A stretch of 64,000 bases of DNA from Carboxydothermus hydrogenoformans Z-2901 (GTDB taxonomy: Bacteria; Bacillota; Z-2901; Carboxydothermales; Carboxydothermaceae). The DNA is taken from positions 1,710,001 to 1,774,000 of the forward strand of contig NC_007503.1 of assembly GCF_000012865.1 (NCBI RefSeq), given 5' to 3'. The notes under the pieces are model-generated. The model searched no databases, was not told where the DNA came from, and saw nothing but the letters and a program-made list of their open reading frames with translations. Positions 1 through 64,000 of the stretch are shown in pieces (the stretch's first letter is position 1; every line of letters starts with the position of its first letter). A program made the translations under genes and the position numbers.

Positions 1-1084
1 CTTCAAACATCTTAGCCGCTACCCCGGGATAGGTAACCATACCAGCGCCAACAATCGACACCTTGGCCACCTTTTCATCATAAGTATACCCTCTGGCGGA
101 AAGCTTTTTGACTACATCTTCCAAAATTTCCACAGTTTTTGCCAGGTCATTTTTTCCTATAGTAAAAGATATATCGTTTTGTCCTTCTTCTTTTCCTGCA
201 CTCTGGATAATCATATCAACGTTAATGTTATGGGCAGCCAATTCGGAAAACAAGCGATATGCCACCCCGGGCTGATCGGGAACACCAAAAACCCCGATTT
301 TAACCACATTTTTATCATGGGCAACTCCCGTAACAACACCCTTTTTCTCCAAATCTCTTTCCTCCTTTAAAACCGTACCTTCGTTATAATTAAAGCTTGA
401 CCTTACATGGACTTCAACTTTATAATTCCGGGCAAAATCGACCGAGCGGGGTTGCAAAACCACCGCCCCTAAACTTGCCAGTTCTAACATTTCCTCGTAG
501 GATATCTCTTTAATTTTCCGGGCATCGGGCACGATCCGGGGATCTGCCGTATAAACCCCGTCCACGTCGGTATAAATCTCGCAAATATCGGCCTTCAGGG
601 CCGCCGCCAGCGCCACCGCCGTGGTGTCGCTTCCTCCACGGCCGAGGGTGGTAATATCGCCCTCTCGATTTACTCCCTGAAAGCCGGCCACCACAGCTAC
701 CTTACCGGAATTTAAACAAGCGATAACCCTTTCCGGTTTAATTTCGGTAATCCGCGCTTTGGTGTGTACTTCATCGGTATAAATACCGGCCTGCAACCCG
801 GTAAAAGACCGGGCGGGTACCCCCAGTTCGTGTAAAGCCATAGCCAAGAGAGCAACGGAAACCTGTTCCCCCGTAGATAAAAGCATATCGATTTCCCGGG
901 CCGGAGGGTTTGGACTTATTTCTCCCATAAGATCTAAAAGTTCGTCGGTGGTATCCCCCATGGCAGAAACCACCACCGCCACCCGGTGCCCTGCCCGATA
1001 GTATTCGGCAACCCTTCGCGCCACATTTTTTATTCTTTCAGGATTTGCCACGGAACTGCCGCCGTATTTCTGAACTACTAACAA
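1..1084 (-). CDS. lysC: Aspartate kinase, C-terminal end missing at window edge
   Basis: Phosphorylates aspartate, the first step to lysine, threonine and methionine. The N terminus carries the kinase motif KYGGSSVA, followed by a central [11 protein letters not shown] motif and the start of the paired ACT regulatory domains ([16 protein letters not shown]). About 361 codons are visible of the roughly 400-410 usual for the family, so the last ACT segment lies outside the window. The chosen start is a TTG just behind a G-rich stretch. It overlaps the end of thrB by 7 bases, so the gene is the last visible member of the ACT-hom-thrC-thrB operon. The exact start is uncertain. Confidence 0.93.
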
Positions 1085-1992
1085 TCTCCTTCCCCCTTGT
1101 AATTTATTAAATCAATAGCTCCCCGCTCTTCCGGACGGGTATAGATAATTTCAGCTTCCACACCAAAATTTAAAAACGTTTCTTCAATCGCTCTGCCTAC
1201 CGCCTTACCCTCTCTGGCCAGAGCAATTACCGTAGGCCCGCTTCCGCTTAAAGCTACTCCGTAAGCTCCGGCTTTTTTAGCTTCCTCTACTACCTGATAA
1301 AAGCCAGGTATCAGTTGACTGCGGTAGGGTTGATGCAAATAATCTTCCATACCTATTTGTAAATATTCATACTTTTTTAAGCAAAAAGCAGCAATTAAAA
1401 AGGAAACCCGATTAACATTTAGCACCGCTTGGGAAAAGGGAATTTCCGCCGGCAGTATCTGCCGGGAATCGGCAGTTTTTAACTGAAACTTGGGTATAGC
1501 AACCACTACCTCTACCTCGGGAACGGGAAGTTTCAGGTATTTTACCTTATCCCGGTCGAACCCGGAAACCACCACACCCCCGAGAAGAGCCGGTGCTACA
1601 TTATCGGGATGGCCTTCTAACTCGGTAGCCAGGCGTAAAAGTTCATCCTTCGGCAGCGGATTTCCCAGGTAAGCGTTCGCTGCAACCAGACCACCAACAA
1701 TAGCAGCAGCACTGCTGCCAAGCCCCCGGGCTAACGGTACGCGATTTTTCAGGGTTAACTTTAAGTTTCGGGGCGTTTTTCCTAACCTCTCAAATATTTT
1801 AGTTATAGCAACGTAAACAAGATTATTTTTATCCCTGGAAATTAATTCAGCCCCATCGCCAAAAACTTCTATTTCCAGTTCCTTTGGCGATGGCCCAAGG
1901 CTTACTTCATTGTAAAAGGAAAGAGCCATCCCCACCGCATCAAAGCCAGGACCCAAATTTGCCGAAGTTGCTGGAATAAGTACGCAAACCAT
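1078..1992 (-). CDS. thrB: Homoserine kinase
   Basis: ATP-dependent phosphorylation of homoserine to O-phosphohomoserine, the substrate of ThrC next door. It is a GHMP-superfamily kinase: the N-terminal [12 protein letters not shown] motif, the ATP-binding loop [12 protein letters not shown] near residue 95 and the C-terminal [10 protein letters not shown] motif are all present, and the length of about 304 residues is normal. An in-frame GTG two codons upstream is possible, but the ATG at 1992 sits better behind an AAGGTG ribosome binding site. It lies directly downstream of thrC and overlaps lysC. Confidence 0.95.
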
Positions 1993-2001
1993 AACCACAC
2001 C

Positions 2002-3051
2002 TTATAAGATAATTTTTAAAACTTCGTTATAATCCGGCTCCACCACTGCCGGCTGATTGGCATTTTGTTTTAAAGCATTGTCCGGGTCCTTTAACCCGTG
2101 ACCGGTTAAAACCAAGACCACCACATCGTCCTGGTTAAACTCGTGCTCCCGGCGGTATTTTAACAATCCCGCCACGCTGGCCGCCGACGCTGGCTCGGCC
2201 ATAATACCTTCTTTTCTTGCCAAAAGCCGGTAAGCTTCGATAATTTCTTCATCGGTTACATAAGAAATTTTTCCTCCCGATTCATTGGCCGCCGCCACCG
2301 CTCCCTGCCAGCTTGCCGGATTGCCTATTCTAATGGCAGTAGCTATTGTCTCGGGATTGGGAATCGGCTCCCCCTTAACAATGGCCGCCGCACCTTCCGC
2401 TTCAAACCCCATCATTTTAGGAAGTTTTTTAGTTTTACCCAGCTCATAATACTGTTTAAACCCCCGCCAGTATGCGGTAATATTGCCGGCATTACCCACC
2501 GGAATAAATAAGTAGTCCGGCGCATCCCCCAGAACATCGCAAATTTCAAAGGCTGCTGTCTTCTGGCCTTCAATTCGGTAGGGATTTATCGAATTAACTA
2601 TAGCAATCGGATGATTTTTCCCAATTTCCCGCACCAATTTTAAGGCTTCATCAAAATTTCCTTTAATGGCAATTACTTTTGCTCCGTAAAACAACGCCTG
2701 GGCTAACTTCCCCAAAGCGATATTTCCTTCGGGTATCAAAACCACACACTTTAACCCTGCTTTGGCCGCATAAGCCGCCGCTGCCGCCGAGGTATTGCCG
2801 GTGGAAGCACAAATTACCGCCCGGGCTCCCTCTTCCATGGCTTTGGCAACCGCCACCACCATTCCCCGGTCTTTAAAAGAGCCGGTAGGATTTGCCCCTT
2901 CAAATTTAAGATAAACCTTAGCCCCTACCCTTTGGGAAAGATAAGGTGCGTAAATTAACGGCGTATTACCCTCATTTAAAGTTAAAAGGGGAGTTTTTTC
3001 GGTAACTGGCAAATACTCCCGGTAAGCTTTAATTACTCCTTCCCAGCGCAT
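2002..3051 (-). CDS. thrC: Threonine synthase
   Basis: PLP-dependent conversion of O-phosphohomoserine to threonine. The PLP lysine lies in TGSFKDRGM (about residue 61), followed by the [16 protein letters not shown] phosphate-binding region and the glycine-rich [11 protein letters not shown] loop; 349 residues is typical of the short bacterial form. The ATG follows GAGGGGGA at good spacing, and the stop of hom abuts the start, so translation is probably coupled. Together with thrB and hom this completes the branch from aspartate semialdehyde to threonine. Confidence 0.96.
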
Positions 3052-4344
3052 TTAGAAATCCCCCTCAGCTCTTATTACGTTGGCAATTTCTCGCACCGTG
3101 GACATCCCTTTTAAGATGGAAACCGCATCTCTGATATGCCGCTCTTTTACCCGGTGGGTCATAACCACCAGCTCTGCTAAATCTTCGATGGAGCGTTTTT
3201 GAATAACCGAAGCAATGCTAACCCCCTGATTACCAAACACCTGGGCAACCGAAGCCAAAACCCCGGGTTTATCTTCCACCACAAGTCTAATATAATACTT
3301 GGTGCTAATTTCCCCGATAGGTTTTACCGGCTTTTCCAGGTAACAGGTACACCCAATTCGTCCGGTATCGTGGTGGCTAATATTTTTTACCGCCTCAATA
3401 ATATCCCCAACCACAGCACTGGCAGTAGGGAACTCTCCCGCTCCCCGGCCGTAAAACATCAGAGGTCCCACCGCATCCCCTTCCACAAAAATGGCGTTAA
3501 AAACATCATTAACCGCCGCTAAAGGATGGCTCTGGGGAATAATGGTAGGATGTACCCTTACCTCAATCCCTTCCTCATCTTCTTTGGCAATCCCCAGCAA
3601 TTTTATAACTCCACCCAGCTCCCGGGCGTACTGAATGTCAATGGGAGTAATCCGGGTAATCCCTTCGGCATACACATCTTTAAAAGTCACCCGGGAGTTA
3701 AACGCTATGGAGGCTAAGATGGCAAGCTTTCTTGCCGCATCAAACCCTTCCACATCGGAAGTTGGGTCCGCTTCGGCATAGCCTTTTTCCTGAGCTTCTT
3801 TTAGCACCTCTTCATAGGGAGCACCGTATAATGACATTTTGGTAAGCATATAATTTGTGGTTCCGTTAATGATTCCGATAACTTCTTTAAAATTGTTTCC
3901 CGCAAGGCTTTCCTTTAAGGTTCTAATAATGGGGATTCCCCCGGCCACACTGGCCTCAAATAAAAAGTCTACTCCCTGTTCTTCATGCGTGGCAAAAAGC
4001 TCCCGGCCATGTTCGGCAACCATGTCTTTATTGGCGGTTATTACACTTTTGCCGTTTTGCATTGCCTGTAAAACGTAATCCAGAGCCGGTTTAATCCCGC
4101 CCATCACTTCTACCACAATTTTTATTTCCGGATCATCAATTACCTCCCGGGGGTTTTCGGTAAATAAATTTGAAAGCTCGGGGTAAGTTTTTTGATACTT
4201 TTCGAGATTTCTGACCAATACCTTGGCAATTTCCACTTCTACGCCCAAGGTGTTATAAATTTTTTCCCGGTGGGAGTTTAAAACTTTATAAACTCCCCGC
4301 CCCACCGTACCAAAACCCAGAAGTCCAATTTTGACCGCTGCCAT
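3052..4344 (-). CDS. hom: Homoserine dehydrogenase with C-terminal ACT domain
   Basis: Reduces aspartate semialdehyde to homoserine with NAD(P)H. It has an N-terminal Rossmann motif GLLGFGTVGRGVY, the conserved INGTTNYMLTKM segment, and the catalytic stretch EADPTSDVEGFDAARKLAIL. Residues about 350-430 form an ACT domain (RLVVEDKPGVLASVA), the usual site of threonine feedback inhibition. The 430 residues match the monofunctional Bacillus-type enzyme. It starts with ATG behind a GGGGGAG-type site, 26 bases after the ACT-regulator gene. Confidence 0.97.
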   Translation of the reverse strand: MAAVKIGLLGFGTVGRGVYKVLNSHREKIYNTLGVEVEIAKVLVRNLEKYQKTYPELSNLFTENPREVIDDPEIKIVVEVMGGIKPALDYVLQAMQNGKSVITANKDMVAEHGRELFATHEEQGVDFLFEASVAGGIPIIRTLKESLAGNNFKEVIGIINGTTNYMLTKMSLYGAPYEEVLKEAQEKGYAEADPTSDVEGFDAARKLAILASIAFNSRVTFKDVYAEGITRITPIDIQYARELGGVIKLLGIAKEDEEGIEVRVHPTIIPQSHPLAAVNDVFNAIFVEGDAVGPLMFYGRGAGEFPTASAVVGDIIEAVKNISHHDTGRIGCTCYLEKPVKPIGEISTKYYIRLVVEDKPGVLASVAQVFGNQGVSIASVIQKRSIEDLAELVVMTHRVKERHIRDAVSILKGMSTVREIANVIRAEGDF

Positions 4345-4370
4345 TTCCTCTCCCCCTTGTTTTTTTGTTT

Positions 4371-4811
4371 TTAACTCTGGCCTACTAACTCCACTTTGCT
4401 TACTCCATCCATTTGGCTTAACGCTTCTAAAAGCTCCTCTATACTCACCTTCATTTCTTCGGTTTCTATGCTGATGGTTACATTGGCAATTCCTCCCAAG
4501 GGCAGGTTTTGATTAATTGTTAAAACGTTTCCCTGGTACTGGGCGATAAAGTTCAAAACTTTAGATAGAACCCCGGCCCGGTGTTCCAAGTTTAACGCCA
4601 AAGTAATAATTTTTCCCGAAGCTTTATGGTAAAAGGGAAAAACCCCGTCTTTATACTTATAAAAAGCGCTCCGGGAAATCCCCACCTTTTCCACCGCCTC
4701 ATTGACCGTAAGCTCCGGCCTTTTGCTAAGTAACTCCTTGACCTCGGCGGTTTTCCGGATGGCTTCCGGAAGAATGTCCACAGCCACCAGTAAAAATTTG
4801 GTTTTTTTCAT
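4371..4811 (-). CDS. ACT-domain protein of the PheB/UPF0735 family
   Basis: A 146-residue protein with an N-terminal helical segment that looks like a small helix-turn-helix (VNEAVEKVGISRSAFYKYKD, about residues 37-56) and a C-terminal ACT domain (LALNLEHRAGVLSKVLNFI onward). Relatives in Firmicutes usually sit upstream of hom or next to pheA and are annotated as PheB/YszB. Here it is the first gene of the threonine operon, so a regulatory, amino-acid-sensing role is likely, but it is inferred and no ligand can be read from the sequence. Confidence 0.85.
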   Translation of the reverse strand: MKKTKFLLVAVDILPEAIRKTAEVKELLSKRPELTVNEAVEKVGISRSAFYKYKDGVFPFYHKASGKIITLALNLEHRAGVLSKVLNFIAQYQGNVLTINQNLPLGGIANVTISIETEEMKVSIEELLEALSQMDGVSKVELVGQS

Positions 4812-4865
4812 CTTCCTACCCCTCTATGTCCTTGTAGGGTGGATTTTTATCCGTAATTGGTAGAC

Positions 4866-4894
4866 ATTATAACATTGTTTTCCCCGTTTGACAA
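4866..4894 (-). promoter_or_regulatory. Sigma-A promoter of the threonine operon
   Basis: On the minus strand TTGTCA (4889-4894), a 17-base spacer and a perfect TATAAT (4866-4871). It lies about 55 bases upstream of the ACT-regulator start and downstream of the terminator of the toxin-antitoxin pair, so the ACT-hom-thrCB-lysC operon has its own strong housekeeping promoter. Confidence 0.85.
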
Positions 4895-4916
4895 GATGTT
4901 TTGGTAAATTTACGCA

Positions 4917-4952
4917 TAAAAAAACAACCTGCTTTAAATTAAAGCAAGTTGT
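4917..4952 (-). terminator. Intrinsic terminator after the PIN-domain gene
   Basis: Reading the minus strand, a 12-base stem (ACAACTTGCTTT with AAAGCAGGTTGT, one wobble pair) closes on an AATT loop and is followed by seven U residues. It ends the toxin-antitoxin transcript before the threonine operon promoter. Confidence 0.88.
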
Positions 4953-4981
4953 AATCACTTACCGTAATATCATAAAAAATC

Positions 4982-5353
4982 CTACTTGGCAAAATAAATT
5001 ACTCCCGGTAAATCTTTAAAATGCTGGTCAGAAGTCACCACCCGACAACCAAAAGCTGAGCCAGTAGCATAAATAATAGCATCAGCCATAGGTAAGCCAT
5101 AACGAATAGCTACCTCAGCAGCTCCCAGAGCCAGGTTGATATCTAAAGGAACTATTTTTGTTTGCTGCATTTGAGCGGCAATAAGTAAAGCTTTCTCTTT
5201 TCCCTGTTCTTGCCAAATCTTTTTTGTTACTTCATAAATTACAATTGCAGGTGTAAGTATCTCCTCCGGTTTTTTAAAATAAGGAGCGAAATCTTCTGCC
5301 AGCGGACCATCAGCAAGGAATTCAAGCCACCCACACGAATCTATAAGAATCAA
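4982..5353 (-). CDS. PIN-domain ribonuclease toxin, VapC-like
   Basis: A 123-residue PIN-fold protein, probably the endoribonuclease toxin of a type II pair. The acidic metal-binding residues are visible: Asp in MILIDSCGW, Glu in VIYEVTKK, Asp in PMADAIIYA and Asp in VTSDQHF. It starts at a TTG that overlaps the stop codon of the upstream AbrB-like gene by 4 bases, so synthesis should depend on translation of the antitoxin. The RNA target cannot be told from sequence. Confidence 0.85.
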   Translation of the reverse strand: MILIDSCGWLEFLADGPLAEDFAPYFKKPEEILTPAIVIYEVTKKIWQEQGKEKALLIAAQMQQTKIVPLDINLALGAAEVAIRYGLPMADAIIYATGSAFGCRVVTSDQHFKDLPGVIYFAK

Positions 5354-5559
5354 AACCGTTCCTCCTCATCCCGCTCAATATTTGTATCCATACCCCGTAA
5401 GAAACCACGCATTTCAGAAAGCGGACGGCTTGGAATTAAACGTATACTTCCATTTTCCACAAGGACATGTAAGCGCTGTCCTTTCTTTATTCCAAGGGTT
5501 TTACGGATTTCAGCCGGAAGCACTATTTGGTACTTACTGGAAACTATCACTTCTGCCAT
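5350..5559 (-). CDS. AbrB/MazE-type antitoxin of the PIN-domain toxin
   Basis: A 69-residue protein with the swapped-hairpin AbrB DNA-binding fold (VIVSSKYQIVLPAEIRKTLG) and an acidic, arginine-containing tail suited to binding a toxin. The start at 5559 is chosen because an AGGAGG lies 9 bases upstream; an ATG at 5577 would put that site inside the gene. Such proteins normally repress their own operon and neutralise the toxin. The next gene overlaps it by 4 bases. Confidence 0.83.
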   Translation of the reverse strand: MAEVIVSSKYQIVLPAEIRKTLGIKKGQRLHVLVENGSIRLIPSRPLSEMRGFLRGMDTNIERDEEERF

Positions 5560-5632
5560 CAAAACAAACCTCCTCATACTTAAACCCTATTGTTAATATA
5601 AATGTATACCAAAAAAGTAAAGCCGTCAATAC

Positions 5633-5662
5633 AAAAACCCGCTCCCTTTAAAGAGCGGGTTT
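5633..5662 (-). terminator. Intrinsic terminator after spoIVA
   Basis: On the minus strand AACCCGCTC and its complement GAGCGGGTT form a GC-rich stem followed by five U residues, starting 4 bases after the spoIVA stop codon. It isolates spoIVA from the toxin-antitoxin pair. Confidence 0.9.
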
Positions 5663-5666
5663 CTCG

Positions 5667-7145
5667 CTAAATAATGATACAGATTAAACCGCCGCCGCCA
5701 TCGTTGACAATCCGCTGGAGGGTCTCCTGAAGTTTGACCTGGGCATTTTCCGGCATCCGGTGGAGCTTGTTTTGAATACCTTCCCGGACTAAGTCGTGGA
5801 GGGACTTACCGAAAATTTCCGACTCCCAGATTTTCTTGGGATTTTCTTCAAACTCTTTTAACATATACTGGACCAGCTCTTCGCACTGCTTTTCGGTACC
5901 GATAATCGGAGTAATCTCGGTGGTAATATCGGCCCTGATGATGTGCATGGACGGAGCACTGGCCCGAAGTCTTACGCCAAAGCGGTTACCCTGGCGGATT
6001 AATTCCGGCTCTTCCAGGTTCATTTCTTCCAGCCGTGGAGTGACTACCCCGTAGCCGGTTTCCTTTACTTCTTTTAAGGCAATCGCCACTTTATCGTATT
6101 CCTTCTTAGCGTAGCTTAATTCTCGCATGAGCCGCAGTAATTCGTGCTCGCCTCTTATGGCATAGCCGGATACTTCCTCTAAGACCCTGTAGAACAAACC
6201 TTCCTTAGCGGCAACTTTAATGCTTGCCTGCCCGGTACCCATATCAAGGTTTTCTAATTCAACGTTATCCACATACTCGTTTTCGGAAAGTCTGGCCACA
6301 GCGTTGTTGATATCTTTTACTTTTTTCACATTTTTTAAAGCTTCATGCACCGCTGACGTAAACTTTTCTTTTAACCAGTGGGTTGCATCTAACTCTTCAA
6401 TCCACTGCGGCAGGTTAAAATTGACATCGACCAGCGGAAATTCATATAAGAGATTCTCTAAAAGGGCGTTTAAGTCATTTATGCCTATCTCCGCTACATC
6501 AACCGGCACTACCGTAACGTCGTACTTTTGCTCCAACTCTTCCGCCAAAGCTTTAGTTTCCGGAGCATTGGGGTGGGTTGAGTTTAAAACTATAATAAAC
6601 GGCTTTTCTAACTGCTTTAACTCCTCTACCACCCGTTCTTCCGCCGCCAGATAATTTTCCCGGGGGATATCGGTAATAGAACCATCGGTAGTTACCAGAA
6701 ACGCCATAGTAGAGTGATCGGTAATCACTTTCCGCGTTCCGATCTCCGCCGCTTCCGCGAAGGGAATTTCTTCATCAAACCAGGGGGTTAAAACCATCCG
6801 CGGACCGTCTTCTTCCTCATAGCCCAAAGCTCCCAAAACCGGATAACCTACCACATCCACCAAGCGAACGTTAGCTTTTACACTGCTGTTGATATTAATT
6901 TCGATAGCTTCGTTGGGAATGAATTTTGGTTCGGTGGTCATAATCGTTCTTCCGGCACCGCTCTGGGGCAGCTCATCCTTGGCCCTTTCCCGGTCGTAAA
7001 CGTTTTTAATGTTGGGTAAAATTAAAAGTTCCATGAATTTTTTAATTAAGGTAGATTTCCCCGTCCGAACCGGACCAACTGCGCTAATATATATATTGCC
7101 AGAAGTTCTTTGGGCAATATCCCGAAATAAATCCACCCTTTCCAT
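5667..7145 (-). CDS. spoIVA: Stage IV sporulation protein A, spore coat ATPase
   Basis: The coat morphogenesis ATPase that polymerises on the forespore surface and anchors the coat. Residues 24-32 are the Walker A motif (GPVRTGKST), a GTPase-like region follows with the VDVVGYPVLGALGYEE segment, and the C terminus ends in the hydrophobic GGGLICIII typical of the family's membrane-targeting tail. The 492 residues are full length. It has its own terminator and a 108-base upstream gap. In Bacillus it is transcribed by sigma-E, but no convincing sigma-E site could be read here. Confidence 0.97.
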   Translation of the reverse strand: MERVDLFRDIAQRTSGNIYISAVGPVRTGKSTLIKKFMELLILPNIKNVYDRERAKDELPQSGAGRTIMTTEPKFIPNEAIEININSSVKANVRLVDVVGYPVLGALGYEEEDGPRMVLTPWFDEEIPFAEAAEIGTRKVITDHSTMAFLVTTDGSITDIPRENYLAAEERVVEELKQLEKPFIIVLNSTHPNAPETKALAEELEQKYDVTVVPVDVAEIGINDLNALLENLLYEFPLVDVNFNLPQWIEELDATHWLKEKFTSAVHEALKNVKKVKDINNAVARLSENEYVDNVELENLDMGTGQASIKVAAKEGLFYRVLEEVSGYAIRGEHELLRLMRELSYAKKEYDKVAIALKEVKETGYGVVTPRLEEMNLEEPELIRQGNRFGVRLRASAPSMHIIRADITTEITPIIGTEKQCEELVQYMLKEFEENPKKIWESEIFGKSLHDLVREGIQNKLHRMPENAQVKLQETLQRIVNDGGGGLICIII

Positions 7146-7253
7146 TACGCTACCTCCTTCGCCCTGTATATTTAAATCTTATTGAGGACAAGATAGGTTT
7201 TATTAATATCCTCGCTAAAATATATTGGGGCGAAGGAAGTTTTATTACTATTT

Positions 7254-8264
7254 TTAAAAATTTAATTCTTCTTTTTTAGCTCGCGTCATTAAACCAAAAA
7301 GTCCTTCTCGGGGAGGCAAACCGGCAAACAGCACCTTATATAACGCCTCGGTAATTGGCATCTCCACTTCTAACCGTTGGGCTAACTGATATGCCGCCCG
7401 GGTTGTTCTAATCCCTTCCACCACCATATTTATTTCTTTCTGGGTTTCTTCAAGGGATTTGCCTTCCCCGATTAAAATCCCGGCCTTATAATTCCTACTA
7501 TGCCGGCTGCCCGCAGTCACAAAAAGGTCCCCCAAACCGGATAAACCCATAAACGTTTCCTTTTTGGCTCCAAGCTTAATTCCCAGGCGGGTAATTTCAA
7601 TAAGTCCCCTGGTCACCAAAGCCGCCCGGGTATTATCTCCAAGACCCAGTCCGGTACAAATTCCCGAAGCAATGGCGATAATATTTTTTAAACTTCCGCC
7701 CAGTTCCACTCCCGTTAAATCATCGTTGGTATAAACGCGGAAGTATTCTGTAGAAAAAAGCTCCTGTACTTTATAAAGTTTTTCCGGAGAATACCCGGAA
7801 ACTACAATCGCCGTCGGAATTCCCCGCCCGACTTCTTCGGCGTGGCTGGGACCGGATAAAATCGTATAGTTGTCGCGGTATTCCGGTAACACTTCGGTAA
7901 ACACCGCAGACATTCTTAAAAGACTTCCTTCTTCAATCCCTTTGGCAGTATTGACAAGAATCTGCTCAGGTTTAAAATAGGGTTTTATTTTTTGTAAAAG
8001 GTCTCGAAACGCCTGGGAAGGTACCGCCGCGACAAGAAAATTAGCATCTTTAAGTGCAAATTCTAAGTCAGCGGTAGCAATTAGTTCTTGAGAAATTTTT
8101 ACCCCTGGAAGATATCTTTTATTTTCCCGCTCCCTGTTTATTTCTTCAATTACCGCCGAATCCCGTCCCCAGAGCACCGTATTTACGCCTTTTTGGGCTA
8201 AAAGATTGGAAAGGGCCGTCCCCCAGCTTCCGGCCCCCAGCACAGTAACTTTAATACTACCCAT
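7254..8264 (-). CDS. gpsA: Glycerol-3-phosphate dehydrogenase [NAD(P)+]
   Basis: Reduces dihydroxyacetone phosphate to glycerol-3-phosphate for phospholipid synthesis. The N-terminal Rossmann motif VLGAGSWGTALSNLLA is intact, as are the AKGIEEGSLLRMS region, the catalytic lysine in GGSLKNIIAIASG and the SGLGDLFVTAGSRHSRN substrate-binding block. Its product is used by PlsY, whose gene lies 14 bases upstream, and by the acyltransferase encoded at 16335. Confidence 0.97.
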   Translation of the reverse strand: MGSIKVTVLGAGSWGTALSNLLAQKGVNTVLWGRDSAVIEEINRERENKRYLPGVKISQELIATADLEFALKDANFLVAAVPSQAFRDLLQKIKPYFKPEQILVNTAKGIEEGSLLRMSAVFTEVLPEYRDNYTILSGPSHAEEVGRGIPTAIVVSGYSPEKLYKVQELFSTEYFRVYTNDDLTGVELGGSLKNIIAIASGICTGLGLGDNTRAALVTRGLIEITRLGIKLGAKKETFMGLSGLGDLFVTAGSRHSRNYKAGILIGEGKSLEETQKEINMVVEGIRTTRAAYQLAQRLEVEMPITEALYKVLFAGLPPREGLFGLMTRAKKEELNF

Positions 8265-8278
8265 GGCATCTTCACCCG

Positions 8279-8869
8279 TTAGCCATTTTTCCTGGTACCA
8301 ATTTTATTTTCGGTACCGGACCGTAATCTCTTAATATTATCCCGGTGTCGGTAAAAAATCATTACCGCAAGAAAGATTCCCAAATAAATGTAAGACAAAT
8401 CTAATCCAAATAAAAGCATAATTAGTGGAATTGATAACCCGCAAACAATTGAGCCCAGGGAAACGTAACGGCTAATAAGCATCACCGTAAGCCAAATAAA
8501 AAAAACCACAACCGTAACTTTAATGGAGGTCATAATTAAAACCCCAAAAGTAGTAGCAACAATCTTGCCCCCATGAAACTTTAAAAAAATTGAGTAAGCA
8601 TGGCCAATTACAACAAAAAACGATGCTACCAGAGCCCCCCGTTCACCGGCTAAAAGGGACCCGATATAAACCGCCAACATCCCTTTACCCACATCGCCAA
8701 TAGCGGTTATAGCTCCAGGATAAGGGCCGAGGTTCCGGTAAACATTGGTAGCACCAATATTACCGCTCCCTTTTTTAGTTATATCGACACCCCAGAGATA
8801 TTTTGAGGTAAGATAACCAAAGGGTACCGAACCTAAAATATAGGCCAGTAAAGCAGCTAAAATAATCAA
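8279..8869 (-). CDS. plsY: Glycerol-3-phosphate acyltransferase PlsY
   Basis: Membrane acyltransferase that moves an acyl group from acyl phosphate to glycerol-3-phosphate. Conserved loops are visible: [25 protein letters not shown] and [20 protein letters not shown]. About five hydrophobic membrane segments fill the 196 residues. The start codon overlaps the der stop (ATGA), so the two genes are translationally coupled; gpsA follows, placing substrate supply and use together. Confidence 0.96.
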
Positions 8870-10188
8870 GTAGTTCTCCCCCGCTCCCGTAAAACAAACT
8901 TAAGTGTGGTACCTTCAAAACCGAAATTTTGTCTAAAGACATTTTCCAGGTATCGCAAATAAGAAAAATGCATGAGCTCCGCATCATTAACAAACAAAGC
9001 AAAAGTTGGGGGCTTCGTCTCAATCTGGGTAGCATAGTAAATTTTCAGCGGTCTTCCCCGATCTGCCGGCGGTGGATTTAAAACCACCGCCTCCCGGAGT
9101 ACTTGATTTAAAATACTTGTAGCCACCCGCTTTTGGTGTTCAAAAGAAACTCTATCTACAAGCTCCATTAATTTGTTCAATCGTTGGCCGGTTTTGGCCG
9201 AAACAAAAATTACCGGGGCATATTTTAAAAATCCCAATTCAAAATAAATATGTTCCTTGTATCTATCGGCAGTTTTGGCATCCTTTTCAATCAAATCCCA
9301 CTTATTTACAACTATAATAACTCCCCGACCGTATTCGTGAATAAGTCCGGCAATTTTTTTATCCTGTTCCGTTACCCCCTCTTCGGCGGATATTACCAAA
9401 AGCGCTACATCGGCTCGCCGGATGGCTTTTATCGAACGGTTAACGCTGTACCTCTCCAAATCTTCCTCAATCCTGCTTTTCCGCCGCATGCCCGCGGTAT
9501 CTATTAACAAATACGGCTTTCCCTGATACCACATTGGAGTATCTATGGCATCCCGGGTAGTTCCGGGAATGTCCGACACTACCACCCGCTCTTCGCCTAA
9601 AAGGGCATTTACCAAGGAAGACTTACCAACATTGGGTCTACCCACTACGGCAATTTTTACTACCGGATTCTCATCTTCATAATCTTCGGGAAAATTTAGT
9701 TTTGAAATAACAAGGTCCAGAAGGTCACCAACGTTTGTACCGTTGGCAGCAGAAACAGGAAAGGGCTCTCCCAAGCCCAAACGGTATAAGTCGTAAAAGT
9801 TTGCGGGAGGATTTAAATAATCATCTACTTTGTTGGCTACTAAAATCACCGGCTTATCCGATTTTCTGAGGTTTTTGGCAACAGCTTCATCGGTAGAGGT
9901 AATGCCTTCACGGCTGTCACAGACAAATAAAATTAAATCCGCCTCATTAATGGCTTTTTCTATCTGCTCCCGCACTTTGGTAGTGATAAGGTCTTCGGAA
10001 AACTCCAGGCCGCCGGTGTCTATTAAATCGAAAACCTTTCCCTGCCACTCCGCTTCACTGTACAATCTATCCCGGGTAACACCTGGGGTATCTTCCACAA
10101 TAGCAATTCTTTCGCCGATAATGCGGTTAAATAAAGTAGATTTGCCCACATTGGGTCTGCCGACAATTGCTACTACCGGTTTCTTCAT
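8866..10188 (-). CDS. der: Ribosome biogenesis GTPase Der (EngA)
   Basis: Double-GTPase needed for 50S subunit assembly. There are two G domains: GRPNVGKST with DTPGVT, DTGG and NKVD in the first half, and GRPNVGKSS with [13 protein letters not shown] and NKWD in the second; a KH-like domain closes the protein. The start at 10188 is preceded by GGGAGG at 8 bases, which is better than the GTG three codons earlier. The der-plsY-gpsA-spoIVA order is widespread in Clostridia. Confidence 0.97.
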
Positions 10189-10193
10189 TTTTT

Positions 10194-11489
10194 TCACCTC
10201 CCAAACTGCTTAATTACCGCTAATAGCTCCTGAGGCGTTAAAACCGGATATACGGGCATTTTAAGTTTTAAAGCTACTTCATTAACGGTTAAATCGTCTA
10301 AAAACCGGTTATCTCCTTCTTTTACCATTATATCCGGAATTACAAGATAATCAAAGCTCTTAGGTTCAACTTCCCGCAAAATATCGTGCCCGGTTAAAAG
10401 TCCTGCTACCGTAACCTCCGGCCCAAATAAGCCGTTTTCCAGAGGAAGTAAAGTAATGTTTAATCCCGGAATATCGTTTAAACGCTCCACCAAAGGCGCT
10501 AAAATCTTCCCGCCTAAAATTCCGGTTATAAGTCCAACCTTCTGCGGTATTACTTTTTCCGGTAATCTTTTTAATACCCGCTTCATCTTATCAACAAAAT
10601 CCCTGACGATTCCCACTCCATTTTCGTATTGGGGAAATCCTTCGTAAAATTCCCGGCCGGGTATCTTTTTCTCCGCCAAAAGAAAAAACTCATCGGAAGG
10701 ATAAATTAGCCTTGTTCCCAGTTCTTTTTTTAACCTGCGGCCGTATTTCAGGGCAAGGTCAACTACAGCGATAGCTTCCTCTTTTGTAAAACGGCGCAAC
10801 TTTTTATTTTTCCGAAAGCGGGTTAATCCCACCGGTACTAAAGCAATCGATTGAACCGCCGGAAAAAACTTTATTAAGTCGGTAAGGCTCTTTTCCAAAA
10901 CTTCCCCATCATTAATACCGGGAACCAAAACCAACTGCAGATGAAAAGCGATACCGTTTTGCGCAAGAAGCTCTAATTTTTCTAAAATATCCCCGGCTTT
11001 CTTATTTCCTAAAAGCAGGCCTCGAATCTTAGGATCTGTGGCATGGACCGAAATATAAAGGGGAGATAACCGTTCTTTAATTATCCGCTGAAAATCAGCA
11101 TCGGTTAAATTGGTTAAGGTGATATAGTTTCCGTGGAGGAATGACAAGCGATAGTCGTCATCCCTAACATAAAGGCTTTCCCGCATCCCGGGCGGCAACT
11201 GGCGCACAAAACAAAAAAGGCAGTGGTTTTCACACTCGCGAATCCCATCAAAAACCGAACTTTCAAAGATAAGGCCCAAATCTTCAAGCCCGGAATTTTT
11301 AACTTTAATTTTCCGAATTTTACCGTTTTTTTCTTTAATTTTTAAAGTATAACTTTTCTTTAAAGTTAAAGTCTTGTACTGAATATAATCCAAAAGTTTT
11401 TGACCGTTTATTTCCAAAAGCTCGTCTCCGGGATTGATACCGAATTTATAAGCCAGGCTTTCGGGTATTACTTCTACAATCTTGACCAT
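10194..11489 (-). CDS. DUF512 protein with PDZ and radical-SAM-like regions
   Basis: A 431-residue protein in three parts: a PDZ-like N terminus (about 1-70), a radical-SAM-like core with the cysteine motif C-x3-C-x2-C in [11 protein letters not shown] (about residue 87), and a C-terminal DUF512 region. The cysteines would hold an iron-sulfur cluster, but the reaction is unknown. The family is common in anaerobic Clostridia and often sits beside der, as here. Its stop lies within the der ribosome binding region, so the pair is probably co-transcribed. Confidence 0.85.
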
Positions 11490-11505
11490 AAAATCCCCTA
11501 CTTCT

Positions 11506-11781
11506 TTAAATGTTTTCTTTCAAATTATCTTTTAACCGGTTTATTTCTGTCAAGATAATTTTAATAATATCGTCTCGCTTTTTTTTCCGAAAGCCCCAAA
11601 GATTAAAACGCCAGTAAAAAAGCTCTAATTTCGTAAAATAAGGATTTAAGTCCAAGGTCAATACCTGATTTTTTTTAGCGATTAGTTCTATAAAATTATC
11701 AACGATGGTTTTTAAAAGACTATCTTCAAAGGTTGATATGGCCAAAACTTCAATTTCAAACAACTCTCCAAGTTTATACAA
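11506..11781 (-). CDS. Small hypothetical protein, uncertain start
   Basis: A 91-residue charged, helix-rich protein that I do not recognise. The TTG used as start has no good ribosome binding site. The reading frame continues open upstream through a run of nine T residues to a stop near 11859 without an ATG or GTG, while an AAAGGAG lies just before that run, one base out of frame. The gene may start by slippage on the homopolymer, be slightly broken, or simply use a weak TTG. It lies 16 bases upstream of the DUF512 gene. Confidence 0.5.
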   Translation of the reverse strand: MYKLGELFEIEVLAISTFEDSLLKTIVDNFIELIAKKNQVLTLDLNPYFTKLELFYWRFNLWGFRKKKRDDIIKIILTEINRLKDNLKENI

Positions 11782-11847
11782 AACATTTCGTTTTAAATCC
11801 TGCGAGCATTTAAAAAAAAATTTCCAATCTCCTTTAAAACTAAAGTG

Positions 11848-12312
11848 CTACGACAAAGTATTATTAGCATCGAAACTCCCCTTAATTTTTTTTACTTCTG
11901 CGGTAAATTTAACATAAGCTTTACGCGTACCCCAGAGAACCAGAGGTCTTCCAATAAAAACCAACTTTAACCGTCTTGAAAGAAATCCGCCCAATTTCAT
12001 CGGAAAATTTACATGGTTAACGGCATTTACCACCTTAATCATTTCCCCAAACTTTGCCGCAAGATAGTTTAAAACCGGTTCCACTACCAAATTTAGCGAT
12101 CTTCGCCCCAGTACGTACACCTCATTACCGAATTCATCCTGACCGCAATAAAAAAAAGAACCGTGTTCTTCCTGCTCCTGTTTTTCGTATAGGGGCATCT
12201 CCATAATTTCTTTATTATCCGGTATGCGATCCATCGGCAAATGGCCCAAATGGATTGCCGCCATTATTACCGAAGAATGGGCACCACCGTAGCAGTGGTA
12301 AATTATTTTCAT
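11848..12312 (-). CDS. DUF3189 family protein
   Basis: A 154-residue cytosolic protein beginning MKIIYHCYGGAHSSVIMAAI, which matches the DUF3189 family of Clostridia in its N-terminal HCYGGAHSS motif. A nucleotide or phosphate-binding role is suggested by the loop but is not established. The ATG follows GGGGAGAAG. It sits between spoIIP and the DUF512/der genes, separated from spoIIP by a GC-rich hairpin. Confidence 0.7.
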   Translation of the reverse strand: MKIIYHCYGGAHSSVIMAAIHLGHLPMDRIPDNKEIMEMPLYEKQEQEEHGSFFYCGQDEFGNEVYVLGRRSLNLVVEPVLNYLAAKFGEMIKVVNAVNHVNFPMKLGGFLSRRLKLVFIGRPLVLWGTRKAYVKFTAEVKKIKGSFDANNTLS

Positions 12313-12334
12313 CTTCTCTCCCCTTTAACCGGAA

Positions 12335-12363
12335 CGGGATGGAGAGGGGCTCCCTCCATCCCG
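12335..12363 (-). other. GC-rich hairpin between spoIIP and the DUF3189 gene
   Basis: A perfect 10-base stem, CGGGATGGAG with CTCCATCCCG, and a 9-base loop, starting 8 bases past the spoIIP stop. It lacks a U tract on the minus strand, so it may be a weak or factor-assisted terminator or an mRNA 3'-end stabiliser. A T-rich stretch follows it on the plus strand, but there is no plus-strand gene to terminate. Confidence 0.55.
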
Positions 12364-12370
12364 CCTTTTC

Positions 12371-13561
12371 TTATTTTGTTTCCTCATCCTTTTGTTCTTC
12401 CTTTTTGCCTTCTTTCCGCCGGGGTAACATACTGCTTGTTACCTCCCGGGAAATAAAACTCCCAAGCCGCTCTTTGGCCCCACTTATACTTCCGGCACTT
12501 ATGAGTAAGAAAGCACCACCTAAGATTAAAGCAGCTATAAGGACGATAAAAAAGTTTCGCCATGCACCGGGAGATTTGGCTACGTCGCTTCGCACTCCTT
12601 GAGTTGTACCCTGGGTTCCGGGCATTGAAGTTGCAACCCCCAGGACTTTAGGAACGGCATCGGCAAATAAGCGAACTCCTTTTTCCGCTTCATACCGTTT
12701 GTTGGTGTGAGTTCCTACTTCAATTAAAAGAGCGGTAGGCATTAAATCCTGATTGTAGTTGCCCTTACCTATATAGATACCTTTAATCAAACCTGGATGG
12801 GTTTTATCAACGTAAGCTTTCATCTTCCGGGCAAAATCCAGATTCGCAGCCATTTGCGGATTTTGCCGGCCCACCACCAAACGGATTTTGGTTACCTTTT
12901 GCCCCTGAATATTTTTCTCGTAAAAATCCGGGTCGGGTACAGCATCCCGGTGAACGTCTAAAATTGCTATCGGCCGTTTTTTCATTAAACGCACCGCCGT
13001 TCGCCGGGAACGGTGGTAAGCGTTGGCATCGTGGGGATCATGGGGAGTTCGATCGTAAGCTACCTTTACTCCCATCCTGCTGAGCTTATCGGCTAAGGCT
13101 GCACCAACCTTGTAAATGCCACCCCGGGCCGGAATATTTGCCTTTCCATCGGAGGGCTGATAAGCTTCATCGCTATGGGTATGGTACATGGCCACAATAC
13201 CTTTTTTCTTTGGCATAGCACCGGCAGGTAACACAACCCGCTCAAAATATTCTTTATAACCCAGCAAAATTTGGTCTTCTCCCAGATACCGGGCGTAAGC
13301 CCTTTCATGGTCCACCCGGGTTATCTTGTAATGCCGGTCATCTTCCGTGATAATTTCATCCCCTATAGCTACCTTTCGGGCCATTTTATCTAAAACCCGA
13401 CCGTTTTCATCATAAATGGTAATGTAAAAATTACCACTGTGTTCCGCAAGCTCACTATTTAGTTCGGAAGTAAAATACCTTTCTCCGTAAACCGGTAGAG
13501 GGAATAGAAGTATCAGTAAAATTACCAGCAGGGGTAGAAAATTAATTGTTCTTATTTTCAT
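12371..13561 (-). CDS. spoIIP: Stage II sporulation protein P, engulfment peptidoglycan hydrolase
   Basis: Cell wall amidase/endopeptidase of the engulfment machinery. After an N-terminal membrane anchor (residues about 8-26) comes the SpoIIP fold with the metal-site motif YHTHSDEAYQP, a DVHRDAVP segment and LIEVGTHTNK. It differs from Bacillus SpoIIP in having a second hydrophobic segment (about 335-357) and a charged KKEEQKDEE tail, so both ends may be membrane-tethered. Its start overlaps the end of the DUF1614 gene by 20 bases. SpoIIM, a usual partner, is encoded at 46708. Confidence 0.93.
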   Translation of the reverse strand: MKIRTINFLPLLVILLILLFPLPVYGERYFTSELNSELAEHSGNFYITIYDENGRVLDKMARKVAIGDEIITEDDRHYKITRVDHERAYARYLGEDQILLGYKEYFERVVLPAGAMPKKKGIVAMYHTHSDEAYQPSDGKANIPARGGIYKVGAALADKLSRMGVKVAYDRTPHDPHDANAYHRSRRTAVRLMKKRPIAILDVHRDAVPDPDFYEKNIQGQKVTKIRLVVGRQNPQMAANLDFARKMKAYVDKTHPGLIKGIYIGKGNYNQDLMPTALLIEVGTHTNKRYEAEKGVRLFADAVPKVLGVATSMPGTQGTTQGVRSDVAKSPGAWRNFFIVLIAALILGGAFLLISAGSISGAKERLGSFISREVTSSMLPRRKEGKKEEQKDEETK

Positions 13562-14285
13562 TTTCCTTCGCCTCCCCGGTGATTCCTAAACTACTGGTAA
13601 GCTCCGGTTCAGGATTTTTTAACCCTTCTAAAAGCTTTTGGTCCCTCTTTTCCGTAGCAGGTCCCCCTTGAAGCCTTTCCCTGGTTTCCCCCACCACTTC
13701 CGCCAAAATTACCGCTAAAATCCCTGCCACCACGATTCCGTCAAACACCCCACCGCCACCAAGATCTACTCTTCCCGGCGTATTGGTGGTTATGAGGTAA
13801 AAGAGATGGAATAAATCGTTTAAAATTAAGCCCACCGTTGCGGCTATAAAAGCTCCCCGCCGCGACCGGCCCGCTATATATCCCACCACTGCCGCCACAA
13901 TTGGGGCAACATATAAGGGGTCAATGATTTCAAAGCGCCCCGCCGGCTCCACATTTCCCCGCATTAAAACTGCCGTTACAAAGTAAACCGCAACTGCCGC
14001 CACCACCGAACCTATTAAAGCCCGCACCCATTCTTTGGTGGAACCCGCTTTGTAAAGTAAGTACCCGGCTATGACCAACGGAACAATTCCGCCCCCTAAA
14101 TTTAAGGAGAAGGTTATCCGTCCGCGTAATAAGGTTAAGTCAAGAAAACTTCCGACAATCATTAAACCAATTAACACCAGTGCTTCCCGGTCGGTAAGCT
14201 TCATCCTGTCTAATACCCGGTGCATAAGTCCAAAAAAGATTAAGGCAACTAAAATTACCAGTAAAATGGTTCCCAGAGAAAACAT
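13542..14285 (-). CDS. DUF1614 polytopic membrane protein
   Basis: About 247 residues with six to seven hydrophobic segments and a charged cytosolic tail. The glycine-rich SLNLGGGIVPLVIAGYLL and GRVDLGGGGVFDGIVVAGIL loops are characteristic of the DUF1614 family. Function is unknown. It is tightly coupled to spoIIP (20-base overlap), and the guilt-by-association inference is a role in sporulation or the cell envelope. The ATG at 14285 is preferred over a GTG four codons earlier. Confidence 0.75.
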   Translation of the reverse strand: MFSLGTILLVILVALIFFGLMHRVLDRMKLTDREALVLIGLMIVGSFLDLTLLRGRITFSLNLGGGIVPLVIAGYLLYKAGSTKEWVRALIGSVVAAVAVYFVTAVLMRGNVEPAGRFEIIDPLYVAPIVAAVVGYIAGRSRRGAFIAATVGLILNDLFHLFYLITTNTPGRVDLGGGGVFDGIVVAGILAVILAEVVGETRERLQGGPATEKRDQKLLEGLKNPEPELTSSLGITGEAKENENKNN

Positions 14286-14311
14286 CCTGCTTCTCACTCC
14301 CTCTTAAATTG

Positions 14312-14347
14312 CAAAATAAAAAGGCTAACTCATTAATAGAGTTAGCC
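14312..14347 (-). terminator. Intrinsic terminator after ispH-S1
   Basis: On the minus strand GGCTAACTC pairs perfectly with GAGTTAGCC around a 7-base loop, followed by TTTTTATTTT. It lies 13 bases past the ispH-S1 stop and marks the end of the long aromatic/isoprenoid operon. Confidence 0.92.
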
Positions 14348-14360
14348 CCAGTGCCGGTTT

Positions 14361-16322
14361 TTATACATCCTTTAATTTTCCTCTTAAAATTTCCCCCAGG
14401 CTAAAGGTCAGGTTTTCTTCCTCCGCAAGTTCTTTTTGGTATTGCTCTTTTTCTTTTTCCCGTAAAGCCTCTTTCTGGGAAAGGGTCATCTTCTTTTCCA
14501 GCGGCTTTAAGGTTAAAATTTTTACCTCCATTTTCTGTCCAACCTGATATTTTTTCATTAAAGGTTCATTTTCGGCCTCGGTTTCCCGGGCCGGAAGATA
14601 GCCTTCAATACCCGGGAAAAGCTCCAAGATTAATCCGTGGCGTAAAATCTTAACTACCGTCCCTTCTAAAACCGCACCCTCTTTTAATTCATCGGGGATT
14701 TTTTGCCAGGGATCGGGAGTTAGCTGCTTTAGCCCCAGGCTTACTTTCAGGTTGTGCCGGTCTACTTCTAAAACTACCACTTCCAGTTCCTGTCCCACCT
14801 GTAAGTGCTCTTCCGGCCGGACATTGCGCTGCCAGCTGATATCCTGCGCCCGCAGTAATCCTTCAAAACCTCCGAGGTCAACGAAAGCTCCAAAAGGCAT
14901 GATTTTGGTAACCTTTCCTTTAACTTTGCTCCCTTCTTTTAGCGTGGCAATTTTTTCTTTTTTGGTTTTTATTTCCTGCTCTTTTAAGTAACTTTTCCGG
15001 TCCAAAACTACCCGCCTTTTGGCTAAATCCACTTCAATGACATAAGCGGTTATTTCTTCCCCCTTTAAAGCTTCTAAATCTTCCACATAATTTAAAGCTA
15101 TTAAAGAAGCCGGTAAAAAGGCTCTAACTCCAATATCAACCAAAACTCCACCTTTAACCACTTCCACAATTTTACCGGTAACCGGTACTTTATTTTTTTG
15201 CCATTCTAAAAGTTTTTCTTCTGCCAATATTTCTAAGGCTTTTTTGCGGGATAAGATTATCTTCCCTTCCTCATCTTCTTTTAAAACCAAAACGGGAAAC
15301 TCATCCCCTTCCTTTACCGCATCCCGGGCCCGCTCGATACGGTACCAGGTAATTTCCTCTAAAGGAATTACCCCTTCCCCTTTGGTTCCAATATCTACTA
15401 ATACTTCCTTTTCCAAAACCTTTACCACTTTTCCCCTAACAATTTCCCCTTCTTTAACCGGTTTTATCTCCAAAAGAGCTTGTTCCATTGACGCCATCTG
15501 CTCCACTTTTTTTCTAACCTCCTCGATAATCCAGGCCGGAGTAGAGGCTCCGGCAGTTATCCCAACTTTTGCTTTACCGGCAAACCACTCCGGCTTTATT
15601 TCCGAAGCTTCTTCTATCAGGTAAGTTGGAGTATTGGTGGCGGCACAAATTTGGGCCAGCTTTTTGGTATTGGCACTGTTTTTCCCGCCAACTACCAACA
15701 TCACTTCCACTTCCGTAGCCAGCTTGCGACTTTCTTCCTGGCGGGTTCGGGTAGCGTGACAAATGGTATTAAACGGTCTCACCTCTCCGCCTTTTTTCTT
15801 TATCACCTCAACTACCTGCCAAAAATTTTCGCTTTTTTGGGTAGTTTGGGCTATTACCGCAATTTTAGGATAAAAAGGTAGCCGGGCGGCTTCCTCGGGA
15901 TTTTCCACCACCAGAGCTTTGTAGCCACTCCAGCCTACTATTCCCTGCACTTCGGGATGTTTTTTATCTCCGACCACCACCACCTGATAACCTTCATCGG
16001 TAAGTTTTTGAGCTAAAATTTGGGCTTTTTTGACAAAAGGACAGGTGGCATCCTCCACCACGTAACCTCTATCAACTATTTCCTGTAGCTTTTCCGGAGT
16101 GGTACCATGGGAACGAATTATAATGGTTTTGCCGTTTCCCTCTTCAATTTCCTCGATGGGAATTATTCCCGCTTTTTTTAATCTCTCCACTTCCTGAGGG
16201 TTATGAATTAACGGACCCAGAGAATAAACCGGATTGTTATTCTCGGCAGCCTTTTGCGCCGTTTCAATAGCTCTTTTAACCCCAAAGCAAAAACCGGCAT
16301 TTTGCGCAACTATGATTTCCAT
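14361..16322 (-). CDS. ispH: IspH (HMBPP reductase) fused to four S1 RNA-binding domains
   Basis: Residues 1 to about 285 are IspH, the iron-sulfur enzyme that makes IPP and DMAPP in the last step of the MEP pathway. Cluster cysteines lie in GFCFGVKRA, DATCPFVKKA and NTICHATRTRQEE. Residues about 295-625 hold four S1 repeats, each with the hallmark VDIG/VDLG-type strand (for example GAFVDLGGFEGLL), as in ribosomal protein S1. Such IspH-RpsA fusions are known in Clostridia. The S1 part may serve as the cell's S1-like translation factor, but it could also act elsewhere. Confidence 0.95.
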   Translation of the reverse strand: MEIIVAQNAGFCFGVKRAIETAQKAAENNNPVYSLGPLIHNPQEVERLKKAGIIPIEEIEEGNGKTIIIRSHGTTPEKLQEIVDRGYVVEDATCPFVKKAQILAQKLTDEGYQVVVVGDKKHPEVQGIVGWSGYKALVVENPEEAARLPFYPKIAVIAQTTQKSENFWQVVEVIKKKGGEVRPFNTICHATRTRQEESRKLATEVEVMLVVGGKNSANTKKLAQICAATNTPTYLIEEASEIKPEWFAGKAKVGITAGASTPAWIIEEVRKKVEQMASMEQALLEIKPVKEGEIVRGKVVKVLEKEVLVDIGTKGEGVIPLEEITWYRIERARDAVKEGDEFPVLVLKEDEEGKIILSRKKALEILAEEKLLEWQKNKVPVTGKIVEVVKGGVLVDIGVRAFLPASLIALNYVEDLEALKGEEITAYVIEVDLAKRRVVLDRKSYLKEQEIKTKKEKIATLKEGSKVKGKVTKIMPFGAFVDLGGFEGLLRAQDISWQRNVRPEEHLQVGQELEVVVLEVDRHNLKVSLGLKQLTPDPWQKIPDELKEGAVLEGTVVKILRHGLILELFPGIEGYLPARETEAENEPLMKKYQVGQKMEVKILTLKPLEKKMTLSQKEALREKEKEQYQKELAEEENLTFSLGEILRGKLKDV

Positions 16323-16334
16323 CCAAAACGCTCC

Positions 16335-16889
16335 TTACAAAAGTTCTTTTACTTTTTCCCGTAAAAACCTGGCCCCTTTCTCCAATTCGTTTTTATCATA
16401 TGGAAGCTCGTTAATTATTTTCCCAATCACAACCTTGCAGCGTTTAAATCCGCGGGTATTTTTCAGGCCTACCGGTAAGATCGGCACGGAAGCTTTTAAA
16501 GCTAAAGCCGCTGCCCCTTCGTGAAACTCTCCCAGAGTTTTTAGCCGGGTTCCTTCGGGAAAGATCCCCACCACTTTACCCTCTTTTAAGTACTTTAAAG
16601 CCGTTTTTACTGCCGTTAAATCCACTTCATTTCTTTTAACCGGAAAAGCCCCCAGCTTTTTTAAAAGCAGGCCAAAGCCCGGAATATCGAACAGCTCTTT
16701 TTTCGCCATAAAATACACCTGATGGGGCAAAGCACAGCCAATAGCCACCGGATCAAAGTAGCTTTCATGATTGGCAACAACCAAGTAAGGCCCGGATTTC
16801 GGTACATTTTCCAGTCCTTCAACTTTCATCCCTTTAAAAATTATCATAAACCAGCGGGCAACCATACGGGCAAACCTATAAAACATCAT
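16335..16889 (-). CDS. plsC: 1-acyl-sn-glycerol-3-phosphate acyltransferase
   Basis: Adds the second acyl chain to make phosphatidic acid. The HX4D catalytic motif is visible in NHESYFDP (about residue 40) and the substrate-binding FPEGTR at about 112; an N-terminal amphipathic/hydrophobic segment anchors it to the membrane. At 184 residues it is a short form of the family. It overlaps cmk by 14 bases, which suggests coupling. It would use the product of PlsY. Confidence 0.92.
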   Translation of the reverse strand: MMFYRFARMVARWFMIIFKGMKVEGLENVPKSGPYLVVANHESYFDPVAIGCALPHQVYFMAKKELFDIPGFGLLLKKLGAFPVKRNEVDLTAVKTALKYLKEGKVVGIFPEGTRLKTLGEFHEGAAALALKASVPILPVGLKNTRGFKRCKVVIGKIINELPYDKNELEKGARFLREKVKELL

Positions 16890-17544
16890 TTTTCCTCCCG
16901 ATTATCTCTAAAAGTTTTGCCACCACTTCTTCAATTTTAAGTCCTGTAGTATCCACTAAAATTGCATCTTCCGCCTTTCTTAACGGCGAAATTTCCCGGG
17001 TAGTATCTAACTCATCCCGCTTTAGCACTTCCCGGAAAACCTCTTCATAACTTACCTCATACCCCTTGGCCAGAAGTTCCCGGTGGCGCCGCCGGGCCCG
17101 CTCCTCGGCCGAAGCGGTTAAAAAGATTTTTACTTCCGCCTCGGGCATCACCACGGTACCGATATCCCGCCCATCGGCTACCACATTACCTTTGGCGATG
17201 ATTTTCCTCTGAAGTTCCGTTAAATATTTCCGCACCTCGGGCAGGGCCGAAACTTTGGCCACTAATTCGGAAACTTGAGGAGTCCGGATGAGTTCCGTTA
17301 CATCTCTTTCATTTAAAAGAATTTTCTGGCCCTCATCTCCGGGAATAATTTTTATATCTGTCTTTTCCAGTAGCCTCTTAATCCCGTTTTCATCTTCCAA
17401 AGAAAGGTTGTTTTCCAAAAATAACACCGTAACTGCCCGGTACATAGCTCCCGTATCCAAATAGGTAAAGCTAAGCTTTTTGGCCAAGATTCTGGCTACC
17501 GTACTTTTCCCTGCTCCTGCCGGTCCGTCAATGGCAATGCGCAT
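16876..17544 (-). CDS. cmk: Cytidylate kinase
   Basis: Phosphorylates CMP and dCMP. The P-loop GPAGAGKSTVAR lies at residues 7-18, and the nucleotide-binding blocks YLDTGAMYRAV, DGRDIGTVV and the lid arginines EERARRRHRE are all intact; 222 residues is normal. It lies 4 bases after aroA. A gene order of cmk, plsC and ispH behind aroA is conserved in many Firmicutes. Confidence 0.96.
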   Translation of the reverse strand: MRIAIDGPAGAGKSTVARILAKKLSFTYLDTGAMYRAVTVLFLENNLSLEDENGIKRLLEKTDIKIIPGDEGQKILLNERDVTELIRTPQVSELVAKVSALPEVRKYLTELQRKIIAKGNVVADGRDIGTVVMPEAEVKIFLTASAEERARRRHRELLAKGYEVSYEEVFREVLKRDELDTTREISPLRKAEDAILVDTTGLKIEEVVAKLLEIIGRKNDVL

Positions 17545-17548
17545 TGGA

Positions 17549-18835
17549 TTACGCTCCTTCGGTTAATTTTGTCAACTGTTGAAAAAACTCGGGATAAGAA
17601 ATGGCAACGGCATCAGCATTTAAGATTTCTGTAGTCCCTGCGGCAGTTAACCCTAAAACCGCCAGGCTCATGGCTATCCGGTGGTCATGGTGGGAATCAA
17701 CAGTTGTTCCCAGAATTTTATTGCCACCGCTTATTATAAAGCCATCGGGAAGCTCTTTAACCGCTACACCCATTTTGCTAAACTCGGAAACAATGCTTTT
17801 TATCCGGTCCGACTCCTTCACTCTTAACTCCTCGGCTCCCCGTACCTTGCTTTCGCCGTAAGCTAAAGCCATAGCCACCGCTAAAATCGGAAATTCATCA
17901 ATCATGGCCGGAACAATTTCCGGAGGAACCTCAACAGCTTTTAAAGGAGAGTATTTAACTTCTAAATCCCCTACGGGTTCACCGCTATTTTCGTGAAAAT
18001 TCAGGATTTGAATATTTGCCCCCATTTCTTTTAAAACCGTTAAAAGACCGGTTCGGGTAGGATTTAAACCTACATTTTTAATAATTAAATGACTGTCAGG
18101 AACAATTAAAGCCGCCACAATAAAAAAGGAAGCGGTCGAAAAATCTCCGGGAACAATCACCTTCTGACCTAAAAGTTTCTGTCCACCGGAAATTTCTACT
18201 CTAAGTCCTTCCCTTTTTATTTTTGCCCCAAAACCAACCAGCATTCTTTCGGTATGGTCCCGGGACAATTGCGGCTCGGTGACCGAAGTATTCCCCTCGG
18301 CCCGAAGTCCCGCCAGAAGTAACGCCGATTTCACCTGGGCGCTGGCTTTTTTTAAGATAAAATCCTGCCCCCGAAGCTTTCCTCCCTTTATCGCAAAAGG
18401 CGCATAATCTCCCTGCCCCCGCGCCAACACCCTGGCTCCCATTTGCGTTAAAGGCTCCAAGACCCGCTTCATCGGGCGGCGCCGCAGGGAAGCATCTCCG
18501 GTAAAAACCGAAACAAAAGGAAAAGTAGCCGCAACCCCGGATAAAAGCCTTAGCGTGGTTCCGGAATTCTGGGCATCAAGAACATCCTGCGGTTCGGAAA
18601 AGTTTTGTGCCGTACCAAAAACTCTGACAAAAGTATCTCTGCGCTCAATTCTAACTCCATACTTTTCTAAACAATTTAAAGTGGCCAGAGTATCCTGAGC
18701 GACCAAAAAGTTTTCGATTTCCGTTATTCCTTCCGCTAACGCTCCTAAAATTAATGCCCGGTGGGAAATGGATTTATCCCCTGGCACCGTTACCTGGCCT
18801 TTTAAACCTTTTTTGGCAGCAGTTATTTTTTTCAT
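17549..18835 (-). CDS. aroA: EPSP synthase (3-phosphoshikimate 1-carboxyvinyltransferase)
   Basis: Sixth step of the shikimate pathway. Substrate-binding motifs are present: PGDKSISHRALILGAL at the N terminus, LDAQNSGTTLRLLSG, RRRPMKRVLEPL, and the C-terminal LRVKESDRIKSI and DHRIAMSLAVLG. The LDAQNSGTTLR motif, with alanine and the LSRD/QVKSALLLAG segments, suggests the class found in Firmicutes. The 428 residues are full length. It sits inside the aro/his operon between hisC and cmk. Confidence 0.96.
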   Translation of the reverse strand: MKKITAAKKGLKGQVTVPGDKSISHRALILGALAEGITEIENFLVAQDTLATLNCLEKYGVRIERRDTFVRVFGTAQNFSEPQDVLDAQNSGTTLRLLSGVAATFPFVSVFTGDASLRRRPMKRVLEPLTQMGARVLARGQGDYAPFAIKGGKLRGQDFILKKASAQVKSALLLAGLRAEGNTSVTEPQLSRDHTERMLVGFGAKIKREGLRVEISGGQKLLGQKVIVPGDFSTASFFIVAALIVPDSHLIIKNVGLNPTRTGLLTVLKEMGANIQILNFHENSGEPVGDLEVKYSPLKAVEVPPEIVPAMIDEFPILAVAMALAYGESKVRGAEELRVKESDRIKSIVSEFSKMGVAVKELPDGFIISGGNKILGTTVDSHHDHRIAMSLAVLGLTAAGTTEILNADAVAISYPEFFQQLTKLTEGA

Positions 18836-18847
18836 ACCAAAACCCCT

Positions 18848-19936
18848 TTACAAAATTTCCAGCACCATTTTTAACTCATTGATAAAGCGCGCGTTTTGGA
18901 CAGGTGTACCCACCGTTACTCTAATCCAATCGTCCATCCCAAAAATGTCCCCGGAACGGACAATTACACCCCGTTTTAATAATTCCCGAAATACTAATGC
19001 TGAAGGCTTTTCGGTTTTAATCATTAAAAAATTGGCAGCCGAAGGAATGTAGGAAAGCCCCATCCGAATTATCTCCTGATAGAGAAACTTTTTCCCCTCA
19101 TCAGTATTTTTGACTACTTCCCTTACATACTCCTCGTCATCTAAAGCAGCTACAGCAGCCATCTGCGCTAAAAAGTTTACGTTAAAAGGCGGACGCAAGC
19201 TATTAATTGCCTTGGCTAAATTCTCAGGAGCAAAACCGTAACCGACCCTGAGACCGGCCAGGCCATAAGCTTTGGAAAAGGTTCTTAACACCACCGTATT
19301 GGGCCGTTTCTTAAAAAAATTTAAGCCATCGGGATAATCGTTAAAAAGCCGGGCAAACTCAAAGTAGGCTTCATCTAAAACCACAACTACTTCCTCCGGT
19401 ACTCTTTCCAAAAATTCCTCCAGCTCACCTTTCGTTATATAAGTACCGGTAGGGTTATTGGGATTGCAGAGATAAACAAGCCTGGTTTTTTCATTTACCG
19501 CCTCTGCCATTGTTTTTAAATCCAGCCGGTGTTCTTTTAAGGGAATTTCCCGGGCAATTCCGTTCATCATTGTAACCACCGGTTCATACCGGGGAAAGCT
19601 CGGCACCGGCATTATCGCTTCATCCCCCGGGTCAATTAAGGCCATCGCTAAAAACATTACTAACTCGTCGGACCCATTCCCCAGGATAATGTTATCCGGC
19701 GTAACTCCGTATTTTGCCGCAATCTTTTCTTTCAAACGAAAAGCCCCGCCGTCGGGATAATAATTTACCTTATCCACCGCTTCTTTAATGGCTGCGGCAA
19801 CTTTGGGAGAAATGCCCCAGAGGTTTTCATTGGAAGCAAGTTTATCGATATTGGTTATCCCGAGCTCCCGTTCAACCTCTTCTACCGGCTTTCCCGGCAC
19901 GTAAGGTTTTAAGTTTTCCAAAGCTTTACGAACCAT
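18848..19936 (-). CDS. hisC: Histidinol-phosphate / aromatic aminotransferase
   Basis: PLP-dependent class I/II aminotransferase. The cofactor lysine lies in RTFSKAYGLAGLRVGYG, and the PNNPTGTYI, LDEAYFEF and GNGSDELV motifs are intact. No other histidine genes are nearby; the enzyme sits in a run of aromatic biosynthesis genes, so it may also transaminate phenylpyruvate, hydroxyphenylpyruvate or prephenate, as HisC does in Bacillus. The ATG follows GGGGGAG at 7 bases. A terminator-like hairpin lies just upstream. Confidence 0.9.
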   Translation of the reverse strand: MVRKALENLKPYVPGKPVEEVERELGITNIDKLASNENLWGISPKVAAAIKEAVDKVNYYPDGGAFRLKEKIAAKYGVTPDNIILGNGSDELVMFLAMALIDPGDEAIMPVPSFPRYEPVVTMMNGIAREIPLKEHRLDLKTMAEAVNEKTRLVYLCNPNNPTGTYITKGELEEFLERVPEEVVVVLDEAYFEFARLFNDYPDGLNFFKKRPNTVVLRTFSKAYGLAGLRVGYGFAPENLAKAINSLRPPFNVNFLAQMAAVAALDDEEYVREVVKNTDEGKKFLYQEIIRMGLSYIPSAANFLMIKTEKPSALVFRELLKRGVIVRSGDIFGMDDWIRVTVGTPVQNARFINELKMVLEIL

Positions 19937-19961
19937 CCTACCGCTCCCCCTTTTATATTTT

Positions 19962-19991
19962 AAAAAAAGCCAAAAGCTAAGCGCTTTGGCT
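19962..19991 (-). terminator. Terminator or attenuator hairpin between aroF and hisC
   Basis: On the minus strand AGCCAAAGC and GCTTTTGGCT form a stem with one bulge, followed by a run of seven U residues. It overlaps the last codons of aroF. Placed inside an otherwise tight operon, it should lower expression of hisC and later genes or act as a regulated stop. Confidence 0.75.
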
Positions 19992-20780
19992 GATAAACCT
20001 TTTAACCATCGTCATTAAATTTTGAAACTCGTTATAGTCCAGGGATTGCTGGCCATCGGATAGAGCTTTTACCGGTTCGGGATGGACCTCAACCATTATT
20101 CCGTCAGCTCCGGCGGCAAGTGCTCCCAGAGCCACCCTACCTACCAGCTCCCTGCGTCCGGTAGCATGGGATGGGTCAGCAATAACCGGAAGGTGGGTTA
20201 AATCAAGAGCAGCCACCATGCCCGCCAGGTCAAAAGTGTTTCGGGTGTAATCCTCAAAAGTTCTAATTCCCCGCTCGCATAAAATTACCTGTTCGTTGCC
20301 CGCCGCAACAATGTATTCTGCCGCCAATAACCATTCCTTTAAAGTTGCTGCTAAACCCCGTTTTAATAATACGGGTTTATTAATAAGACCAACTTCTTTA
20401 AGCAGGGTAAAATTCTGCATATTGCGGCTGCCAATCTGCAAAATATCGGCATATTGCGCTACTATTTCCACATCCCGCGGGTCTAAAACTTCGGTAACCA
20501 CGGGCATACCGGTTATTTCCCTGGCTCTGGCTAAAATTTTCAGCCCCTCTTCCCCCAGTCCGGCAAAAGTGTAGGGAGAAGTCCGGGGCTTAAAAGCACC
20601 GCCTCTTAAAATCTGCACTCCCGCTTCTTTTAAAAATAACGCTTCTTTAAGATACTCCTCTTCACCTTCTACCGCACAGGGGCCGGCAATAATTACCGGC
20701 TTGCCGCTGCCAATTTCGATATTTGAAACTTTAACAATTGTTTTTTCCGGTTTGGATTTGCGGCTAACTTTAAGCTCCAT
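19977..20780 (-). CDS. aroF: DAHP synthase (3-deoxy-7-phosphoheptulonate synthase), type I beta
   Basis: First committed step of aromatic synthesis, from phosphoenolpyruvate and erythrose-4-phosphate. Motifs include IAGPCAVEGEEE, LRGGAFKPRTSPY, QIGSRNMQNF, KRGLAATLKEW and DPSHATGRRELV, all typical of the short thermophilic class. The first about 35 residues lack a recognisable ACT domain, so feedback control may come from elsewhere. The start overlaps the glutaminase stop by one base. Confidence 0.95.
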   Translation of the reverse strand: MELKVSRKSKPEKTIVKVSNIEIGSGKPVIIAGPCAVEGEEEYLKEALFLKEAGVQILRGGAFKPRTSPYTFAGLGEEGLKILARAREITGMPVVTEVLDPRDVEIVAQYADILQIGSRNMQNFTLLKEVGLINKPVLLKRGLAATLKEWLLAAEYIVAAGNEQVILCERGIRTFEDYTRNTFDLAGMVAALDLTHLPVIADPSHATGRRELVGRVALGALAAGADGIMVEVHPEPVKALSDGQQSLDYNEFQNLMTMVKRFISQSA

Positions 20781-21355
20781 TATTCCACTCCCTTGCGGTA
20801 AACCTCTAAAAAGTTTTTTAATAGAAGAAGACCATACTCGGTTAGGATTGCCTCTGGATGAAACTGTACCCCTTCAACGGGATAATCTTTATGCCTTAAA
20901 CCCATAATTTCACCTTCAGCAGTTTTGGCCGAAACAATCAGCTCCGTTTCCTCCGGCAACTCAACGATAAGCGAATGATACCTGGTAGCTAAAAAGGGAG
21001 AAGGAATCCCTTTAAAAATCGTTTTACCATCATGGTAAATGGGGGATGTTTTTCCGTGCATTGGCCGGGCAGCCCTTACCACTTTTCCCCCAAATACCTG
21101 CCCTATCGCCTGATGCCCAAGGCAAACCCCCAAAATAGGATACCGGTAAAGATTTTTAATAACCTCCAGGCTAATCCCGGCCTCATTGGGAGTACAGGGA
21201 CCGGGAGAAATAACAATATAGTCGGGATTTAAGGCCCTGATCTCTTCAACGGTAATCTTATCGTTGCGGTATACCGTTACCGCTTCTCCAAGCATTTGAA
21301 AGTATTGAACAAGATTATAGGTAAAGGAATCGTAGTTGTCAATCAGTAACAGCAA
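20780..21355 (-). CDS. trpG: Glutamine amidotransferase of anthranilate / aminodeoxychorismate synthase
   Basis: Releases ammonia from glutamine for a chorismate-using partner. It has [13 protein letters not shown], the oxyanion loop [11 protein letters not shown], the catalytic Cys in [15 protein letters not shown] and the His-Glu pair in [10 protein letters not shown]. About 191 residues from a TTG at 21355, which has AAGGGG at 9 bases. No trpE or pabB lies in the window, so it may serve both tryptophan and folate synthesis, as PabA/TrpG does in Bacillus. Confidence 0.9.
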
Positions 21356-21383
21356 CCTGTAAAACCCCTTCTTTAGCCTCAAT

Positions 21384-21743
21384 TTAAGCTAAGTCCTCAC
21401 GTAATTTTGCTGCTCCTTTTAAATATACATGCTTAACATTCTCATCAGCCCCTAAATCAACAAAAAGCAAAACCCTTATAACCCTCGGCATCCCGCCTAT
21501 CACATCTGGCTCTTGCGCTGACATTAAGGGAATCCCTTTTAAACCCAATTCCCGAGCAGTTTTAGCCGGATAAGCGGAAACGATATCCTTTGTTTGGGTA
21601 AATAATACCGCCACTACATTATTTACTGTTAGGTTGTTTTCCTTAAAAATAGTCTCCAGCAGCTCCCGGGTAGCTTTTGCTACTTCTTCGGGCTGGTCTC
21701 TTTCAATCGTTATCGCACCCCGGATGCCTTTTAACAAAAACAC
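21384..21743 (-). CDS. aroH: Chorismate mutase, AroH type
   Basis: Converts chorismate to prephenate for phenylalanine and tyrosine. It is the small trimeric class: [10 protein letters not shown] at the N terminus supplies the first active-site arginine, the [18 protein letters not shown] stretch supplies Glu and Arg, and KHVYLKGA the Tyr. Serine replaces the cysteine found in Bacillus AroH (LMSAQE), which is tolerated in the family. Starts at GTG 21743 or the TTG two codons later. Confidence 0.93.
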
Positions 21744-21752
21744 ACCCCCTTA

Positions 21753-22169
21753 TCAGGGAACTGCCCGGTGACCAAGGCCAACCCCCACTTCATCTAAGTG
21801 CAGCAAACCAACACCAAAAAATACCGCCACCGCAACGTGGTCCTGAAAACGCGCAATACCTATTTTACCGCCAACATTTAATCCTAAAGCCTTGGTCATT
21901 AACTGCGATATAGCTTCCCGGGTAGCACCGGCAACCGCCCCTTCATCGGCGTGGGTTTCTTTGATAACCCCTTCCCGTTTAGCAGCAACCACCGCCCGCT
22001 CAACAATTTTATTAACAGCGGAGATAAAATCCCCACCGTAATCAACCGCGGCTGCCCGGATATTTTCTTCGGCAAGCTTTATTTTTAATTCTTTTTCTTC
22101 TTCCCGCGTCTCGGTTAAAGCCATCATTAAGGCTGCTTTGGCAGCCTTTTTACTGCCGACATTTGGCAT
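21753..22169 (-). CDS. HutP-like RNA-binding regulator
   Basis: A 138-residue homologue of HutP, the histidine- and metal-dependent RNA-binding antiterminator of the Bacillus hut operon. Alignment by eye places His73 (KETHADEG) and the C-terminal GVGLGH histidine (134) on metal ligands, but the second ligand of Bacillus HutP (His77) is not conserved here. No histidine-utilisation gene lies nearby. It is instead the first gene of the aroH-trpG-aroF-hisC-aroA operon, right behind a promoter. A regulatory role there is inferred. Confidence 0.8.
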   Translation of the reverse strand: MPNVGSKKAAKAALMMALTETREEEKELKIKLAEENIRAAAVDYGGDFISAVNKIVERAVVAAKREGVIKETHADEGAVAGATREAISQLMTKALGLNVGGKIGIARFQDHVAVAVFFGVGLLHLDEVGVGLGHRAVP

Positions 22170-22204
22170 ACTCTCAGTTCCTCCTTACCTAACTTTCAAA
22201 AACA

Positions 22205-22233
22205 ATTATACACGTAAAAACCGTTTAAACCAA
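22205..22233 (-). promoter_or_regulatory. Sigma-A-like promoter of the hutP/aro operon
   Basis: On the minus strand TTGGTT (22228-22233), 17 bases and a perfect TATAAT (22205-22210), followed about 20 bases later by the AAGGAGG site of the HutP-like gene. The -35 box is poor, which would fit a modest or regulated promoter. It falls just past the stop of the upstream flavoprotein gene. Confidence 0.65.
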
Positions 22234-22240
22234 TTCATTT

Positions 22241-23425
22241 TTAACTTTTTCCTGCTAAATATCCGGTAGAAAAAGCCATCTGAAGATTAAAGCCCCCGGT
22301 TTCTCCGTGGCAATCGATAACCTCCCCGGCGAGATAAACTCCTTTGATAAGCCTGGACTCCATGGTGGAAGGATTTATTTCCTTAACATCTACTCCTCCG
22401 GCGGTAACGTAGGCCATCTCTAACGGCATTGTCCCGGTAAGGTTAAAAAAGGTTCCTTTTAAAGCTTGGGAAACTTTCGTAACAACCTTAGGAGAAAGGG
22501 AGTGAACCACCGCTTTCGGATTTTGCCCGTAATAATTAAGCAGCCACTCCCGAAGCTTTTCGGGAAGTTTGCCGGGAAGAGCATTTTTAAGGGTTTTATT
22601 TCCATTGGAAATAATTTTTTCTTTTAACTCATCCACAGAATATTCCGGGAAAAAATCAATTTTTATCTTGGCTTCGGAAAAATTTAACGGTAGATAACAG
22701 CTTAAATTTAACACCGTAGGGCCCGAGAGGCCAAAGTGGGTAAAAAGCAAGGGGCCTCTTCTGGCTTTAAGTTTTTTCCCCGAAGAAAACAATGCTAAAT
22801 TCACATCCATTACCGTTATCCCGCTTAACTCTGCGACTTTTTCCGCAAGCTTTAACGGAACCAGGGCAGGTCTTGGGGAAATAATGTTATGTCCCAATTT
22901 ACTTAAAAGCTCAAAGCCATCTCCGGAGCTTCCGGTTTGGGGAAAAGAAGCCCCGCCGGTAGCAACTATGACTTTAGCAGCATAATATATCCCGTCTTTC
23001 GTTCTAACACCTAAAACCTGCCCATCGTTAACCAGGATATCTTTGACCTTTTGCTTATATAAAATCTCCACGCCTTTTTTCCTTAATAATTTTTCCAGTA
23101 ACTTTACAACATCCTTTGCTTTATCGGAAGCAGGATAAACCTTTTTCTCTTCCACCTTTAATTTAAGTCCATTTTTAATAAAAAAAGCCATTAAATCTTC
23201 ATTGGTAAAAGTAAATAAAGCCTTTTTGAGAAATTTTCCATTGTGGTAGTACTCGTAAAAGTTATTTATTGGTGTTATATTGGTAATGTTTCCCCGACCG
23301 TTTCCCGTAAGGCAGAGTTTTTTACCGAGTGAATCGGTCTTTTCGATTAATAAAACCTGTCCTGAGGCAGATAAAGCCGCCATCATCCCGGCGGCTCCCC
23401 CTCCAATTACTATTGTCCTTTTCAT
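22241..23425 (-). CDS. HI0933-family FAD-dependent oxidoreductase
   Basis: A flavoprotein of the BaiN/HI0933 family. The dinucleotide-binding motif VIGGGAAGMMAAL is at the N terminus, a GNGRGNITN motif follows, ATGGASFPQTGSSGDGF is in the middle, and GGVDVKEINPSTMESR with GEVIDCHGETGGFNLQMAF at the C terminus. About 394 residues. The start at 23425 is used because the longer frame (to 23452) would overlap the preceding gene and has no ribosome binding site. The substrate is not known. Confidence 0.9.
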   Translation of the reverse strand: MKRTIVIGGGAAGMMAALSASGQVLLIEKTDSLGKKLCLTGNGRGNITNITPINNFYEYYHNGKFLKKALFTFTNEDLMAFFIKNGLKLKVEEKKVYPASDKAKDVVKLLEKLLRKKGVEILYKQKVKDILVNDGQVLGVRTKDGIYYAAKVIVATGGASFPQTGSSGDGFELLSKLGHNIISPRPALVPLKLAEKVAELSGITVMDVNLALFSSGKKLKARRGPLLFTHFGLSGPTVLNLSCYLPLNFSEAKIKIDFFPEYSVDELKEKIISNGNKTLKNALPGKLPEKLREWLLNYYGQNPKAVVHSLSPKVVTKVSQALKGTFFNLTGTMPLEMAYVTAGGVDVKEINPSTMESRLIKGVYLAGEVIDCHGETGGFNLQMAFSTGYLAGKS

Positions 23426-23426
23426 C

Positions 23427-23858
23427 TTACTTCCCCAAATACTTCTTTTCAATAAATTCTCTTAAACGATTTATCTCTTCAACCAAACGGAAAATCATTT
23501 TCTCGGCCTCACCTTTGCTTAAAACCAGTTCCTGCGGTTCAAAAATTTCAATTTTTTTAAACTCCTCGGTAGCCACAAAGCGAATTAAATCTTCCAGGCT
23601 ATCGGCTTTTAAAGTTACCAAAACCGGCGCATAGGAAACCTCGGCATTGGTGAGTTCATCGAATACGGTATAAATGTCAATGCTTATGTCAATATCTTCG
23701 ACGGTAATCCCTTGAAAAGGAAGATTTCTTAGTTTAGCCACCTGACTTTCCCGAAGTTCTTCCGCCATTTTATCGGAGCTTTTCCCACCAAACAGAAATT
23801 TTGTTTTGCCGCTTGCTTTATAATCAAATCTTACCCTGGCAAGAATTTCGTTCTTCAT
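23427..23858 (-). CDS. Hypothetical protein
   Basis: A 143-residue soluble protein I do not recognise. It has a mixed beta/alpha pattern, an acidic stretch (ITVEDIDISIDIY) and a C-terminal amphipathic helix that may be a coiled coil (MIFRLVEEINRLREFIEKKYL). It is the first gene before the flavoprotein and its stop overlaps that start region by a few bases, so they are probably co-expressed. It begins with ATG after AAGGAGGGAAAAGG. Confidence 0.7.
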   Translation of the reverse strand: MKNEILARVRFDYKASGKTKFLFGGKSSDKMAEELRESQVAKLRNLPFQGITVEDIDISIDIYTVFDELTNAEVSYAPVLVTLKADSLEDLIRFVATEEFKKIEIFEPQELVLSKGEAEKMIFRLVEEINRLREFIEKKYLGK

Positions 23859-23977
23859 CCTTTTCCCTCCTTGCCATTTGGTATTCGCTTTTTTCCTGAA
23901 AAATCCTGCCGGGATTTTTACATTATCCTCTGGTAATTTGACAAAAGCTATAAAAAAGTCGTTTAAGGAGGGATACC

Positions 23978-24478
23978 GTGAAAGAAGTTATTATTGCTTA
24001 TTTTAAATCCCTGGAACAAACCGAACGGGCCATTGATTTTATTACCAATGCTCGCCTCGCAAACTCCCATATTTCTTTGATCTGCCCGGTAAACCCGTAT
24101 ACTGCACAAAAATTTAATGAAGAATATGCCATCGAGCTCACCGGTACCGGAGAAGTGGGTATGCTTCATGATTTTCATGGTCAGTTAGTCGAAATGCCGT
24201 TAGCTGAAGTTCCCGGTGTCGGCAAAGTTGCCTTGGCCGGCCCACTTTCCGATGATATTGCTAAAAAGGGGCTATTTAAAGCTCTTTTGCCTTTAGGATT
24301 TACCGAAAGCAAGGTAAGAAAAATAAAAAAAGCCTTAAAAAATAACGAAGTGGTAGTTATAATCGAAACCGAAAAAGAAAAAGTAAACGAAGCGGCCAAT
24401 ATCTTAGCCGACTTTGGCGGAAGACATGTAGAAAAATGGAATCCTCACACCGAAAGGGCCTCAATCACCCACGGTTAG
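23978..24478 (+). CDS. YflT/DUF1269-like stress protein, only plus-strand gene
   Basis: A 166-residue protein with two ferredoxin-like alpha/beta halves (VIIAYFKSLEQTERAIDFI and VVVIIETEKEKVNEAANILADFGG) around a glycine/alanine segment (VPGVGKVALAGPLSDDIA). This layout resembles proteins annotated as general stress protein YflT or DUF1269. GTG start behind a strong AAGGAGGG. It diverges from the gene at 23427 and converges with rluB, whose 3' end it overlaps by 14 bases. Role unknown. Confidence 0.75.
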   Translation: MKEVIIAYFKSLEQTERAIDFITNARLANSHISLICPVNPYTAQKFNEEYAIELTGTGEVGMLHDFHGQLVEMPLAEVPGVGKVALAGPLSDDIAKKGLFKALLPLGFTESKVRKIKKALKNNEVVVIIETEKEKVNEAANILADFGGRHVEKWNPHTERASITHG

Positions 24479-25190
24479 AATTGACCAGACGCTTTAGTTT
24501 TAAAACTTCCGCGGGAGTTAAATAGCGAAAACTACCTTTTTTCAGGCCATATCCGGTTAAAAAGGCGATGCGCGTACGGATTAATTTTAAAACCGGGTGG
24601 CCAATTTTTTTAAACATCCTCCGTACCTGGCGCTTGCGCCCCTCGTGAATAGTAATTTCAATCCAGCTGTTTTTCCCTTCAGGTTTTTTAAAATTTACTT
24701 TGGCAGGAGCGGTATAGCCATCTTCCAGGAGTACGCCCCGTTCTAACTCTTTTAGTTTCGCCCGGTTGGGAGTACCCCGGACTAAAGCCAAGTAAGTTTT
24801 GGGAACCTGGTGTTTAGGATGGGTAAGAGCCATCGCCAAATCACCGTCATTCGTCAAAATGAGAAGCCCTTCGGTATTCATATCAAGCCTTCCCACCGGA
24901 AAGACCCGTTCCTTTACCTTACCCGCCAGTAACGATAAAACCGTGGGGCGGCCAAAGGGGTCGTCCACGGTTGTGATATAACCCGCTGGTTTATACATTA
25001 AAATATACACGAGTTTTTCCGGCTTAACAATTCGCCCGTCAACCTCCACCACGTCCCTATCACTTACTTTAAATCCCAGCTCTTTTACCACTTTGCCGTT
25101 TACCTTTACCCGGCCTGCTAAAATGAGCTGCTCGGCATCCCGCCGGGCTGCAACTCCAGCCCGGGCTAAATATTTTTGTAACCTTTCCAT
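24465..25190 (-). CDS. rluB: 23S rRNA pseudouridine synthase RluB
   Basis: Makes pseudouridine in helix 89 of 23S rRNA. An N-terminal S4 RNA-binding domain (RLQKYLARAGVAARRDAEQLI) is followed by the catalytic domain with the aspartate motif GRLDMNTEGLLILT and the EGRKRQVRRMFKKIGHPV block. 241 residues is usual. The gene often follows scpAB and spmAB in Firmicutes, as in this window. Confidence 0.94.
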   Translation of the reverse strand: MERLQKYLARAGVAARRDAEQLILAGRVKVNGKVVKELGFKVSDRDVVEVDGRIVKPEKLVYILMYKPAGYITTVDDPFGRPTVLSLLAGKVKERVFPVGRLDMNTEGLLILTNDGDLAMALTHPKHQVPKTYLALVRGTPNRAKLKELERGVLLEDGYTAPAKVNFKKPEGKNSWIEITIHEGRKRQVRRMFKKIGHPVLKLIRTRIAFLTGYGLKKGSFRYLTPAEVLKLKRLVNSNRG

Positions 25191-25194
25191 ATTA

Positions 25195-25845
25195 TCACCT
25201 TTTTTTCCAAAATAAAACTTCCGTTATTATTATTGTTACAATAAGCCAAAATAAACCGGCAATAAATCCTCCTAAAACATCTGTGGGCCAGTGAACCCCC
25301 AGGTAAATTCGGCTAAACCCAATTAAAAGAGGAAAACCGATTCCCAGAATAAGAAGCAAAATTTTGGGAAGGGGAAAGTTATTTTTTGCCAAAAGGTAAA
25401 AAAGCATTCCGTAAACTGCCATGCTGATCATAGCATGTCCACTGGGAAAACTGTAGCCACTTTCCGATATTTTAAAGTACAGCGTTGGTCTTAATCTTAA
25501 ATAATGAAGCTTTAAGACATAATTTAAGACCGAGGCCCCAATGAAGCTTCCTAAAAAGGCCGTAAGGCTATCATAACGTCTTTTCAGGTAAAAAAAGTAA
25601 GAAATAACCGGCACCAGCATCATATAAAAACCAATGGAACCTAAGAAAGTGATGCCTTTCATCAATGGTAAAATTCCGGGAAAGTAAATTGCCTGAACCT
25701 TTTTTAGAATAATTTCGTCCCAGACAAAATTTTTCCGGGAAGTAAAAATTACTTCGGTAAGTTCCCCAAAAGCCCAAAATAAAACGCCACCCGTTAATGC
25801 GCCTACAATTAAATAAACAATTAAACCTTTTGTCTGTTTCTTCAT
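25195..25845 (-). CDS. PAP2-family membrane phosphatase
   Basis: Integral-membrane phosphatase with the three PAP2 motifs: KLHYLRLRP, YSFPSGHAM and SRIYLGVHWPTDV. About six hydrophobic segments in 216 residues. It may dephosphorylate undecaprenyl pyrophosphate or a phosphatidic/phosphatidylglycerol phosphate; sequence alone cannot decide. It lies 4 bases upstream of rluB and 24 bases after spmB. Confidence 0.88.
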   Translation of the reverse strand: MKKQTKGLIVYLIVGALTGGVLFWAFGELTEVIFTSRKNFVWDEIILKKVQAIYFPGILPLMKGITFLGSIGFYMMLVPVISYFFYLKRRYDSLTAFLGSFIGASVLNYVLKLHYLRLRPTLYFKISESGYSFPSGHAMISMAVYGMLFYLLAKNNFPLPKILLLILGIGFPLLIGFSRIYLGVHWPTDVLGGFIAGLFWLIVTIIITEVLFWKKR

Positions 25846-25869
25846 ACCTTATCCCCGAAAAAATTAATA

Positions 25870-26397
25870 TTAAGTGCCAAAAAAGATTTTTACCACAAAG
25901 ACCGAGGCAAGAAAAGTTGTAAAATCGGCAATTAATCCAACATAAGGAGCATAACGAAATTTTTTAATCCCAACAGAACCAAAATAAAGGGCCAAGACGT
26001 AAAAAGTAGTATCGCTGCTCCCTTGCATTGTAGATACCATCCGCCCAATCAAACTGTCGGGACCGTATGCCTCCATTAATTTGGCGGCAACTCCCAAGGC
26101 AGCCCCACCGGAAAGGGGCCTTAAAAGGGCATGAGGCAGGACTTCCGCCGGAATGCCAAGTTTATTTAAAAGCGGATTTAGCCCTAACGCCAATACTTTT
26201 AAAGCCCCGGATTCAAAAAAAATATTTATAGCCACTACCATCCCTACAAGATAAGGGATAGTCCGGATGGCGGTGTTAAACCCATCTTTGGCTCCTTCCA
26301 AGAAAGTTTCATAAACCTCTACTTTTTTTAACATACCGTAAAATATCACAAAAAACAAGATTAACGGTAAAAGCCAATTGCCTAATTTTATAATCAT
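25870..26397 (-). CDS. spmB: Spore maturation protein B
   Basis: Nucleoside-transporter-gate-type membrane protein involved in forespore dehydration in Bacillus. It has about five hydrophobic segments and the conserved PLSGGAALGVAAKLMEAYGPDS and QGSSDTTFYVLALYFGSVGI regions. The start at 26397, behind AAGGTGG, is preferred to the longer frame that would overlap spmA. About 175 residues. Confidence 0.93.
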   Translation of the reverse strand: MIIKLGNWLLPLILFFVIFYGMLKKVEVYETFLEGAKDGFNTAIRTIPYLVGMVVAINIFFESGALKVLALGLNPLLNKLGIPAEVLPHALLRPLSGGAALGVAAKLMEAYGPDSLIGRMVSTMQGSSDTTFYVLALYFGSVGIKKFRYAPYVGLIADFTTFLASVFVVKIFFGT

Positions 26398-26398
26398 T

Positions 26399-26977
26399 TT
26401 ACCACCTTGATTTTTTAAAAAAGTAATCGGCAATTAACGCCAAAGTAAATCCTATTAAGGTTGCTAAAAAAGTGGGAATTACGATGTCAGCAGGACTTGC
26501 CGCCCCAAATTTCTGCCGAAGTCCAATGATCGTGGTGGGCAATAATGTTATGGCGGAAGTATTTAAAGCTAAAAAAGTGCACATTGCTCGACTTGCGGTA
26601 TCTTTTTGCGGATTTAAGCGGGAAAGCTCTTCCATCGCTTTTAAACCAAAAGGGGTGGCAGCATTACCTAAACCCAAAATATTGGCACTCAAATTTAAAA
26701 GAATTGCACCTTCCGCCGGGTGCCCCGGTGGAATCTCCGGAAAAAGCAGGCGAATTAATGGAGCCAGGATCTTTGAGAGATTTTCTACTATGCCGCTTTC
26801 TTCCATGATGCGCATTATCCCCAGCCAAAAGGTAATAATGCTTACAAGTCCAAAAGCTGTATCTACCGCAAGCTTGGCCCCCTCTAAAGCCGCTTTAACT
26901 ATTAGCTCCGGCTTTCCCTGCCAAAAAGCCGCCAAACACCCAAGAAGCACCATTCCCCCCCACAGATAATTCAGCAT
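26399..26977 (-). CDS. spmA: Spore maturation protein A
   Basis: Partner of SpmB. A 192-residue polytopic protein with the family motifs GAILLNLSANILGLGNAATPFGLKAM and TFLALNTSAITLLPTTIIGLR. The stop codon of spmA lies one base before the spmB start, so they form a coupled pair, as in Bacillus. The upstream side holds the palindromic repeat at 27042-27132. Confidence 0.94.
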   Translation of the reverse strand: MLNYLWGGMVLLGCLAAFWQGKPELIVKAALEGAKLAVDTAFGLVSIITFWLGIMRIMEESGIVENLSKILAPLIRLLFPEIPPGHPAEGAILLNLSANILGLGNAATPFGLKAMEELSRLNPQKDTASRAMCTFLALNTSAITLLPTTIIGLRQKFGAASPADIVIPTFLATLIGFTLALIADYFFKKSRW

Positions 26978-27041
26978 CTTTCTCTCCTCCCCAGGCTTGT
27001 ACTACTATCCTATTCACCCTCCTCCCCCTTTAGAACACCAA

Positions 27042-27132
27042 AAAAGGGACGGTTCTTTTTTTAGGCGTTTAGACGCAAATATCGGAACCGTCCCTCTTTT
27101 TGGCGTATGGACGTAAATATAAGAACCGTTCC
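27042..27132. repeat. Extragenic palindromic repeat, two and a half units
   Basis: A left arm GGGACGGTTC (27046-27055) pairs with GAACCGTCCC (27085-27094), and a diverged third arm GAACCGTTCC lies at 27123-27132. Between arms are two copies of a GGCGTTTAGACGCAAATAT-like spacer (second copy GGCGTATGGACGTAAATAT) that itself can fold. It lies between spmA and ytfJ. It resembles REP-type or miniature mobile elements common in Firmicutes, and it may also serve as a terminator for ytfJ. Confidence 0.75.
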
Positions 27133-27136
27133 TGAA

Positions 27137-27562
27137 TTAGGCGGTTGGAGTTTCGAAGGCTTCGAGGGGGAAATCGGGTTTTTTGCGGTTGTTGCCAACA
27201 AAGTTCTGGATTTTTGCTAAAAGCTCTGGGGTCAGGTCGATAAGCTTATCCACCAAAGCATTGGTATCTACCGGTAACAGGCGAATTTGTCCCTTCCCCA
27301 CTACCAAAAAACCCACCGGTTGCACCGAAACGCCGGCGCCGCTGCCACCCCCAAAGGGTAAAGATTTTTCCTTTCCTTCGCCGGTAGAAAACTCACTTCC
27401 TCCAGCAGCAAAGCCCAGGGTTACTCTGGATACGGGAATAATCACGCTGCCATCGGGAGTTTCTACGGCGCTTCCCACCACCGTATCCACATCTACCATT
27501 TCTTTTATACTTTCCATAGCCGTTTTCATTAAACTTTCAATGGGATGATGCTGAGTTTCCAT
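27137..27562 (-). CDS. ytfJ: GerW/YtfJ family sporulation protein
   Basis: A 141-residue protein of the GerW (YtfJ) family, associated with spores and germination in Bacillus. It has the family pattern GSAVETPDGSVIIPVSRVTLGFAAGG followed by a glycine-rich loop and VQPVGFLVV. The start at 27562 is chosen because GGAGGTGGAGG lies directly before it. It follows the DUF2953 and scpAB genes, a grouping that recurs in spore-forming Clostridia. Confidence 0.9.
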   Translation of the reverse strand: METQHHPIESLMKTAMESIKEMVDVDTVVGSAVETPDGSVIIPVSRVTLGFAAGGSEFSTGEGKEKSLPFGGGSGAGVSVQPVGFLVVGKGQIRLLPVDTNALVDKLIDLTPELLAKIQNFVGNNRKKPDFPLEAFETPTA

Positions 27563-27578
27563 TTCCTCCACCTCCAAT

Positions 27579-28187
27579 TTACTTTTCCCCTTTAATTTGT
27601 ACCAAAGGTTGCCTGAATATACCTTTTATTTTTTGTTTTAGGAGGAGGAAAAATAAGAAGGTGGCGGTTAGCAGTAAATGATACCAGGGTATTTCTATTA
27701 AAAGAGATAATTTTAAAGAAAACCTGATTCCCAGGCGGGGGTCTATATTTAAAAAAAATCGCTCTACTTTTTTAAAACGCCGGGCACAAAGGGCATAAAG
27801 CGTTCCAAATAACGAATACAAAACCCCCGAAACTATACCAAAGTAAAAGGGATCTTTCAGACCAGGGCTTAATTCTACAGATAGTTTTTTAATTATTACC
27901 CCTTTTTGAAAATAAAGGTAAGTTTTGTTAAAAAGTTTAAGGTAATCCCAGTAGGTTTTTAGAAATCTAATTACCTTTCCCCGGAATATTTTCACTTTTG
28001 TCGTTTTTTTAACCGCCTTCTGGTTAGAAAAAATAAAATGCCCCACTACCGGAATTTCTCCACCAAAATGCTCGGTAAATTCCGGTAAAGGCAGGGCAAC
28101 TTCAAAATTCAAAAGCCCAAAAAAAAGACGAAAAACAAGGTTAATTTCTACATCTTCGGTAGATTCAAAATAAAGACCAAGCTCCAA
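27579..28187 (-). CDS. DUF2953 family membrane protein
   Basis: A 202-residue protein with two hydrophobic segments, one near residues 110-135 (FGIVSGVLYSLFGTLYALC) and one at the C terminus (YHLLLTATFLFFLLLK). This spacing, and the position between scpB and ytfJ, fit the DUF2953 (YtfI-like) family. Function is unknown, but linkage to ytfJ suggests a role in sporulation. It starts with TTG behind AGAGGTGG. Confidence 0.75.
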   Translation of the reverse strand: MELGLYFESTEDVEINLVFRLFFGLLNFEVALPLPEFTEHFGGEIPVVGHFIFSNQKAVKKTTKVKIFRGKVIRFLKTYWDYLKLFNKTYLYFQKGVIIKKLSVELSPGLKDPFYFGIVSGVLYSLFGTLYALCARRFKKVERFFLNIDPRLGIRFSLKLSLLIEIPWYHLLLTATFLFFLLLKQKIKGIFRQPLVQIKGEK

Positions 28188-28210
28188 TAACTGCCACCTC
28201 TTTTACCAAA

Positions 28211-28789
28211 TTACTCCTCAAAATTATTATTTCCATCATTTACCGCTTCATTCTCCAAATTTAACGGTGGCAGTTCATCGAGACTTTTCAAGCCAAAAAA
28301 CTCCAAAAACTTGGCAGTGGTCCTGTAAATAATAGGACGGCCGGGAGCGTCTTTCCGTCCCGCCTCTTCAATAAGCCCTTTTTCTAAAAGAGTGGCGATA
28401 GAGCTATCGGCTTTTACTCCCCGGATAAGTTCAATTTCCGTTTTGGTAACCGGTTGCTTGTAAGCAATAATGGCCAAGGTTTCCAAAGTCGCCTGGGTTA
28501 AATGCTGGGCCGGGGGCTTAAAAAGCCTTTCTATATAAACGGAAAAATCCGGGCGGGTGGTAAGCCAAACCTCCTCCCCGGAAAAATGCAGCATTATACC
28601 CCGCTGGTCCTGCTCGAGTTTTTCCTGCAACCGCAAAACTATTTCTTTTGCTTCCTCTACGGATAATTCCAACGTCTGGGCAATTTTTTTCAGGGATAAG
28701 GGTTCCGGACTCACAAAAAGAAGCGCTTCTAAAGCCCCTTCAAGATTTATTGGAAACAGAACCGACATACCGTATCCAGATTTCTCCAT
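28211..28789 (-). CDS. scpB: Segregation and condensation protein B
   Basis: Winged-helix partner of ScpA in the SMC condensin complex. It has LEALLFVSPEPLSLKKIAQ at the N terminus and the conserved EALETLAIIAYKQPVTKTEIELIRGV-type block (here LETLAIIAYKQPVTKTEIE). The upstream ATG at 28789 has AGGTG at 8 bases; an alternative ATG lies at 28768. The gene overlaps scpA by up to 50 bases. Confidence 0.95.
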   Translation of the reverse strand: MEKSGYGMSVLFPINLEGALEALLFVSPEPLSLKKIAQTLELSVEEAKEIVLRLQEKLEQDQRGIMLHFSGEEVWLTTRPDFSVYIERLFKPPAQHLTQATLETLAIIAYKQPVTKTEIELIRGVKADSSIATLLEKGLIEEAGRKDAPGRPIIYRTTAKFLEFFGLKSLDELPPLNLENEAVNDGNNNFEE

Positions 28790-29459
28790 CCGTTTTCACC
28801 TGCCAAGCCTCCACCACTTCCTGGCGCAAAAGCTCCAATAGGGCTAAAAAGAGGATAATCGCTTCTCTTTTACTTTCCACCCGGGCAAAAAGCTGGGAGA
28901 AAGGCAGAGCTTTTTCCTGTCTGAGTAAGTACCGCAAAATTTCTCCCATTTTTTCTTCTATGGTATATTCCTTTTCCGGTAAGGTAATTGGTTTTGGCGA
29001 AGTTTCAAGGCGCAGCAAGGTCTGGTTTAAGCTTTCGGTAAGTTTTTTTAGAGGAATTTCTTTCAGCTCACGCACCGAATACATCTTTAATAACTCTTCA
29101 ACGTTAACTTTGCGGCGATAAACGCTGGGAAAGTTTCCCCTAATTTCTTTTAAATACTGGGCTATTTCCCGGAACTTCTGGTAGACTACCAGGCGTTCGA
29201 CCAGTTCGGTTCGCGGGTCTTCTTCTTCCTCTTTTTTCCCAAACAACATTTTTACTTTTAAATATAAAAGGTGGCTGGCCATCACTAAAAATTCGCTTTT
29301 TATTTCCAAATTGTGTTTCTGGTACTGCTCTAAGTACCAAAGGTACTGCCGCGTAATTTCCGCAATGGGAATATCATAAATGTCAATTTTATTTTTTTCC
29401 ACTAAATGGAGCAGTAAATCTAACGGTCCTTCAAAAACCGGCAGGACAATCTTATACAT
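28740..29459 (-). CDS. scpA: Segregation and condensation protein A
   Basis: The kleisin subunit of the SMC complex. The N terminus FEGPLDLLLHLVEKNKIDIYDIPIAEIT is the signature segment for binding the SMC neck, and the C-terminal winged helix (LPFSQLFARVESKREAIILFLALLELLRQ) is intact. 239 residues is usual. Sits 5 bases after trpS and overlaps scpB. Confidence 0.95.
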   Translation of the reverse strand: MYKIVLPVFEGPLDLLLHLVEKNKIDIYDIPIAEITRQYLWYLEQYQKHNLEIKSEFLVMASHLLYLKVKMLFGKKEEEEDPRTELVERLVVYQKFREIAQYLKEIRGNFPSVYRRKVNVEELLKMYSVRELKEIPLKKLTESLNQTLLRLETSPKPITLPEKEYTIEEKMGEILRYLLRQEKALPFSQLFARVESKREAIILFLALLELLRQEVVEAWQVKTDGEIWIRYVGSVSNKS

Positions 29460-29464
29460 ATAAC

Positions 29465-30445
29465 TTACCTCAGCTTCATTTTTTCCCGAACTTCCCTCAT
29501 TGTTTCCTTAGCTGCCCGGCTCGCCTTTGCCTGCCCTTCGGCCAATATTTCAAGATACTTTTTGCCTTTTAAAAATTCTTCCCTTCTTTCTCTAAGGGGT
29601 TCTAAAATTTCGTTAATTTTTAAAGCCAACTGTTTCTTGCAGGCCACACAGCCTATTCCTGCCGTTCGGCACTGTTCTTCTATTTCGGTTACTTTTTCCG
29701 GATAAAAAACTTGATAGTAAGTATGCACCACACAAACCTCGGGGTGGCCGGGATCGGTTTTCCGAACCCTTGCCGGGTCGGTAATCATATTTCTCACCTG
29801 CTCAGAGACTTCCTCCGGCGTGCTGGATAAAGCAATCTCATTTTTATAACTTTTACTCATCTTCCGTCCATCAATCCCCGGTAGCAGCGGAACGGCATGA
29901 AGCACCGCCTGCGGCTCGGGAAATACACTACCGTAAAGATAGTTAAACCTCCGGGCGACCTCCCGGGTAAGCTCTAAATGGGGAAGCTGGTCTTCCCCTA
30001 CCGGCACTAAATTTGCCCGGTAAATTAAAATATCCGCTGCCTGCAGTAAAGGGTAACCTAAAAAACCGTAAGTATTTAAATCTTTCCCCATTTCTCCAAG
30101 CTTTTCCTTTTGGTCCTTATAGGTGGGAACCCGTTCTAACCACGAAAGGGGAGTAAACATACCAAACAAAAGAGCCAGCTCCGCATGCTCCTTTACTTCC
30201 GATTGCACAAACAATGCTGATTTTTCCGGGTCAATTCCGGCAGCAAGAAAATCCAAAGCTAAATATTCAATGTTTTGTAAAACTTCATCGGTATTTTCAT
30301 ATTCGGTAGTTAAAGCATGCCAGTCGGCAATCATATAAAAGCATTTAGCTTCCTCTTGCAGTTTAACCCAGTTTTCGAGCACCAGCAAATGGCCTAAGTG
30401 GAGCCTCCCCGTTGGTCTCATCCCGCTTAATACGATTTTTTCCAT
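29465..30445 (-). CDS. trpS: Tryptophanyl-tRNA synthetase
   Basis: Class I synthetase that charges tRNA-Trp. The HIGH-like motif is GMRPTGRLHLGH and the second motif KMSKS lies in IDGRKMSKSYKNEIA. Additional family regions are visible (YPLLQAADILIYRANLVPVGEDQ). The ATG at 30445 has AGGAGG at 8 bases; a TTG two codons earlier would be too close to it. No T-box leader precedes it, since only 12 bases separate it from the protease gene. Confidence 0.96.
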   Translation of the reverse strand: MEKIVLSGMRPTGRLHLGHLLVLENWVKLQEEAKCFYMIADWHALTTEYENTDEVLQNIEYLALDFLAAGIDPEKSALFVQSEVKEHAELALLFGMFTPLSWLERVPTYKDQKEKLGEMGKDLNTYGFLGYPLLQAADILIYRANLVPVGEDQLPHLELTREVARRFNYLYGSVFPEPQAVLHAVPLLPGIDGRKMSKSYKNEIALSSTPEEVSEQVRNMITDPARVRKTDPGHPEVCVVHTYYQVFYPEKVTEIEEQCRTAGIGCVACKKQLALKINEILEPLRERREEFLKGKKYLEILAEGQAKASRAAKETMREVREKMKLR

Positions 30446-30457
30446 ATTCAAATCCTC

Positions 30458-31090
30458 CTATCCTACCAAAAACTTAAAAAGTGCAAAATAAAAATTTAAA
30501 ATAAACCGCGTAATTGGTTGTAAAACAAAGGAAATGGCGCCGGTAAAAAGTAATAAAAGGAGTATTGCCTGACCATAGCTAACCATAAACTTCCGGATTT
30601 CGTAAGAAAAAAAACGATTAAATATCTTTTCCCCGTCCAACGGAAAAACCGGTAAAAGGTTAAATACCCCCAAAGATACGTTGATCGCTACCGCAGTAAT
30701 GCCAATTTCCCAAGCATAGGGAAGATTTATCCCCCCGAAAGCCAGGAAAAGAACGATAATAAAAGCCAGCACAAAATTGGATAAAGGTCCGGCTAAAGCC
30801 ACCAAAGCCATACCGTTACGCGGGTCACCCCGGAAGTTGTAAGGATTAACGGGAACCGGTTTAGCCCAGCCAAATCCGGCAATTAAAAGCAGCAAAACCC
30901 CTACCGGGTCGATATGGGAAAGGGGTGATAAGGTTAACCTTCCTTCCCTCCGGGGCGTATCATCCCCGAGGCTTGTAGCTACCAGAGCATGACTGAATTC
31001 ATGGATGGTTAAGCCGACGATTATCCCCGGAAGCATCACTCCCAGGTCGTATAATGACGGAATCCTTAAGAACCCAAAAAAACTATCCAT
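30458..31090 (-). CDS. Site-2-protease-family (M50) membrane metalloprotease
   Basis: A 210-residue intramembrane zinc protease of the FtsH-independent S2P/YwhC group. The zinc motif HEFSH lies in GLTIHEFSHALVA and the third ligand region in FNLLPVFPLDGEK; about five membrane segments. The start at 31090 has GAGGAG at 7 bases. Relatives often sit beside scpA/trpS in Clostridia. The substrate is unknown. Confidence 0.9.
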   Translation of the reverse strand: MDSFFGFLRIPSLYDLGVMLPGIIVGLTIHEFSHALVATSLGDDTPRREGRLTLSPLSHIDPVGVLLLLIAGFGWAKPVPVNPYNFRGDPRNGMALVALAGPLSNFVLAFIIVLFLAFGGINLPYAWEIGITAVAINVSLGVFNLLPVFPLDGEKIFNRFFSYEIRKFMVSYGQAILLLLLFTGAISFVLQPITRFILNFYFALFKFLVG

Positions 31091-31101
31091 GGTAACTCTC
31101 C

Positions 31102-33696
31102 TCAAAAATAATTTTGTTTAACATACAAAATTTCCTCATCTTTATTTTTTAAAACCCCATCAATTTTTAACATTTTTATTTTATGTAAAATTTCTCGATA
31201 CAGGGGACCGGGCTTTAAACCCAAGGCTTTTAAATCTTCGCCGGTAATTTCGGGCTTGATAAATCTCAGTTCTTCGAAATACGTTTTAAACCGCTCTCTG
31301 GCCCGGAATCTATCCAGTAACAGATATAAAGCCCAGTAACCTTCCGGAGGAAGTTTCGTTAAAGTTTCGAATATTTCCACCCCTTTTACTTCCCGGGAGA
31401 GAGATAAAAGTTTTAACGCTTCCTTAATTCCTAAAGCTCCCTGTCTTAAAACTTCTTCTTCTTCCCCCGTTAAAGGATACTTTTTTATAAACTCCTCAAT
31501 TCCCTCTAAATTTTTTGCATAAACCCCCATTACCCCGTGCAGCCAGGGAATCTTCATTTCTTTTAGTAACCGGAAATATTCCACAGTATAATTGAAATAA
31601 CGTTTTAAATAATCTTCTTCATAAAAAGCTTTTGGAAAAACTTCCTGAAAAACACCGTAATGCTTTAAAAATTTAAGGATTTTTAAAATATCTTTTTCGG
31701 CAAAAATAAGTTTTAATTCGTACAGGATTCTTGCGGAAGAAACCAAGTTTAAAAATCCACCTGCAATAGCATCAACCAAAAGCTTTTCGGTGTTTTCTTC
31801 AAGTTTAAAATTAAATCTACCTAAAAAACGAAGCGCCCTTAAAATTCGCGTAGGATCTTCGACAAAGCTTAAGTTGTGTAAAACCCTTATAATCCCTTCT
31901 CTTAAGTCCAAAAGCCCTCCAAAGGGATCAAAAAGTTCACCGATATGGCCGTAGGTGATTTCTATAGCCATAGAGTTTATGGTAAAGTCCCGCCGGTATA
32001 AATCTTCCCTAATAGTGGAAACTTCCACCTCCGGCAGTGCGGCAGGATGCTGGTAAAATTCCACCCGGGAAGTTGAAAAATCTATCTTTTGCCCGTTTTT
32101 CAGGATAATCGAGGCAGTCTTAAAACGCTCATGGGGAATAAACTTTATTGCCGAAAGGGTTTTGCCAACTTCTTGGGCTAAAACAAGAGCGTCCCCTTCC
32201 ACCACAATATCTAAATCCTTTTGTTTATGGCCTAAAAGTAAATCCCGCACAATTCCCCCGACTAAAAATACCCGCATGCCAAGTTGACTTGCCCATTTGC
32301 CGACGACGTTGATTAGCTCCTGACCTTCCGGGGAAATATTTTCATCCAAAAGCTTCTTTAAGTTTACCTCAAAACTCCCTTCCCGGTAAAGGGTTTTATG
32401 GGGCCTTAATTCTTCAGGCCGGTGATACTGCTTTAAAAGATCCGTCCGGGAAATAATCCCTATTAACTTTCCTCCTTCTACCACCGGCAACCGGCCAATA
32501 TCATGCTTTATTAAAAGTCTTAATGCTTCTTCCAGGGACGCTTCAGGTTCAATGGTTACAGGATTTTTACTCATGTAAGCTTTAACCGGAGCATGTCCTA
32601 AGTTATGATGGATAATTTTATCGACATCTCTTCGGGAAATAATCCCAACTAACTTATCCCCTTCCAGCACCGGTAACCCCGAATGGCCATAGCGAACCAT
32701 AATTTTTCGCGCTTCTTCCACGGTACTATCCACAGTCACAAATTTCACCGGCCAGCTCATAATTTCTCTAACGGTTTTTGCGGGAATCTTAAAATTATTA
32801 AGCAATTTTAAAGCTATTTCTAAAACTTCTTGAACATCCCTATCTTTAAGGGTTAAAGAAACCGCCTGCGGGTGTCCTTTGACCCCAAGGCCGTATAAAA
32901 TTGAACGTAAATCAATCTCTTCCTTGGTAGAACGGCCAACTAAATGCACCGTTTTACCCATCTGCACGGCCATGATAAGGACATCCGGCCGGTGCATTTC
33001 CATTAAATAGCTGGCCATAAAAGATAGCCCGGGTAAATAATCATCGGCTCTGGCCCAGGTGGCAAGGTAAAAAAAGCCCTTGCTTTCTTCGGTGACAGCA
33101 TTATTTAAAAGTTCTTTTAACAAAAACTCCTGTTCCCGGGAAAGCGGTCTTTTTATAAACCGGTTCACTACTTCCAAGTTGACCCCGAAATTAAATAAAT
33201 AGGCTAACGCTTCAATATCCTCTTTGGTAGTAGAGGGATACAACAACCCTCCCGTATCCTGATAAATTCCCAAAGCCATAACCGTAGCTTCAACCGAGGA
33301 AATCTCTATCCCTAATTCTTTTAATTTTTGTATTAACAGGGTAACAGTCGCTCCCGTGGGCTTTACAAATTTTTCAGCAAGATAAGGCTTTAAATCGGGA
33401 GCTAAAGGATGATGGTCATAAAGGATAATTTTCAGATTTTCGTTTAGATAATGCCGGATATGAGAAAAGCGGGAAAGTTCCGAACTATCCACCAGGATTA
33501 GCCTTTTTACATCCCTGGGGGTAGTTATTTTTTTCTGAATCTTTAAGCTATCTTTATAAAGAGCAAGAAACTCCTCCACTGCTGGCAAAACCTTGGCCGG
33601 CAAAAGAAGATTTGCCTGGGGAAATAAAATCCCCGCAGCAACCATTGATGCTAAACCGTCAAAATCCATATTGTGATGGGTAGTAATTAAATCCAT
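31102..33696 (-). CDS. DHH phosphoesterase - CBS pair - tRNA nucleotidyltransferase fusion
   Basis: An 864-residue fusion. Residues about 1-300 form a DHH/DHHA1 phosphoesterase (HHNMDFDGLAS, LVDSSE and the DHHPLAP motif), about 310-430 a pair of CBS domains (GHSGLPVLEGDKLVGIIS; IGRLPVVEGGKLIGIIS), and about 465-864 a class II poly(A)/CCA nucleotidyltransferase with FLVGGIVRDLLLGHKQKDLDIVV and RRDFTINSMAIEI. The last part probably adds A or CCA to tRNA 3' ends; the CBS pair may sense adenosine nucleotides. Similar fusions are known in Clostridia and Aquificae. Confidence 0.93.
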   Translation of the reverse strand: MDLITTHHNMDFDGLASMVAAGILFPQANLLLPAKVLPAVEEFLALYKDSLKIQKKITTPRDVKRLILVDSSELSRFSHIRHYLNENLKIILYDHHPLAPDLKPYLAEKFVKPTGATVTLLIQKLKELGIEISSVEATVMALGIYQDTGGLLYPSTTKEDIEALAYLFNFGVNLEVVNRFIKRPLSREQEFLLKELLNNAVTEESKGFFYLATWARADDYLPGLSFMASYLMEMHRPDVLIMAVQMGKTVHLVGRSTKEEIDLRSILYGLGVKGHPQAVSLTLKDRDVQEVLEIALKLLNNFKIPAKTVREIMSWPVKFVTVDSTVEEARKIMVRYGHSGLPVLEGDKLVGIISRRDVDKIIHHNLGHAPVKAYMSKNPVTIEPEASLEEALRLLIKHDIGRLPVVEGGKLIGIISRTDLLKQYHRPEELRPHKTLYREGSFEVNLKKLLDENISPEGQELINVVGKWASQLGMRVFLVGGIVRDLLLGHKQKDLDIVVEGDALVLAQEVGKTLSAIKFIPHERFKTASIILKNGQKIDFSTSRVEFYQHPAALPEVEVSTIREDLYRRDFTINSMAIEITYGHIGELFDPFGGLLDLREGIIRVLHNLSFVEDPTRILRALRFLGRFNFKLEENTEKLLVDAIAGGFLNLVSSARILYELKLIFAEKDILKILKFLKHYGVFQEVFPKAFYEEDYLKRYFNYTVEYFRLLKEMKIPWLHGVMGVYAKNLEGIEEFIKKYPLTGEEEEVLRQGALGIKEALKLLSLSREVKGVEIFETLTKLPPEGYWALYLLLDRFRARERFKTYFEELRFIKPEITGEDLKALGLKPGPLYREILHKIKMLKIDGVLKNKDEEILYVKQNYF

Positions 33697-33725
33697 AATT
33701 TCCTCCGTTACACTTAATCTATATA

Positions 33726-33734
33726 ATTATACCA
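33726..33734 (-). promoter_or_regulatory. Extended -10 promoter of the DHH-CBS-nucleotidyltransferase gene
   Basis: On the minus strand TGGTATAAT, a perfect -10 with the TGN extension; no good -35 box is seen. It lies about 30 bases upstream of the start and after the germination permease stop. It probably drives the protease, trpS and scpAB genes as well. Confidence 0.6.
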
Positions 33735-33745
33735 TAAAACGTTAA

Positions 33746-34816
33746 CTAAGTACTCTTTCTCTTTTTGATAATGGTTAAAAGTAATAAGATGTAGGGAAAA
33801 ATTACTTCAAGAAAAAATGCCAACCAGGATAAGGTTCCCAGGTCATCCTTTACTTCGGCAATATTTTGAGGAGCAATAGCCCAAAAAAATACTAAAAGCA
33901 AGATTGGAGCCGTTAAATGCCGGTAATCTTTTTGCCCAAAGGCCTTACGTAACACTAACAGCGCAGCAAAAATATTAAGTCCCGCCACCGTGAAAATTGC
34001 CGTCATCCAGCCACCAATTAGTAAGCTATCCAAGCGGTAAACAACATACCCGATATTTAACATTTTGATTATCTCATAGGAGGGATAACGCATCCGTGCT
34101 AACGATTCCGGTCCAAAAATCATTAGACCTACTAAACATACAGCTGCATAAATTAAAGTTACAAGCCCCATACCTACGACCGAGGCTTTTATCCCGTCTT
34201 TCAAGTCACGGAAATCTTTGGCAAAATATAAAAAAATACTAAAACCTGAAAAGGAAAATACACTACCAAAAATACCTTTTAAAAGATTAATTTCGGGATT
34301 TATTACCGGCTTTAAATATTCTACCTCCCATTTATTAATGATAAAAAACGTTACTACAAACAGTAAGGCAAGTTTTATAAACATAAAGATCACATTTATA
34401 TTTTTCACCGTTTCGTAACCGGAGTTACAAAAATAAAAAAATAATAAAAGGAATAACATTATCATTATGTAAGTCGGCGTTTCTTCTAAAAGCGTATCTG
34501 CCGCAAAATCGGTAAAAACCCTGAGAACCAAGCTTGCCAACCAGAGAAAATAATAAACAAAAATAAGGGCAAAAAAACGACTTAAAAATTTACCGTAAAG
34601 CTTTTCCCCGTACTCGATAAAAGTTTGGTCTGGCCAATAACTTTGGACAACAACTATCGTTAAAAGTGAAAGAAAGTTTATAAATCCCCCGGGAAAAATG
34701 AGCAACCAGCCGGAACTCTTGGCAGCCTCAGCCATTACTGCCGGCAACGAGATAATGCCCGATCCTACCGTTGCACCTATTATTAAAGCTACTCCTTCTC
34801 CCCAGCTAATTTTCAT
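33746..34816 (-). CDS. Spore germination permease, GerAB-like (APC superfamily)
   Basis: A 356-residue membrane protein with about ten hydrophobic helices. The first helix, VALIIGATVGSGIISLPAV, is the glycine-rich substrate-binding segment shared by the GerAB/amino acid permease group. No gerAA or gerAC subunit lies beside it, so it may be an orphan. The start at 34816 has AGGAGG at 7 bases; the frame open to 34858 is not used because it runs through the terminator hairpin. See the promoter and terminator entries here. Confidence 0.8.
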   Translation of the reverse strand: MKISWGEGVALIIGATVGSGIISLPAVMAEAAKSSGWLLIFPGGFINFLSLLTIVVVQSYWPDQTFIEYGEKLYGKFLSRFFALIFVYYFLWLASLVLRVFTDFAADTLLEETPTYIMIMLFLLLFFYFCNSGYETVKNINVIFMFIKLALLFVVTFFIINKWEVEYLKPVINPEINLLKGIFGSVFSFSGFSIFLYFAKDFRDLKDGIKASVVGMGLVTLIYAAVCLVGLMIFGPESLARMRYPSYEIIKMLNIGYVVYRLDSLLIGGWMTAIFTVAGLNIFAALLVLRKAFGQKDYRHLTAPILLLVFFWAIAPQNIAEVKDDLGTLSWLAFFLEVIFPYILLLLTIIKKRKST

Positions 34817-34819
34817 AAA

Positions 34820-34866
34820 AAAACCTCCTGATTCTAACCAATAGTATGGAAGAATCAAGAGGTTTT
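34820..34866 (-). terminator. lysA terminator that also contains the permease ribosome binding site
   Basis: On the minus strand a 16-base stem (AAAACCTCTTGATTCT with AGAATCAGGAGGTTTT, one wobble) around a 15-base loop, followed by a seven-U run that ends at the base before the permease ATG. The AGGAGG of the permease lies inside the 3' arm. Read-through from lysA would therefore hide the site in the stem, while a transcript starting in the loop would leave it free. Confidence 0.85.
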
Positions 34867-34872
34867 TATTCT
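34842..34872 (-). promoter_or_regulatory. Putative sigma-G-type promoter for the germination permease
   Basis: On the minus strand AGAATA (34867-34872), 18 bases, then CATACTA (34842-34848). Bacillus sigma-G sites are TGMATA-N17/18-CATAMTA, so only one position differs. The -35 overlaps the lysA stop codon. Expected start of transcription is about 34835, within the terminator loop. Sigma-E sites share part of this -10, so sigma-E is an alternative. Confidence 0.65.
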
Positions 34873-36208
34873 AATACATGGTAACTACCTTGCGCGTTTT
34901 TAAATGGGCGGGGATTAAATCGTGGCTTAACAGGTCGTCATAAGTTTCTCGGCGAACAATCAGCTCCGCCTTTCCCCCACCAACTAAAACCATGGCCGGT
35001 CGGGGTAAACGGTTATAATTCATCGCCATGGAATAGTTGTAAGCTCCGGTATTGCTAACCAATAAAAGGTCTCCCGGCTTAATTTCCGCCAATTCAATAT
35101 CCCAAATCAACATATCCCCTGACTCACAGCACTTACCGGCAATTGAAACTAACTTGACCGGCTGGTCGTTAGCTTTATTTGCCACTATTGCTTCGTACTT
35201 AGCCTGATATAATGCCGGTCGGGGATTGTCACCCATCCCACCGTCCACCGCAACATAGGTTCTAATTCCCGGGATATCTTTAATTGCCCCAATCGTGTAT
35301 AACGTACTTCCCGCGGGACCGGCAATTGAACGTCCCGGCTCTACTATCACCTTTGGTACTTTAAGTCCGAGTTTTTGGCACTGACTTTCTAAAGTTGTAA
35401 AAATAGTCTCCGCCATTGCCGCCACCGTAGGAGGGTTATCACCTTCAGCATAGTAAATACCAAGACCGCCGCCTAAATCCAATTCTTCCGTCATAAAACC
35501 GGTAGCTTTAAATACTTCAGCCATAAAGGCGGTCATGACTTCTACCGTGTGAGCAAAAGACTCAAGTTCAAAGATTTGCGAGCCTATATGACAGTGAAAA
35601 CCTTTTAATTCAATTCCGTCCAGTTCCAAGGCCCTTTGGGCCGCATCCATTGCCTGACCGGTTTCAATGGGAAAACCAAATTTACTGTCAATTTGCCCGG
35701 TTTTAATATACTCATGGGTATGGGCCTCAATCCCGGGACTAACCCTTAATAATATTGGTTGCCGTACTTTATAGCTTTTTGCAATGTCATTTAAAAGATA
35801 CAGTTCGTAAAGATTATCCACCACAAAGCGGCCTACTCCGGCTTCAACTCCAAGCCTGATTTCCTCAGGGCTTTTGTTGTTGCCATGGAAATACACCTTG
35901 TGCAAAGGAAAGTCTGCTTTTATAGCAGTATAAAGTTCGCCACCGGACACCACATCAAGCCCCAAACCCTCTTCTTCAACTAAACGGCAAATTGCAGTAG
36001 TTAAAAGGGTTTTTCCCGCATAAATCGCCAGTGACCCGGGGTGTTTTTGGGTGAAGTTTTGGTAGTATTCCCGGCAGTTTTTTCGAAATTCTTCCTCATC
36101 TAAAATATAAAGTGGAGTACCGAACTCCCGGGCCAAATCTACCGTATCGACACCGCCTATTTCTAAATGACCTTTTTCATTTACCCTCATCGTACCGGTA
36201 AAACGCAT
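34871..36208 (-). CDS. lysA: Diaminopimelate decarboxylase
   Basis: Last step of lysine synthesis. It is a fold-III PLP enzyme with cofactor lysine 66 in AIYAGKTLL, plus HCHIGSQI, the phosphate-binding EPGRSIAGPAG and the active-site CESGDML. The start at 36208 (ATG behind GGGGGAG) gives 445 residues. A frame open to 36424 would code through the riboswitch and is rejected. A lysine riboswitch with terminator precedes it and an unusual terminator follows it. Confidence 0.97.
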   Translation of the reverse strand: MRFTGTMRVNEKGHLEIGGVDTVDLAREFGTPLYILDEEEFRKNCREYYQNFTQKHPGSLAIYAGKTLLTTAICRLVEEEGLGLDVVSGGELYTAIKADFPLHKVYFHGNNKSPEEIRLGVEAGVGRFVVDNLYELYLLNDIAKSYKVRQPILLRVSPGIEAHTHEYIKTGQIDSKFGFPIETGQAMDAAQRALELDGIELKGFHCHIGSQIFELESFAHTVEVMTAFMAEVFKATGFMTEELDLGGGLGIYYAEGDNPPTVAAMAETIFTTLESQCQKLGLKVPKVIVEPGRSIAGPAGSTLYTIGAIKDIPGIRTYVAVDGGMGDNPRPALYQAKYEAIVANKANDQPVKLVSIAGKCCESGDMLIWDIELAEIKPGDLLLVSNTGAYNYSMAMNYNRLPRPAMVLVGGGKAELIVRRETYDDLLSHDLIPAHLKTRKVVTMY

Positions 36209-36230
36209 GCCATCTCTCCCCCTTATAAAT

Positions 36231-36275
36231 AATAAAATATTGCGGGCCCTTGGTATTTCCCCAAAGACCCGCAAT
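36231..36275 (-). terminator. Riboswitch-controlled terminator of lysA
   Basis: On the minus strand ATTGCGGGTCTTTGG pairs with CCAAGGGCCCGCAAT (two wobble pairs) around a short loop that belongs to the antiterminator, followed by a U/A-rich tract ATTTTATTATTT. It is the OFF state of the lysine riboswitch expression platform. Confidence 0.88.
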
Positions 36276-36506
36276 TGGCATGCGGCAATAGCGAGGAAAT
36301 ACCTCAGCTCCCAGCAAGGTAGCGCTCCACCCGCTAAAACGGGTGACAGTCCTATACCTGTTCGGCATAGGCCCAACCCCTTACGTCCGCTACCGTAAGG
36401 GATTTCGGCGAAGGCCCCTTTCACCGGGCAGCATTAACCTGCGGGGTTTTTGCCCGGTTACTCTTGACCATCCGCACCTCTACCTCACCTCAAAGAGATG
36501 AGGTAT
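36231..36506 (-). promoter_or_regulatory. Lysine riboswitch (L box) controlling lysA
   Basis: The 361-base gap between lysA and the activase gene is mostly a lysine-sensing leader. Core signatures are visible on the minus strand: GAGGTGCGGATGG with AAGAGTA, GGGGCCTTCGCCGAA, ACTGTCACCC and GGTGGAGCGCTACC. The outer stem P1 is ATACCTCA (36499-36506) with TGAGGTAT (36299-36306). An antiterminator, GGTATTTCC (36295-36303) with GGAAATACC (36252-36260), competes with P1 and with the terminator at 36239-36275. Lysine should favour P1 and termination. Confidence 0.93.
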
Positions 36507-36543
36507 TAGCGTATTAAGTTTTAATTGCCCTTTACTTTTAATA

Positions 36544-36573
36544 ACTATAACATTAAACTTCTAAGTTCGTCAA
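36544..36573 (-). promoter_or_regulatory. Sigma-A promoter of the lysine riboswitch-lysA unit
   Basis: On the minus strand TTGACG (36568-36573), 18 bases and TATAGT (36544-36549), about 40 bases before the riboswitch. The -35 overlaps the stop codon of the upstream activase gene, so lysA is transcribed on its own. Confidence 0.8.
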
Positions 36574-37556
36574 CCTATCCCCGCTAATTTTTTGTTATTC
36601 ATCTGACTGTAACGGCCGCAGCGGTCATTTAAATAACCCACTACCTCGTAATCTTCATATATTTTAACCACTTCACAAAAGTTAGGACAGTTTTGGCATT
36701 CAAAATTCTCGGTTTTTAATTCGGCATCTTTCACGTTAAAGCCCTTGAACCTGGTTTTATAAGGCTGTTTTTCCCGCTCAAAAGCTGCAATTAACGCTGC
36801 TCCTAAAGCTCCCATTACCTCAAAATAGGGCGGCACAATTACTTCGGTACAAAGCGCCCGCCTAAACGCTTCTCGCATGGCAATGTTGGCCGCCACACCG
36901 CCCTGAAAAACAATTTTATCGTAAAGCTTTTTGCCCTTAGCTAAATTGTTTAAATAGTTTCTTACCAGAGCATCGCAAAGGCCCGCGAGAATATCTTCAA
37001 TACTTAAGCCCAATTGTTGCTTGTGAATCATATCGGACTCGGCAAATACCGCACACCGCCCGGCTATCCGCACCGGATTCTGGGCTTTTAACGCTATTTC
37101 TCCAAATTTTTCAATAGGAATGTTAAGCCTTTGCGCCTGCTGGTCCAAAAACGAACCGGTACCGGCCGCACACACGGTATTCATCGCAAAATCGGTTACT
37201 ACACCATCTTTTAAGAGAATAAGCTTGGAATCCTGTCCACCAATTTCTAAGATGGTTCGTACTCCGGGTACCAAATAGTTAGCAGCCACCGCATGGGCAG
37301 TTATTTCGTTTTTCACGGTATCTGCTCCTAACACCAACGCTGCCAACTGCCGGCCGCTTCCGGTTGTCCCCACCCCTAATATTTCTTCTTCTTTGATTCG
37401 GTCGTAAATTTTTCTTAAACCTTCTTTTAAGGCAACAAGAGGCCGGCCGTTCGTTCTCAAATAAATTGCTTCCAGAATTTCCTTTTCTTCATTAATCACC
37501 ACTAAATTGGTACTTACCGAACCTACATCAATTCCCAGAAATACGCCTTTTTTCAT
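36570..37556 (-). CDS. BadF/HgdC-type ATPase, 2-hydroxyacyl-CoA dehydratase activase-like
   Basis: An ASKHA-fold, ATP-dependent electron donor. It has FLGIDVGSVSTNLVV, GVGTTGSGR, EIGGQDSKL and GGVAANIAM. Cys129 (NTVCAAGTGSF) and Cys168 (IAGRCAVFAESD) match the two cysteines with which HgdC dimers bridge a [4Fe-4S] cluster. An extra tail (about 280-328) adds C-x2-C-x3-C (287, 290, 294) and Cys313, absent from the 260-residue HgdC. It overlaps the next upstream gene by 29 bases. It should drive low-potential electrons into the two neighbouring proteins; the final substrate is unknown. Confidence 0.85.
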   Translation of the reverse strand: MKKGVFLGIDVGSVSTNLVVINEEKEILEAIYLRTNGRPLVALKEGLRKIYDRIKEEEILGVGTTGSGRQLAALVLGADTVKNEITAHAVAANYLVPGVRTILEIGGQDSKLILLKDGVVTDFAMNTVCAAGTGSFLDQQAQRLNIPIEKFGEIALKAQNPVRIAGRCAVFAESDMIHKQQLGLSIEDILAGLCDALVRNYLNNLAKGKKLYDKIVFQGGVAANIAMREAFRRALCTEVIVPPYFEVMGALGAALIAAFEREKQPYKTRFKGFNVKDAELKTENFECQNCPNFCEVVKIYEDYEVVGYLNDRCGRYSQMNNKKLAGIG

Positions 37557-38643
37557 GATTTCCTCCTTTCTGGCGAAAACTTAAAAGGTCACAAAAAGCT
37601 TCCAACCGGGTGATAAGCCCGGCCTCACCGGTATGTTCATCAACCACCAAAGATAAGACCGGGATATCCTCGACTTCGCTTACCGCCGGCAGAACTGCTT
37701 GAGCAACAATTTCCGGCATACAGGTAAAAGGTAAGAGCTGAATTACCCCATCGAATCCCTGTTTTTTTAAGTATTTAACTCCGCCTACCGTTTCCTGCCC
37801 GTGTCCCCCCACAAAATGGCAAAGAAAGGGCGGTGCTTCCTTCACAATTTCTTTATGCCGGCTATAGTTTTTAAAAAGTCCCAGAAAAAGGTGGTCGTTC
37901 ACCCATTCACTTAAATAAATGGTGCGTTGCACTTCCACTCCCAGGTTGCCAAGATATCGTTCGATATTAAAGTTGGTAAAGGGTTCTAAGAGGGTAAAAA
38001 TCTCCCCAACCACTCCTATCTTTAACACCTTGCGGGCCAAATCCATGGGTATCCTTGCCAAAGCCACGACTGCTTGATTTACCGCTTCTTCGATTTCCTT
38101 TTCCTCTCGAGCCCGATTTAAATTTTGCAAAAACTCCTGCCACACCCGGTCAGTTGCCCCCTTGGTAATTTCCCGGGCTCTAAAAAAGGCTACTTTTTTT
38201 TCAATTTCATCGGCAGCTTTTATTTTTAAAAATCCTTTTTTAACCGCCCTTATAACCTGAAAAATTGGTTTATTATCGGTAATTTTTTTTAGTTTAGCGA
38301 TAAACTCCATAATGTTTCTTTCGGGTGGTTCTAACACTAAAAGGTCATAATTAATCCCCAAATCCTTTAATATTTCCTGCTCCACATATGCGTAATAACC
38401 AAAGCGGCAGGGGCCAGTTCCTCCTGCCATGAGGATTGTATCGGCACCCAGTTCATACGCCTCAATAAAATTCCCGAGGTTAAGCTTTAAAGGCAGGCAG
38501 GCAAATTCCGGTCCGTACTTAGTACCCAGAGTTAAGGTTTTTTTGGTAATGGGCGGAGGTAGGACCACTTCTACCCCCAGTTCTTCTAACATTGCTTTTA
38601 CCCCTATAGCCATATTACCCATGTGCGGGTAGGTAACTTTCAC
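37528..38643 (-). CDS. DUF2229/HgdB-like iron-sulfur protein, larger subunit
   Basis: 371 residues from a GTG with AAGGAG at 8 bases. It resembles the CoA-dehydratase-D/DUF2229 group. Cysteines 49 (EFACLPLKL), 79 (GTGPCRFG) and 308 (LPFTCMPE) line up with three cysteines in the neighbour at 38615, and both end with the shared motif DEHTGEAGLxTRLEAF. Three cysteines is the number that ligates one cubane in HgdA/HgdB-type proteins. It overlaps both neighbours (35 and 29 bases), which suggests a fixed ratio. The reaction is unknown. Confidence 0.78.
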   Translation of the reverse strand: MKVTYPHMGNMAIGVKAMLEELGVEVVLPPPITKKTLTLGTKYGPEFACLPLKLNLGNFIEAYELGADTILMAGGTGPCRFGYYAYVEQEILKDLGINYDLLVLEPPERNIMEFIAKLKKITDNKPIFQVIRAVKKGFLKIKAADEIEKKVAFFRAREITKGATDRVWQEFLQNLNRAREEKEIEEAVNQAVVALARIPMDLARKVLKIGVVGEIFTLLEPFTNFNIERYLGNLGVEVQRTIYLSEWVNDHLFLGLFKNYSRHKEIVKEAPPFLCHFVGGHGQETVGGVKYLKKQGFDGVIQLLPFTCMPEIVAQAVLPAVSEVEDIPVLSLVVDEHTGEAGLITRLEAFCDLLSFRQKGGNHEKRRISGN

Positions 38644-39595
38644 CGGCAAAACTCCTTTCCACCGTCATATCCCAAAAAGCTTCAAGACGGGTTACAAGTC
38701 CCGCCTCACCGGTGTGTTCGTCAATGGTAAGGTTTAAAAAAGGTAAGGAAAATTTTCTTCTCAAATACCGGCCCGTAAGTTCGGTTATTATTGAATCAGG
38801 TCCGCAGCCAAAAGAATTTAAACTTATTATCCCTTTTAACGGGTAATTTTCAGCGAGATAAATACTGCCACCAAAGTTTTTAATCGCAAAACTCCAAAAG
38901 GGTTTTTTGGGTAGAATCCCAGCTTTTTTTACCGCTTCCGCAAAGGGAACGTTATCAGGAGTTAAAACTTCTCCTCCAAACCGGCGAATTTTTTTTATTA
39001 AATCCATACTGGCATGACGGTCATTAATATTGTAGGCATGACCCACCACCGCAAAAAGCGGTTTCTTTAAGTCCGGCACATAATTTTGCTTCCCATCAAT
39101 TAAATCCAGCGGTTGATATCCAAGGTACTTTTTTTGCAAATAAGCTTTTTGATTTTTCCAGGCTGCATAAATCGCTCGCATTATTTTCATACCGTTTGGC
39201 GTAATTTTTTTCCCAAGAACATAAACCCCCCGGTAAAAATCTTCTCCCTTTCGATAGGCCGTTAAGTCATGGGAAAGAACATTTTGGGCTTTTAAGCGAA
39301 AGATAATCATTTCGGGCAATCCCAAAAATTTCGGGCAGATGTAAGTACGCCGGTATTCACTAACATAGCGGGGTATAAAGAGATAATCTACCCGGTCTTT
39401 TAAAAACCGCGCATGGCCGAAAAAAACTTTAACCGGCAAACAGGCATCATCTACCGCCGCTTCTACCCCCAAGTTAAGGGTCTCCTTATCGGTAGGTTTT
39501 GAGGTTACAACATCTACTCCCAACTCTTGGAAAAAAGTTTCCCAAAAGGGATAATAATCGTAAAAATATAAACCTCGCGGAATACCTATTTTCAT
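38615..39595 (-). CDS. DUF2229/HgdB-like iron-sulfur protein, smaller subunit
   Basis: A 326-residue paralogue of the protein at 37528. It opens with IGIPRGLYFYDYYPFW, typical of DUF2229, and has cysteines 52 (DDACLPVKV), 87 (YICPKFLG) and 264 (SFGCGPDS), plus the C-terminal DEHTGEAGLVTRLEAF motif. It probably pairs with that paralogue, like HgdA with HgdB. No acyl-CoA transferase or dehydratase-pathway enzyme is nearby, so ordinary hydroxyacyl-CoA dehydration is not supported. First gene of the trio, 49 bases after spoVAE. Confidence 0.75.
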   Translation of the reverse strand: MKIGIPRGLYFYDYYPFWETFFQELGVDVVTSKPTDKETLNLGVEAAVDDACLPVKVFFGHARFLKDRVDYLFIPRYVSEYRRTYICPKFLGLPEMIIFRLKAQNVLSHDLTAYRKGEDFYRGVYVLGKKITPNGMKIMRAIYAAWKNQKAYLQKKYLGYQPLDLIDGKQNYVPDLKKPLFAVVGHAYNINDRHASMDLIKKIRRFGGEVLTPDNVPFAEAVKKAGILPKKPFWSFAIKNFGGSIYLAENYPLKGIISLNSFGCGPDSIITELTGRYLRRKFSLPFLNLTIDEHTGEAGLVTRLEAFWDMTVERSFAGESYLPAHG

Positions 39596-39644
39596 CTAAC
39601 CACCCCATCTTTAAGAGCATTTCCAGGGAAAAAAATTTTTATAC

Positions 39645-40001
39645 CTACCCCTTGGGTTTAAAGATAAGGGCAATTATATAACCGGCAATAATCGCCACCG
39701 AAATACCCGTGGCGGTATTTGCTATTCCGCCCCCCAAAAGCCCTAATATCCCTTTTTGTTTAAATCCTTCTATTGCTCCCTGCGTCAGTAAATGCCCAAA
39801 ACCAGTTAATGGTAAAGTTGCCCCGGTACCGGCAAGTTCTACTAATTTTTCGTAAACTCCAAAACCGGAAATAAGTGCACCGGCAGTTACAAAGCTAACC
39901 AAAACATGGGCAGGAGTCACCCGAAAGCTTGTGAGATCCATCATTAACTGGCCAATCACGCAAATTACTCCTCCAACCAGAAAACTTAATAGAAAATCCA
40001 T
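39645..40001 (-). CDS. spoVAE: Stage V sporulation protein AE
   Basis: A 118-residue membrane protein (SpoVAEb type) with about three to four hydrophobic helices and the GGVICVIGQLMMD and GFGHLLTQGAIEGFKQKG motifs. The start at 40001, with a G-rich site 6 bases upstream, is preferred to the frame open to 40022. Part of the dipicolinate channel of the spore, together with SpoVAC and SpoVAD. Confidence 0.92.
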   Translation of the reverse strand: MDFLLSFLVGGVICVIGQLMMDLTSFRVTPAHVLVSFVTAGALISGFGVYEKLVELAGTGATLPLTGFGHLLTQGAIEGFKQKGILGLLGGGIANTATGISVAIIAGYIIALIFKPKG

Positions 40002-40012
40002 CTTCATCCCCC

Positions 40013-41005
40013 TCAGTAACATTCAAAGGATACTGCATGAGCAATTACCGGTATGGACATTCCCTGCTGGGATGTAACTTGAGAAAGTAAAGCACCCGTA
40101 CCTATACCCAAAAATTTATGAATCTTTCCCTGACTTAACTCGTTAAAAACGTAGCCAGCGGTAACTAAAGCCGAACAAGCTGTACCGCTACCTCCGGCAT
40201 TTACCTGCTGATCCGGTCGATAAATCATGATTCCGCAATCGGTAAGCCTTTGACCAAAGTTGATATTACGTTCCTGTAAAAGTTTAACCAGGATTTGCCA
40301 TCCAAACCGGGCTAAATCTCCGGTTGCCATTAAATCATAATAATCGTAAGACAAACCCGTTTCTTTAAAGTGGGCAAGTAAAGTGTCAAAAGCTGCAGGA
40401 GCCATAGCCCCACCCATGTCCGAAGGATCAAACATACCGTAATCCAACGCTTTGCCCACCGTAACCCGGGGAATTTTAATTTTGCCTTCTCCTTCCCCCA
40501 AAACCACCGCGGCCGCACCGGTAACCGTCCACTGGGATGTAGGCGTTTTCTGAACCCCCTGTTCTGTAGGATTACGGTACTGCCGTTCAACGGTGGCGTA
40601 ATGACTGGAAACACCCACCAGTACTTTTTTGGCAAAACCACCGGCTATTAACATAGCCCCCAGGATTAGTCCTTCGTAAAAAGTAGCACAAGCATTATAT
40701 AATCCAAAAAATGGAATCCCCAAACTTTTTGCAACAAAATTAGCCGAAATAATTTGGTTTAATAAGTCCCCGGCCAAAAAAAAGTCCACTTCTTCCTTTT
40801 TAACAGAAGCTTTTTGTAAAGCCATTTCGACTACTTCCAAAAACATTTTTTGCTCCGCTTTCTCCCAGGTATCCTCATAATAATAAAGGTTGTTAATAAT
40901 CTTATCAAAATAGGTAGCCAGGGGGCCTTCCCCTTCTTTTGGTCCAGCTATAGTTGCATAACCCAATACTACCGGCGGATTAGCAAATTCCCGGGTTTGC
41001 CTCAT
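40013..41005 (-). CDS. spoVAD: Stage V sporulation protein AD
   Basis: A 330-residue thiolase-fold protein; in Bacillus SpoVAD binds dipicolinic acid and is needed for its uptake into the forespore. Visible are FGLYNACATFYEGLILGAML, the SHYATVERQYRNPTEQG loop and GSGTACSALVTAGYV. It overlaps spoVAC by 4 bases and is followed 11 bases later by spoVAE. Confidence 0.95.
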   Translation of the reverse strand: MRQTREFANPPVVLGYATIAGPKEGEGPLATYFDKIINNLYYYEDTWEKAEQKMFLEVVEMALQKASVKKEEVDFFLAGDLLNQIISANFVAKSLGIPFFGLYNACATFYEGLILGAMLIAGGFAKKVLVGVSSHYATVERQYRNPTEQGVQKTPTSQWTVTGAAAVVLGEGEGKIKIPRVTVGKALDYGMFDPSDMGGAMAPAAFDTLLAHFKETGLSYDYYDLMATGDLARFGWQILVKLLQERNINFGQRLTDCGIMIYRPDQQVNAGGSGTACSALVTAGYVFNELSQGKIHKFLGIGTGALLSQVTSQQGMSIPVIAHAVSFECY

Positions 41006-41445
41006 AATTTTCCCAGCCCCCTTAAAATAATTGCCACAATAAGAGAGCTAAGTACCCCGTAAATAATAACCGGACCGGCTACGGTAAATAGTTTCGCCCC
41101 AACACCGAGAACCAAGCCTTCCTGTTTATGTTCCAAAGCCGGCGATACCATGGAGTTCGCAAAGCCGGTAATGGGAACGATTAAGCCGGCACCAAAAATC
41201 CGCACCAAATCATCATAAATCCCGGTACCCGTTAAAATTGCCGAGATTAAGATAAACACCACACTTACAACGGTGTAACCGTCTTTTTCCGATATGCCGT
41301 AGCCTCTTAAAAAATGAAACAAAACTTCTCCTAAAAGACAAACAAAGCCCCCCATTAAAAAAGCCAATAAGCAGTTTTTTAGTACCGGCGGCTTAGGTTT
41401 AATTTTTTCTACAGTTTTTTGATACTCATTTTTATCAATAGCCAT
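41002..41445 (-). CDS. spoVAC: Stage V sporulation protein AC
   Basis: A membrane protein of about 147 residues that forms the mechanosensitive part of the spore dipicolinate channel. It has LAFLMGGFVCLLGEVLFHFL, the GAGLIVPITGFANSMVSPALEHKQEG loop and a hydrophobic C terminus. The ATG at 41445 follows GAGGTG. It opens the AC-AD-AE cluster. The spoVAA, AB and AF genes of Bacillus are absent. Confidence 0.95.
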   Translation of the reverse strand: MAIDKNEYQKTVEKIKPKPPVLKNCLLAFLMGGFVCLLGEVLFHFLRGYGISEKDGYTVVSVVFILISAILTGTGIYDDLVRIFGAGLIVPITGFANSMVSPALEHKQEGLVLGVGAKLFTVAGPVIIYGVLSSLIVAIILRGLGKL

Positions 41446-41480
41446 CACATTTTCACCTCAAAATATAATTTTCCCCTTAA

Positions 41481-41516
41481 AAAATAAAAAAATAACGGAG
41501 GAAAACCTCCGTTATT
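41481..41516 (-). terminator. Intrinsic terminator after the dodecin gene
   Basis: On the minus strand AATAACGGAGG pairs with CCTCCGTTATT around a TTTT loop and is followed by a seven-U run. It overlaps the last codons of the dodecin gene and lies upstream of spoVAC. Confidence 0.92.
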
Positions 41517-41706
41517 CCACATAAGCAACTTTTACATTGGCCTTATATTCTACTACCCGTCCGCCTTCCACATTAGCGGTAAAATTTAAAATTTCTACTC
41601 CGGTTACCGTCCCCAGGGACCGCGATGCTTCATTTACTGCGGTTTGTACCGCATCCTTCCAGCCGGTTGGTGATTCTCCCACTAATTCGGCTACTTTTAC
41701 ATGCAT
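41512..41706 (-). CDS. Dodecin-family protein lacking the flavin-stacking tryptophan
   Basis: A 64-residue beta-alpha-beta-beta protein of the dodecin family (KVAELVGESPTGWKDAVQTAV, then ANVEGGRVVEYKANVKVAYVE), which forms 12-mer shells. Bacterial flavin-binding dodecins have a DWFEV-like motif with a stacking tryptophan, but here it is TGVEI. It therefore may bind another ligand or none. It lies between sigF and spoVAC with its own terminator. Confidence 0.88.
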   Translation of the reverse strand: MHVKVAELVGESPTGWKDAVQTAVNEASRSLGTVTGVEILNFTANVEGGRVVEYKANVKVAYVE

Positions 41707-41821
41707 TGCTGATTCCTCCTTAAAAAATTTTTTTCCATTTATTAAAATGAACCCTGGACCGGCTATTTATTAAGGTAATATTTTATTGTTTTGTTATTTT
41801 TTGTATTTTAGGGAAATAAAT

Positions 41822-42595
41822 TTAACTCTCGTTCAGGTACCGTTTTAATTTTAAGAGGGCCTGTCTTTCAAGCCTTGAAACCTGTACCTGGGAAATTCCG
41901 AGAGTTCTGGCAATCTCCATTTGGGTTTTTTCTTTAAAAAAGCGGTTAATTAAAATATACCGCTCCCGCGGTTCTAACTTGCTTAGCACTTCTTTTATTG
42001 AGATATTTTCTAAAAGGGTTTGTTCTTCATCACCCTCCTGCTTAATCTGATCTAACAGGTATATCGGGTCTCCATCATCCTGATGAACCGTTTCAAAAAG
42101 TGAAGCCAAGCTCTGTCCCGCTTCTAATGCTTCAACAATCGCCTCCCGCGAGTAACCAAGAGTTTCTTCCAGTTCGGCAATTGTAGGTTCCCGGCCTAAC
42201 TTTACGGTAAGCGCTTCTTTTTCTTTTAAAATCTTTACCCCCAGTTCTTTGGTAGAACGACTAATCCGGATAGCCTGGTCATCTCTAAGAAAACGACGAA
42301 TTTCCCCCACAATCATGGGAACCGCATACGTGGAAAACTTCACCTGTTGTTTTAAATCAAATTTATCAATGGCTTTAATTAGCCCAATCGTCCCAATTTG
42401 AAACAGATCTTCAACTTCGTAGCCTCGGTGTAAAAAACGTTCCACCACTTTAAAGACCAATTTTAAATTACAATTGATAAGTTTTTCCCGGGCAGCCACA
42501 TCTCCCTTTTGGGCTTTTTCTATTAATTCTTTTATTTCCTGTTCACCGAGCCTTGGGAAGCGGGGTAAATTCATAGAAGAAAAACGAAAGTTCAC
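41822..42595 (-). CDS. sigF: RNA polymerase sigma-F factor
   Basis: The first forespore-specific sigma factor. Region 2 (LIEKAQKGDVAAREKLINCNLKLV, ATYAVPMIVGEIRRFLRDD), region 3 (RSTKELGVKILKEKEAL) and region 4 (ARTLGISQVQVSRLERQALL) are intact. It is the third gene of the spoIIA operon; its GTG start overlaps the spoIIAB stop by 4 bases, though an ATG at 42574 is also possible. It should be inhibited by SpoIIAB. Confidence 0.97.
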   Translation of the reverse strand: MNFRFSSMNLPRFPRLGEQEIKELIEKAQKGDVAAREKLINCNLKLVFKVVERFLHRGYEVEDLFQIGTIGLIKAIDKFDLKQQVKFSTYAVPMIVGEIRRFLRDDQAIRISRSTKELGVKILKEKEALTVKLGREPTIAELEETLGYSREAIVEALEAGQSLASLFETVHQDDGDPIYLLDQIKQEGDEEQTLLENISIKEVLSKLEPRERYILINRFFKEKTQMEIARTLGISQVQVSRLERQALLKLKRYLNES

Positions 42596-43020
42596 ACGGT
42601 TCTGTTATCTTTTAAAATTCTTTTAAATAAAATCACTTTTGTCCCCCGCTCCATAGGCACGATTTCCACCCGATCCATTAAACTCTGCATAAAGAGAAAG
42701 CCCAAACCCGGATGCTCATCCTCCGGGTCCAATACCATTTTTTCCCTGATTTTTTCCCGTTCAATACCTTTGCCAAAATCTATTACTTCAATATACATCC
42801 CCTCCTCGGTAAAATAACCATTAACCTTTATTTCTCCTGGATTATTACCGTAGCCGTGAACGATGCTATTGGTAACCGCCTCGGATACCGCAACTTTAAT
42901 ATCGTCCAAGTCGGGAAGGGTTAAATCCTTCTGGGCAGCAAAAGCCGCCACCACAATCCGTACCAAACCGATATTTTCTTTTAAGGCGGGAATCGTCAGG
43001 TTAAAATAATTATGCTTCAT
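42592..43020 (-). CDS. spoIIAB: Anti-sigma-F factor, serine kinase
   Basis: A 142-residue GHKL-type kinase that binds sigma-F and phosphorylates SpoIIAA. It has the N box (DIKVAVSEAVTNSIVHGYG), G1 (VIDFGKGIE) and G2 (HPGLGFLFMQSLMD) ATP-site motifs. It overlaps spoIIAA by 11 bases and sigF by 4, so ratios should be set by translation, as in Bacillus. Confidence 0.97.
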   Translation of the reverse strand: MKHNYFNLTIPALKENIGLVRIVVAAFAAQKDLTLPDLDDIKVAVSEAVTNSIVHGYGNNPGEIKVNGYFTEEGMYIEVIDFGKGIEREKIREKMVLDPEDEHPGLGFLFMQSLMDRVEIVPMERGTKVILFKRILKDNRTV

Positions 43021-43357
43021 AAGCTTTTTCCTCCCAAACTTCCTCTTCCCGGGAAATTCCTTTCATAATCCGGAAAAAACCGGAAAGTTCTAAGATCTTT
43101 TTAATCTTTTCATTGGTTGAAGCTAAATATACCCTGCCCCCAAGACTTCTTATTTTTTTAAACCGTCCCAGGATCACCCCAAGTCCGGAGCTATCGATAA
43201 AGTCAACGTTCTTTAAATTAAAGACAATATCTTTTACCGGGTAATTTTCAATTATTTCATCAACTTCCCGGCGCAGCCGGTCTGCCTCCTTTAAATCTAC
43301 CTCTCCGGTTATCCGAACAAATAACACCTTATTTTTAACTTCCTTTTCCACTTCCAA
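43010..43357 (-). CDS. spoIIAA: Anti-anti-sigma factor SpoIIAA
   Basis: STAS-domain protein that frees sigma-F by binding SpoIIAB. The phosphorylated serine lies in the DFIDSSGLGVILGRFKKI motif. The start is not certain: a TTG at 43357 or a GTG at 43351 sits behind a GGGGGGA and matches the usual N terminus, while an ATG at 43384 would give extra residues not seen in relatives. It follows a sigma-H-type promoter. Confidence 0.95.
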   Translation of the reverse strand: MEVEKEVKNKVLFVRITGEVDLKEADRLRREVDEIIENYPVKDIVFNLKNVDFIDSSGLGVILGRFKKIRSLGGRVYLASTNEKIKKILELSGFFRIMKGISREEEVWEEKAYEA

Positions 43358-43389
43358 AAAAATCCCCCCAAAAATGTGTTTCAAAACAA

Positions 43390-43419
43390 TAATTCTATAT
43401 AAATCCAGATTTTTCCTGC
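43390..43419 (-). promoter_or_regulatory. Sigma-H-type promoter of the spoIIA operon
   Basis: On the minus strand GCAGGAAAA, a 12-base spacer and ATAGAATTA, which fits the Bacillus sigma-H consensus (RnAGGAwWW-N11/12-RnnGAATww) at every defined position. The AGGA core is at 43414-43417 and GAAT at 43392-43395. The Bacillus spoIIA operon is sigma-H dependent. Confidence 0.8.
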
Positions 43420-43429
43420 AAGAAGTTTT

Positions 43430-43455
43430 AAAAAAATAAGTAGCAAAAAGCTACT
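43430..43455 (-). terminator. Short terminator after dacF
   Basis: On the minus strand AGTAGC, a T5 loop and GCTACT, followed by TATTTTTTT. The hairpin overlaps the dacF stop codon, and the sigma-H promoter of spoIIA lies just beyond it. Confidence 0.75.
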
Positions 43456-44584
43456 CAAAAGTTAAAAGGCTTTTTAAAAATCGCCCGATGGCAAAATCGA
43501 GTCGAGCTTTTAAACAATCCTCTAAAGACTTAAGGGGAGCTCTGCCGATTATCTTTGTCCCATCATAAATAACAACCTCACCCATTACCTGACCGTTCTT
43601 TACCGGAGCCGTAATTTTTTCCGGAAGTTTTAATTCATAACGGGGATTTATTTTTTTCCCTTTTTCTTCAACTAACAGTACCGGCGCTCCGGGGCCAACC
43701 AGTATTTGTTCCTTTTCTCCCTTTACCACTTTAACTTTAACAGAAAACTTTTCAGCTAATATCGGGTACGCCTTAAAATTGGCATAACCGTAGTTGTAAA
43801 GCTTTATCGATTCGGTAAAGTGGCCTTTTTTGACCGGGCAACCCAAAACCACGGCAATTAAACGAAGATCGTCACGACTTGCCGTAGAAGCCAAACAATA
43901 ACCCGCCTCTTCCGTCCAGCCGGTTTTTCCGGCGTCTACCCCGCGGTAGTACCAGAGCAGTTTATTGGTATTAAAGCGGCGGGTTTCACCACCCCTTAAC
44001 GTAAACTCTTTAATCTGGCTAAGTTCCAAAAAGAGCGGATGCTTAATCGCTTCTCTTAATAAAATAGCCAGGTCATAGCAGGTGCTGTAATGGTTAGGAT
44101 CATCAAAACCGTAGCTGTTAACAAAATGGGTATTGGTCATGCCGAGCTCTTCCGCTTTTTTGTTCATTTCTTCCACGAAAGCCTGTTCGTTCCCCGCCAC
44201 CGTTTCGGCGACCGCGACACAGGCATCGTTGGCCGAAGCAACTGCCACGGCCATTAAGAGGTCTTTAAAGGAAAACTCTTCCCCGGCATACATGTAAAGC
44301 TGGGACCCACCCATGGACGCAGCTTCTTCGCTAACCTTTACTATATCCTCCAGGTTGACTTTCCCTTTTTCAACCGCTTCAATGGCTAAAAGCAACGTCA
44401 TTAATTTTGTCACACTGGCAATGGGCAGTTTTTTATGAATTTCTTTTTCGTATAAAATTTTACCGGTATAAGGTTCCATTAAAATTGCCGCCCTGGCGTT
44501 AATTTCCAGAGGAGCTGCTAAAGCGTTAGTAGTAAGTCCAAGGCCTAACACCAGTAAAAGGTAAATTATAAGCCTTTTGGGCAT
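43451..44584 (-). CDS. dacF: D-alanyl-D-alanine carboxypeptidase DacF (PBP5 family)
   Basis: Secreted or membrane-anchored peptidase that trims peptidoglycan side chains in the spore cortex. A signal peptide (RLIIYLLLVLGLGLTTNALA) is followed by the active-site SVTKLMT (SxxK), SANDAC (SxN) and KTGWTEEAG (KTG) motifs; a C-terminal amphipathic helix fits membrane anchoring. 377 residues. Its position directly upstream of the spoIIA operon matches Bacillus. Confidence 0.94.
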   Translation of the reverse strand: MPKRLIIYLLLVLGLGLTTNALAAPLEINARAAILMEPYTGKILYEKEIHKKLPIASVTKLMTLLLAIEAVEKGKVNLEDIVKVSEEAASMGGSQLYMYAGEEFSFKDLLMAVAVASANDACVAVAETVAGNEQAFVEEMNKKAEELGMTNTHFVNSYGFDDPNHYSTCYDLAILLREAIKHPLFLELSQIKEFTLRGGETRRFNTNKLLWYYRGVDAGKTGWTEEAGYCLASTASRDDLRLIAVVLGCPVKKGHFTESIKLYNYGYANFKAYPILAEKFSVKVKVVKGEKEQILVGPGAPVLLVEEKGKKINPRYELKLPEKITAPVKNGQVMGEVVIYDGTKIIGRAPLKSLEDCLKARLDFAIGRFLKSLLTFE

Positions 44585-44617
44585 AAAAATTCCCCCCTCT
44601 TGTCCCTATTTCACCAA

Positions 44618-44648
44618 TAGTATATTTGAGGGAGGAAAGGTTTATGCA
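44618..44648 (-). promoter_or_regulatory. Putative sigma-G/F-type promoter of dacF
   Basis: On the minus strand TGCATA (44643-44648), 18 bases and TATACTA (44618-44624), one mismatch from the Bacillus sigma-G consensus TGMATA-N17/18-CATAMTA. Bacillus dacF is a forespore gene, which supports the reading. It lies about 35 bases upstream of the dacF start. Confidence 0.65.
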
Positions 44649-44656
44649 CTTTTCTT

Positions 44657-45823
44657 TTATTTTCTTATTTCGCCCCAAAAACTTTGACCTATTCCCGGTT
44701 CCAAACCAAAAATCTCTTCTAAAGTTGCCGCTACATCGGCAAAGGTTTCCCGGGTACCCAGGTTTACATCTTCTTTAATACTGTGACCATAAACTAAAAG
44801 CGGTACATACTCACGGGAATGGTCGGTACTGGGAGTTGTAGGGTCACAGCCGTGGTCGGCGGTAATTATCAATAAATCATCTTCTCTTAGTTTTTCCATA
44901 ATCTTGGGAAGATAGGAATCAAATTGTTTTAAAGCTTCATAATAACCTTCGGCATTATTTCTATGCCCGTACACCATATCAAAATCTACCAGGTTGGTAA
45001 ATAATAGACCCGTAAAATCTTTATATAGAAGGTTAACGGTTTTTACAAGGCCATCTTCGTTATTTTTGGTAGATTCATGCCAGGTAAGTCCCCGTCCGGC
45101 AAAAATGTCGTAAATCTTGCCTACTCCCAGGACCTCATACCCCTGCTCCACTAATTTATCTAAGACGGTTTTCCCCGTTGGCTCCAAAGAATAATCGTGG
45201 CGGTTGGCGGTTCTTTTAAAGTTTCCGGGAGTGCCTGTAAACGGCCGGGCAATCACTCGCCCCACCGCATGCTCGCCGGTAAGAAGTCCGCGGGCAATCT
45301 TACACATTTTGTATAATTCTTCCAGGGGTATAACTTCTTCATGGGCGGCTATCTGGAAGACACTGTCCGCCGACGTATAAACAATAGGATAGCCGGTCCG
45401 CATATGTTCCTCGCCCAATTCTTCAATAATAGCAGTACCGGAAGCGGGTTTATTACCTAATGTTTTCCGGCCAATGGCCTCTTCAAAGCGCTTGATTAAA
45501 TCTTCCGGAAACCCGTTAGGATATACCGGAAAAGGCTTTTCCAAGATCAGTCCGCAAATCTCCCAATGGCCGGTAGTGGTATCTTTGCCGGGAGACTTTT
45601 CTCCCATTTTACCGTATGCCCCAAGAGCTTTAATATCACCTTTTAGTCCCAAAATAGGATGGATTTTACCAAGTCCAAGTTTTTCTAAGTTTGGAAGCTC
45701 AAACCCCCCCACCTTTTTTGCGGTATTGGCAAGGGTATTGCTGCCTTCATCACCGTAAAGGTGGGCATCGGGTAGTTCTCCAATGCCAACGCTGTCCAAA
45801 ACTATTAACACTACTCTTTTCAC
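44657..45823 (-). CDS. deoB: Phosphopentomutase
   Basis: Interconverts ribose-1-phosphate and ribose-5-phosphate. It is an alkaline-phosphatase-fold enzyme with the metal-site motifs [46 protein letters not shown] and [19 protein letters not shown]. 388 residues. It lies between xerD and dacF, as in Bacillus (drm), but the punA gene found there is absent here. Confidence 0.97.
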
Positions 45824-45834
45824 CTTAATACCTC

Positions 45835-46698
45835 CTAAGCTCGTGGATGTGCTTTACGAAATACCTCTCGCAGTTTTCTCGTAGTTAAGTGGGTATAAAT
45901 TTGCGTCGTTTCTATAAAACTGTGACCAAGGAGTTCCTGAACAATTCTTAAATCCGCACCGTTTTCCAGGAGATGAGTGGCAAAAGAATGGCGGATTAAA
46001 TGGGGGGTCAAGTTTTTTACTATTCCAGCTTTTTGCCCGTATCTTTTTAGCATTTTCCAGAATCCCTGACGGGTAAAACCACTGCCCTTCCGGGTAATAA
46101 AAAGCTTTAAAGAGTTGCTTTTCCGCTTAGCTCTCAGGGCTAAATACTGGTTTAAGTAGTGGGCTGCTACTTCTCCAAAGGGAACAATCCGCATCTTTGC
46201 TCCTTTACCCAAGATTTTAACATATCTCTCGTCCAAATATAAGTTAGGTAGTTCAAGATTCACTAACTCCGACACCCTAAGCCCGGTGGCATAAAGCAGT
46301 TCTAACATTGCCCGGTCTCTCACCCCTTCCCAGGTAGAAAGGTCGGGGGCTTTTAGAAGCAAATCAATTTCTTCGTAACTTAAGATTTCCGGTAATTTTA
46401 ACCCAAGTTTAGGCCCGTCCACATCCAAAGCAGGATTTTCCCCGACAATCTTTTCCCGAAGTAAATATTTATAAAAACTTCGGATTGCAGCAAGATTTCT
46501 CGCTACACTTGCCGGTTTTAGCTTCCGGGCTAAATCCTGCAAATAAAGTTTAATATCCTTAGAAGTTGCGTCAATGATACTGATATTTCGTTTTTCCAAA
46601 AAAGAAACAAACTTCTCTAAATCCCGGCGGTAAGACAGGAGAGTGTTTAGAGAAAAGCCCTTTTCTAACAATAAATAATCGATAAAAAGGTCAAGCAT
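45835..46698 (-). CDS. xerD: Tyrosine recombinase XerD
   Basis: Site-specific recombinase that resolves chromosome dimers at dif. The N-terminal SAM-like DNA-binding domain ([19 protein letters not shown]) and the catalytic residues R ([10 protein letters not shown]), H-x-x-R ([15 protein letters not shown]), H/W ([12 protein letters not shown]) and Y (IYTH) are intact. Start at ATG 46698 behind GGTGG. Its place between spoIIM and deoB is conserved. Confidence 0.95.
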
Positions 46699-46707
46699 CA
46701 AACCACC

Positions 46708-47322
46708 TTACTTTAAAAAGTAAAAAATTATTTTGGGAGATAAATAAGCTTCTATCGCCGCCGCTCCGTAAGCCGCAGCCGCAGCAAAAACCATTAAAAC
46801 CACGTAACCGGCAAAAGTAAAGCCCAATTTTTTCTCTCTGCTAAAGTAAACCTTAAAAAGTTTTATGGCAAAAACTACCGTTCCTGAAGCCGCCAGCAAT
46901 AAAGAAGGCAGATAAACAATGTTCTGGGGTAACAGGGCGGCCAGAGCCAAAAATACCCCTTTACCGGAATTCTGGGAAGCTAAAACCGCACCGGTAAAAC
47001 CAAGCATAACTCCCCGGCTAAACACCACCGCAAAAGCCACCGGAAATCCAATTACCGAAAGCCCTAAAAGAAAAAGCAAAAGGTAAATGGAAAAAAGTTG
47101 ACCGCTGGTGTAAGTAAAGACCGTTTCCGGATTATAACTTTGTCGTACGGTGTTCAGTAATTTAGCTGCCTCCTGCACCACTATTTCTTTTTCCTGCCTA
47201 TCTAAAAGAATCGCTTCCCGGGCCCCCCACCCTACACCACAGAGAAAAAAAATAAACATCCCAAGATAAAGTAAAAAATATTTTTTTTGCGGCCAGGTGC
47301 TCAAAAACTCGTTTTCCCGCAT
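46708..47322 (-). CDS. spoIIM: Stage II sporulation protein M
   Basis: Membrane component of the SpoIIDMP engulfment complex. Four to five helices; the first (YFLLYLGMFIFFLCGVGWGA) and the loop QNSGKGVFLALAALLPQNIVYLPSLLLAAS are characteristic. 204 residues. Adjacent to xerD as in Bacillus; its partner SpoIIP is encoded at 12371. Confidence 0.94.
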   Translation of the reverse strand: MRENEFLSTWPQKKYFLLYLGMFIFFLCGVGWGAREAILLDRQEKEIVVQEAAKLLNTVRQSYNPETVFTYTSGQLFSIYLLLFLLGLSVIGFPVAFAVVFSRGVMLGFTGAVLASQNSGKGVFLALAALLPQNIVYLPSLLLAASGTVVFAIKLFKVYFSREKKLGFTFAGYVVLMVFAAAAAYGAAAIEAYLSPKIIFYFLK

Positions 47323-47378
47323 TTTTTCACCCCATACCTTTTGAACAAGAGCTTAATAATAGGTATGAGGTAAAAAGC

Positions 47379-48035
47379 TTATCTATACCTTGCTAAGGCC
47401 AGGCGGTAGTAATAAAAAGCCCCTTCAACGTCTTCAATACTGCGCCCACTGGCTGCCACCAGGGCAACCCGTCCATGGTGATCTAAAGCATTTTTTATCC
47501 GGGCAAGACCTTTTTCCACCACCTCTTTGGTATTGCTTTTTACCGTTCGCGCTACAGTTACCGTAAAAACTTCGGGAGCACCGGCAGTAACCGCAGCATC
47601 AAAAGCAACCCCGCCGGAATCGGTTACCGCCACCACCACTTTTCCGTAAAAATCGGTTAGTTTAACCGTTTCTTTTCCTATATTAGGAACTACTTTTATT
47701 ACCTGGCCACCAGCGGCATTAATCCCATCCACCACCGGCTGGATGCGCCTTTGCCTTTCTATCTCATCCCCCACCCGGGGTTCGGCGATAATGATAATAC
47801 CGGTATCTGCTTTTACCGCCTGGATTCCGGCCTTTTTCCCGATTCCATAAGGATTTAGGGGTACCGGCGCCCGAAAGTTGGCAGGACTTGCTCCAAAGAC
47901 AGCCGCAGCTCCTTCCTCTAAAACCCCCTCCAGAGTTGTGGACATATCGATAACGTCCACCACCGCTACCGCCATTCCCGCTTGACCACACCAGGCAGCC
48001 ATACTGGCGTCGGAAGTAACCAGTAACTTAGCCAT
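47379..48035 (-). CDS. Uncharacterised protein with ComB-like motifs
   Basis: 218 residues. VAVVDVIDMSTTLEGVLEEGA resembles the phosphosulfolactate phosphatase ComB motif (DVLRASTTI...ALENGA), and GRVALVAASGRSIEDVEGAFY resembles its C-terminal EDVLCAG block. The conserved ComB arginine after DVL is Asp here, so activity may be lost or changed. Its start overlaps the DUF3866 stop by 8 bases. The family assignment is by eye and tentative. Confidence 0.55.
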   Translation of the reverse strand: MAKLLVTSDASMAAWCGQAGMAVAVVDVIDMSTTLEGVLEEGAAAVFGASPANFRAPVPLNPYGIGKKAGIQAVKADTGIIIIAEPRVGDEIERQRRIQPVVDGINAAGGQVIKVVPNIGKETVKLTDFYGKVVVAVTDSGGVAFDAAVTAGAPEVFTVTVARTVKSNTKEVVEKGLARIKNALDHHGRVALVAASGRSIEDVEGAFYYYRLALARYR

Positions 48036-49116
48036 TTTTTTCAACCCTCTTTTGCATTTCTACCGCAAGAACCCCTCCAGCAGCGGCCGTTAAAAAGAAC
48101 TCCCGGTCGCTGGTAAAATCCCTACCCATGGTAGATAGATTCTCCACCTCTTCAAGTAGAAGCTTATTTAAAAATTCTTCGGGAAAATAATGAACTTGCA
48201 CCCTTTGGGAGAATGCTTTGGTCTGCTCTAAAAGGCGCTCTTTTTTCTTATAATCTTTTAACTCCGGTAGAGCCAGAAAAAAATCAACAAGGGCAATTTC
48301 GTTTATGACAGTGAGTGAATGGTGGCTTAAGCCAAAATGCCTTTCCCGGGGATCGGCAAAGGAGACCCTGGGTACCATGATAGGGCAACCTCCCAGGATT
48401 TTTACCGCATTTAGATACTCCCCTTGAGCCAGGGCGGTAGAACCCCATTTTGTACCGGTACCCACATTGCCCGGTCCCATGGCAATTACTGCTACATCGG
48501 CTTTTAGCGCTACTTTTGCCAAAATCAAGGCCGAATAAACGTTAACCGCCTCGATATCGCCGCCAAAGGCGTGGCCAAAGGTAATGGTTCCACAAATTAA
48601 ACCCTTTTTCCTTAAATTTTTTACCGTTTTACTAAAAGCAATGGGCAGTGCCCCCTGGTCGCTCATAAGATAAGCAACTCTTAAATTCTTATTTTGGGAG
48701 TTAATCCCGGCAATTACCGGTAATAACTGGCTATGCAAACTGCAAACCACCACCGGCATTCCCTTTAAACTTTGGAAATTTTGGACAGCAGCGTGATAGG
48801 GACTGCCTTCCTCTTCCGCCGCCAGGCACTTTAACTGCAGCGGAGTATACCGAAGTTTAATAATATGCCCCGGTCCTTTCAGGCTTTGCCTGGGCCGGCT
48901 AAAATTGGCCACTACAAAATGAAAGCCGCCGGTTCCAAGTTTTAAGGTAACTGCCGTGGTGTTTAACAAAAGGCGGTCTCCTACCCGAACTTTTCCGGTA
49001 AGGTTAAGATAACATACGGCTTTTTCTAAACTTCCTTCCACATCCACCAATAATTCCTGAGTTTCTTCATCTTCAGCCAAAATCTCTATGGCCTTGCCTT
49101 CTTTAAGTTCAATCAT
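48028..49116 (-). CDS. DUF3866 family protein
   Basis: A 362-residue protein that matches the DUF3866 family by pattern: an N-terminal beta-rich half (VDVEGSLEKAVCYLNLTGKV, GDRLLLNTTAVTLKLGTGG) and a later MGPGNVGTGTKWGSTALAQGE loop. Function is unknown. The ATG at 49116, behind GGAGG at 6 bases, is preferred over a frame open to 49140. It heads a run with the ComB-like gene, spoIIM, xerD and deoB. Confidence 0.75.
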   Translation of the reverse strand: MIELKEGKAIEILAEDEETQELLVDVEGSLEKAVCYLNLTGKVRVGDRLLLNTTAVTLKLGTGGFHFVVANFSRPRQSLKGPGHIIKLRYTPLQLKCLAAEEEGSPYHAAVQNFQSLKGMPVVVCSLHSQLLPVIAGINSQNKNLRVAYLMSDQGALPIAFSKTVKNLRKKGLICGTITFGHAFGGDIEAVNVYSALILAKVALKADVAVIAMGPGNVGTGTKWGSTALAQGEYLNAVKILGGCPIMVPRVSFADPRERHFGLSHHSLTVINEIALVDFFLALPELKDYKKKERLLEQTKAFSQRVQVHYFPEEFLNKLLLEEVENLSTMGRDFTSDREFFLTAAAGGVLAVEMQKRVEKNG

Positions 49117-49149
49117 CTTAAGCCTCCGTCCGTTCATCAATTCACCAAT

Positions 49150-49178
49150 ATTATAAACTTATTTAGGATAAAGAACAA
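49150..49178 (-). promoter_or_regulatory. Sigma-A promoter upstream of the DUF3866-spoIIM operon
   Basis: On the minus strand TTGTTC (49173-49178), 17 bases and a perfect TATAAT (49150-49155), about 35 bases before the DUF3866 start. It may carry spoIIM, xerD and deoB as well, but later promoters within the run are not excluded. Confidence 0.7.
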
Positions 49179-49184
49179 ATTGAC

Positions 49185-49206
49185 AAAAAAAGAGGAGATT
49201 AACTCC
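49185..49206 (-). terminator. Weak terminator after the small ferredoxin gene
   Basis: On the minus strand GGAG-TTAAT-CTCC followed by TCTTTTTTT, starting 4 bases after the ferredoxin stop. The stem is short, so confidence is moderate. Confidence 0.55.
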
Positions 49207-49210
49207 CCCC

Positions 49211-49408
49211 TTACTCTTCATAAATTAACCCGCCATCACTGCAATAGGCCAAACACCGCCGGCAGTTCCAGCAGCGGTCGTATTTTATAAAAATTTTTAT
49301 TTCTTTTTGATCAAAATTTAAGGCCCCGGGAACACAGGATGATACCGCCCGGCAATTGGTTAAATGAGCACATTTCCGGCAGAGTTCATTTTTCACTTTA
49401 ACTGGCAT
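49211..49408 (-). CDS. Small eight-cysteine ferredoxin-like protein
   Basis: 65 residues with two four-cysteine groups. The second (DRCWNCRRCLAYC) is a [4Fe-4S] pattern C-x2-C-x2-C-x3-C, but without the usual proline. The first (CRKCAHLTNCRAVSSC) is C-x2-C-x5-C-x5-C, which is not the standard ferredoxin spacing. It might bind one normal and one odd cluster, or zinc at the first site. It lies 4 bases after the HD-GYP gene and at the end of the kor operon. Confidence 0.7.
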   Translation of the reverse strand: MPVKVKNELCRKCAHLTNCRAVSSCVPGALNFDQKEIKIFIKYDRCWNCRRCLAYCSDGGLIYEE

Positions 49409-49412
49409 TTTC

Positions 49413-50936
49413 CTAACCCCCGACTTCTTTTACAACTTCTAAAAAAGCCTCCACAACTTGCGGGTCAAACTGTTTGCCCTTTTGTTTTATAATTTCGGCG
49501 ATAGCTTCCTCTTTTGTTAGTGCCTTGCGGTAAGAACGGTCGGACGTCATCGCCTCAAAAGCATCGGCCACCGCCAGCACTCTTGCTTCCAAAGGTATTT
49601 CTTCCCCTTTAAGCCTTGCCGGATAGCCAGTTCCATCATACCATTCGTGGTGGTGGTAAATGATTTCAATAATATCCTGCATTTGCTCAATGGGTTTAAT
49701 TATTTCCACACCAATTCCCGGATGGTTTTGGATTTCTCGATATTCTTCGGGCAATAGTTTACCGGGCTTATTTAATATTTTTTCAGAAATCCCGATTTTG
49801 CCAATATCATGCAAAAGTGCAGCTTTCCTGAGTTTTTCCAGGCGCTCCAGCGAAAAGCCCAACTTTTTCCCAATTTTTTCGGCAATAGCAGTAACCCGCA
49901 GGGAATGGCCGGCAGTATAAGAGTCCTTGGCTTCAATGGCCATTACTAAAGCCTGAGTAATACTAAAGCAAAGCTCTTTGGATTGTTCATAAAGACGAAC
50001 AATTGACATTTGTGACGCCAAATAACCGCAAAATATCGTTAAGTAATCGAGGTTTTTAAACTCCCCGTTACCGTATAAATTTAAAAACCCAATCCTTTGC
50101 TCTTTTCCGGCTAAACAAACAGTATAAACTTTCTGGTAGTTTTTCTCAAAAGTTAATTTAGTAAAACTTTCACCGGTAATAATCGCCTCACAATTTTCAG
50201 CAGAAATAAGCGAAGAAAGAATTTCCGCAGGGAGGACCCACGGAAGATCTTTTTTTTCGATACCAAATACCGCTATGGGGTGAAGGTTTTTCCGCCTTTC
50301 ATCCAAAACCCAGACTATCCCCGCCAAAGCACCACTAATGTTTACCGCCATTTTTAATCCAAAATCAGCAAGCTCTTTTAAATCCTGTATTTGGGCAATC
50401 TTCTGGGTTTTAGCTGTCAAATCCCGAAGTTTAGAAATTTCCTCAAGATATAACTTTTTTAACCGGTAATTTTCCCAGTATACCACCGCCACCCCAATAA
50501 CCATGACAAAAAGAAAACCAGCTTTAAACAAGAAATCAAACCACTTAACTTCAGGGTCTAAGTAGCAAACGATAAAATACATAGCAGTACTAACGGTGGC
50601 AGTTAATAAGCCAAACTGCGGACCATAATAAAAGGTGTGAATAGCCACCAGCAGCACATAACCAAAATAAAATAAACTATGACCGAGACCGGTGTAATAA
50701 ATTAGTGCTGTTAACAGCAAACAATCCAGCCAAAAAGAAACTTTATAACCAAAATCTCTTTTTTCTGGTTTTTTTAACAAATATGCATACAAAACAATAG
50801 AATAAATAACAGCAATTAGAAAAATAAGAAAAGCTTTTTTATTAATTGGCTCCGAGTTAAAAAGAAAAAAAAGCAAAGCTCCTACCAGGGCAAGAAAGCG
50901 CAAACGGTGAAAATCACCGATTATTTGGTCCACCAT
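49413..50936 (-). CDS. Membrane HD-GYP phosphodiesterase with GAF-like domain
   Basis: 508 residues: about six helices at the N terminus (to about residue 165), a coiled segment (YLEEISKLRDLTAKTQKIA), a GAF-like sensor domain (about 190-320), and a C-terminal HD-GYP domain with LLHDIGKIG, HHHEWYDGTGYP and DAFEAMTSDRSYR. HD-GYP proteins hydrolyse cyclic-di-GMP or cyclic GMP-AMP. What the sensor detects is unknown; its place in the kor operon hints at a metabolic input. Confidence 0.88.
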   Translation of the reverse strand: MVDQIIGDFHRLRFLALVGALLFFLFNSEPINKKAFLIFLIAVIYSIVLYAYLLKKPEKRDFGYKVSFWLDCLLLTALIYYTGLGHSLFYFGYVLLVAIHTFYYGPQFGLLTATVSTAMYFIVCYLDPEVKWFDFLFKAGFLFVMVIGVAVVYWENYRLKKLYLEEISKLRDLTAKTQKIAQIQDLKELADFGLKMAVNISGALAGIVWVLDERRKNLHPIAVFGIEKKDLPWVLPAEILSSLISAENCEAIITGESFTKLTFEKNYQKVYTVCLAGKEQRIGFLNLYGNGEFKNLDYLTIFCGYLASQMSIVRLYEQSKELCFSITQALVMAIEAKDSYTAGHSLRVTAIAEKIGKKLGFSLERLEKLRKAALLHDIGKIGISEKILNKPGKLLPEEYREIQNHPGIGVEIIKPIEQMQDIIEIIYHHHEWYDGTGYPARLKGEEIPLEARVLAVADAFEAMTSDRSYRKALTKEEAIAEIIKQKGKQFDPQVVEAFLEVVKEVGG

Positions 50937-50957
50937 AAAATACACTCCAGCTACCTT

Positions 50958-51518
50958 TTAATTAACTGTTTCGACATGATTTGCCCGTTTTCCTGCATCC
51001 TCGTATCCCCGCCAAAAAGCTTTTTCGTTTAAGGGATAAACACCTTTTGGTCCAAATATTTCTTTTAAAACCCCTGATATAGTTTCAGTCTTTACTATCG
51101 AAGTTAATGCTATTAATGCTCCCAGAAGATAAATATTTACCGCTTTCATGCTCCCCAGTTCCAAACATGCCTGGTTTGCCGGCAAAAAAACCTGCTTTAC
51201 CGGACCGGAAAGTTCAACATCCACTAAATCGGAGTTAACTATCACAATACCTCCGGGTACTGTTCTGGGTAAAAACTTTAAATACGAAGGCTTATTAAAC
51301 GCCACCAGCACTTCCGGTTCAAAAACCAGGGGACTTACCACTTCCCCTTCCTCTTCTATTACCACCGCACAGTTAGCAGTTCCTCCCCGCATTTCCGGAC
51401 CATAAGCGGGAAGCCAGGATACTCCTTTATTTTCTAAAAAGGCAGCTTTAGCCAGGATTTCCCCCATTAACAGCACTCCCTGACCGCCAAAACCAGCCAT
51501 TAAAAAATTTTTCCCCAT
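50958..51518 (-). CDS. korC: 2-oxoacid:ferredoxin oxidoreductase, gamma subunit
   Basis: The gamma subunit of a 2-oxoglutarate-type ferredoxin oxidoreductase: FGGQGVLLMGEILAKAA, the SWLPAYGPEMRGGTANCAV block and VNIYLLGAL. About 186 residues. It overlaps the beta-subunit stop; the ATG at 51518 is favoured over a GTG one codon earlier. The enzyme makes or uses succinyl-CoA (or another 2-oxoacid) with reduced ferredoxin; the exact substrate is inferred. Confidence 0.88.
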   Translation of the reverse strand: MGKNFLMAGFGGQGVLLMGEILAKAAFLENKGVSWLPAYGPEMRGGTANCAVVIEEEGEVVSPLVFEPEVLVAFNKPSYLKFLPRTVPGGIVIVNSDLVDVELSGPVKQVFLPANQACLELGSMKAVNIYLLGALIALTSIVKTETISGVLKEIFGPKGVYPLNEKAFWRGYEDAGKRANHVETVN

Positions 51519-52255
51519 CACTCCACCCCCTCTTGCGGGGTTTTATATTCCCCGAGCGGGTAGTACGCTATCATTTTTTCATCTACCCATTTTAAGGCCT
51601 CAACCGGAGAAACCCCCCAGTTAGTTGGGCAGGCTGACAATACTTCTATAATGGAAAAGCCTAAGTTAGCTCTCTGTACCTTAAAAGCTTTTCTTAAGGC
51701 TTTTTTGGCTTCTAAGATGCGCTTAGGGGTATTTAAAGCCACCCGGGCCGCATACGCTACACCATCTAAAACGCTTAACATCTCCACCATTTTTACCGGA
51801 TAGCCCTGATGGGCAGGGTTTCGACCTTCGGGGGTGGTGGTAGTTTTTTGCCCGGTAAGGGTTGTAGGAGCCATTTGCCCTCCGGTCATCCCGTAAACGG
51901 CATTATTGATAAAAATTGCCGTAATTTTCTCCCCCCGGGCTGCGGCATGAACTATTTCCCCGGTACCAATCGCAGCCAGGTCCCCATCCCCCTGATAAGT
52001 AAACACCAGCCGGTCAGGCTTTACCCTTTTAACTCCAGTAGCCACCGCCGGAGCTCGCCCGTGGGCCGCTGCCACCCAGTCAATATCTATATAATCATAA
52101 ATAAAAACACTGCAACCTACCGAACTTACCCCGATGGTTTCTTCGGGATTAAATTCCTCTAACACTTCCGCCAAAAGCCGGTGCATAATACCGTGATGGC
52201 ATCCGGGACAGTAATGAAAATTTTTTTCGGTCAAAAGGGCCGGACGCTTAAACAT
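51518..52255 (-). CDS. korB: 2-oxoacid:ferredoxin oxidoreductase, beta subunit
   Basis: The thiamine-pyrophosphate-binding subunit, with HYCPGCHHG at the N terminus and the TPP/metal motif GDGDLAAIGTGEIVHAAARGE...NNAVYGMTGGQ. 245 residues. The ATG follows GGGAGGTGG right after korA. Subunit layout (delta-alpha-beta-gamma as separate genes) is that of 2-oxoglutarate or isovalerate oxidoreductases rather than the fused pyruvate enzyme. Confidence 0.88.
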   Translation of the reverse strand: MFKRPALLTEKNFHYCPGCHHGIMHRLLAEVLEEFNPEETIGVSSVGCSVFIYDYIDIDWVAAAHGRAPAVATGVKRVKPDRLVFTYQGDGDLAAIGTGEIVHAAARGEKITAIFINNAVYGMTGGQMAPTTLTGQKTTTTPEGRNPAHQGYPVKMVEMLSVLDGVAYAARVALNTPKRILEAKKALRKAFKVQRANLGFSIIEVLSACPTNWGVSPVEALKWVDEKMIAYYPLGEYKTPQEGVE

Positions 52256-53323
52256 TTATTCCACCTCCCGGGCCAGGGCTAATACTTTTTCCAAAACTTC
52301 TTTGCTTTCGGGTACCATACCTCCCGTTCTGCCAAAAAACTCTACGTCAATTCTTCCATTAACCGCCAGGCGCACATCTTCCACCATCTGTCCGCCGCTC
52401 ATCTCCACCGTTAATATTTTTTTAGCTACTGGAATATTGGCCGCAGTAAAAGCTTTCCTGGGAAAGGGCCAGAGGGTAATAGGTCGAATCAAGCCAGCCT
52501 TAATTCCCCGCTCCCGTACTTTCAGCACCACACTTTTCGCAATGCGCGCCATCGTGCCAAAACTTACTAAGATAATTTGGGCATCTTCCACTAAAAAATT
52601 TTCATGTAATGGCTCACTTTCTTCAATTTGCCGGTATTTGGCAAATTGCTGTTCTAAATGCTTTTCATTTTCTTCCGGAACGATATAGAGGGAATTTATT
52701 ATCCTTCTGGTCTTATCATCCCGCTCAATTTTCCCGGTAGCCGCCCAGGGTTTGGGCGGCGGGTTTATTTCCTTTAAAGGCGGCAGTTCTACCGGCTCCA
52801 TTACCTGCCCCAAGATTCCATCTCCCAGAACCATCACCGGCATGCGGTATTTATCCGCTAAATCAAAGGCTTTCTCCATTAAAGTAAAAATTTCCGCCAC
52901 ATTGGCCGGTGCTAAAACAATAACCCGGTAATCCCCATGTCCCCCACCCTTTACAGCCTGGAAATAATCGGCCTGGGTAGGAGCAATATTGCCCAGCCCC
53001 GGACCTCCCCGCATAATATTGACGATAACCGCCGGAAGCTCGGCTCCCGCTAAATAGGAAATCCCCTCCTGCATTAAGCTAATCCCCGGTCCCGAAGAAG
53101 ACGTCATCACCCTGGCTCCGGCGGCAGCCGCTCCATAAACCATGTTAATTGCCGCTACTTCACTTTCCGCCTGTAAAAACACCCCTCCCACTTCCGGTAG
53201 CCTTTGGGCTAAATAATGGGGTACCTCACTTTGGGGGGTAATGGGATAACCAAAAAAATAACGGCAACCGGCCCGGACCGCAGCTTCGGCAAACGCTTCA
53301 TTCCCCTTCATCAACACTTTCAT
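52256..53323 (-). CDS. korA: 2-oxoacid:ferredoxin oxidoreductase, alpha subunit
   Basis: 355 residues with the N-terminal KGNEAFAEAAVRAGCRYFFGYPITPQSE and the SSSGPGISLMQEGISYLAGAELPAVIVNI block, plus the MVLGDGILGQVMEP region. The start at 53323, with GGAGGTGAACAAAAA upstream, overlaps the ferredoxin stop by 4 bases. In anaerobes the enzyme feeds biosynthesis or the incomplete TCA cycle through ferredoxin. Confidence 0.88.
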   Translation of the reverse strand: MKVLMKGNEAFAEAAVRAGCRYFFGYPITPQSEVPHYLAQRLPEVGGVFLQAESEVAAINMVYGAAAAGARVMTSSSGPGISLMQEGISYLAGAELPAVIVNIMRGGPGLGNIAPTQADYFQAVKGGGHGDYRVIVLAPANVAEIFTLMEKAFDLADKYRMPVMVLGDGILGQVMEPVELPPLKEINPPPKPWAATGKIERDDKTRRIINSLYIVPEENEKHLEQQFAKYRQIEESEPLHENFLVEDAQIILVSFGTMARIAKSVVLKVRERGIKAGLIRPITLWPFPRKAFTAANIPVAKKILTVEMSGGQMVEDVRLAVNGRIDVEFFGRTGGMVPESKEVLEKVLALAREVE

Positions 53324-53529
53324 TTTTTGTTCACCTCCACCGTCAAAGCCGCATCGGGACAGACCAGGTAACAAAAACCGCATTCCCGGCAGTTTTCGGG
53401 ATTTACCACTTCTACAGGGTTATAACCTAACAAATTAATCTCCCGGGAAACCCCCAGGACCTTGGCCGGACAAATATTAATACAAAGTCCGCAACTTTTA
53501 CAGTACTCCTTAGAAACAACTACACCCAA
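53320..53529 (-). CDS. korD: 2-oxoacid:ferredoxin oxidoreductase, delta (ferredoxin) subunit
   Basis: A 69-residue two-cluster ferredoxin. Its cysteine groups, CKSCGLCINICP and CRECGFCYLVCP, are both C-x2-C-x2-C-x3-C-P, the standard [4Fe-4S] pattern. It should carry electrons from KorAB. It starts at a TTG behind a strong G-rich site and precedes korA with a 4-base overlap. Confidence 0.9.
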   Translation of the reverse strand: MGVVVSKEYCKSCGLCINICPAKVLGVSREINLLGYNPVEVVNPENCRECGFCYLVCPDAALTVEVNKK

Positions 53530-53551
53530 CTTGCTCCCCCCCTCTTTATCT

Positions 53552-53586
53552 TAAAAGAAAAAGCGGTCCCCATAACCGCTTTTTTA
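53552..53586 (-). terminator. Intrinsic terminator between the glycosyltransferase and kor operons
   Basis: On the minus strand AAAGCGGT with ACCGCTTT around a TATGGGG loop, followed by TTTCTTTT. The plus strand has A/T-rich ends on both sides, so it could work in both directions, but only minus-strand genes flank it. Confidence 0.85.
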
Positions 53587-53627
53587 AAATTTTTGTACTT
53601 ATTCGACTTTTTTGGCAGAAATCCTTC

Positions 53628-54407
53628 TTACCTTCCCAGTTCATCAAGGTAGCTTAATACCCGATTATTTTTAATAATTTCCGTCAGTGAATATTTTTCC
53701 GTAAAAAGGTGAAACAAAATCAAAAAAACCACAACTCCAACTTTTACTTTAAAAGAAAAAAGGAGCACTCCCGAATAACCTAAAATAAATCCAAGCACAT
53801 TGGAACCGGCATCTCCCATCATTACCTTGGCCTTTAAATCCAAAGGTAGGTAAGCGGAAATAATCCCTAAAGCCAAAAAGAGGAAAGTCACCGCCGGGTA
53901 ATTAAAGTAACTAATTCCAATGATGAGGCCAATTAAGATAAACACCTTCCCCGCTCTTCCCGGACGAAGATCAAAAAGGTTCATAAAATTAATCCCCAGG
54001 ACTATCAGTAAAAAATCTACGATAAAATACCAAAAAGGCTCTTTTACCGTCAACATCAAAGCTAAGAAAGCACCACCAATTGCTTTTAAAGCTCCGGTAG
54101 TAAGTTCGTGCTCAAAAATTAACTTTTTAAAATGACCTTTTAGCCCTTTGGCCCTGGCATCGCCCAAAAAATCATCGATAATCCCTAAAAAAGTCATGGT
54201 CGAAACCCCTGAATAAAACAAAAACCAGTAACTTCCCCGGGAAAAAATTAAGATTAGCGGTGCCACCAAAAGCATCACTAACAAAAAAACCACTCCCCCC
54301 GATTGGGGAATTAACTCACCGCGAAAATTTTGCCTTAAATGTCCTGTCTTGATTAGCAAGTTTAAAACGGGAGATATTGTCAGGCGAGTTACAATGTAGG
54401 CAACCAC
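53628..54407 (-). CDS. MraY/WecA-family phosphosugar transferase-like protein
   Basis: At least 259 residues, polytopic, with the family motifs LGIIDDFLGDARAKGLKGHFK, FMNLFDLRPGRAGK and MMGDAGSNVLGFILGYSG. It looks like a glycosyltransferase-family-4 enzyme that moves a sugar phosphate onto undecaprenyl phosphate. It is short at its N terminus: the GTG start has no ribosome binding site, while the open frame reaches an ATC (54437) with AGGGGGTG at 6 bases. See findings. It follows a glycosyltransferase gene. Confidence 0.8.
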   Translation of the reverse strand: MVAYIVTRLTISPVLNLLIKTGHLRQNFRGELIPQSGGVVFLLVMLLVAPLILIFSRGSYWFLFYSGVSTMTFLGIIDDFLGDARAKGLKGHFKKLIFEHELTTGALKAIGGAFLALMLTVKEPFWYFIVDFLLIVLGINFMNLFDLRPGRAGKVFILIGLIIGISYFNYPAVTFLFLALGIISAYLPLDLKAKVMMGDAGSNVLGFILGYSGVLLFSFKVKVGVVVFLILFHLFTEKYSLTEIIKNNRVLSYLDELGR

Positions 54408-54443
54408 AAAAAATAAAACTTTCGTAAAGATTGGTTACACCCC

Positions 54444-55121
54444 CTATTTACTCCCAACCTTTCGTCTGATAATTTCTTTTAAAATATCGGCAAATTGTCT
54501 ACCGCGATGAATAAAACCCTTTAAATCCCTCCCGGTCTCCCGGTGGGTCATTGGCACCGCCACTTCAACAATCCGGTAACCTTTTTTAAGAGCATCCACC
54601 GTCATCCCAAACTCCAAAGCATAACCTTCCGCCAGAGGAAGTAATCCTAAAAAGCTTTCCCGGGTAAAAGCCCTTTGTCCCGATAATACCGCTTCCACCA
54701 CCTGTCCCGTAAAACTTTTTAATCCCCACCGAGTTAACCTTTTTACCAGGCCAAAGCCCCCTTTTTTCCTCGGAGCACCAAAACGCGCAATAACCATATC
54801 GGCTTCGCCGGTAAAAAGTGGAGTTAAAAGTTTTTCCGCATAGACTGCCGAATTTCCTAAATCTCCATCTAACAATAAAACAAAATCGCCGGTAAACTCC
54901 CTGGCTCCCGCTTCAATAGCTTTCCCCTTGCCAACATTCTGGGAAAGTTTAATAACTTTAGCTCCTGCCAAAACCGCCTCATTATAGGTGTTATCCGTGG
55001 AGCCGTCATCAACAACAATAACTTCTTCTACACCGGAAATTTTAAACGAAGCTTTTACGGTTTCCCCGATTCTTCCTTCCTCATTATAAGCTGGAATGAT
55101 TACCGAAACTTTTTTCCCCAT
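54444..55121 (-). CDS. Family 2 glycosyltransferase
   Basis: 225 residues with an N-terminal GT-A fold: VSVIIPAYNEEGRIGETV, the VVDDGSTDNT donor-binding motif and LLDGDLGNS (DxD-like). There is no transmembrane tail, unlike DPM1/GtrB proteins. It lies between the MraY-like protein and the SteA/SteB genes, so a role in an envelope glycan is likely, but the donor is unknown. Confidence 0.88.
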   Translation of the reverse strand: MGKKVSVIIPAYNEEGRIGETVKASFKISGVEEVIVVDDGSTDNTYNEAVLAGAKVIKLSQNVGKGKAIEAGAREFTGDFVLLLDGDLGNSAVYAEKLLTPLFTGEADMVIARFGAPRKKGGFGLVKRLTRWGLKSFTGQVVEAVLSGQRAFTRESFLGLLPLAEGYALEFGMTVDALKKGYRIVEVAVPMTHRETGRDLKGFIHRGRQFADILKEIIRRKVGSK

Positions 55122-55131
55122 ATTTTCCCCC

Positions 55132-56013
55132 TTACTGCCCCATGGGCGGTATTAACCTTTTGGCAGTGCTTTTAATGCCGTAATCTCCCTTTACTCCCAG
55201 TAAACCATAAACTAAACTTAACTGTCCCGAAGGCAGGTCCAAATCATCTATTGTCGTAATTCTTTCCTTCTGGTAAAACTTAATATAGGACTTTTCAACG
55301 TTGCTGTACTCTCCCCCAATTACCACCGGTACAGTCTTTAAAAACTTAATAAGCGGAAGGTCAAGATAGTTCACCAAATCACTTTCATTTAGACCGCCAC
55401 CGATAACCACCACACCATCTAAAGGCACTCCATATTTCCCGGTTATTTTTAAAGCATCGGTTTTGGCTAAAGTTAAAAGGGTCGAACCGTCTCCCGGAGT
55501 TAAAAGATTCTTCCCCACTTCCAGGGCAAATTTGGTGTAGAATTCTTTTTTATCCTTGGTTTGCCATTTCATCTGGCTTTTAATATAATCTATATCCGCA
55601 GGATTGGTAAGTTCCTCCGGTATAATTTCAGTAACACTGACAATTTCCGCTCCCGCCTTTTTTAAAACTTCTTTTACCTCATCGTTTAGGCCGTAATAGC
55701 CGGTTACAACAATCGCCACTTTTTTGCCGGTTAATTTGCCCTTAATCAGCACGGGTAAGGTTTCTTCCTGATATTGTTTTAAAACTTTATTGGTTACTTC
55801 CAACTCTTCATTTAGAGCTTCCAGCTCATCATTTTTTTTCTTAAGTTCGTCCAAGCGTTTTTCAATCCCCAGGGTAAGTTGCTTTTGCTGCTTTAAAATT
55901 GCTTCACCAATTCGGTTATCATATCCTAAGGAAGTTCCGATAAAAATTCCCAGGCCCAAAGCTAAAAATACCGCTATTAACGACGCAATGTGGTATTTAA
56001 AATCTATAATCAT
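55132..56013 (-). CDS. steB: SteB-like membrane protein (copper-transporter MctB family fold)
   Basis: 293 residues: one N-terminal helix (YHIASLIAVFLALGLGIFIGTSLG), a coiled coil (about 45-80, rich in leucine and lysine) and an external domain. In actinobacteria and Firmicutes this family is often encoded beside SteA, as here, and the partner is implicated in division-site cell wall work. The start at 56013 has GGAGG at 10 bases. Confidence 0.8.
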   Translation of the reverse strand: MIIDFKYHIASLIAVFLALGLGIFIGTSLGYDNRIGEAILKQQKQLTLGIEKRLDELKKKNDELEALNEELEVTNKVLKQYQEETLPVLIKGKLTGKKVAIVVTGYYGLNDEVKEVLKKAGAEIVSVTEIIPEELTNPADIDYIKSQMKWQTKDKKEFYTKFALEVGKNLLTPGDGSTLLTLAKTDALKITGKYGVPLDGVVVIGGGLNESDLVNYLDLPLIKFLKTVPVVIGGEYSNVEKSYIKFYQKERITTIDDLDLPSGQLSLVYGLLGVKGDYGIKSTAKRLIPPMGQ

Positions 56014-56032
56014 AACAAAATCGCCTCCAATA

Positions 56033-57154
56033 CTATATTCCAAATAAAAGCTTGAGCTGAATTAACAAAACCCGGAATAAATTTCTGGTAACCGGCGACA
56101 CAGCTAAAATAATTAAAACAGGAATTAAAGCCGCAACAATCAGGTGGAGTAAATATCTTGCTTTCAAGCGACTTTTGTACAGTTTATTAACCCCTTTGGC
56201 ATCCACAAGTTTAGCGCCCACAAGTAAGCGCACCAAAAAAGTACTACCCATTCCTTTGCGCCCCTTCTCTAAAAAATCAAAAAGATTGGAATGGGTTCCC
56301 ACCGCGACAATTAATTCCGCACCTTTTTCATACGCTAACAGCATGGCTATATCTTCCGATGTTCCCGGAGCTGGATAAATTTTAGCGTTAAGTCCTAAAT
56401 CCCGAAGTCGTTTTAAACCCGGCGCTTCACCGTTCGGATAAGCATGGACGATAATTTCTGCCCCGCATTTTAACGTTTCATCGCTAACGCTATCCATATC
56501 TCCAATAATAATGTCCGGACAGTAACCCGCTTCCCTTAAAGCATCCGCCCCACCATCAACTCCAATTAAAACGGGTCTGACTTCATTTATATATATGCGG
56601 ATAGCTTTTAAATCCTCCTGATAATTATGGCCCCGAACCACAATCAAGGCGTGCCTTCCCCGAAAATCAGTTTTTATCGGCGGAGGCGGATACTGTCCTA
56701 AAACAAGCCCCGTCTCCTTTTGGGCATAATGTAAGGTATTTTCGATAAAGGCCAACATGGTTTCTCCTAAATTTTCCTTGGTAGCTTCCATTTTAGCTTT
56801 GATTTTTTCTTCATTTAAAACCGTGCCTTCGCCCAAAAACTCGTCATTTCTATAAATTTTCCCATCCCTAATAATTAAAAAATCGCCTTCGTTTAAAATC
56901 TCAAAAAGTTTTTGGGGAGCCTCATCAATAAGGATAATCCCATTTTGCACAAGTAAAAGCGGCCCAATGTTGGGGTATTTACCGCTAATGGATTGAGCGC
57001 AGTTAATAACTGCCTTTACCTTCTTTTCAATGAGGCCACGGGCCGCTACCTCATCAATATCCTGGTGGTCAATAACGGCTATTTGACCCGGTTTTAAGCG
57101 TTTTACTAAATTTTTCGTTTTTTTGTCTAAAAGGGCTACGCCCTTGATTTCCAT
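56033..57154 (-). CDS. steA: SteA-like thiamin-pyrophosphokinase-fold membrane protein
   Basis: 373 residues with a SteA-type N terminus (GQIAVIDHQDIDEVAARGLIEKKVKAVINCA), a thiamin-pyrophosphokinase-like middle (VGVDGGADALREAGYCPDIIIGDMDSVSDETLK) and two C-terminal hydrophobic segments. Relatives act with SteB in cytokinesis in Corynebacterium. The ATG at 57154 has GGGGTGG upstream. It lies just after spo0A with an extended -10 promoter. Confidence 0.85.
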   Translation of the reverse strand: MEIKGVALLDKKTKNLVKRLKPGQIAVIDHQDIDEVAARGLIEKKVKAVINCAQSISGKYPNIGPLLLVQNGIILIDEAPQKLFEILNEGDFLIIRDGKIYRNDEFLGEGTVLNEEKIKAKMEATKENLGETMLAFIENTLHYAQKETGLVLGQYPPPPIKTDFRGRHALIVVRGHNYQEDLKAIRIYINEVRPVLIGVDGGADALREAGYCPDIIIGDMDSVSDETLKCGAEIIVHAYPNGEAPGLKRLRDLGLNAKIYPAPGTSEDIAMLLAYEKGAELIVAVGTHSNLFDFLEKGRKGMGSTFLVRLLVGAKLVDAKGVNKLYKSRLKARYLLHLIVAALIPVLIILAVSPVTRNLFRVLLIQLKLLFGI

Positions 57155-57187
57155 TTGTTGCCACCCCAAGATACTTTTTTCCTTCCT

Positions 57188-57196
57188 ATTATAGCA
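57188..57196 (-). promoter_or_regulatory. Extended -10 promoter of steA
   Basis: On the minus strand TGCTATAAT: a perfect TATAAT with the TGN extension, about 35 bases before the steA start. The region where a -35 would lie is the spo0A terminator hairpin, so the two elements share sequence. Confidence 0.65.
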
Positions 57197-57200
57197 CAGT

Positions 57201-57224
57201 AAAAAACGCCAGGAAACCTGGCGC
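57201..57224 (-). terminator. Intrinsic terminator after spo0A
   Basis: On the minus strand CGCCAGG-TTT-CCTGGCG followed by six U residues, about 20 bases past the spo0A stop. Confidence 0.9.
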
Positions 57225-57242
57225 TTACCGTAAAACTTATTA

Positions 57243-58034
57243 TTAACTAACCTTGGCTTCTAAACGCAAACGGTCGGCAATTATAGCAATAAACTCGGAA
57301 TTAGTAGGTTTACCCCGTTCGACATCAATAGTATAACCAAAATACTTGTTAATTAACTCAATATTCCCTCGATCCCAGGCCAGTTCAATGGCATGGCGGG
57401 TGGCCCTCTCTACACGGCTGGGAGTGGTATGATACTTTTGAGCAATCATGGGATATAACTCCTTGGTTATTGCCCCTAAAAGATTCACTTCTTTCGTAAC
57501 CATTAAAATGGCGTCCCTTAAATAATGATAACCCTTAATATGGGCCGGTACACCCATTTCATGGATGATATTGGTTACCAATAACTCCAGATTTTTTGTT
57601 TTGGGTAATTGGGACGAAAGAACGGAAGTTGTATTGGAAGCAGTTATTGGTTTGCTGGCAACCGTACCCTGCGCTAACTGTCTTATGCGCGCAGCTAAAA
57701 CCGAAAAATCAAAAGGTTTTAAAATATAATAATCAGCACCTAACTCCACCGCTTTTTGCGTTATTGATTCCTGGCCAAAAGCGGTGAGCAAAATTACTTT
57801 AGGTCTATCTTCAAATTCGGTAAGTTTTTCCAGCACGCCGATCCCGTCCAAATGGGGCATAATAATATCAAGAACTACAATATCAGGTTTTTGCTGGGCA
57901 ATTACCTCTAACCCATCAACGCCATTATGGGCTATTCCAGCAAGGAAAAAATCTTCCTGCTGGTTTATAAATTCTTTTAAAAGCTCACAAAACTCCCGGT
58001 TGTCATCAATGATGACAATTCTAATTGGATCCAC
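57243..58034 (-). CDS. spo0A: Sporulation master regulator Spo0A
   Basis: 263 residues. The receiver domain has acidic residues 10-11, the phosphorylated Asp56 (VVLDIIMP) and the conserved lysine (YYILKPFDF). The C-terminal DNA-binding domain has the recognition region [22 protein letters not shown]. It starts at GTG with AGGAGG at 8 bases. It should switch the sporulation genes in this window on, including its own through the nearby CGTCGAA box. Confidence 0.97.
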
Positions 58035-59314
58035 TTCCCCCGCCTCCTAATAATTTCCTTTTTATTGCCTAAAATACATTTCGACGGTATAAATCTTTTT
58101 CCTGCTATTGACAAAATATTTTTTTCCGAAAAATAGCGACAGTATTTTACAAAAGAAAAAGTAGAGTTAAGCACCCAGAAGTTATTACTATTATACACTT
58201 CTTTTAACATGTTTTCTATAAGAATACCATAACCTTTGCTGCTATCACTTAAAAACACGTGGGTCACTACCCCTATAAACTTGCCTTCTTTAATTATCGG
58301 CGAACCGCTCATTCCCTGGACAATCCCGCCGGTTAGGCTTAACAGCCGGGGATCTTTTATCCTTAAGATTAAGTTTCGACCATCTTTTTGATACGGTCTC
58401 ACTTTTTCGACATAAACGGTAAATTTCTCTATTTTTTCTCCCTTTACAACCGTATAAATTTCCGCAGGCCCAGGTTTGACTTCCTCCTTAAAAGCAATCG
58501 GCACCGGTTTTGGAAAATAAGGATTTATTATTTCCTGGCTTGCTTTGCCAAAGATCCCGAATCGGTTATTTAAATACACGGTGCCTACAATGTTTTTATG
58601 GATAAATTTTCCAATTTTTTCCCCCGGCTGTCCTCTTCGGCTGGGATAAATTGCTTGAATTTTGGCCTCGACAATTTTTCCCTGCTGTACCGGAAAAACT
58701 TTGCCGGTATCCGGATCAATAATAGTATGGCCTAGAGCCCCAAAGGTTTTGTCCTGCGGGTTATAGTAAGACAGGGTCCCCAGTCCTGCAATATTGTCAC
58801 GAATAAATACGCCAATGCGCCAGCGTTTTTCCTCATCACTATATACCGGATTTATTTCCCGCTTAAACGTTTCTTTTCCCCGTTTAATAGTTAAAGTAAT
58901 TTTTTGTCCCCCCAGATGATTAATTAAATTTTTTAATTCAAATTCATGATTAACCGGAAGGTCGTTAACCTTAAAAATTAGGTCCCCTTCTTTGAGCTTT
59001 GCTTCCCGGGCTGGATTTATTTCGCCATCTTTGGTTTTTACGTCGGAAAAACCAACCACCATAACGCCAGGGGTTTTAAGATAAACCCCTATACTTTGCC
59101 CTCCGGGTACAAGATATTTTATGGGAATCTTTTTTTCGGAATTTTCTTTAATGGTGATTAAGCCCAATAATTTTACTTCAAGACAATTTTCTTTAGCTTT
59201 TGCCAGATTTGGTTGTTCCGGAAGGCTACTTAATTGTACACAGGTGCTTAAAACTCCTAACAGCAAAATAAAGACAATTACCAGCCATTTATCACGATAT
59301 TTTTCTTTTATCAA
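57977..59314 (-). CDS. spoIVB: SpoIVB serine peptidase with a C-terminal tail that runs into spo0A
   Basis: Forespore PDZ-protease that triggers sigma-K processing. An N-terminal signal/anchor segment ([16 protein letters not shown]) is followed by a PDZ domain ([21 protein letters not shown]), the catalytic His in [13 protein letters not shown] and Ser in [14 protein letters not shown]. The usual end is near [10 protein letters not shown]; here about 75 further residues (mostly basic and hydrophobic) continue through the spo0A promoter and 58 bases into spo0A. TTG start behind GGGGTG. The tail may be read-through. Confidence 0.9.
58080..58114 (-). promoter_or_regulatory. spo0A promoter region with 0A-like box
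   Basis: On the minus strand TTGTCA (58109-58114), 17 bases and TATACC (58086-58091) form a sigma-A-like promoter. Overlapping it, GCAGGAAAA and GTCGAAATG fit a sigma-H site with one mismatch. CGTCGAA (58080-58086) matches the 0A box TGTCGAA at six of seven positions. Bacillus spo0A has a sigma-A promoter and a sigma-H promoter that responds to Spo0A. Confidence 0.65.
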
Positions 59315-59315
59315 T

Positions 59316-59406
59316 GGATATCACCCCATTTCATCGAGTTTTTTTGTTAATTTTATTTTTTCTCTTGTTTTCGTCGTTATGTTGTTATTTTTCTGGAGTG
59401 ATATCC
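59316..59406 (-). repeat. Inverted repeat enclosing the spoIVB leader and its ribosome binding site
   Basis: GGGGTGATATCC (59316-59327), which contains the spoIVB ribosome binding site, can pair with GGATATCACTCC (59395-59406) 67 bases upstream; 11 of 12 positions match. The span has no gene. Whether it folds in the cell is unknown. Confidence 0.55.
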
Positions 59407-59446
59407 AAAAAAAAAAAAAAAAATAGCGGTAATAACCGCTATTTTC
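59407..59446 (-). terminator. Intrinsic terminator after recN with a 17-U tract
   Basis: On the minus strand AAAATAGCGGTTATTACCGCTATTTT forms the hairpin and is followed by an unbroken run of 17 T bases (59407-59423). It overlaps the end of recN. The long homopolymer is exceptional for this window. Confidence 0.9.
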
Positions 59447-61097
59447 CTTTTTTGAGAATTTTTTCAGCCATTTCTAAATTTAGCGCTTCTATCTCCTTTT
59501 CGCCCAGCATTCGGGCAATTTCCCATTTTCTTTCCTCAAAAGTTAGTTTTTTCACCCGTGTTTCCGTACGTTCCTCGCTCACTATCTTTTCCACAACAAA
59601 ATGGGTATCCGCAAAACCGGCAATAATTGGGGAATGGGTAACTAAGAGTACCTGGTGATTTGACGATAACTTTTTTAATTTTTCGCCAACCACTTCGATA
59701 ATACTACCCCCAAGACCGGATTCAATCTCGTCAAAAATGAGAGTTTCATGCTCGTCTACCTGGTTAAAGTACAGCTTAAAGGAAAGTAACAGGCGGGATA
59801 ACTCTCCTCCCGAGGCAATTCTGGCCAGGGGTTTTAAATCTTCACCGGGATTGGGAAGAAAATAAAACTGAATAGCTTCATCCCCGCGCGGACCGGGGGA
59901 TGCGTCGGTAAAAACAACTTTTATTTGAGCATGCGGCATTAAAAGCTCTCTTAAATGCTGCGCAATGCTTTCTTCGAGCTTAACCGCAAGCTTTCTTCGA
60001 TATTCTTTAACCAGGGAATTTATTTTATAATAGTTTTCCCGCAATTTTACGGCCTTTTCCTGATAAAAAGCTTTATTTTCTTCAATTTCGCTTAAATTTT
60101 GGTATTCTTGCCGCGCCTTTTCCAAAAAATTCAAAACATCCTTCAGGGTAGGCCCGTACTTTTTCTTTAATAACTCGTAACGATAGAGCCTTTCTTCAAC
60201 CTCATCGGGATTAACGGATTGATTCTCCATATCGTCCAAGTAAGTTTTTAGATCCAAAGCCGCTTCTTCTAAAAGAAGGGTAGCTTCCTCGACTTTTTTT
60301 GAAATTTCCTCGGTAAAAGCGTCAAAACGGGCCGCCTCTTTTAAATCCTTGATGATTCTTCCCAACCGGTCAACAATTCCCGGTTCATTTTCGCCGTAAA
60401 TTTCCCGATAGGCATTGCCAATAAGTCCATAAAGCTTTTCCTGGTTTAAAAGCCTATTGTGTAAAAGCTTGAGCTGTTCTTCTTCTTCAAAAGAAGGGTT
60501 GATTTTTTCTATTTCATTAATGCAAAACTTTAAATAATCGATTCTTTTTAACCGCTCCATTTCCTGGGAAGTTATTTCCTCGTACTGTTTTTCCGCCTCC
60601 ACCCACGCTTCATAGGCCTCTTTTAGCTGTTTACACCACCGCTGAAATTCCTCATTACCCGTACGGTCTAAAAGCTTTAAGTGGTAAGAAGGAGCAAGAA
60701 GCATTTGCTGCTCATGCTGGGTCATAACATCAATTAACCCCAAAGTCACTTCCCGGTATAACGTTAACGGAACCACTGTGCCGTTAATCCGGGCAACCGA
60801 CTTACCGTCCGCCGTAATTTCCCGGGAAAAAATGTTCACCTCATCGGCAGGCAAACCGTACTCCCGAAGTTTCCGGCAAAGCTTTTCCGACTCAAAGGTT
60901 GCGGTTAAAAGGGCTTTACCCGTCCCTTTTCTCACCATATCCCCGCGGGCTTTCTGTCCTAAAAGTAAAAGTAGCGCATCAATTAGCATCGACTTTCCGG
61001 CCCCGGTTTCACCGGTAAGAACATTTAAGCCCGGGGTAAATTCCATATTTACCCGCTCGATCAACCCAAAATTCTCCACCGTCAAAGCTAAAAGCAT
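59439..61097 (-). CDS. recN: DNA repair protein RecN
   Basis: 552-residue SMC-like repair ATPase. Walker A (LTGETGAGKSMLID) is at the N terminus, Walker B and signature (IASGGELSRLLLSFK, TLIFDEIESGLGG) near the C terminus, with long coiled coils (about 150-360) between. The ATG follows AGGTGATGAT. Its place between argR and spoIVB matches Bacillus. Confidence 0.96.
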   Translation of the reverse strand: MLLALTVENFGLIERVNMEFTPGLNVLTGETGAGKSMLIDALLLLLGQKARGDMVRKGTGKALLTATFESEKLCRKLREYGLPADEVNIFSREITADGKSVARINGTVVPLTLYREVTLGLIDVMTQHEQQMLLAPSYHLKLLDRTGNEEFQRWCKQLKEAYEAWVEAEKQYEEITSQEMERLKRIDYLKFCINEIEKINPSFEEEEQLKLLHNRLLNQEKLYGLIGNAYREIYGENEPGIVDRLGRIIKDLKEAARFDAFTEEISKKVEEATLLLEEAALDLKTYLDDMENQSVNPDEVEERLYRYELLKKKYGPTLKDVLNFLEKARQEYQNLSEIEENKAFYQEKAVKLRENYYKINSLVKEYRRKLAVKLEESIAQHLRELLMPHAQIKVVFTDASPGPRGDEAIQFYFLPNPGEDLKPLARIASGGELSRLLLSFKLYFNQVDEHETLIFDEIESGLGGSIIEVVGEKLKKLSSNHQVLLVTHSPIIAGFADTHFVVEKIVSEERTETRVKKLTFEERKWEIARMLGEKEIEALNLEMAEKILKKGK

Positions 61098-61105
61098 ATC
61101 ATCAC

Positions 61106-61558
61106 CTAAGTCAAAAATTCGTCAAATCTCGCTAAGATTTTGGGAACCTGTTCCCGATCCCGAGCAATTATTAAAATAGTATCATCCCCGGCAATAGTCC
61201 CAAGAATTTCCGGAAATGCTACCTGGTCAATAGCACTGGCTACTCCCTGGGCTGCACCGGGTAAGGTCTTAATAACTATGAGGTTTTCACTTTGGTCATA
61301 ACTGCTTACCGCATCGGCAAAAAGTCTTTTTAAACGTTCAATAGACGCAGCGGATACAGTTTTTTGCGGCAGAGCATACCGATAGCTGTCCTTTTGAAAG
61401 GGAATTTTAACCAAGCCCAGTTCCTTTATGTCCCGACTAACGGTAGCCTGAGTTACATCGAAACCGGCCTCTTTTAAAGCTTCCGCTAACTCTTCCTGGG
61501 TTCTTATTACTTTCTGTTCTACAAGTTCAAGAATTTTTTTCTGACGGCGAATTTTCAA
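61106..61558 (-). CDS. argR: Arginine repressor ArgR/AhrC
   Basis: 150 residues from a TTG with AGGAGG at 7 bases. The N-terminal winged helix has TQATVSRDIKELGL and the C-terminal oligomerisation and arginine-binding domain has GTIAGDDTILIIARD. It regulates arginine genes, none of which lie here. It overlaps the end of the methyltransferase gene. Confidence 0.95.
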   Translation of the reverse strand: MKIRRQKKILELVEQKVIRTQEELAEALKEAGFDVTQATVSRDIKELGLVKIPFQKDSYRYALPQKTVSAASIERLKRLFADAVSSYDQSENLIVIKTLPGAAQGVASAIDQVAFPEILGTIAGDDTILIIARDREQVPKILARFDEFLT

Positions 61559-62129
61559 CCGTACTCCTCCTTTTCCCAATTATATAAAGCTTAGGATAAG
61601 TTTGGGGTCGATTTAAAAATTCATGCTTAATCACATACCCTTCGCGGTCGGGAATTTTTTGCGAAAACTCCTCTATCACCATCCTTTCCTCCTCCCCGCC
61701 CGCATGGCCCACATACACGGTAACCGTTATTATTCCTCCGGGAAGTAATAACTTGTAACATTCGGCAAGGCCGGTGATAGTGGTAGACGGTTTTGTAACT
61801 ATGCTTTTATCTCCTCCGGGAAGATAGCCTAAATTAAAAACCGCAGCTTTTATGGGAACCCGAACATACTTTAAAACCTTTTCGTGGGAATCCAAGATAA
61901 AAACTGCTCTTTCGGCTACACCGGCTTCCTTAAGCTTTTGTTCCGTTATTTTCAGCGCTTGTTCCTGAATGTCAAAAGCATAAACTTTACCGTTTTCCCC
62001 TACCCGGTGAGCTAAAAACAATGTATCATTACCATTGCCGGCGGTCGCATCAACGGCAACATCTCCAGCTTGTACGACTTCCTGCAGGTATAAATGGACG
62101 AGGCCGGTAATTTTCTCTAAATTAATCAT
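61527..62129 (-). CDS. Class I SAM-dependent methyltransferase, YtqB/MraW-like rRNA methylase
   Basis: A 200-residue methyltransferase of the YtqB family, with the SAM-binding VAVDATAGNGNDTLFLAHRVG motif, VYAFDIQEQAL and the AVFNLGYLPGGDK motif. Members are annotated as putative rRNA methylases. The target is unproven. It overlaps nadK by 8 bases and argR by 32. Confidence 0.85.
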   Translation of the reverse strand: MINLEKITGLVHLYLQEVVQAGDVAVDATAGNGNDTLFLAHRVGENGKVYAFDIQEQALKITEQKLKEAGVAERAVFILDSHEKVLKYVRVPIKAAVFNLGYLPGGDKSIVTKPSTTITGLAECYKLLLPGGIITVTVYVGHAGGEEERMVIEEFSQKIPDREGYVIKHEFLNRPQTYPKLYIIGKRRSTVENSPSEKNS

Positions 62130-62985
62130 GGTAACGATTGGCCTCCCGCATCTTCTCTCTTAAAAGCTGATAGAAACTGCGATTTTTAAGTTTAATAAAT
62201 TTTGCCTGGTAAGGAGCTTTTTTAATAATAATTTCATCTCCCGGTTTAATCCCAAACCCCTGCTGTCCATCAACGGTTAGCATACTGCTTTCCAATGCGG
62301 TCTTAACCACAATTCTTATTTCTTTATCATCCGCCACCACCAGGGAACGGGCGGCAAGAGTATGCGGACAAATCGGGGTAATAATAAAAGCTTTGACCTC
62401 GGGATCGAGGATAGCTCCTCCCGCCGAGAGGGAATAAGCAGTAGACCCGGTGGGAGTTGCCACAATTACCCCATCCGCCGCATATTCTGTTATGTACTGT
62501 TCATCAACAAACACTGCAAAGTTGATAATCCGGGCAAAAGCACCTTTGGTTAACACTCCATCATTTAAACCATAAAAAACTGCAACTTCCTGATTGGCAC
62601 GCCTGACCCTGGCTTCAAGCATAGTACGATCTTCTACAAGGTATTCCCCTGCCCTGATTTTTTGCAGTCCAAAATCTATTTCCTGGGGGTCAAGTTCACT
62701 CAAATAACCCAGTTGACCCAAATTTATTCCCAGGATGGGTATTGCTTTAGGAGCAAAATAGCGGGTGGCACATAAAATCGTCCCATCGCCCCCTAAAACC
62801 AGAACCAGATCAATCTTTTCGGTTTTTTCATCGATTTCCGCTATTTCAACTATACCGCATTCTCCCGAAACAAGGTAGCGGTTTTTCAGCAAAAAGTCGT
62901 AATCCCTGGCCTTTTCCATTATTTTTTCCAATAAAATGGGCCCAAGTTTTTTATCTTTATTCACCGCAACACCGATCGTTTTCAA
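62122..62985 (-). CDS. nadK: NAD kinase
   Basis: Phosphorylates NAD to NADP. It has the LVLGGDGTIL motif, LNDGVLTKG and ATPTGSTAYSLSAGG, all of which are family signatures. The TTG at 62985 with GGAGG at 9 bases is preferred to an earlier TTG. About 287 residues. It follows tlyA, as in many Clostridia. Confidence 0.95.
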   Translation of the reverse strand: MKTIGVAVNKDKKLGPILLEKIMEKARDYDFLLKNRYLVSGECGIVEIAEIDEKTEKIDLVLVLGGDGTILCATRYFAPKAIPILGINLGQLGYLSELDPQEIDFGLQKIRAGEYLVEDRTMLEARVRRANQEVAVFYGLNDGVLTKGAFARIINFAVFVDEQYITEYAADGVIVATPTGSTAYSLSAGGAILDPEVKAFIITPICPHTLAARSLVVADDKEIRIVVKTALESSMLTVDGQQGFGIKPGDEIIIKKAPYQAKFIKLKNRSFYQLLREKMREANRYHD

Positions 62986-63043
62986 AGTAGCCAACCTCCG
63001 CTATTTTAATTCTCGCAAACCTCCCTTAATTCCTCCTTTATAC

Positions 63044-63069
63044 TTAAAAAGCAGGGATAACCCCTGCTT
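63044..63069 (-). terminator. Intrinsic terminator after tlyA
   Basis: On the minus strand AAGCAGGG-GTTAT-CCCTGCTT followed by TTTAA, overlapping the tlyA stop. The U tract is short (5), so it may leak into nadK, whose own promoter I could not place. Confidence 0.75.
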
Positions 63070-63868
63070 ATTTATTAAAACGTAAAAAAGCCTCCGTTAC
63101 AACCCGGTCAACATCAATTTTAACCTTTTCTTTAGTATTGTCGGTCGAAAGATAGAGTAAATATTCAATGTTTCCTTCGAGGCCGGTAATAGGAGAATAG
63201 GTAAGCCCCAAAGGTTGAAACCCAAGCCCTTCGGCATACTCTAAAAGATTTTTCAACACTTCCCGGTGGGTAGCGGGATCCCTCACAACCCCTTTTTTAC
63301 CCACCTTTTCTCGTCCGGCCTCAAACTGCGGTTTTATTAACACCACCGCTTCTCCCCGGGGTGCTAAAATTTCCTTAATTTTCGGCAGCACTAACTTTAA
63401 GGAAATAAAAGAAACATCACAGGTAGCAAAGCCAGGTTTTTCCGGTAAGTTATCCACAGAAAAGTAGCGAATATTCGTCCTTTCAAAAACGACTACCCTG
63501 GGATCCTGCCGCAGTTTAAGACTTAACTGACCGTAGCCAACATCCACTGCATAAACGGTATTTGCTCCATATTGCAAAGCACAATCGGTAAAGCCGCCGG
63601 TGGAAGCCCCAATGTCAATGACAATTTTCCCCTGAAGATTTATCTTAAATTCTTCTAAAGCTTTTTCCAACTTATAACCGCCCCGGCTGACATATTTTAA
63701 ACCCTGCCCTAAAATTCTAATGGGTGAATCTTCCGTTACCATCGTGCCGGGCTTGGTAACTTTTTGTTCTCCCACTAAAACTTCACCGGCCATAATTAGG
63801 GCCCGGGCTTTTTCCCGGCTCTGGACCAATCCCTTTTCCACCATTAAAACATCAAGCCTTTTTTTCAT
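63068..63868 (-). CDS. tlyA: TlyA-family rRNA methyltransferase / hemolysin-like
   Basis: 266 residues. An N-terminal S4 domain (KRLDVLMVEKGLVQSREKARALIMAGEV) precedes an FtsJ-like methyltransferase (VIDIGASTGGFTDCALQYGA). TlyA makes 2'-O-methylated cytidines in rRNA in some bacteria. Its ATG overlaps the dxs stop by 3 bases. The dxs-tlyA order is as in Bacillus. Confidence 0.94.
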   Translation of the reverse strand: MKKRLDVLMVEKGLVQSREKARALIMAGEVLVGEQKVTKPGTMVTEDSPIRILGQGLKYVSRGGYKLEKALEEFKINLQGKIVIDIGASTGGFTDCALQYGANTVYAVDVGYGQLSLKLRQDPRVVVFERTNIRYFSVDNLPEKPGFATCDVSFISLKLVLPKIKEILAPRGEAVVLIKPQFEAGREKVGKKGVVRDPATHREVLKNLLEYAEGLGFQPLGLTYSPITGLEGNIEYLLYLSTDNTKEKVKIDVDRVVTEAFLRFNK

Positions 63869-64000
63869 AGCTTACTTAAGATCTCCCGAAACTTTAAATA
63901 AAGCTTTTCTTCCGTTAAGCCGTAAAGGTTTAAAATTTCCTCCACCTTACCATGAGGAGGAAACTCGTCAGCTATTCCTAAATTAACCACCTTTGTTCCA
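63865..64000 (-). CDS. dxs: 1-deoxy-D-xylulose-5-phosphate synthase, C-terminal end only
   Basis: Forty-four codons before the stop fit the DXS C terminus (VVNLGIADEFPPHGKVEEIL). The stop overlaps the tlyA start, as is usual in Firmicutes. The catalytic parts lie outside the window. With ispH at 14361, both ends of the MEP pathway are found here. Confidence 0.85.
   Translation of the reverse strand, partial: GTKVVNLGIADEFPPHGKVEEILNLYGLTEEKLYLKFREILSKL

Follow-up and report, generated by a model that had tools for sequence, protein, structure and literature searches.

The three genes that lie between spoVA genes and lysA in the analysed window, a stretch of 64,000 nucleotides from Carboxydothermus hydrogenoformans Z-2901, probably encode a forespore-expressed and anaerobe-specific ATP-dependent iron-sulfur reductase, a sporulation version of the “electron gun” enzymes. 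Both the enzyme class and the link with sporulation are well supported by comparative genomic evidence; forespore expression, the cluster types and the direction of electron flow are what we infer beyond that.

The host genome consists of one contig of 2,401,520 bases, and C. islandicus was the nearest named relative found, with DUFb 93% identical. Re-examination of the window bore out the genes, coordinates, overlaps and cysteine numbers of the original prediction throughout (Table 1). All three genes are transcribed from the minus strand in the order DUFb, DUFa, activase (39595 to 36570), with an overlap of 29 nt between DUFb and DUFa and another of 29 nt between DUFa and the activase. The GTG start of DUFa is located 8 nt after GGAG and two codons downstream of the mechanically called TTG start.

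Table 1. Module genes and surrounding features; positions are those of the window.
Feature	Position	Strand	Characteristics
lysA	34871..36208	-	conserved downstream neighbour
lysine riboswitch	36312..36490	-	RF00168, 128.7 bits; between activase and lysA
ACT (HgdC-type activase)	36570..37556	-	328 aa; bridging Cys129/168; tail Cys287/290/294/313; TIGR00241 198 bits
DUFa (P0002, diverged DUF2229 paralogue)	37528..38643	-	371 aa; GTG start; Cys49/79/308; PF09989 1.8e-11
DUFb (P0003, full-length DUF2229 protein)	38615..39595	-	326 aa; Cys52/87/264; PF09989 6.9e-52
sigma-G-like promoter candidate	39615..39644	-	GTATA-N18-AATGCTC; in front of DUFb
spoVAE	39645..40022	-	ends 49 nt before DUFb; conserved neighbour
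spoVAD	40013..41005	-	
spoVAC	41002..41448	-	
dodecin gene	41500-41722	-	PF07311 9.5e-23; between sigF and spoVAC
spoIIAA-spoIIAB-sigF	41822..43384	-	same strand, upstream in conserved cluster

The scores of DUFb (176.7 bits) and DUFa (44.6 bits) against PF09989 (DUF2229) were both above the gathering cut-off of 29.4 bits, and those against PF06050 (HGD-D), 17.9 and 18.3 bits, were both below the cut-off of 28.4 bits and covered only the end of that family. By these scores, the two proteins are a sister group of PF06050, not PF06050 proper. Profile-profile comparison revealed DUFa and DUFb to be homologous to each other (hhalign E 1.8e-39) and related to the HGD-D proteins of the same genome (E 1.5e-10 and 7e-13), and profile searches of the PDB retrieved DCCP (2e-8) and HadC (2e-4) with DUFb, and HadC and DCCP with DUFa. 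Furthermore, AlphaFold2 models computed from small alignments of 5-6 sequences (pLDDT 77.6 for DUFb and 76.1 for DUFa) were compared using Foldseek. The DUFb model matched HadC best (3o3n_B, 4e-9), along with DCCP and BzdNO, and the DUFa model matched DCCP (7yzm_A, 1e-9) and HadC (2e-9); top matches of both subunits were HadC, DCCP and BzdNO, at TM-scores of only about 0.57. The assignment of both paralogues to the benzoyl-CoA reductase/2-hydroxyacyl-CoA dehydratase/double-cubane fold is thus predicted from profile, fold and cysteine-spacing comparisons and is well supported by them. It should be added that their common EHTGEAGLxTRLEAF end is the form taken in DUF2229 proteins by the C-terminal TR-x-x-AF motif, which is found throughout the HGD-D superfamily. 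The third protein, predicted as an HgdC-type activase with bridging cysteines, passed the cut-offs of TIGR00241 (198.2 vs 125.4) and PF01869 (181.3 vs 31.5); its PDB relatives were 4eht, 9gai, 1hux and 7yyl_E, and it is related to HadI, HgdC, MbdQ and DCCP-R.

Apart from the cysteines given in Table 1, DUFb has no others, DUFa has two at positions 275 and 351, neither conserved, and the activase has two at positions 194 and 236. The original prediction had named orthologues devoid of the cysteines as evidence against it, and these residues proved to be near-invariant in about 60 homologues: C52/C87/C264 of DUFb were kept in 66/66, C49/C79/C308 of DUFa in 68/68 and the bridging C129/C168 of the activase in 60/60 homologues, with the predicted four-cysteine tail of the activase present in 59 of 60. 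In these alignments, such conservation is far beyond chance. Moreover, profile alignments placed the three cysteines of each paralogue upon the three invariant cysteines of HGD-D. In BzdO, a single [4Fe-4S] cluster with an open site is bound by Cys95/128/380 within one subunit, and the double-cubane protein BzdN requires six cysteines (PMC11971306). The ligand spacing in DUFa and DUFb resembles that of BzdO, and neither subunit has the six cysteines of an [8Fe-9S] double cubane, with three conserved in each and the distal ligands missing. Because the three cysteines correspond to the HGD-D set and to the single-chain site of BzdO, each paralogue likely keeps the proximal three-cysteine site only and would hold one open-site [4Fe-4S] cluster. 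By the same analogy, neither a double cubane nor a cluster split between DUFa and DUFb is likely. A cluster shared between both paralogues, as suggested in the original prediction, or a double-cubane centre could draw upon the 3 + 3 conserved cysteines in paired subunits; we nevertheless regard either as highly improbable, since each subunit has the full set of three, aligned with a proximal site that holds its [4Fe-4S] inside one chain, and P0003 contains three cysteines altogether.

The gene overlaps, from which a fixed complex had been predicted, were complemented by natural fusions in other organisms. Some relatives encode DUFb-DUFa single chains of 718-735 aa followed by the activase (loci L112, L122, L123), one locus (L120) encodes a 1415-aa chain with the order ACT-ACT-Cys tail-DUFb-DUFa, and other relatives have a 976-aa chain together with a separate 425-aa DUFa; in the fusions, the cysteine tail stays between the activase and DUFb. 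Overlaps and fusions support one working unit, and the heteromeric ATP-dependent iron-sulfur reductase of the original prediction remains the reading favoured by families, fold, cysteines and fusions.

The position between spoVA genes and lysA, correctly given in the original prediction, is not incidental and is conserved across many families. At 31 of the examined loci, which represent more than 25 families, the module is preceded on the same strand by spoIIAA-spoIIAB-sigF-spoVAC-spoVAD-spoVAE, and spoVAEa and spoVAF often intervene between spoVAE and DUFb. Within a sample of 250 genomes, DUFb was located no further than 7 kb from spoVAD in 62 of the 89 genomes with both genes listed, where well below 5% would be expected by chance in genomes of 2-5 Mb. 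The gene that precedes such linked modules is usually spoVAE or spoVAF, and the one that follows is often lysA; at 18 loci lysA was found downstream with the same orientation, in several of them within 450 bp. Intergenic gaps from spoVAE or spoVAF to DUFb are often shorter than 30 nt or negative, and in two module-free genomes (L127, L128) spoVAF is directly followed by lysA, as an empty site. Judging by this conserved neighbourhood, the pathway of the module is most likely anaerobic sporulation or germination. The lysine riboswitch that separates lysA from the module gives lysA its own control; at 36208-36424, the mechanically called lysA reading frame begins inside the riboswitch region, and translation most likely starts at 36208 with MRFTGTMRV. 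The dodecin gene is preceded by a sigma-G-like TAATA-N18-CATTTTA (41772) and followed by a terminator-like hairpin. Four linked loci contain a member of a dodecin-like family, and a flavin-binding protein is an odd component of a spore cluster.

The distribution of the module across genomes was consistent with this placement. spoVAD was present in 172 of 178 genomes with the module vs 42 of 72 others (Fisher P 1.7e-13, a value that ignores kinship). Five of the six module genomes without spoVAD hold only unlinked-clade or distant copies; the remaining one (G076), the sole spoVAD-negative genome with a linked-type copy, is a fragmented assembly of 220 contigs and has dpaA. No linked-type copy was found outside genomes with sporulation genes. 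Genomes with a strong haem-copper oxidase, 17 from 10 families and 14 of them with spoVAD, were all devoid of the split module. Among spoVAD-positive genomes, the module occurred in 0/14 with a strong haem-copper oxidase vs 172/200 of the rest (P 1.7e-11, likewise ignoring kinship). It should also be added that some spore-formers have no module, so that sporulation as such does not depend on it.

In Clostridioides difficile, spoVA is an operon of the sigma-G regulon (PMC3789822). A sigma-G-like pattern was fixed after a first look at the regions upstream of spoVAC and DUFb and was then tested on 40 further loci. It occurred upstream of linked DUFb genes in 5 of 30 regions of the first set (null mean 0.15) and in 6 of 40 of the new set (null mean 0.32, with no more than 5 in any of 500 shuffles), and in 0/19 regions upstream of unlinked DUFb. 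Five of these 11 matches came from one family (f12), the independent cases numbering about seven families, and most linked loci have no strict match. The candidate in the window is one base off the pattern and is by itself not significant (P 0.42); the congener G002 matches the pattern fully (AATGCTA). A search of the window alone returned no significant promoter. From the strong synteny and from the enrichment of promoters across linked loci as a group, forespore expression of the linked module is likely.

A second complete three-gene module is encoded in the host genome (G000:C1:1260729-1263774; L008:6729-9774), next to a NUDIX gene and a two-component system. In the maximum-likelihood tree of DUFa, 20 unlinked copies including this one formed one clade with support of 99/97; many genomes carry both linked and unlinked copies. 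Linked and unlinked labels changed 9 times on the tree vs 22 in shuffles, and the linked copies are clustered, not strictly one clade. The unlinked or single-chain DUF2229-activase proteins share all three parts and their cysteines with the linked module; they differ in having no spoVA linkage, in forming a separate clade and in residues at the cluster side. The residues separating linked from unlinked copies are F81 and M309 of DUFa, beside C79 and C308, and V55 (near C52) and H186 of DUFb. This suggests that linked copies differ in the active site, with the caveat that cysteine-adjacent positions are the most conserved and so the easiest to detect as differences. Around the unlinked copies, no strongly conserved neighbours hinting at a substrate were found. 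At four loci (L072, L097, L098, L102), spoVA-linked DUFb-DUFa pairs have no adjoining activase and therefore would need one from elsewhere in the genome; the unlinked module of these genomes has one, and perhaps one activase serves both pairs.

The existence of a second, very similar set of three genes away from spoVA in the same genome is a ground for considering the module a general metabolic redox system, whose spoVA neighbourhood would represent an old conserved gene order with no role in sporulation, and the non-sporulation genes lysA, trpS, scpA, scpB and deoB are likewise conserved around the linked module. We consider this rather unlikely: sigma-G-like promoters precede linked copies only, the linked type is confined to genomes with sporulation genes, the distances to spoVAE or spoVAF are often those of closely spaced or overlapping genes, and fixed differences stand beside the cluster cysteines. 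The spoVA genes serve dipicolinate uptake, and the location between spoVA and lysA could hint at an enzyme of dipicolinate synthesis. That reading is very improbable and was dropped, as dpaA is also present in 149 of 178 module genomes, the host included; moreover, the synthase reaction is an oxidation, for which an ATP-driven reductant is unneeded.

A catabolic enzyme that acts on a CoA thioester, either a 2-hydroxyacyl-CoA dehydratase or an aryl-CoA reductase, would have the same fold and activase partner, as in HadBC-HadI and BzdNOPQ, and is nonetheless improbable here. As predicted, no catabolic CoA pathway adjoins the conserved module, which has neither a CoA transferase nor an acyl-CoA dehydrogenase or ligase as a neighbour; the HGD-D Pfam score is under the cut-off (18 vs 28.4), and the host genome has separate true HGD-D loci. 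The substrate itself may still be a CoA ester. HadBC with its activase HadI (PDB 3o3m-o, 4eht) resembles the module in being a heterodimer of paralogues with three-cysteine [4Fe-4S] sites and an HgdC-type activase, whereas the module has no CoA pathway nearby, shares 11-16% identity with it (Foldseek), scores below the HGD-D cut-off and has the extra activase tail. The class I benzoyl-CoA reductases BzdNOPQ and MbdONPQ (PDB 8s02, 9gai) are similar in the BzdO cysteine spacing (PMC11971306); unlike the module, BzdN has a double cubane, and no aromatic pathway is found beside the module. DCCP:DCCP-R (PDB 6eno, 7yyl) has the fold, the activase partner, the TR-x-x-AF motif and the proximal cysteines in common with the module, but DCCP forms a homodimer that holds a double-cubane cluster, whereas the module is a predicted heterodimer without distal cysteines, with a cysteine-tailed activase and in a spoVA setting. 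A DCCP:DCCP-R homologue is encoded in the host genome at C1:421832-423594. Besides it, three more loci with HGD-D and activase genes were found (G000:C1:272927-274630, 751865-754842 and 1053577-1056242), and thus several ATP-driven iron-sulfur reductases coexist in this small genome.

In the sporulation reductase that we favour, the module would be made in the forespore under sigma-G, through read-through from spoVA or from a promoter of its own. The activase dimer would hold one [4Fe-4S] cluster between its protomers, bound by Cys129 and Cys168 of each, and its four-cysteine tail is probably a further metal site that may serve as the entry for electrons from ferredoxin. ATP hydrolysis would push single low-potential electrons into the DUFb-DUFa heterodimer, where each subunit would carry a [4Fe-4S] cluster on three cysteines with one iron open, and the substrate would be bound and reduced there. 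The most likely task would be a low-potential reduction that anaerobes need in order to form or revive their spores, directed either at a small substrate of the spore core or at the reductive activation of an enzyme sensitive to oxygen.

Lists of sporulation genes have largely been drawn from Bacillus subtilis, and such lists have probably missed this module as a component of spore formation or revival in anaerobes. A literature search on DUF2229, COG3580/3581 and the activase names, leaving aside the DCCP papers, the double-cubane review and the C. hydrogenoformans genome paper, found no sporulation function, and the activase and module COGs have no mention in a 2012 survey (PMC3533761). More tentatively, it may be that a forespore-made, ATP-driven low-potential reductase is common to anaerobic spore-formers and absent from aerobic ones, as a core and uncatalogued component that builds or restarts an oxygen-sensitive, low-potential spore metabolism. 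If true, the sporulation of anaerobes has a redox step without a counterpart in Bacillus subtilis, the uncharacterised DUF2229 family can be assigned to a cell type and a time and given a testable phenotype, and nitrogenase-like ATP-driven electron chemistry extends into bacterial cell development.

Stray homologues were also observed. At locus L134 (genome G226, about 4739-6094), spoVAF is followed by no more than a 75-aa piece of an activase reading frame and by a weak DUFb match (2.8e-17), which may represent a module in decay, spoVA itself being kept. On a viral contig (L118:211-1338), phage head-tail genes are directly preceded by a solitary DUFb homologue, which has the three cysteines and carries a lysine-rich tail; this homologue is either phage-borne or the product of a chimeric assembly.
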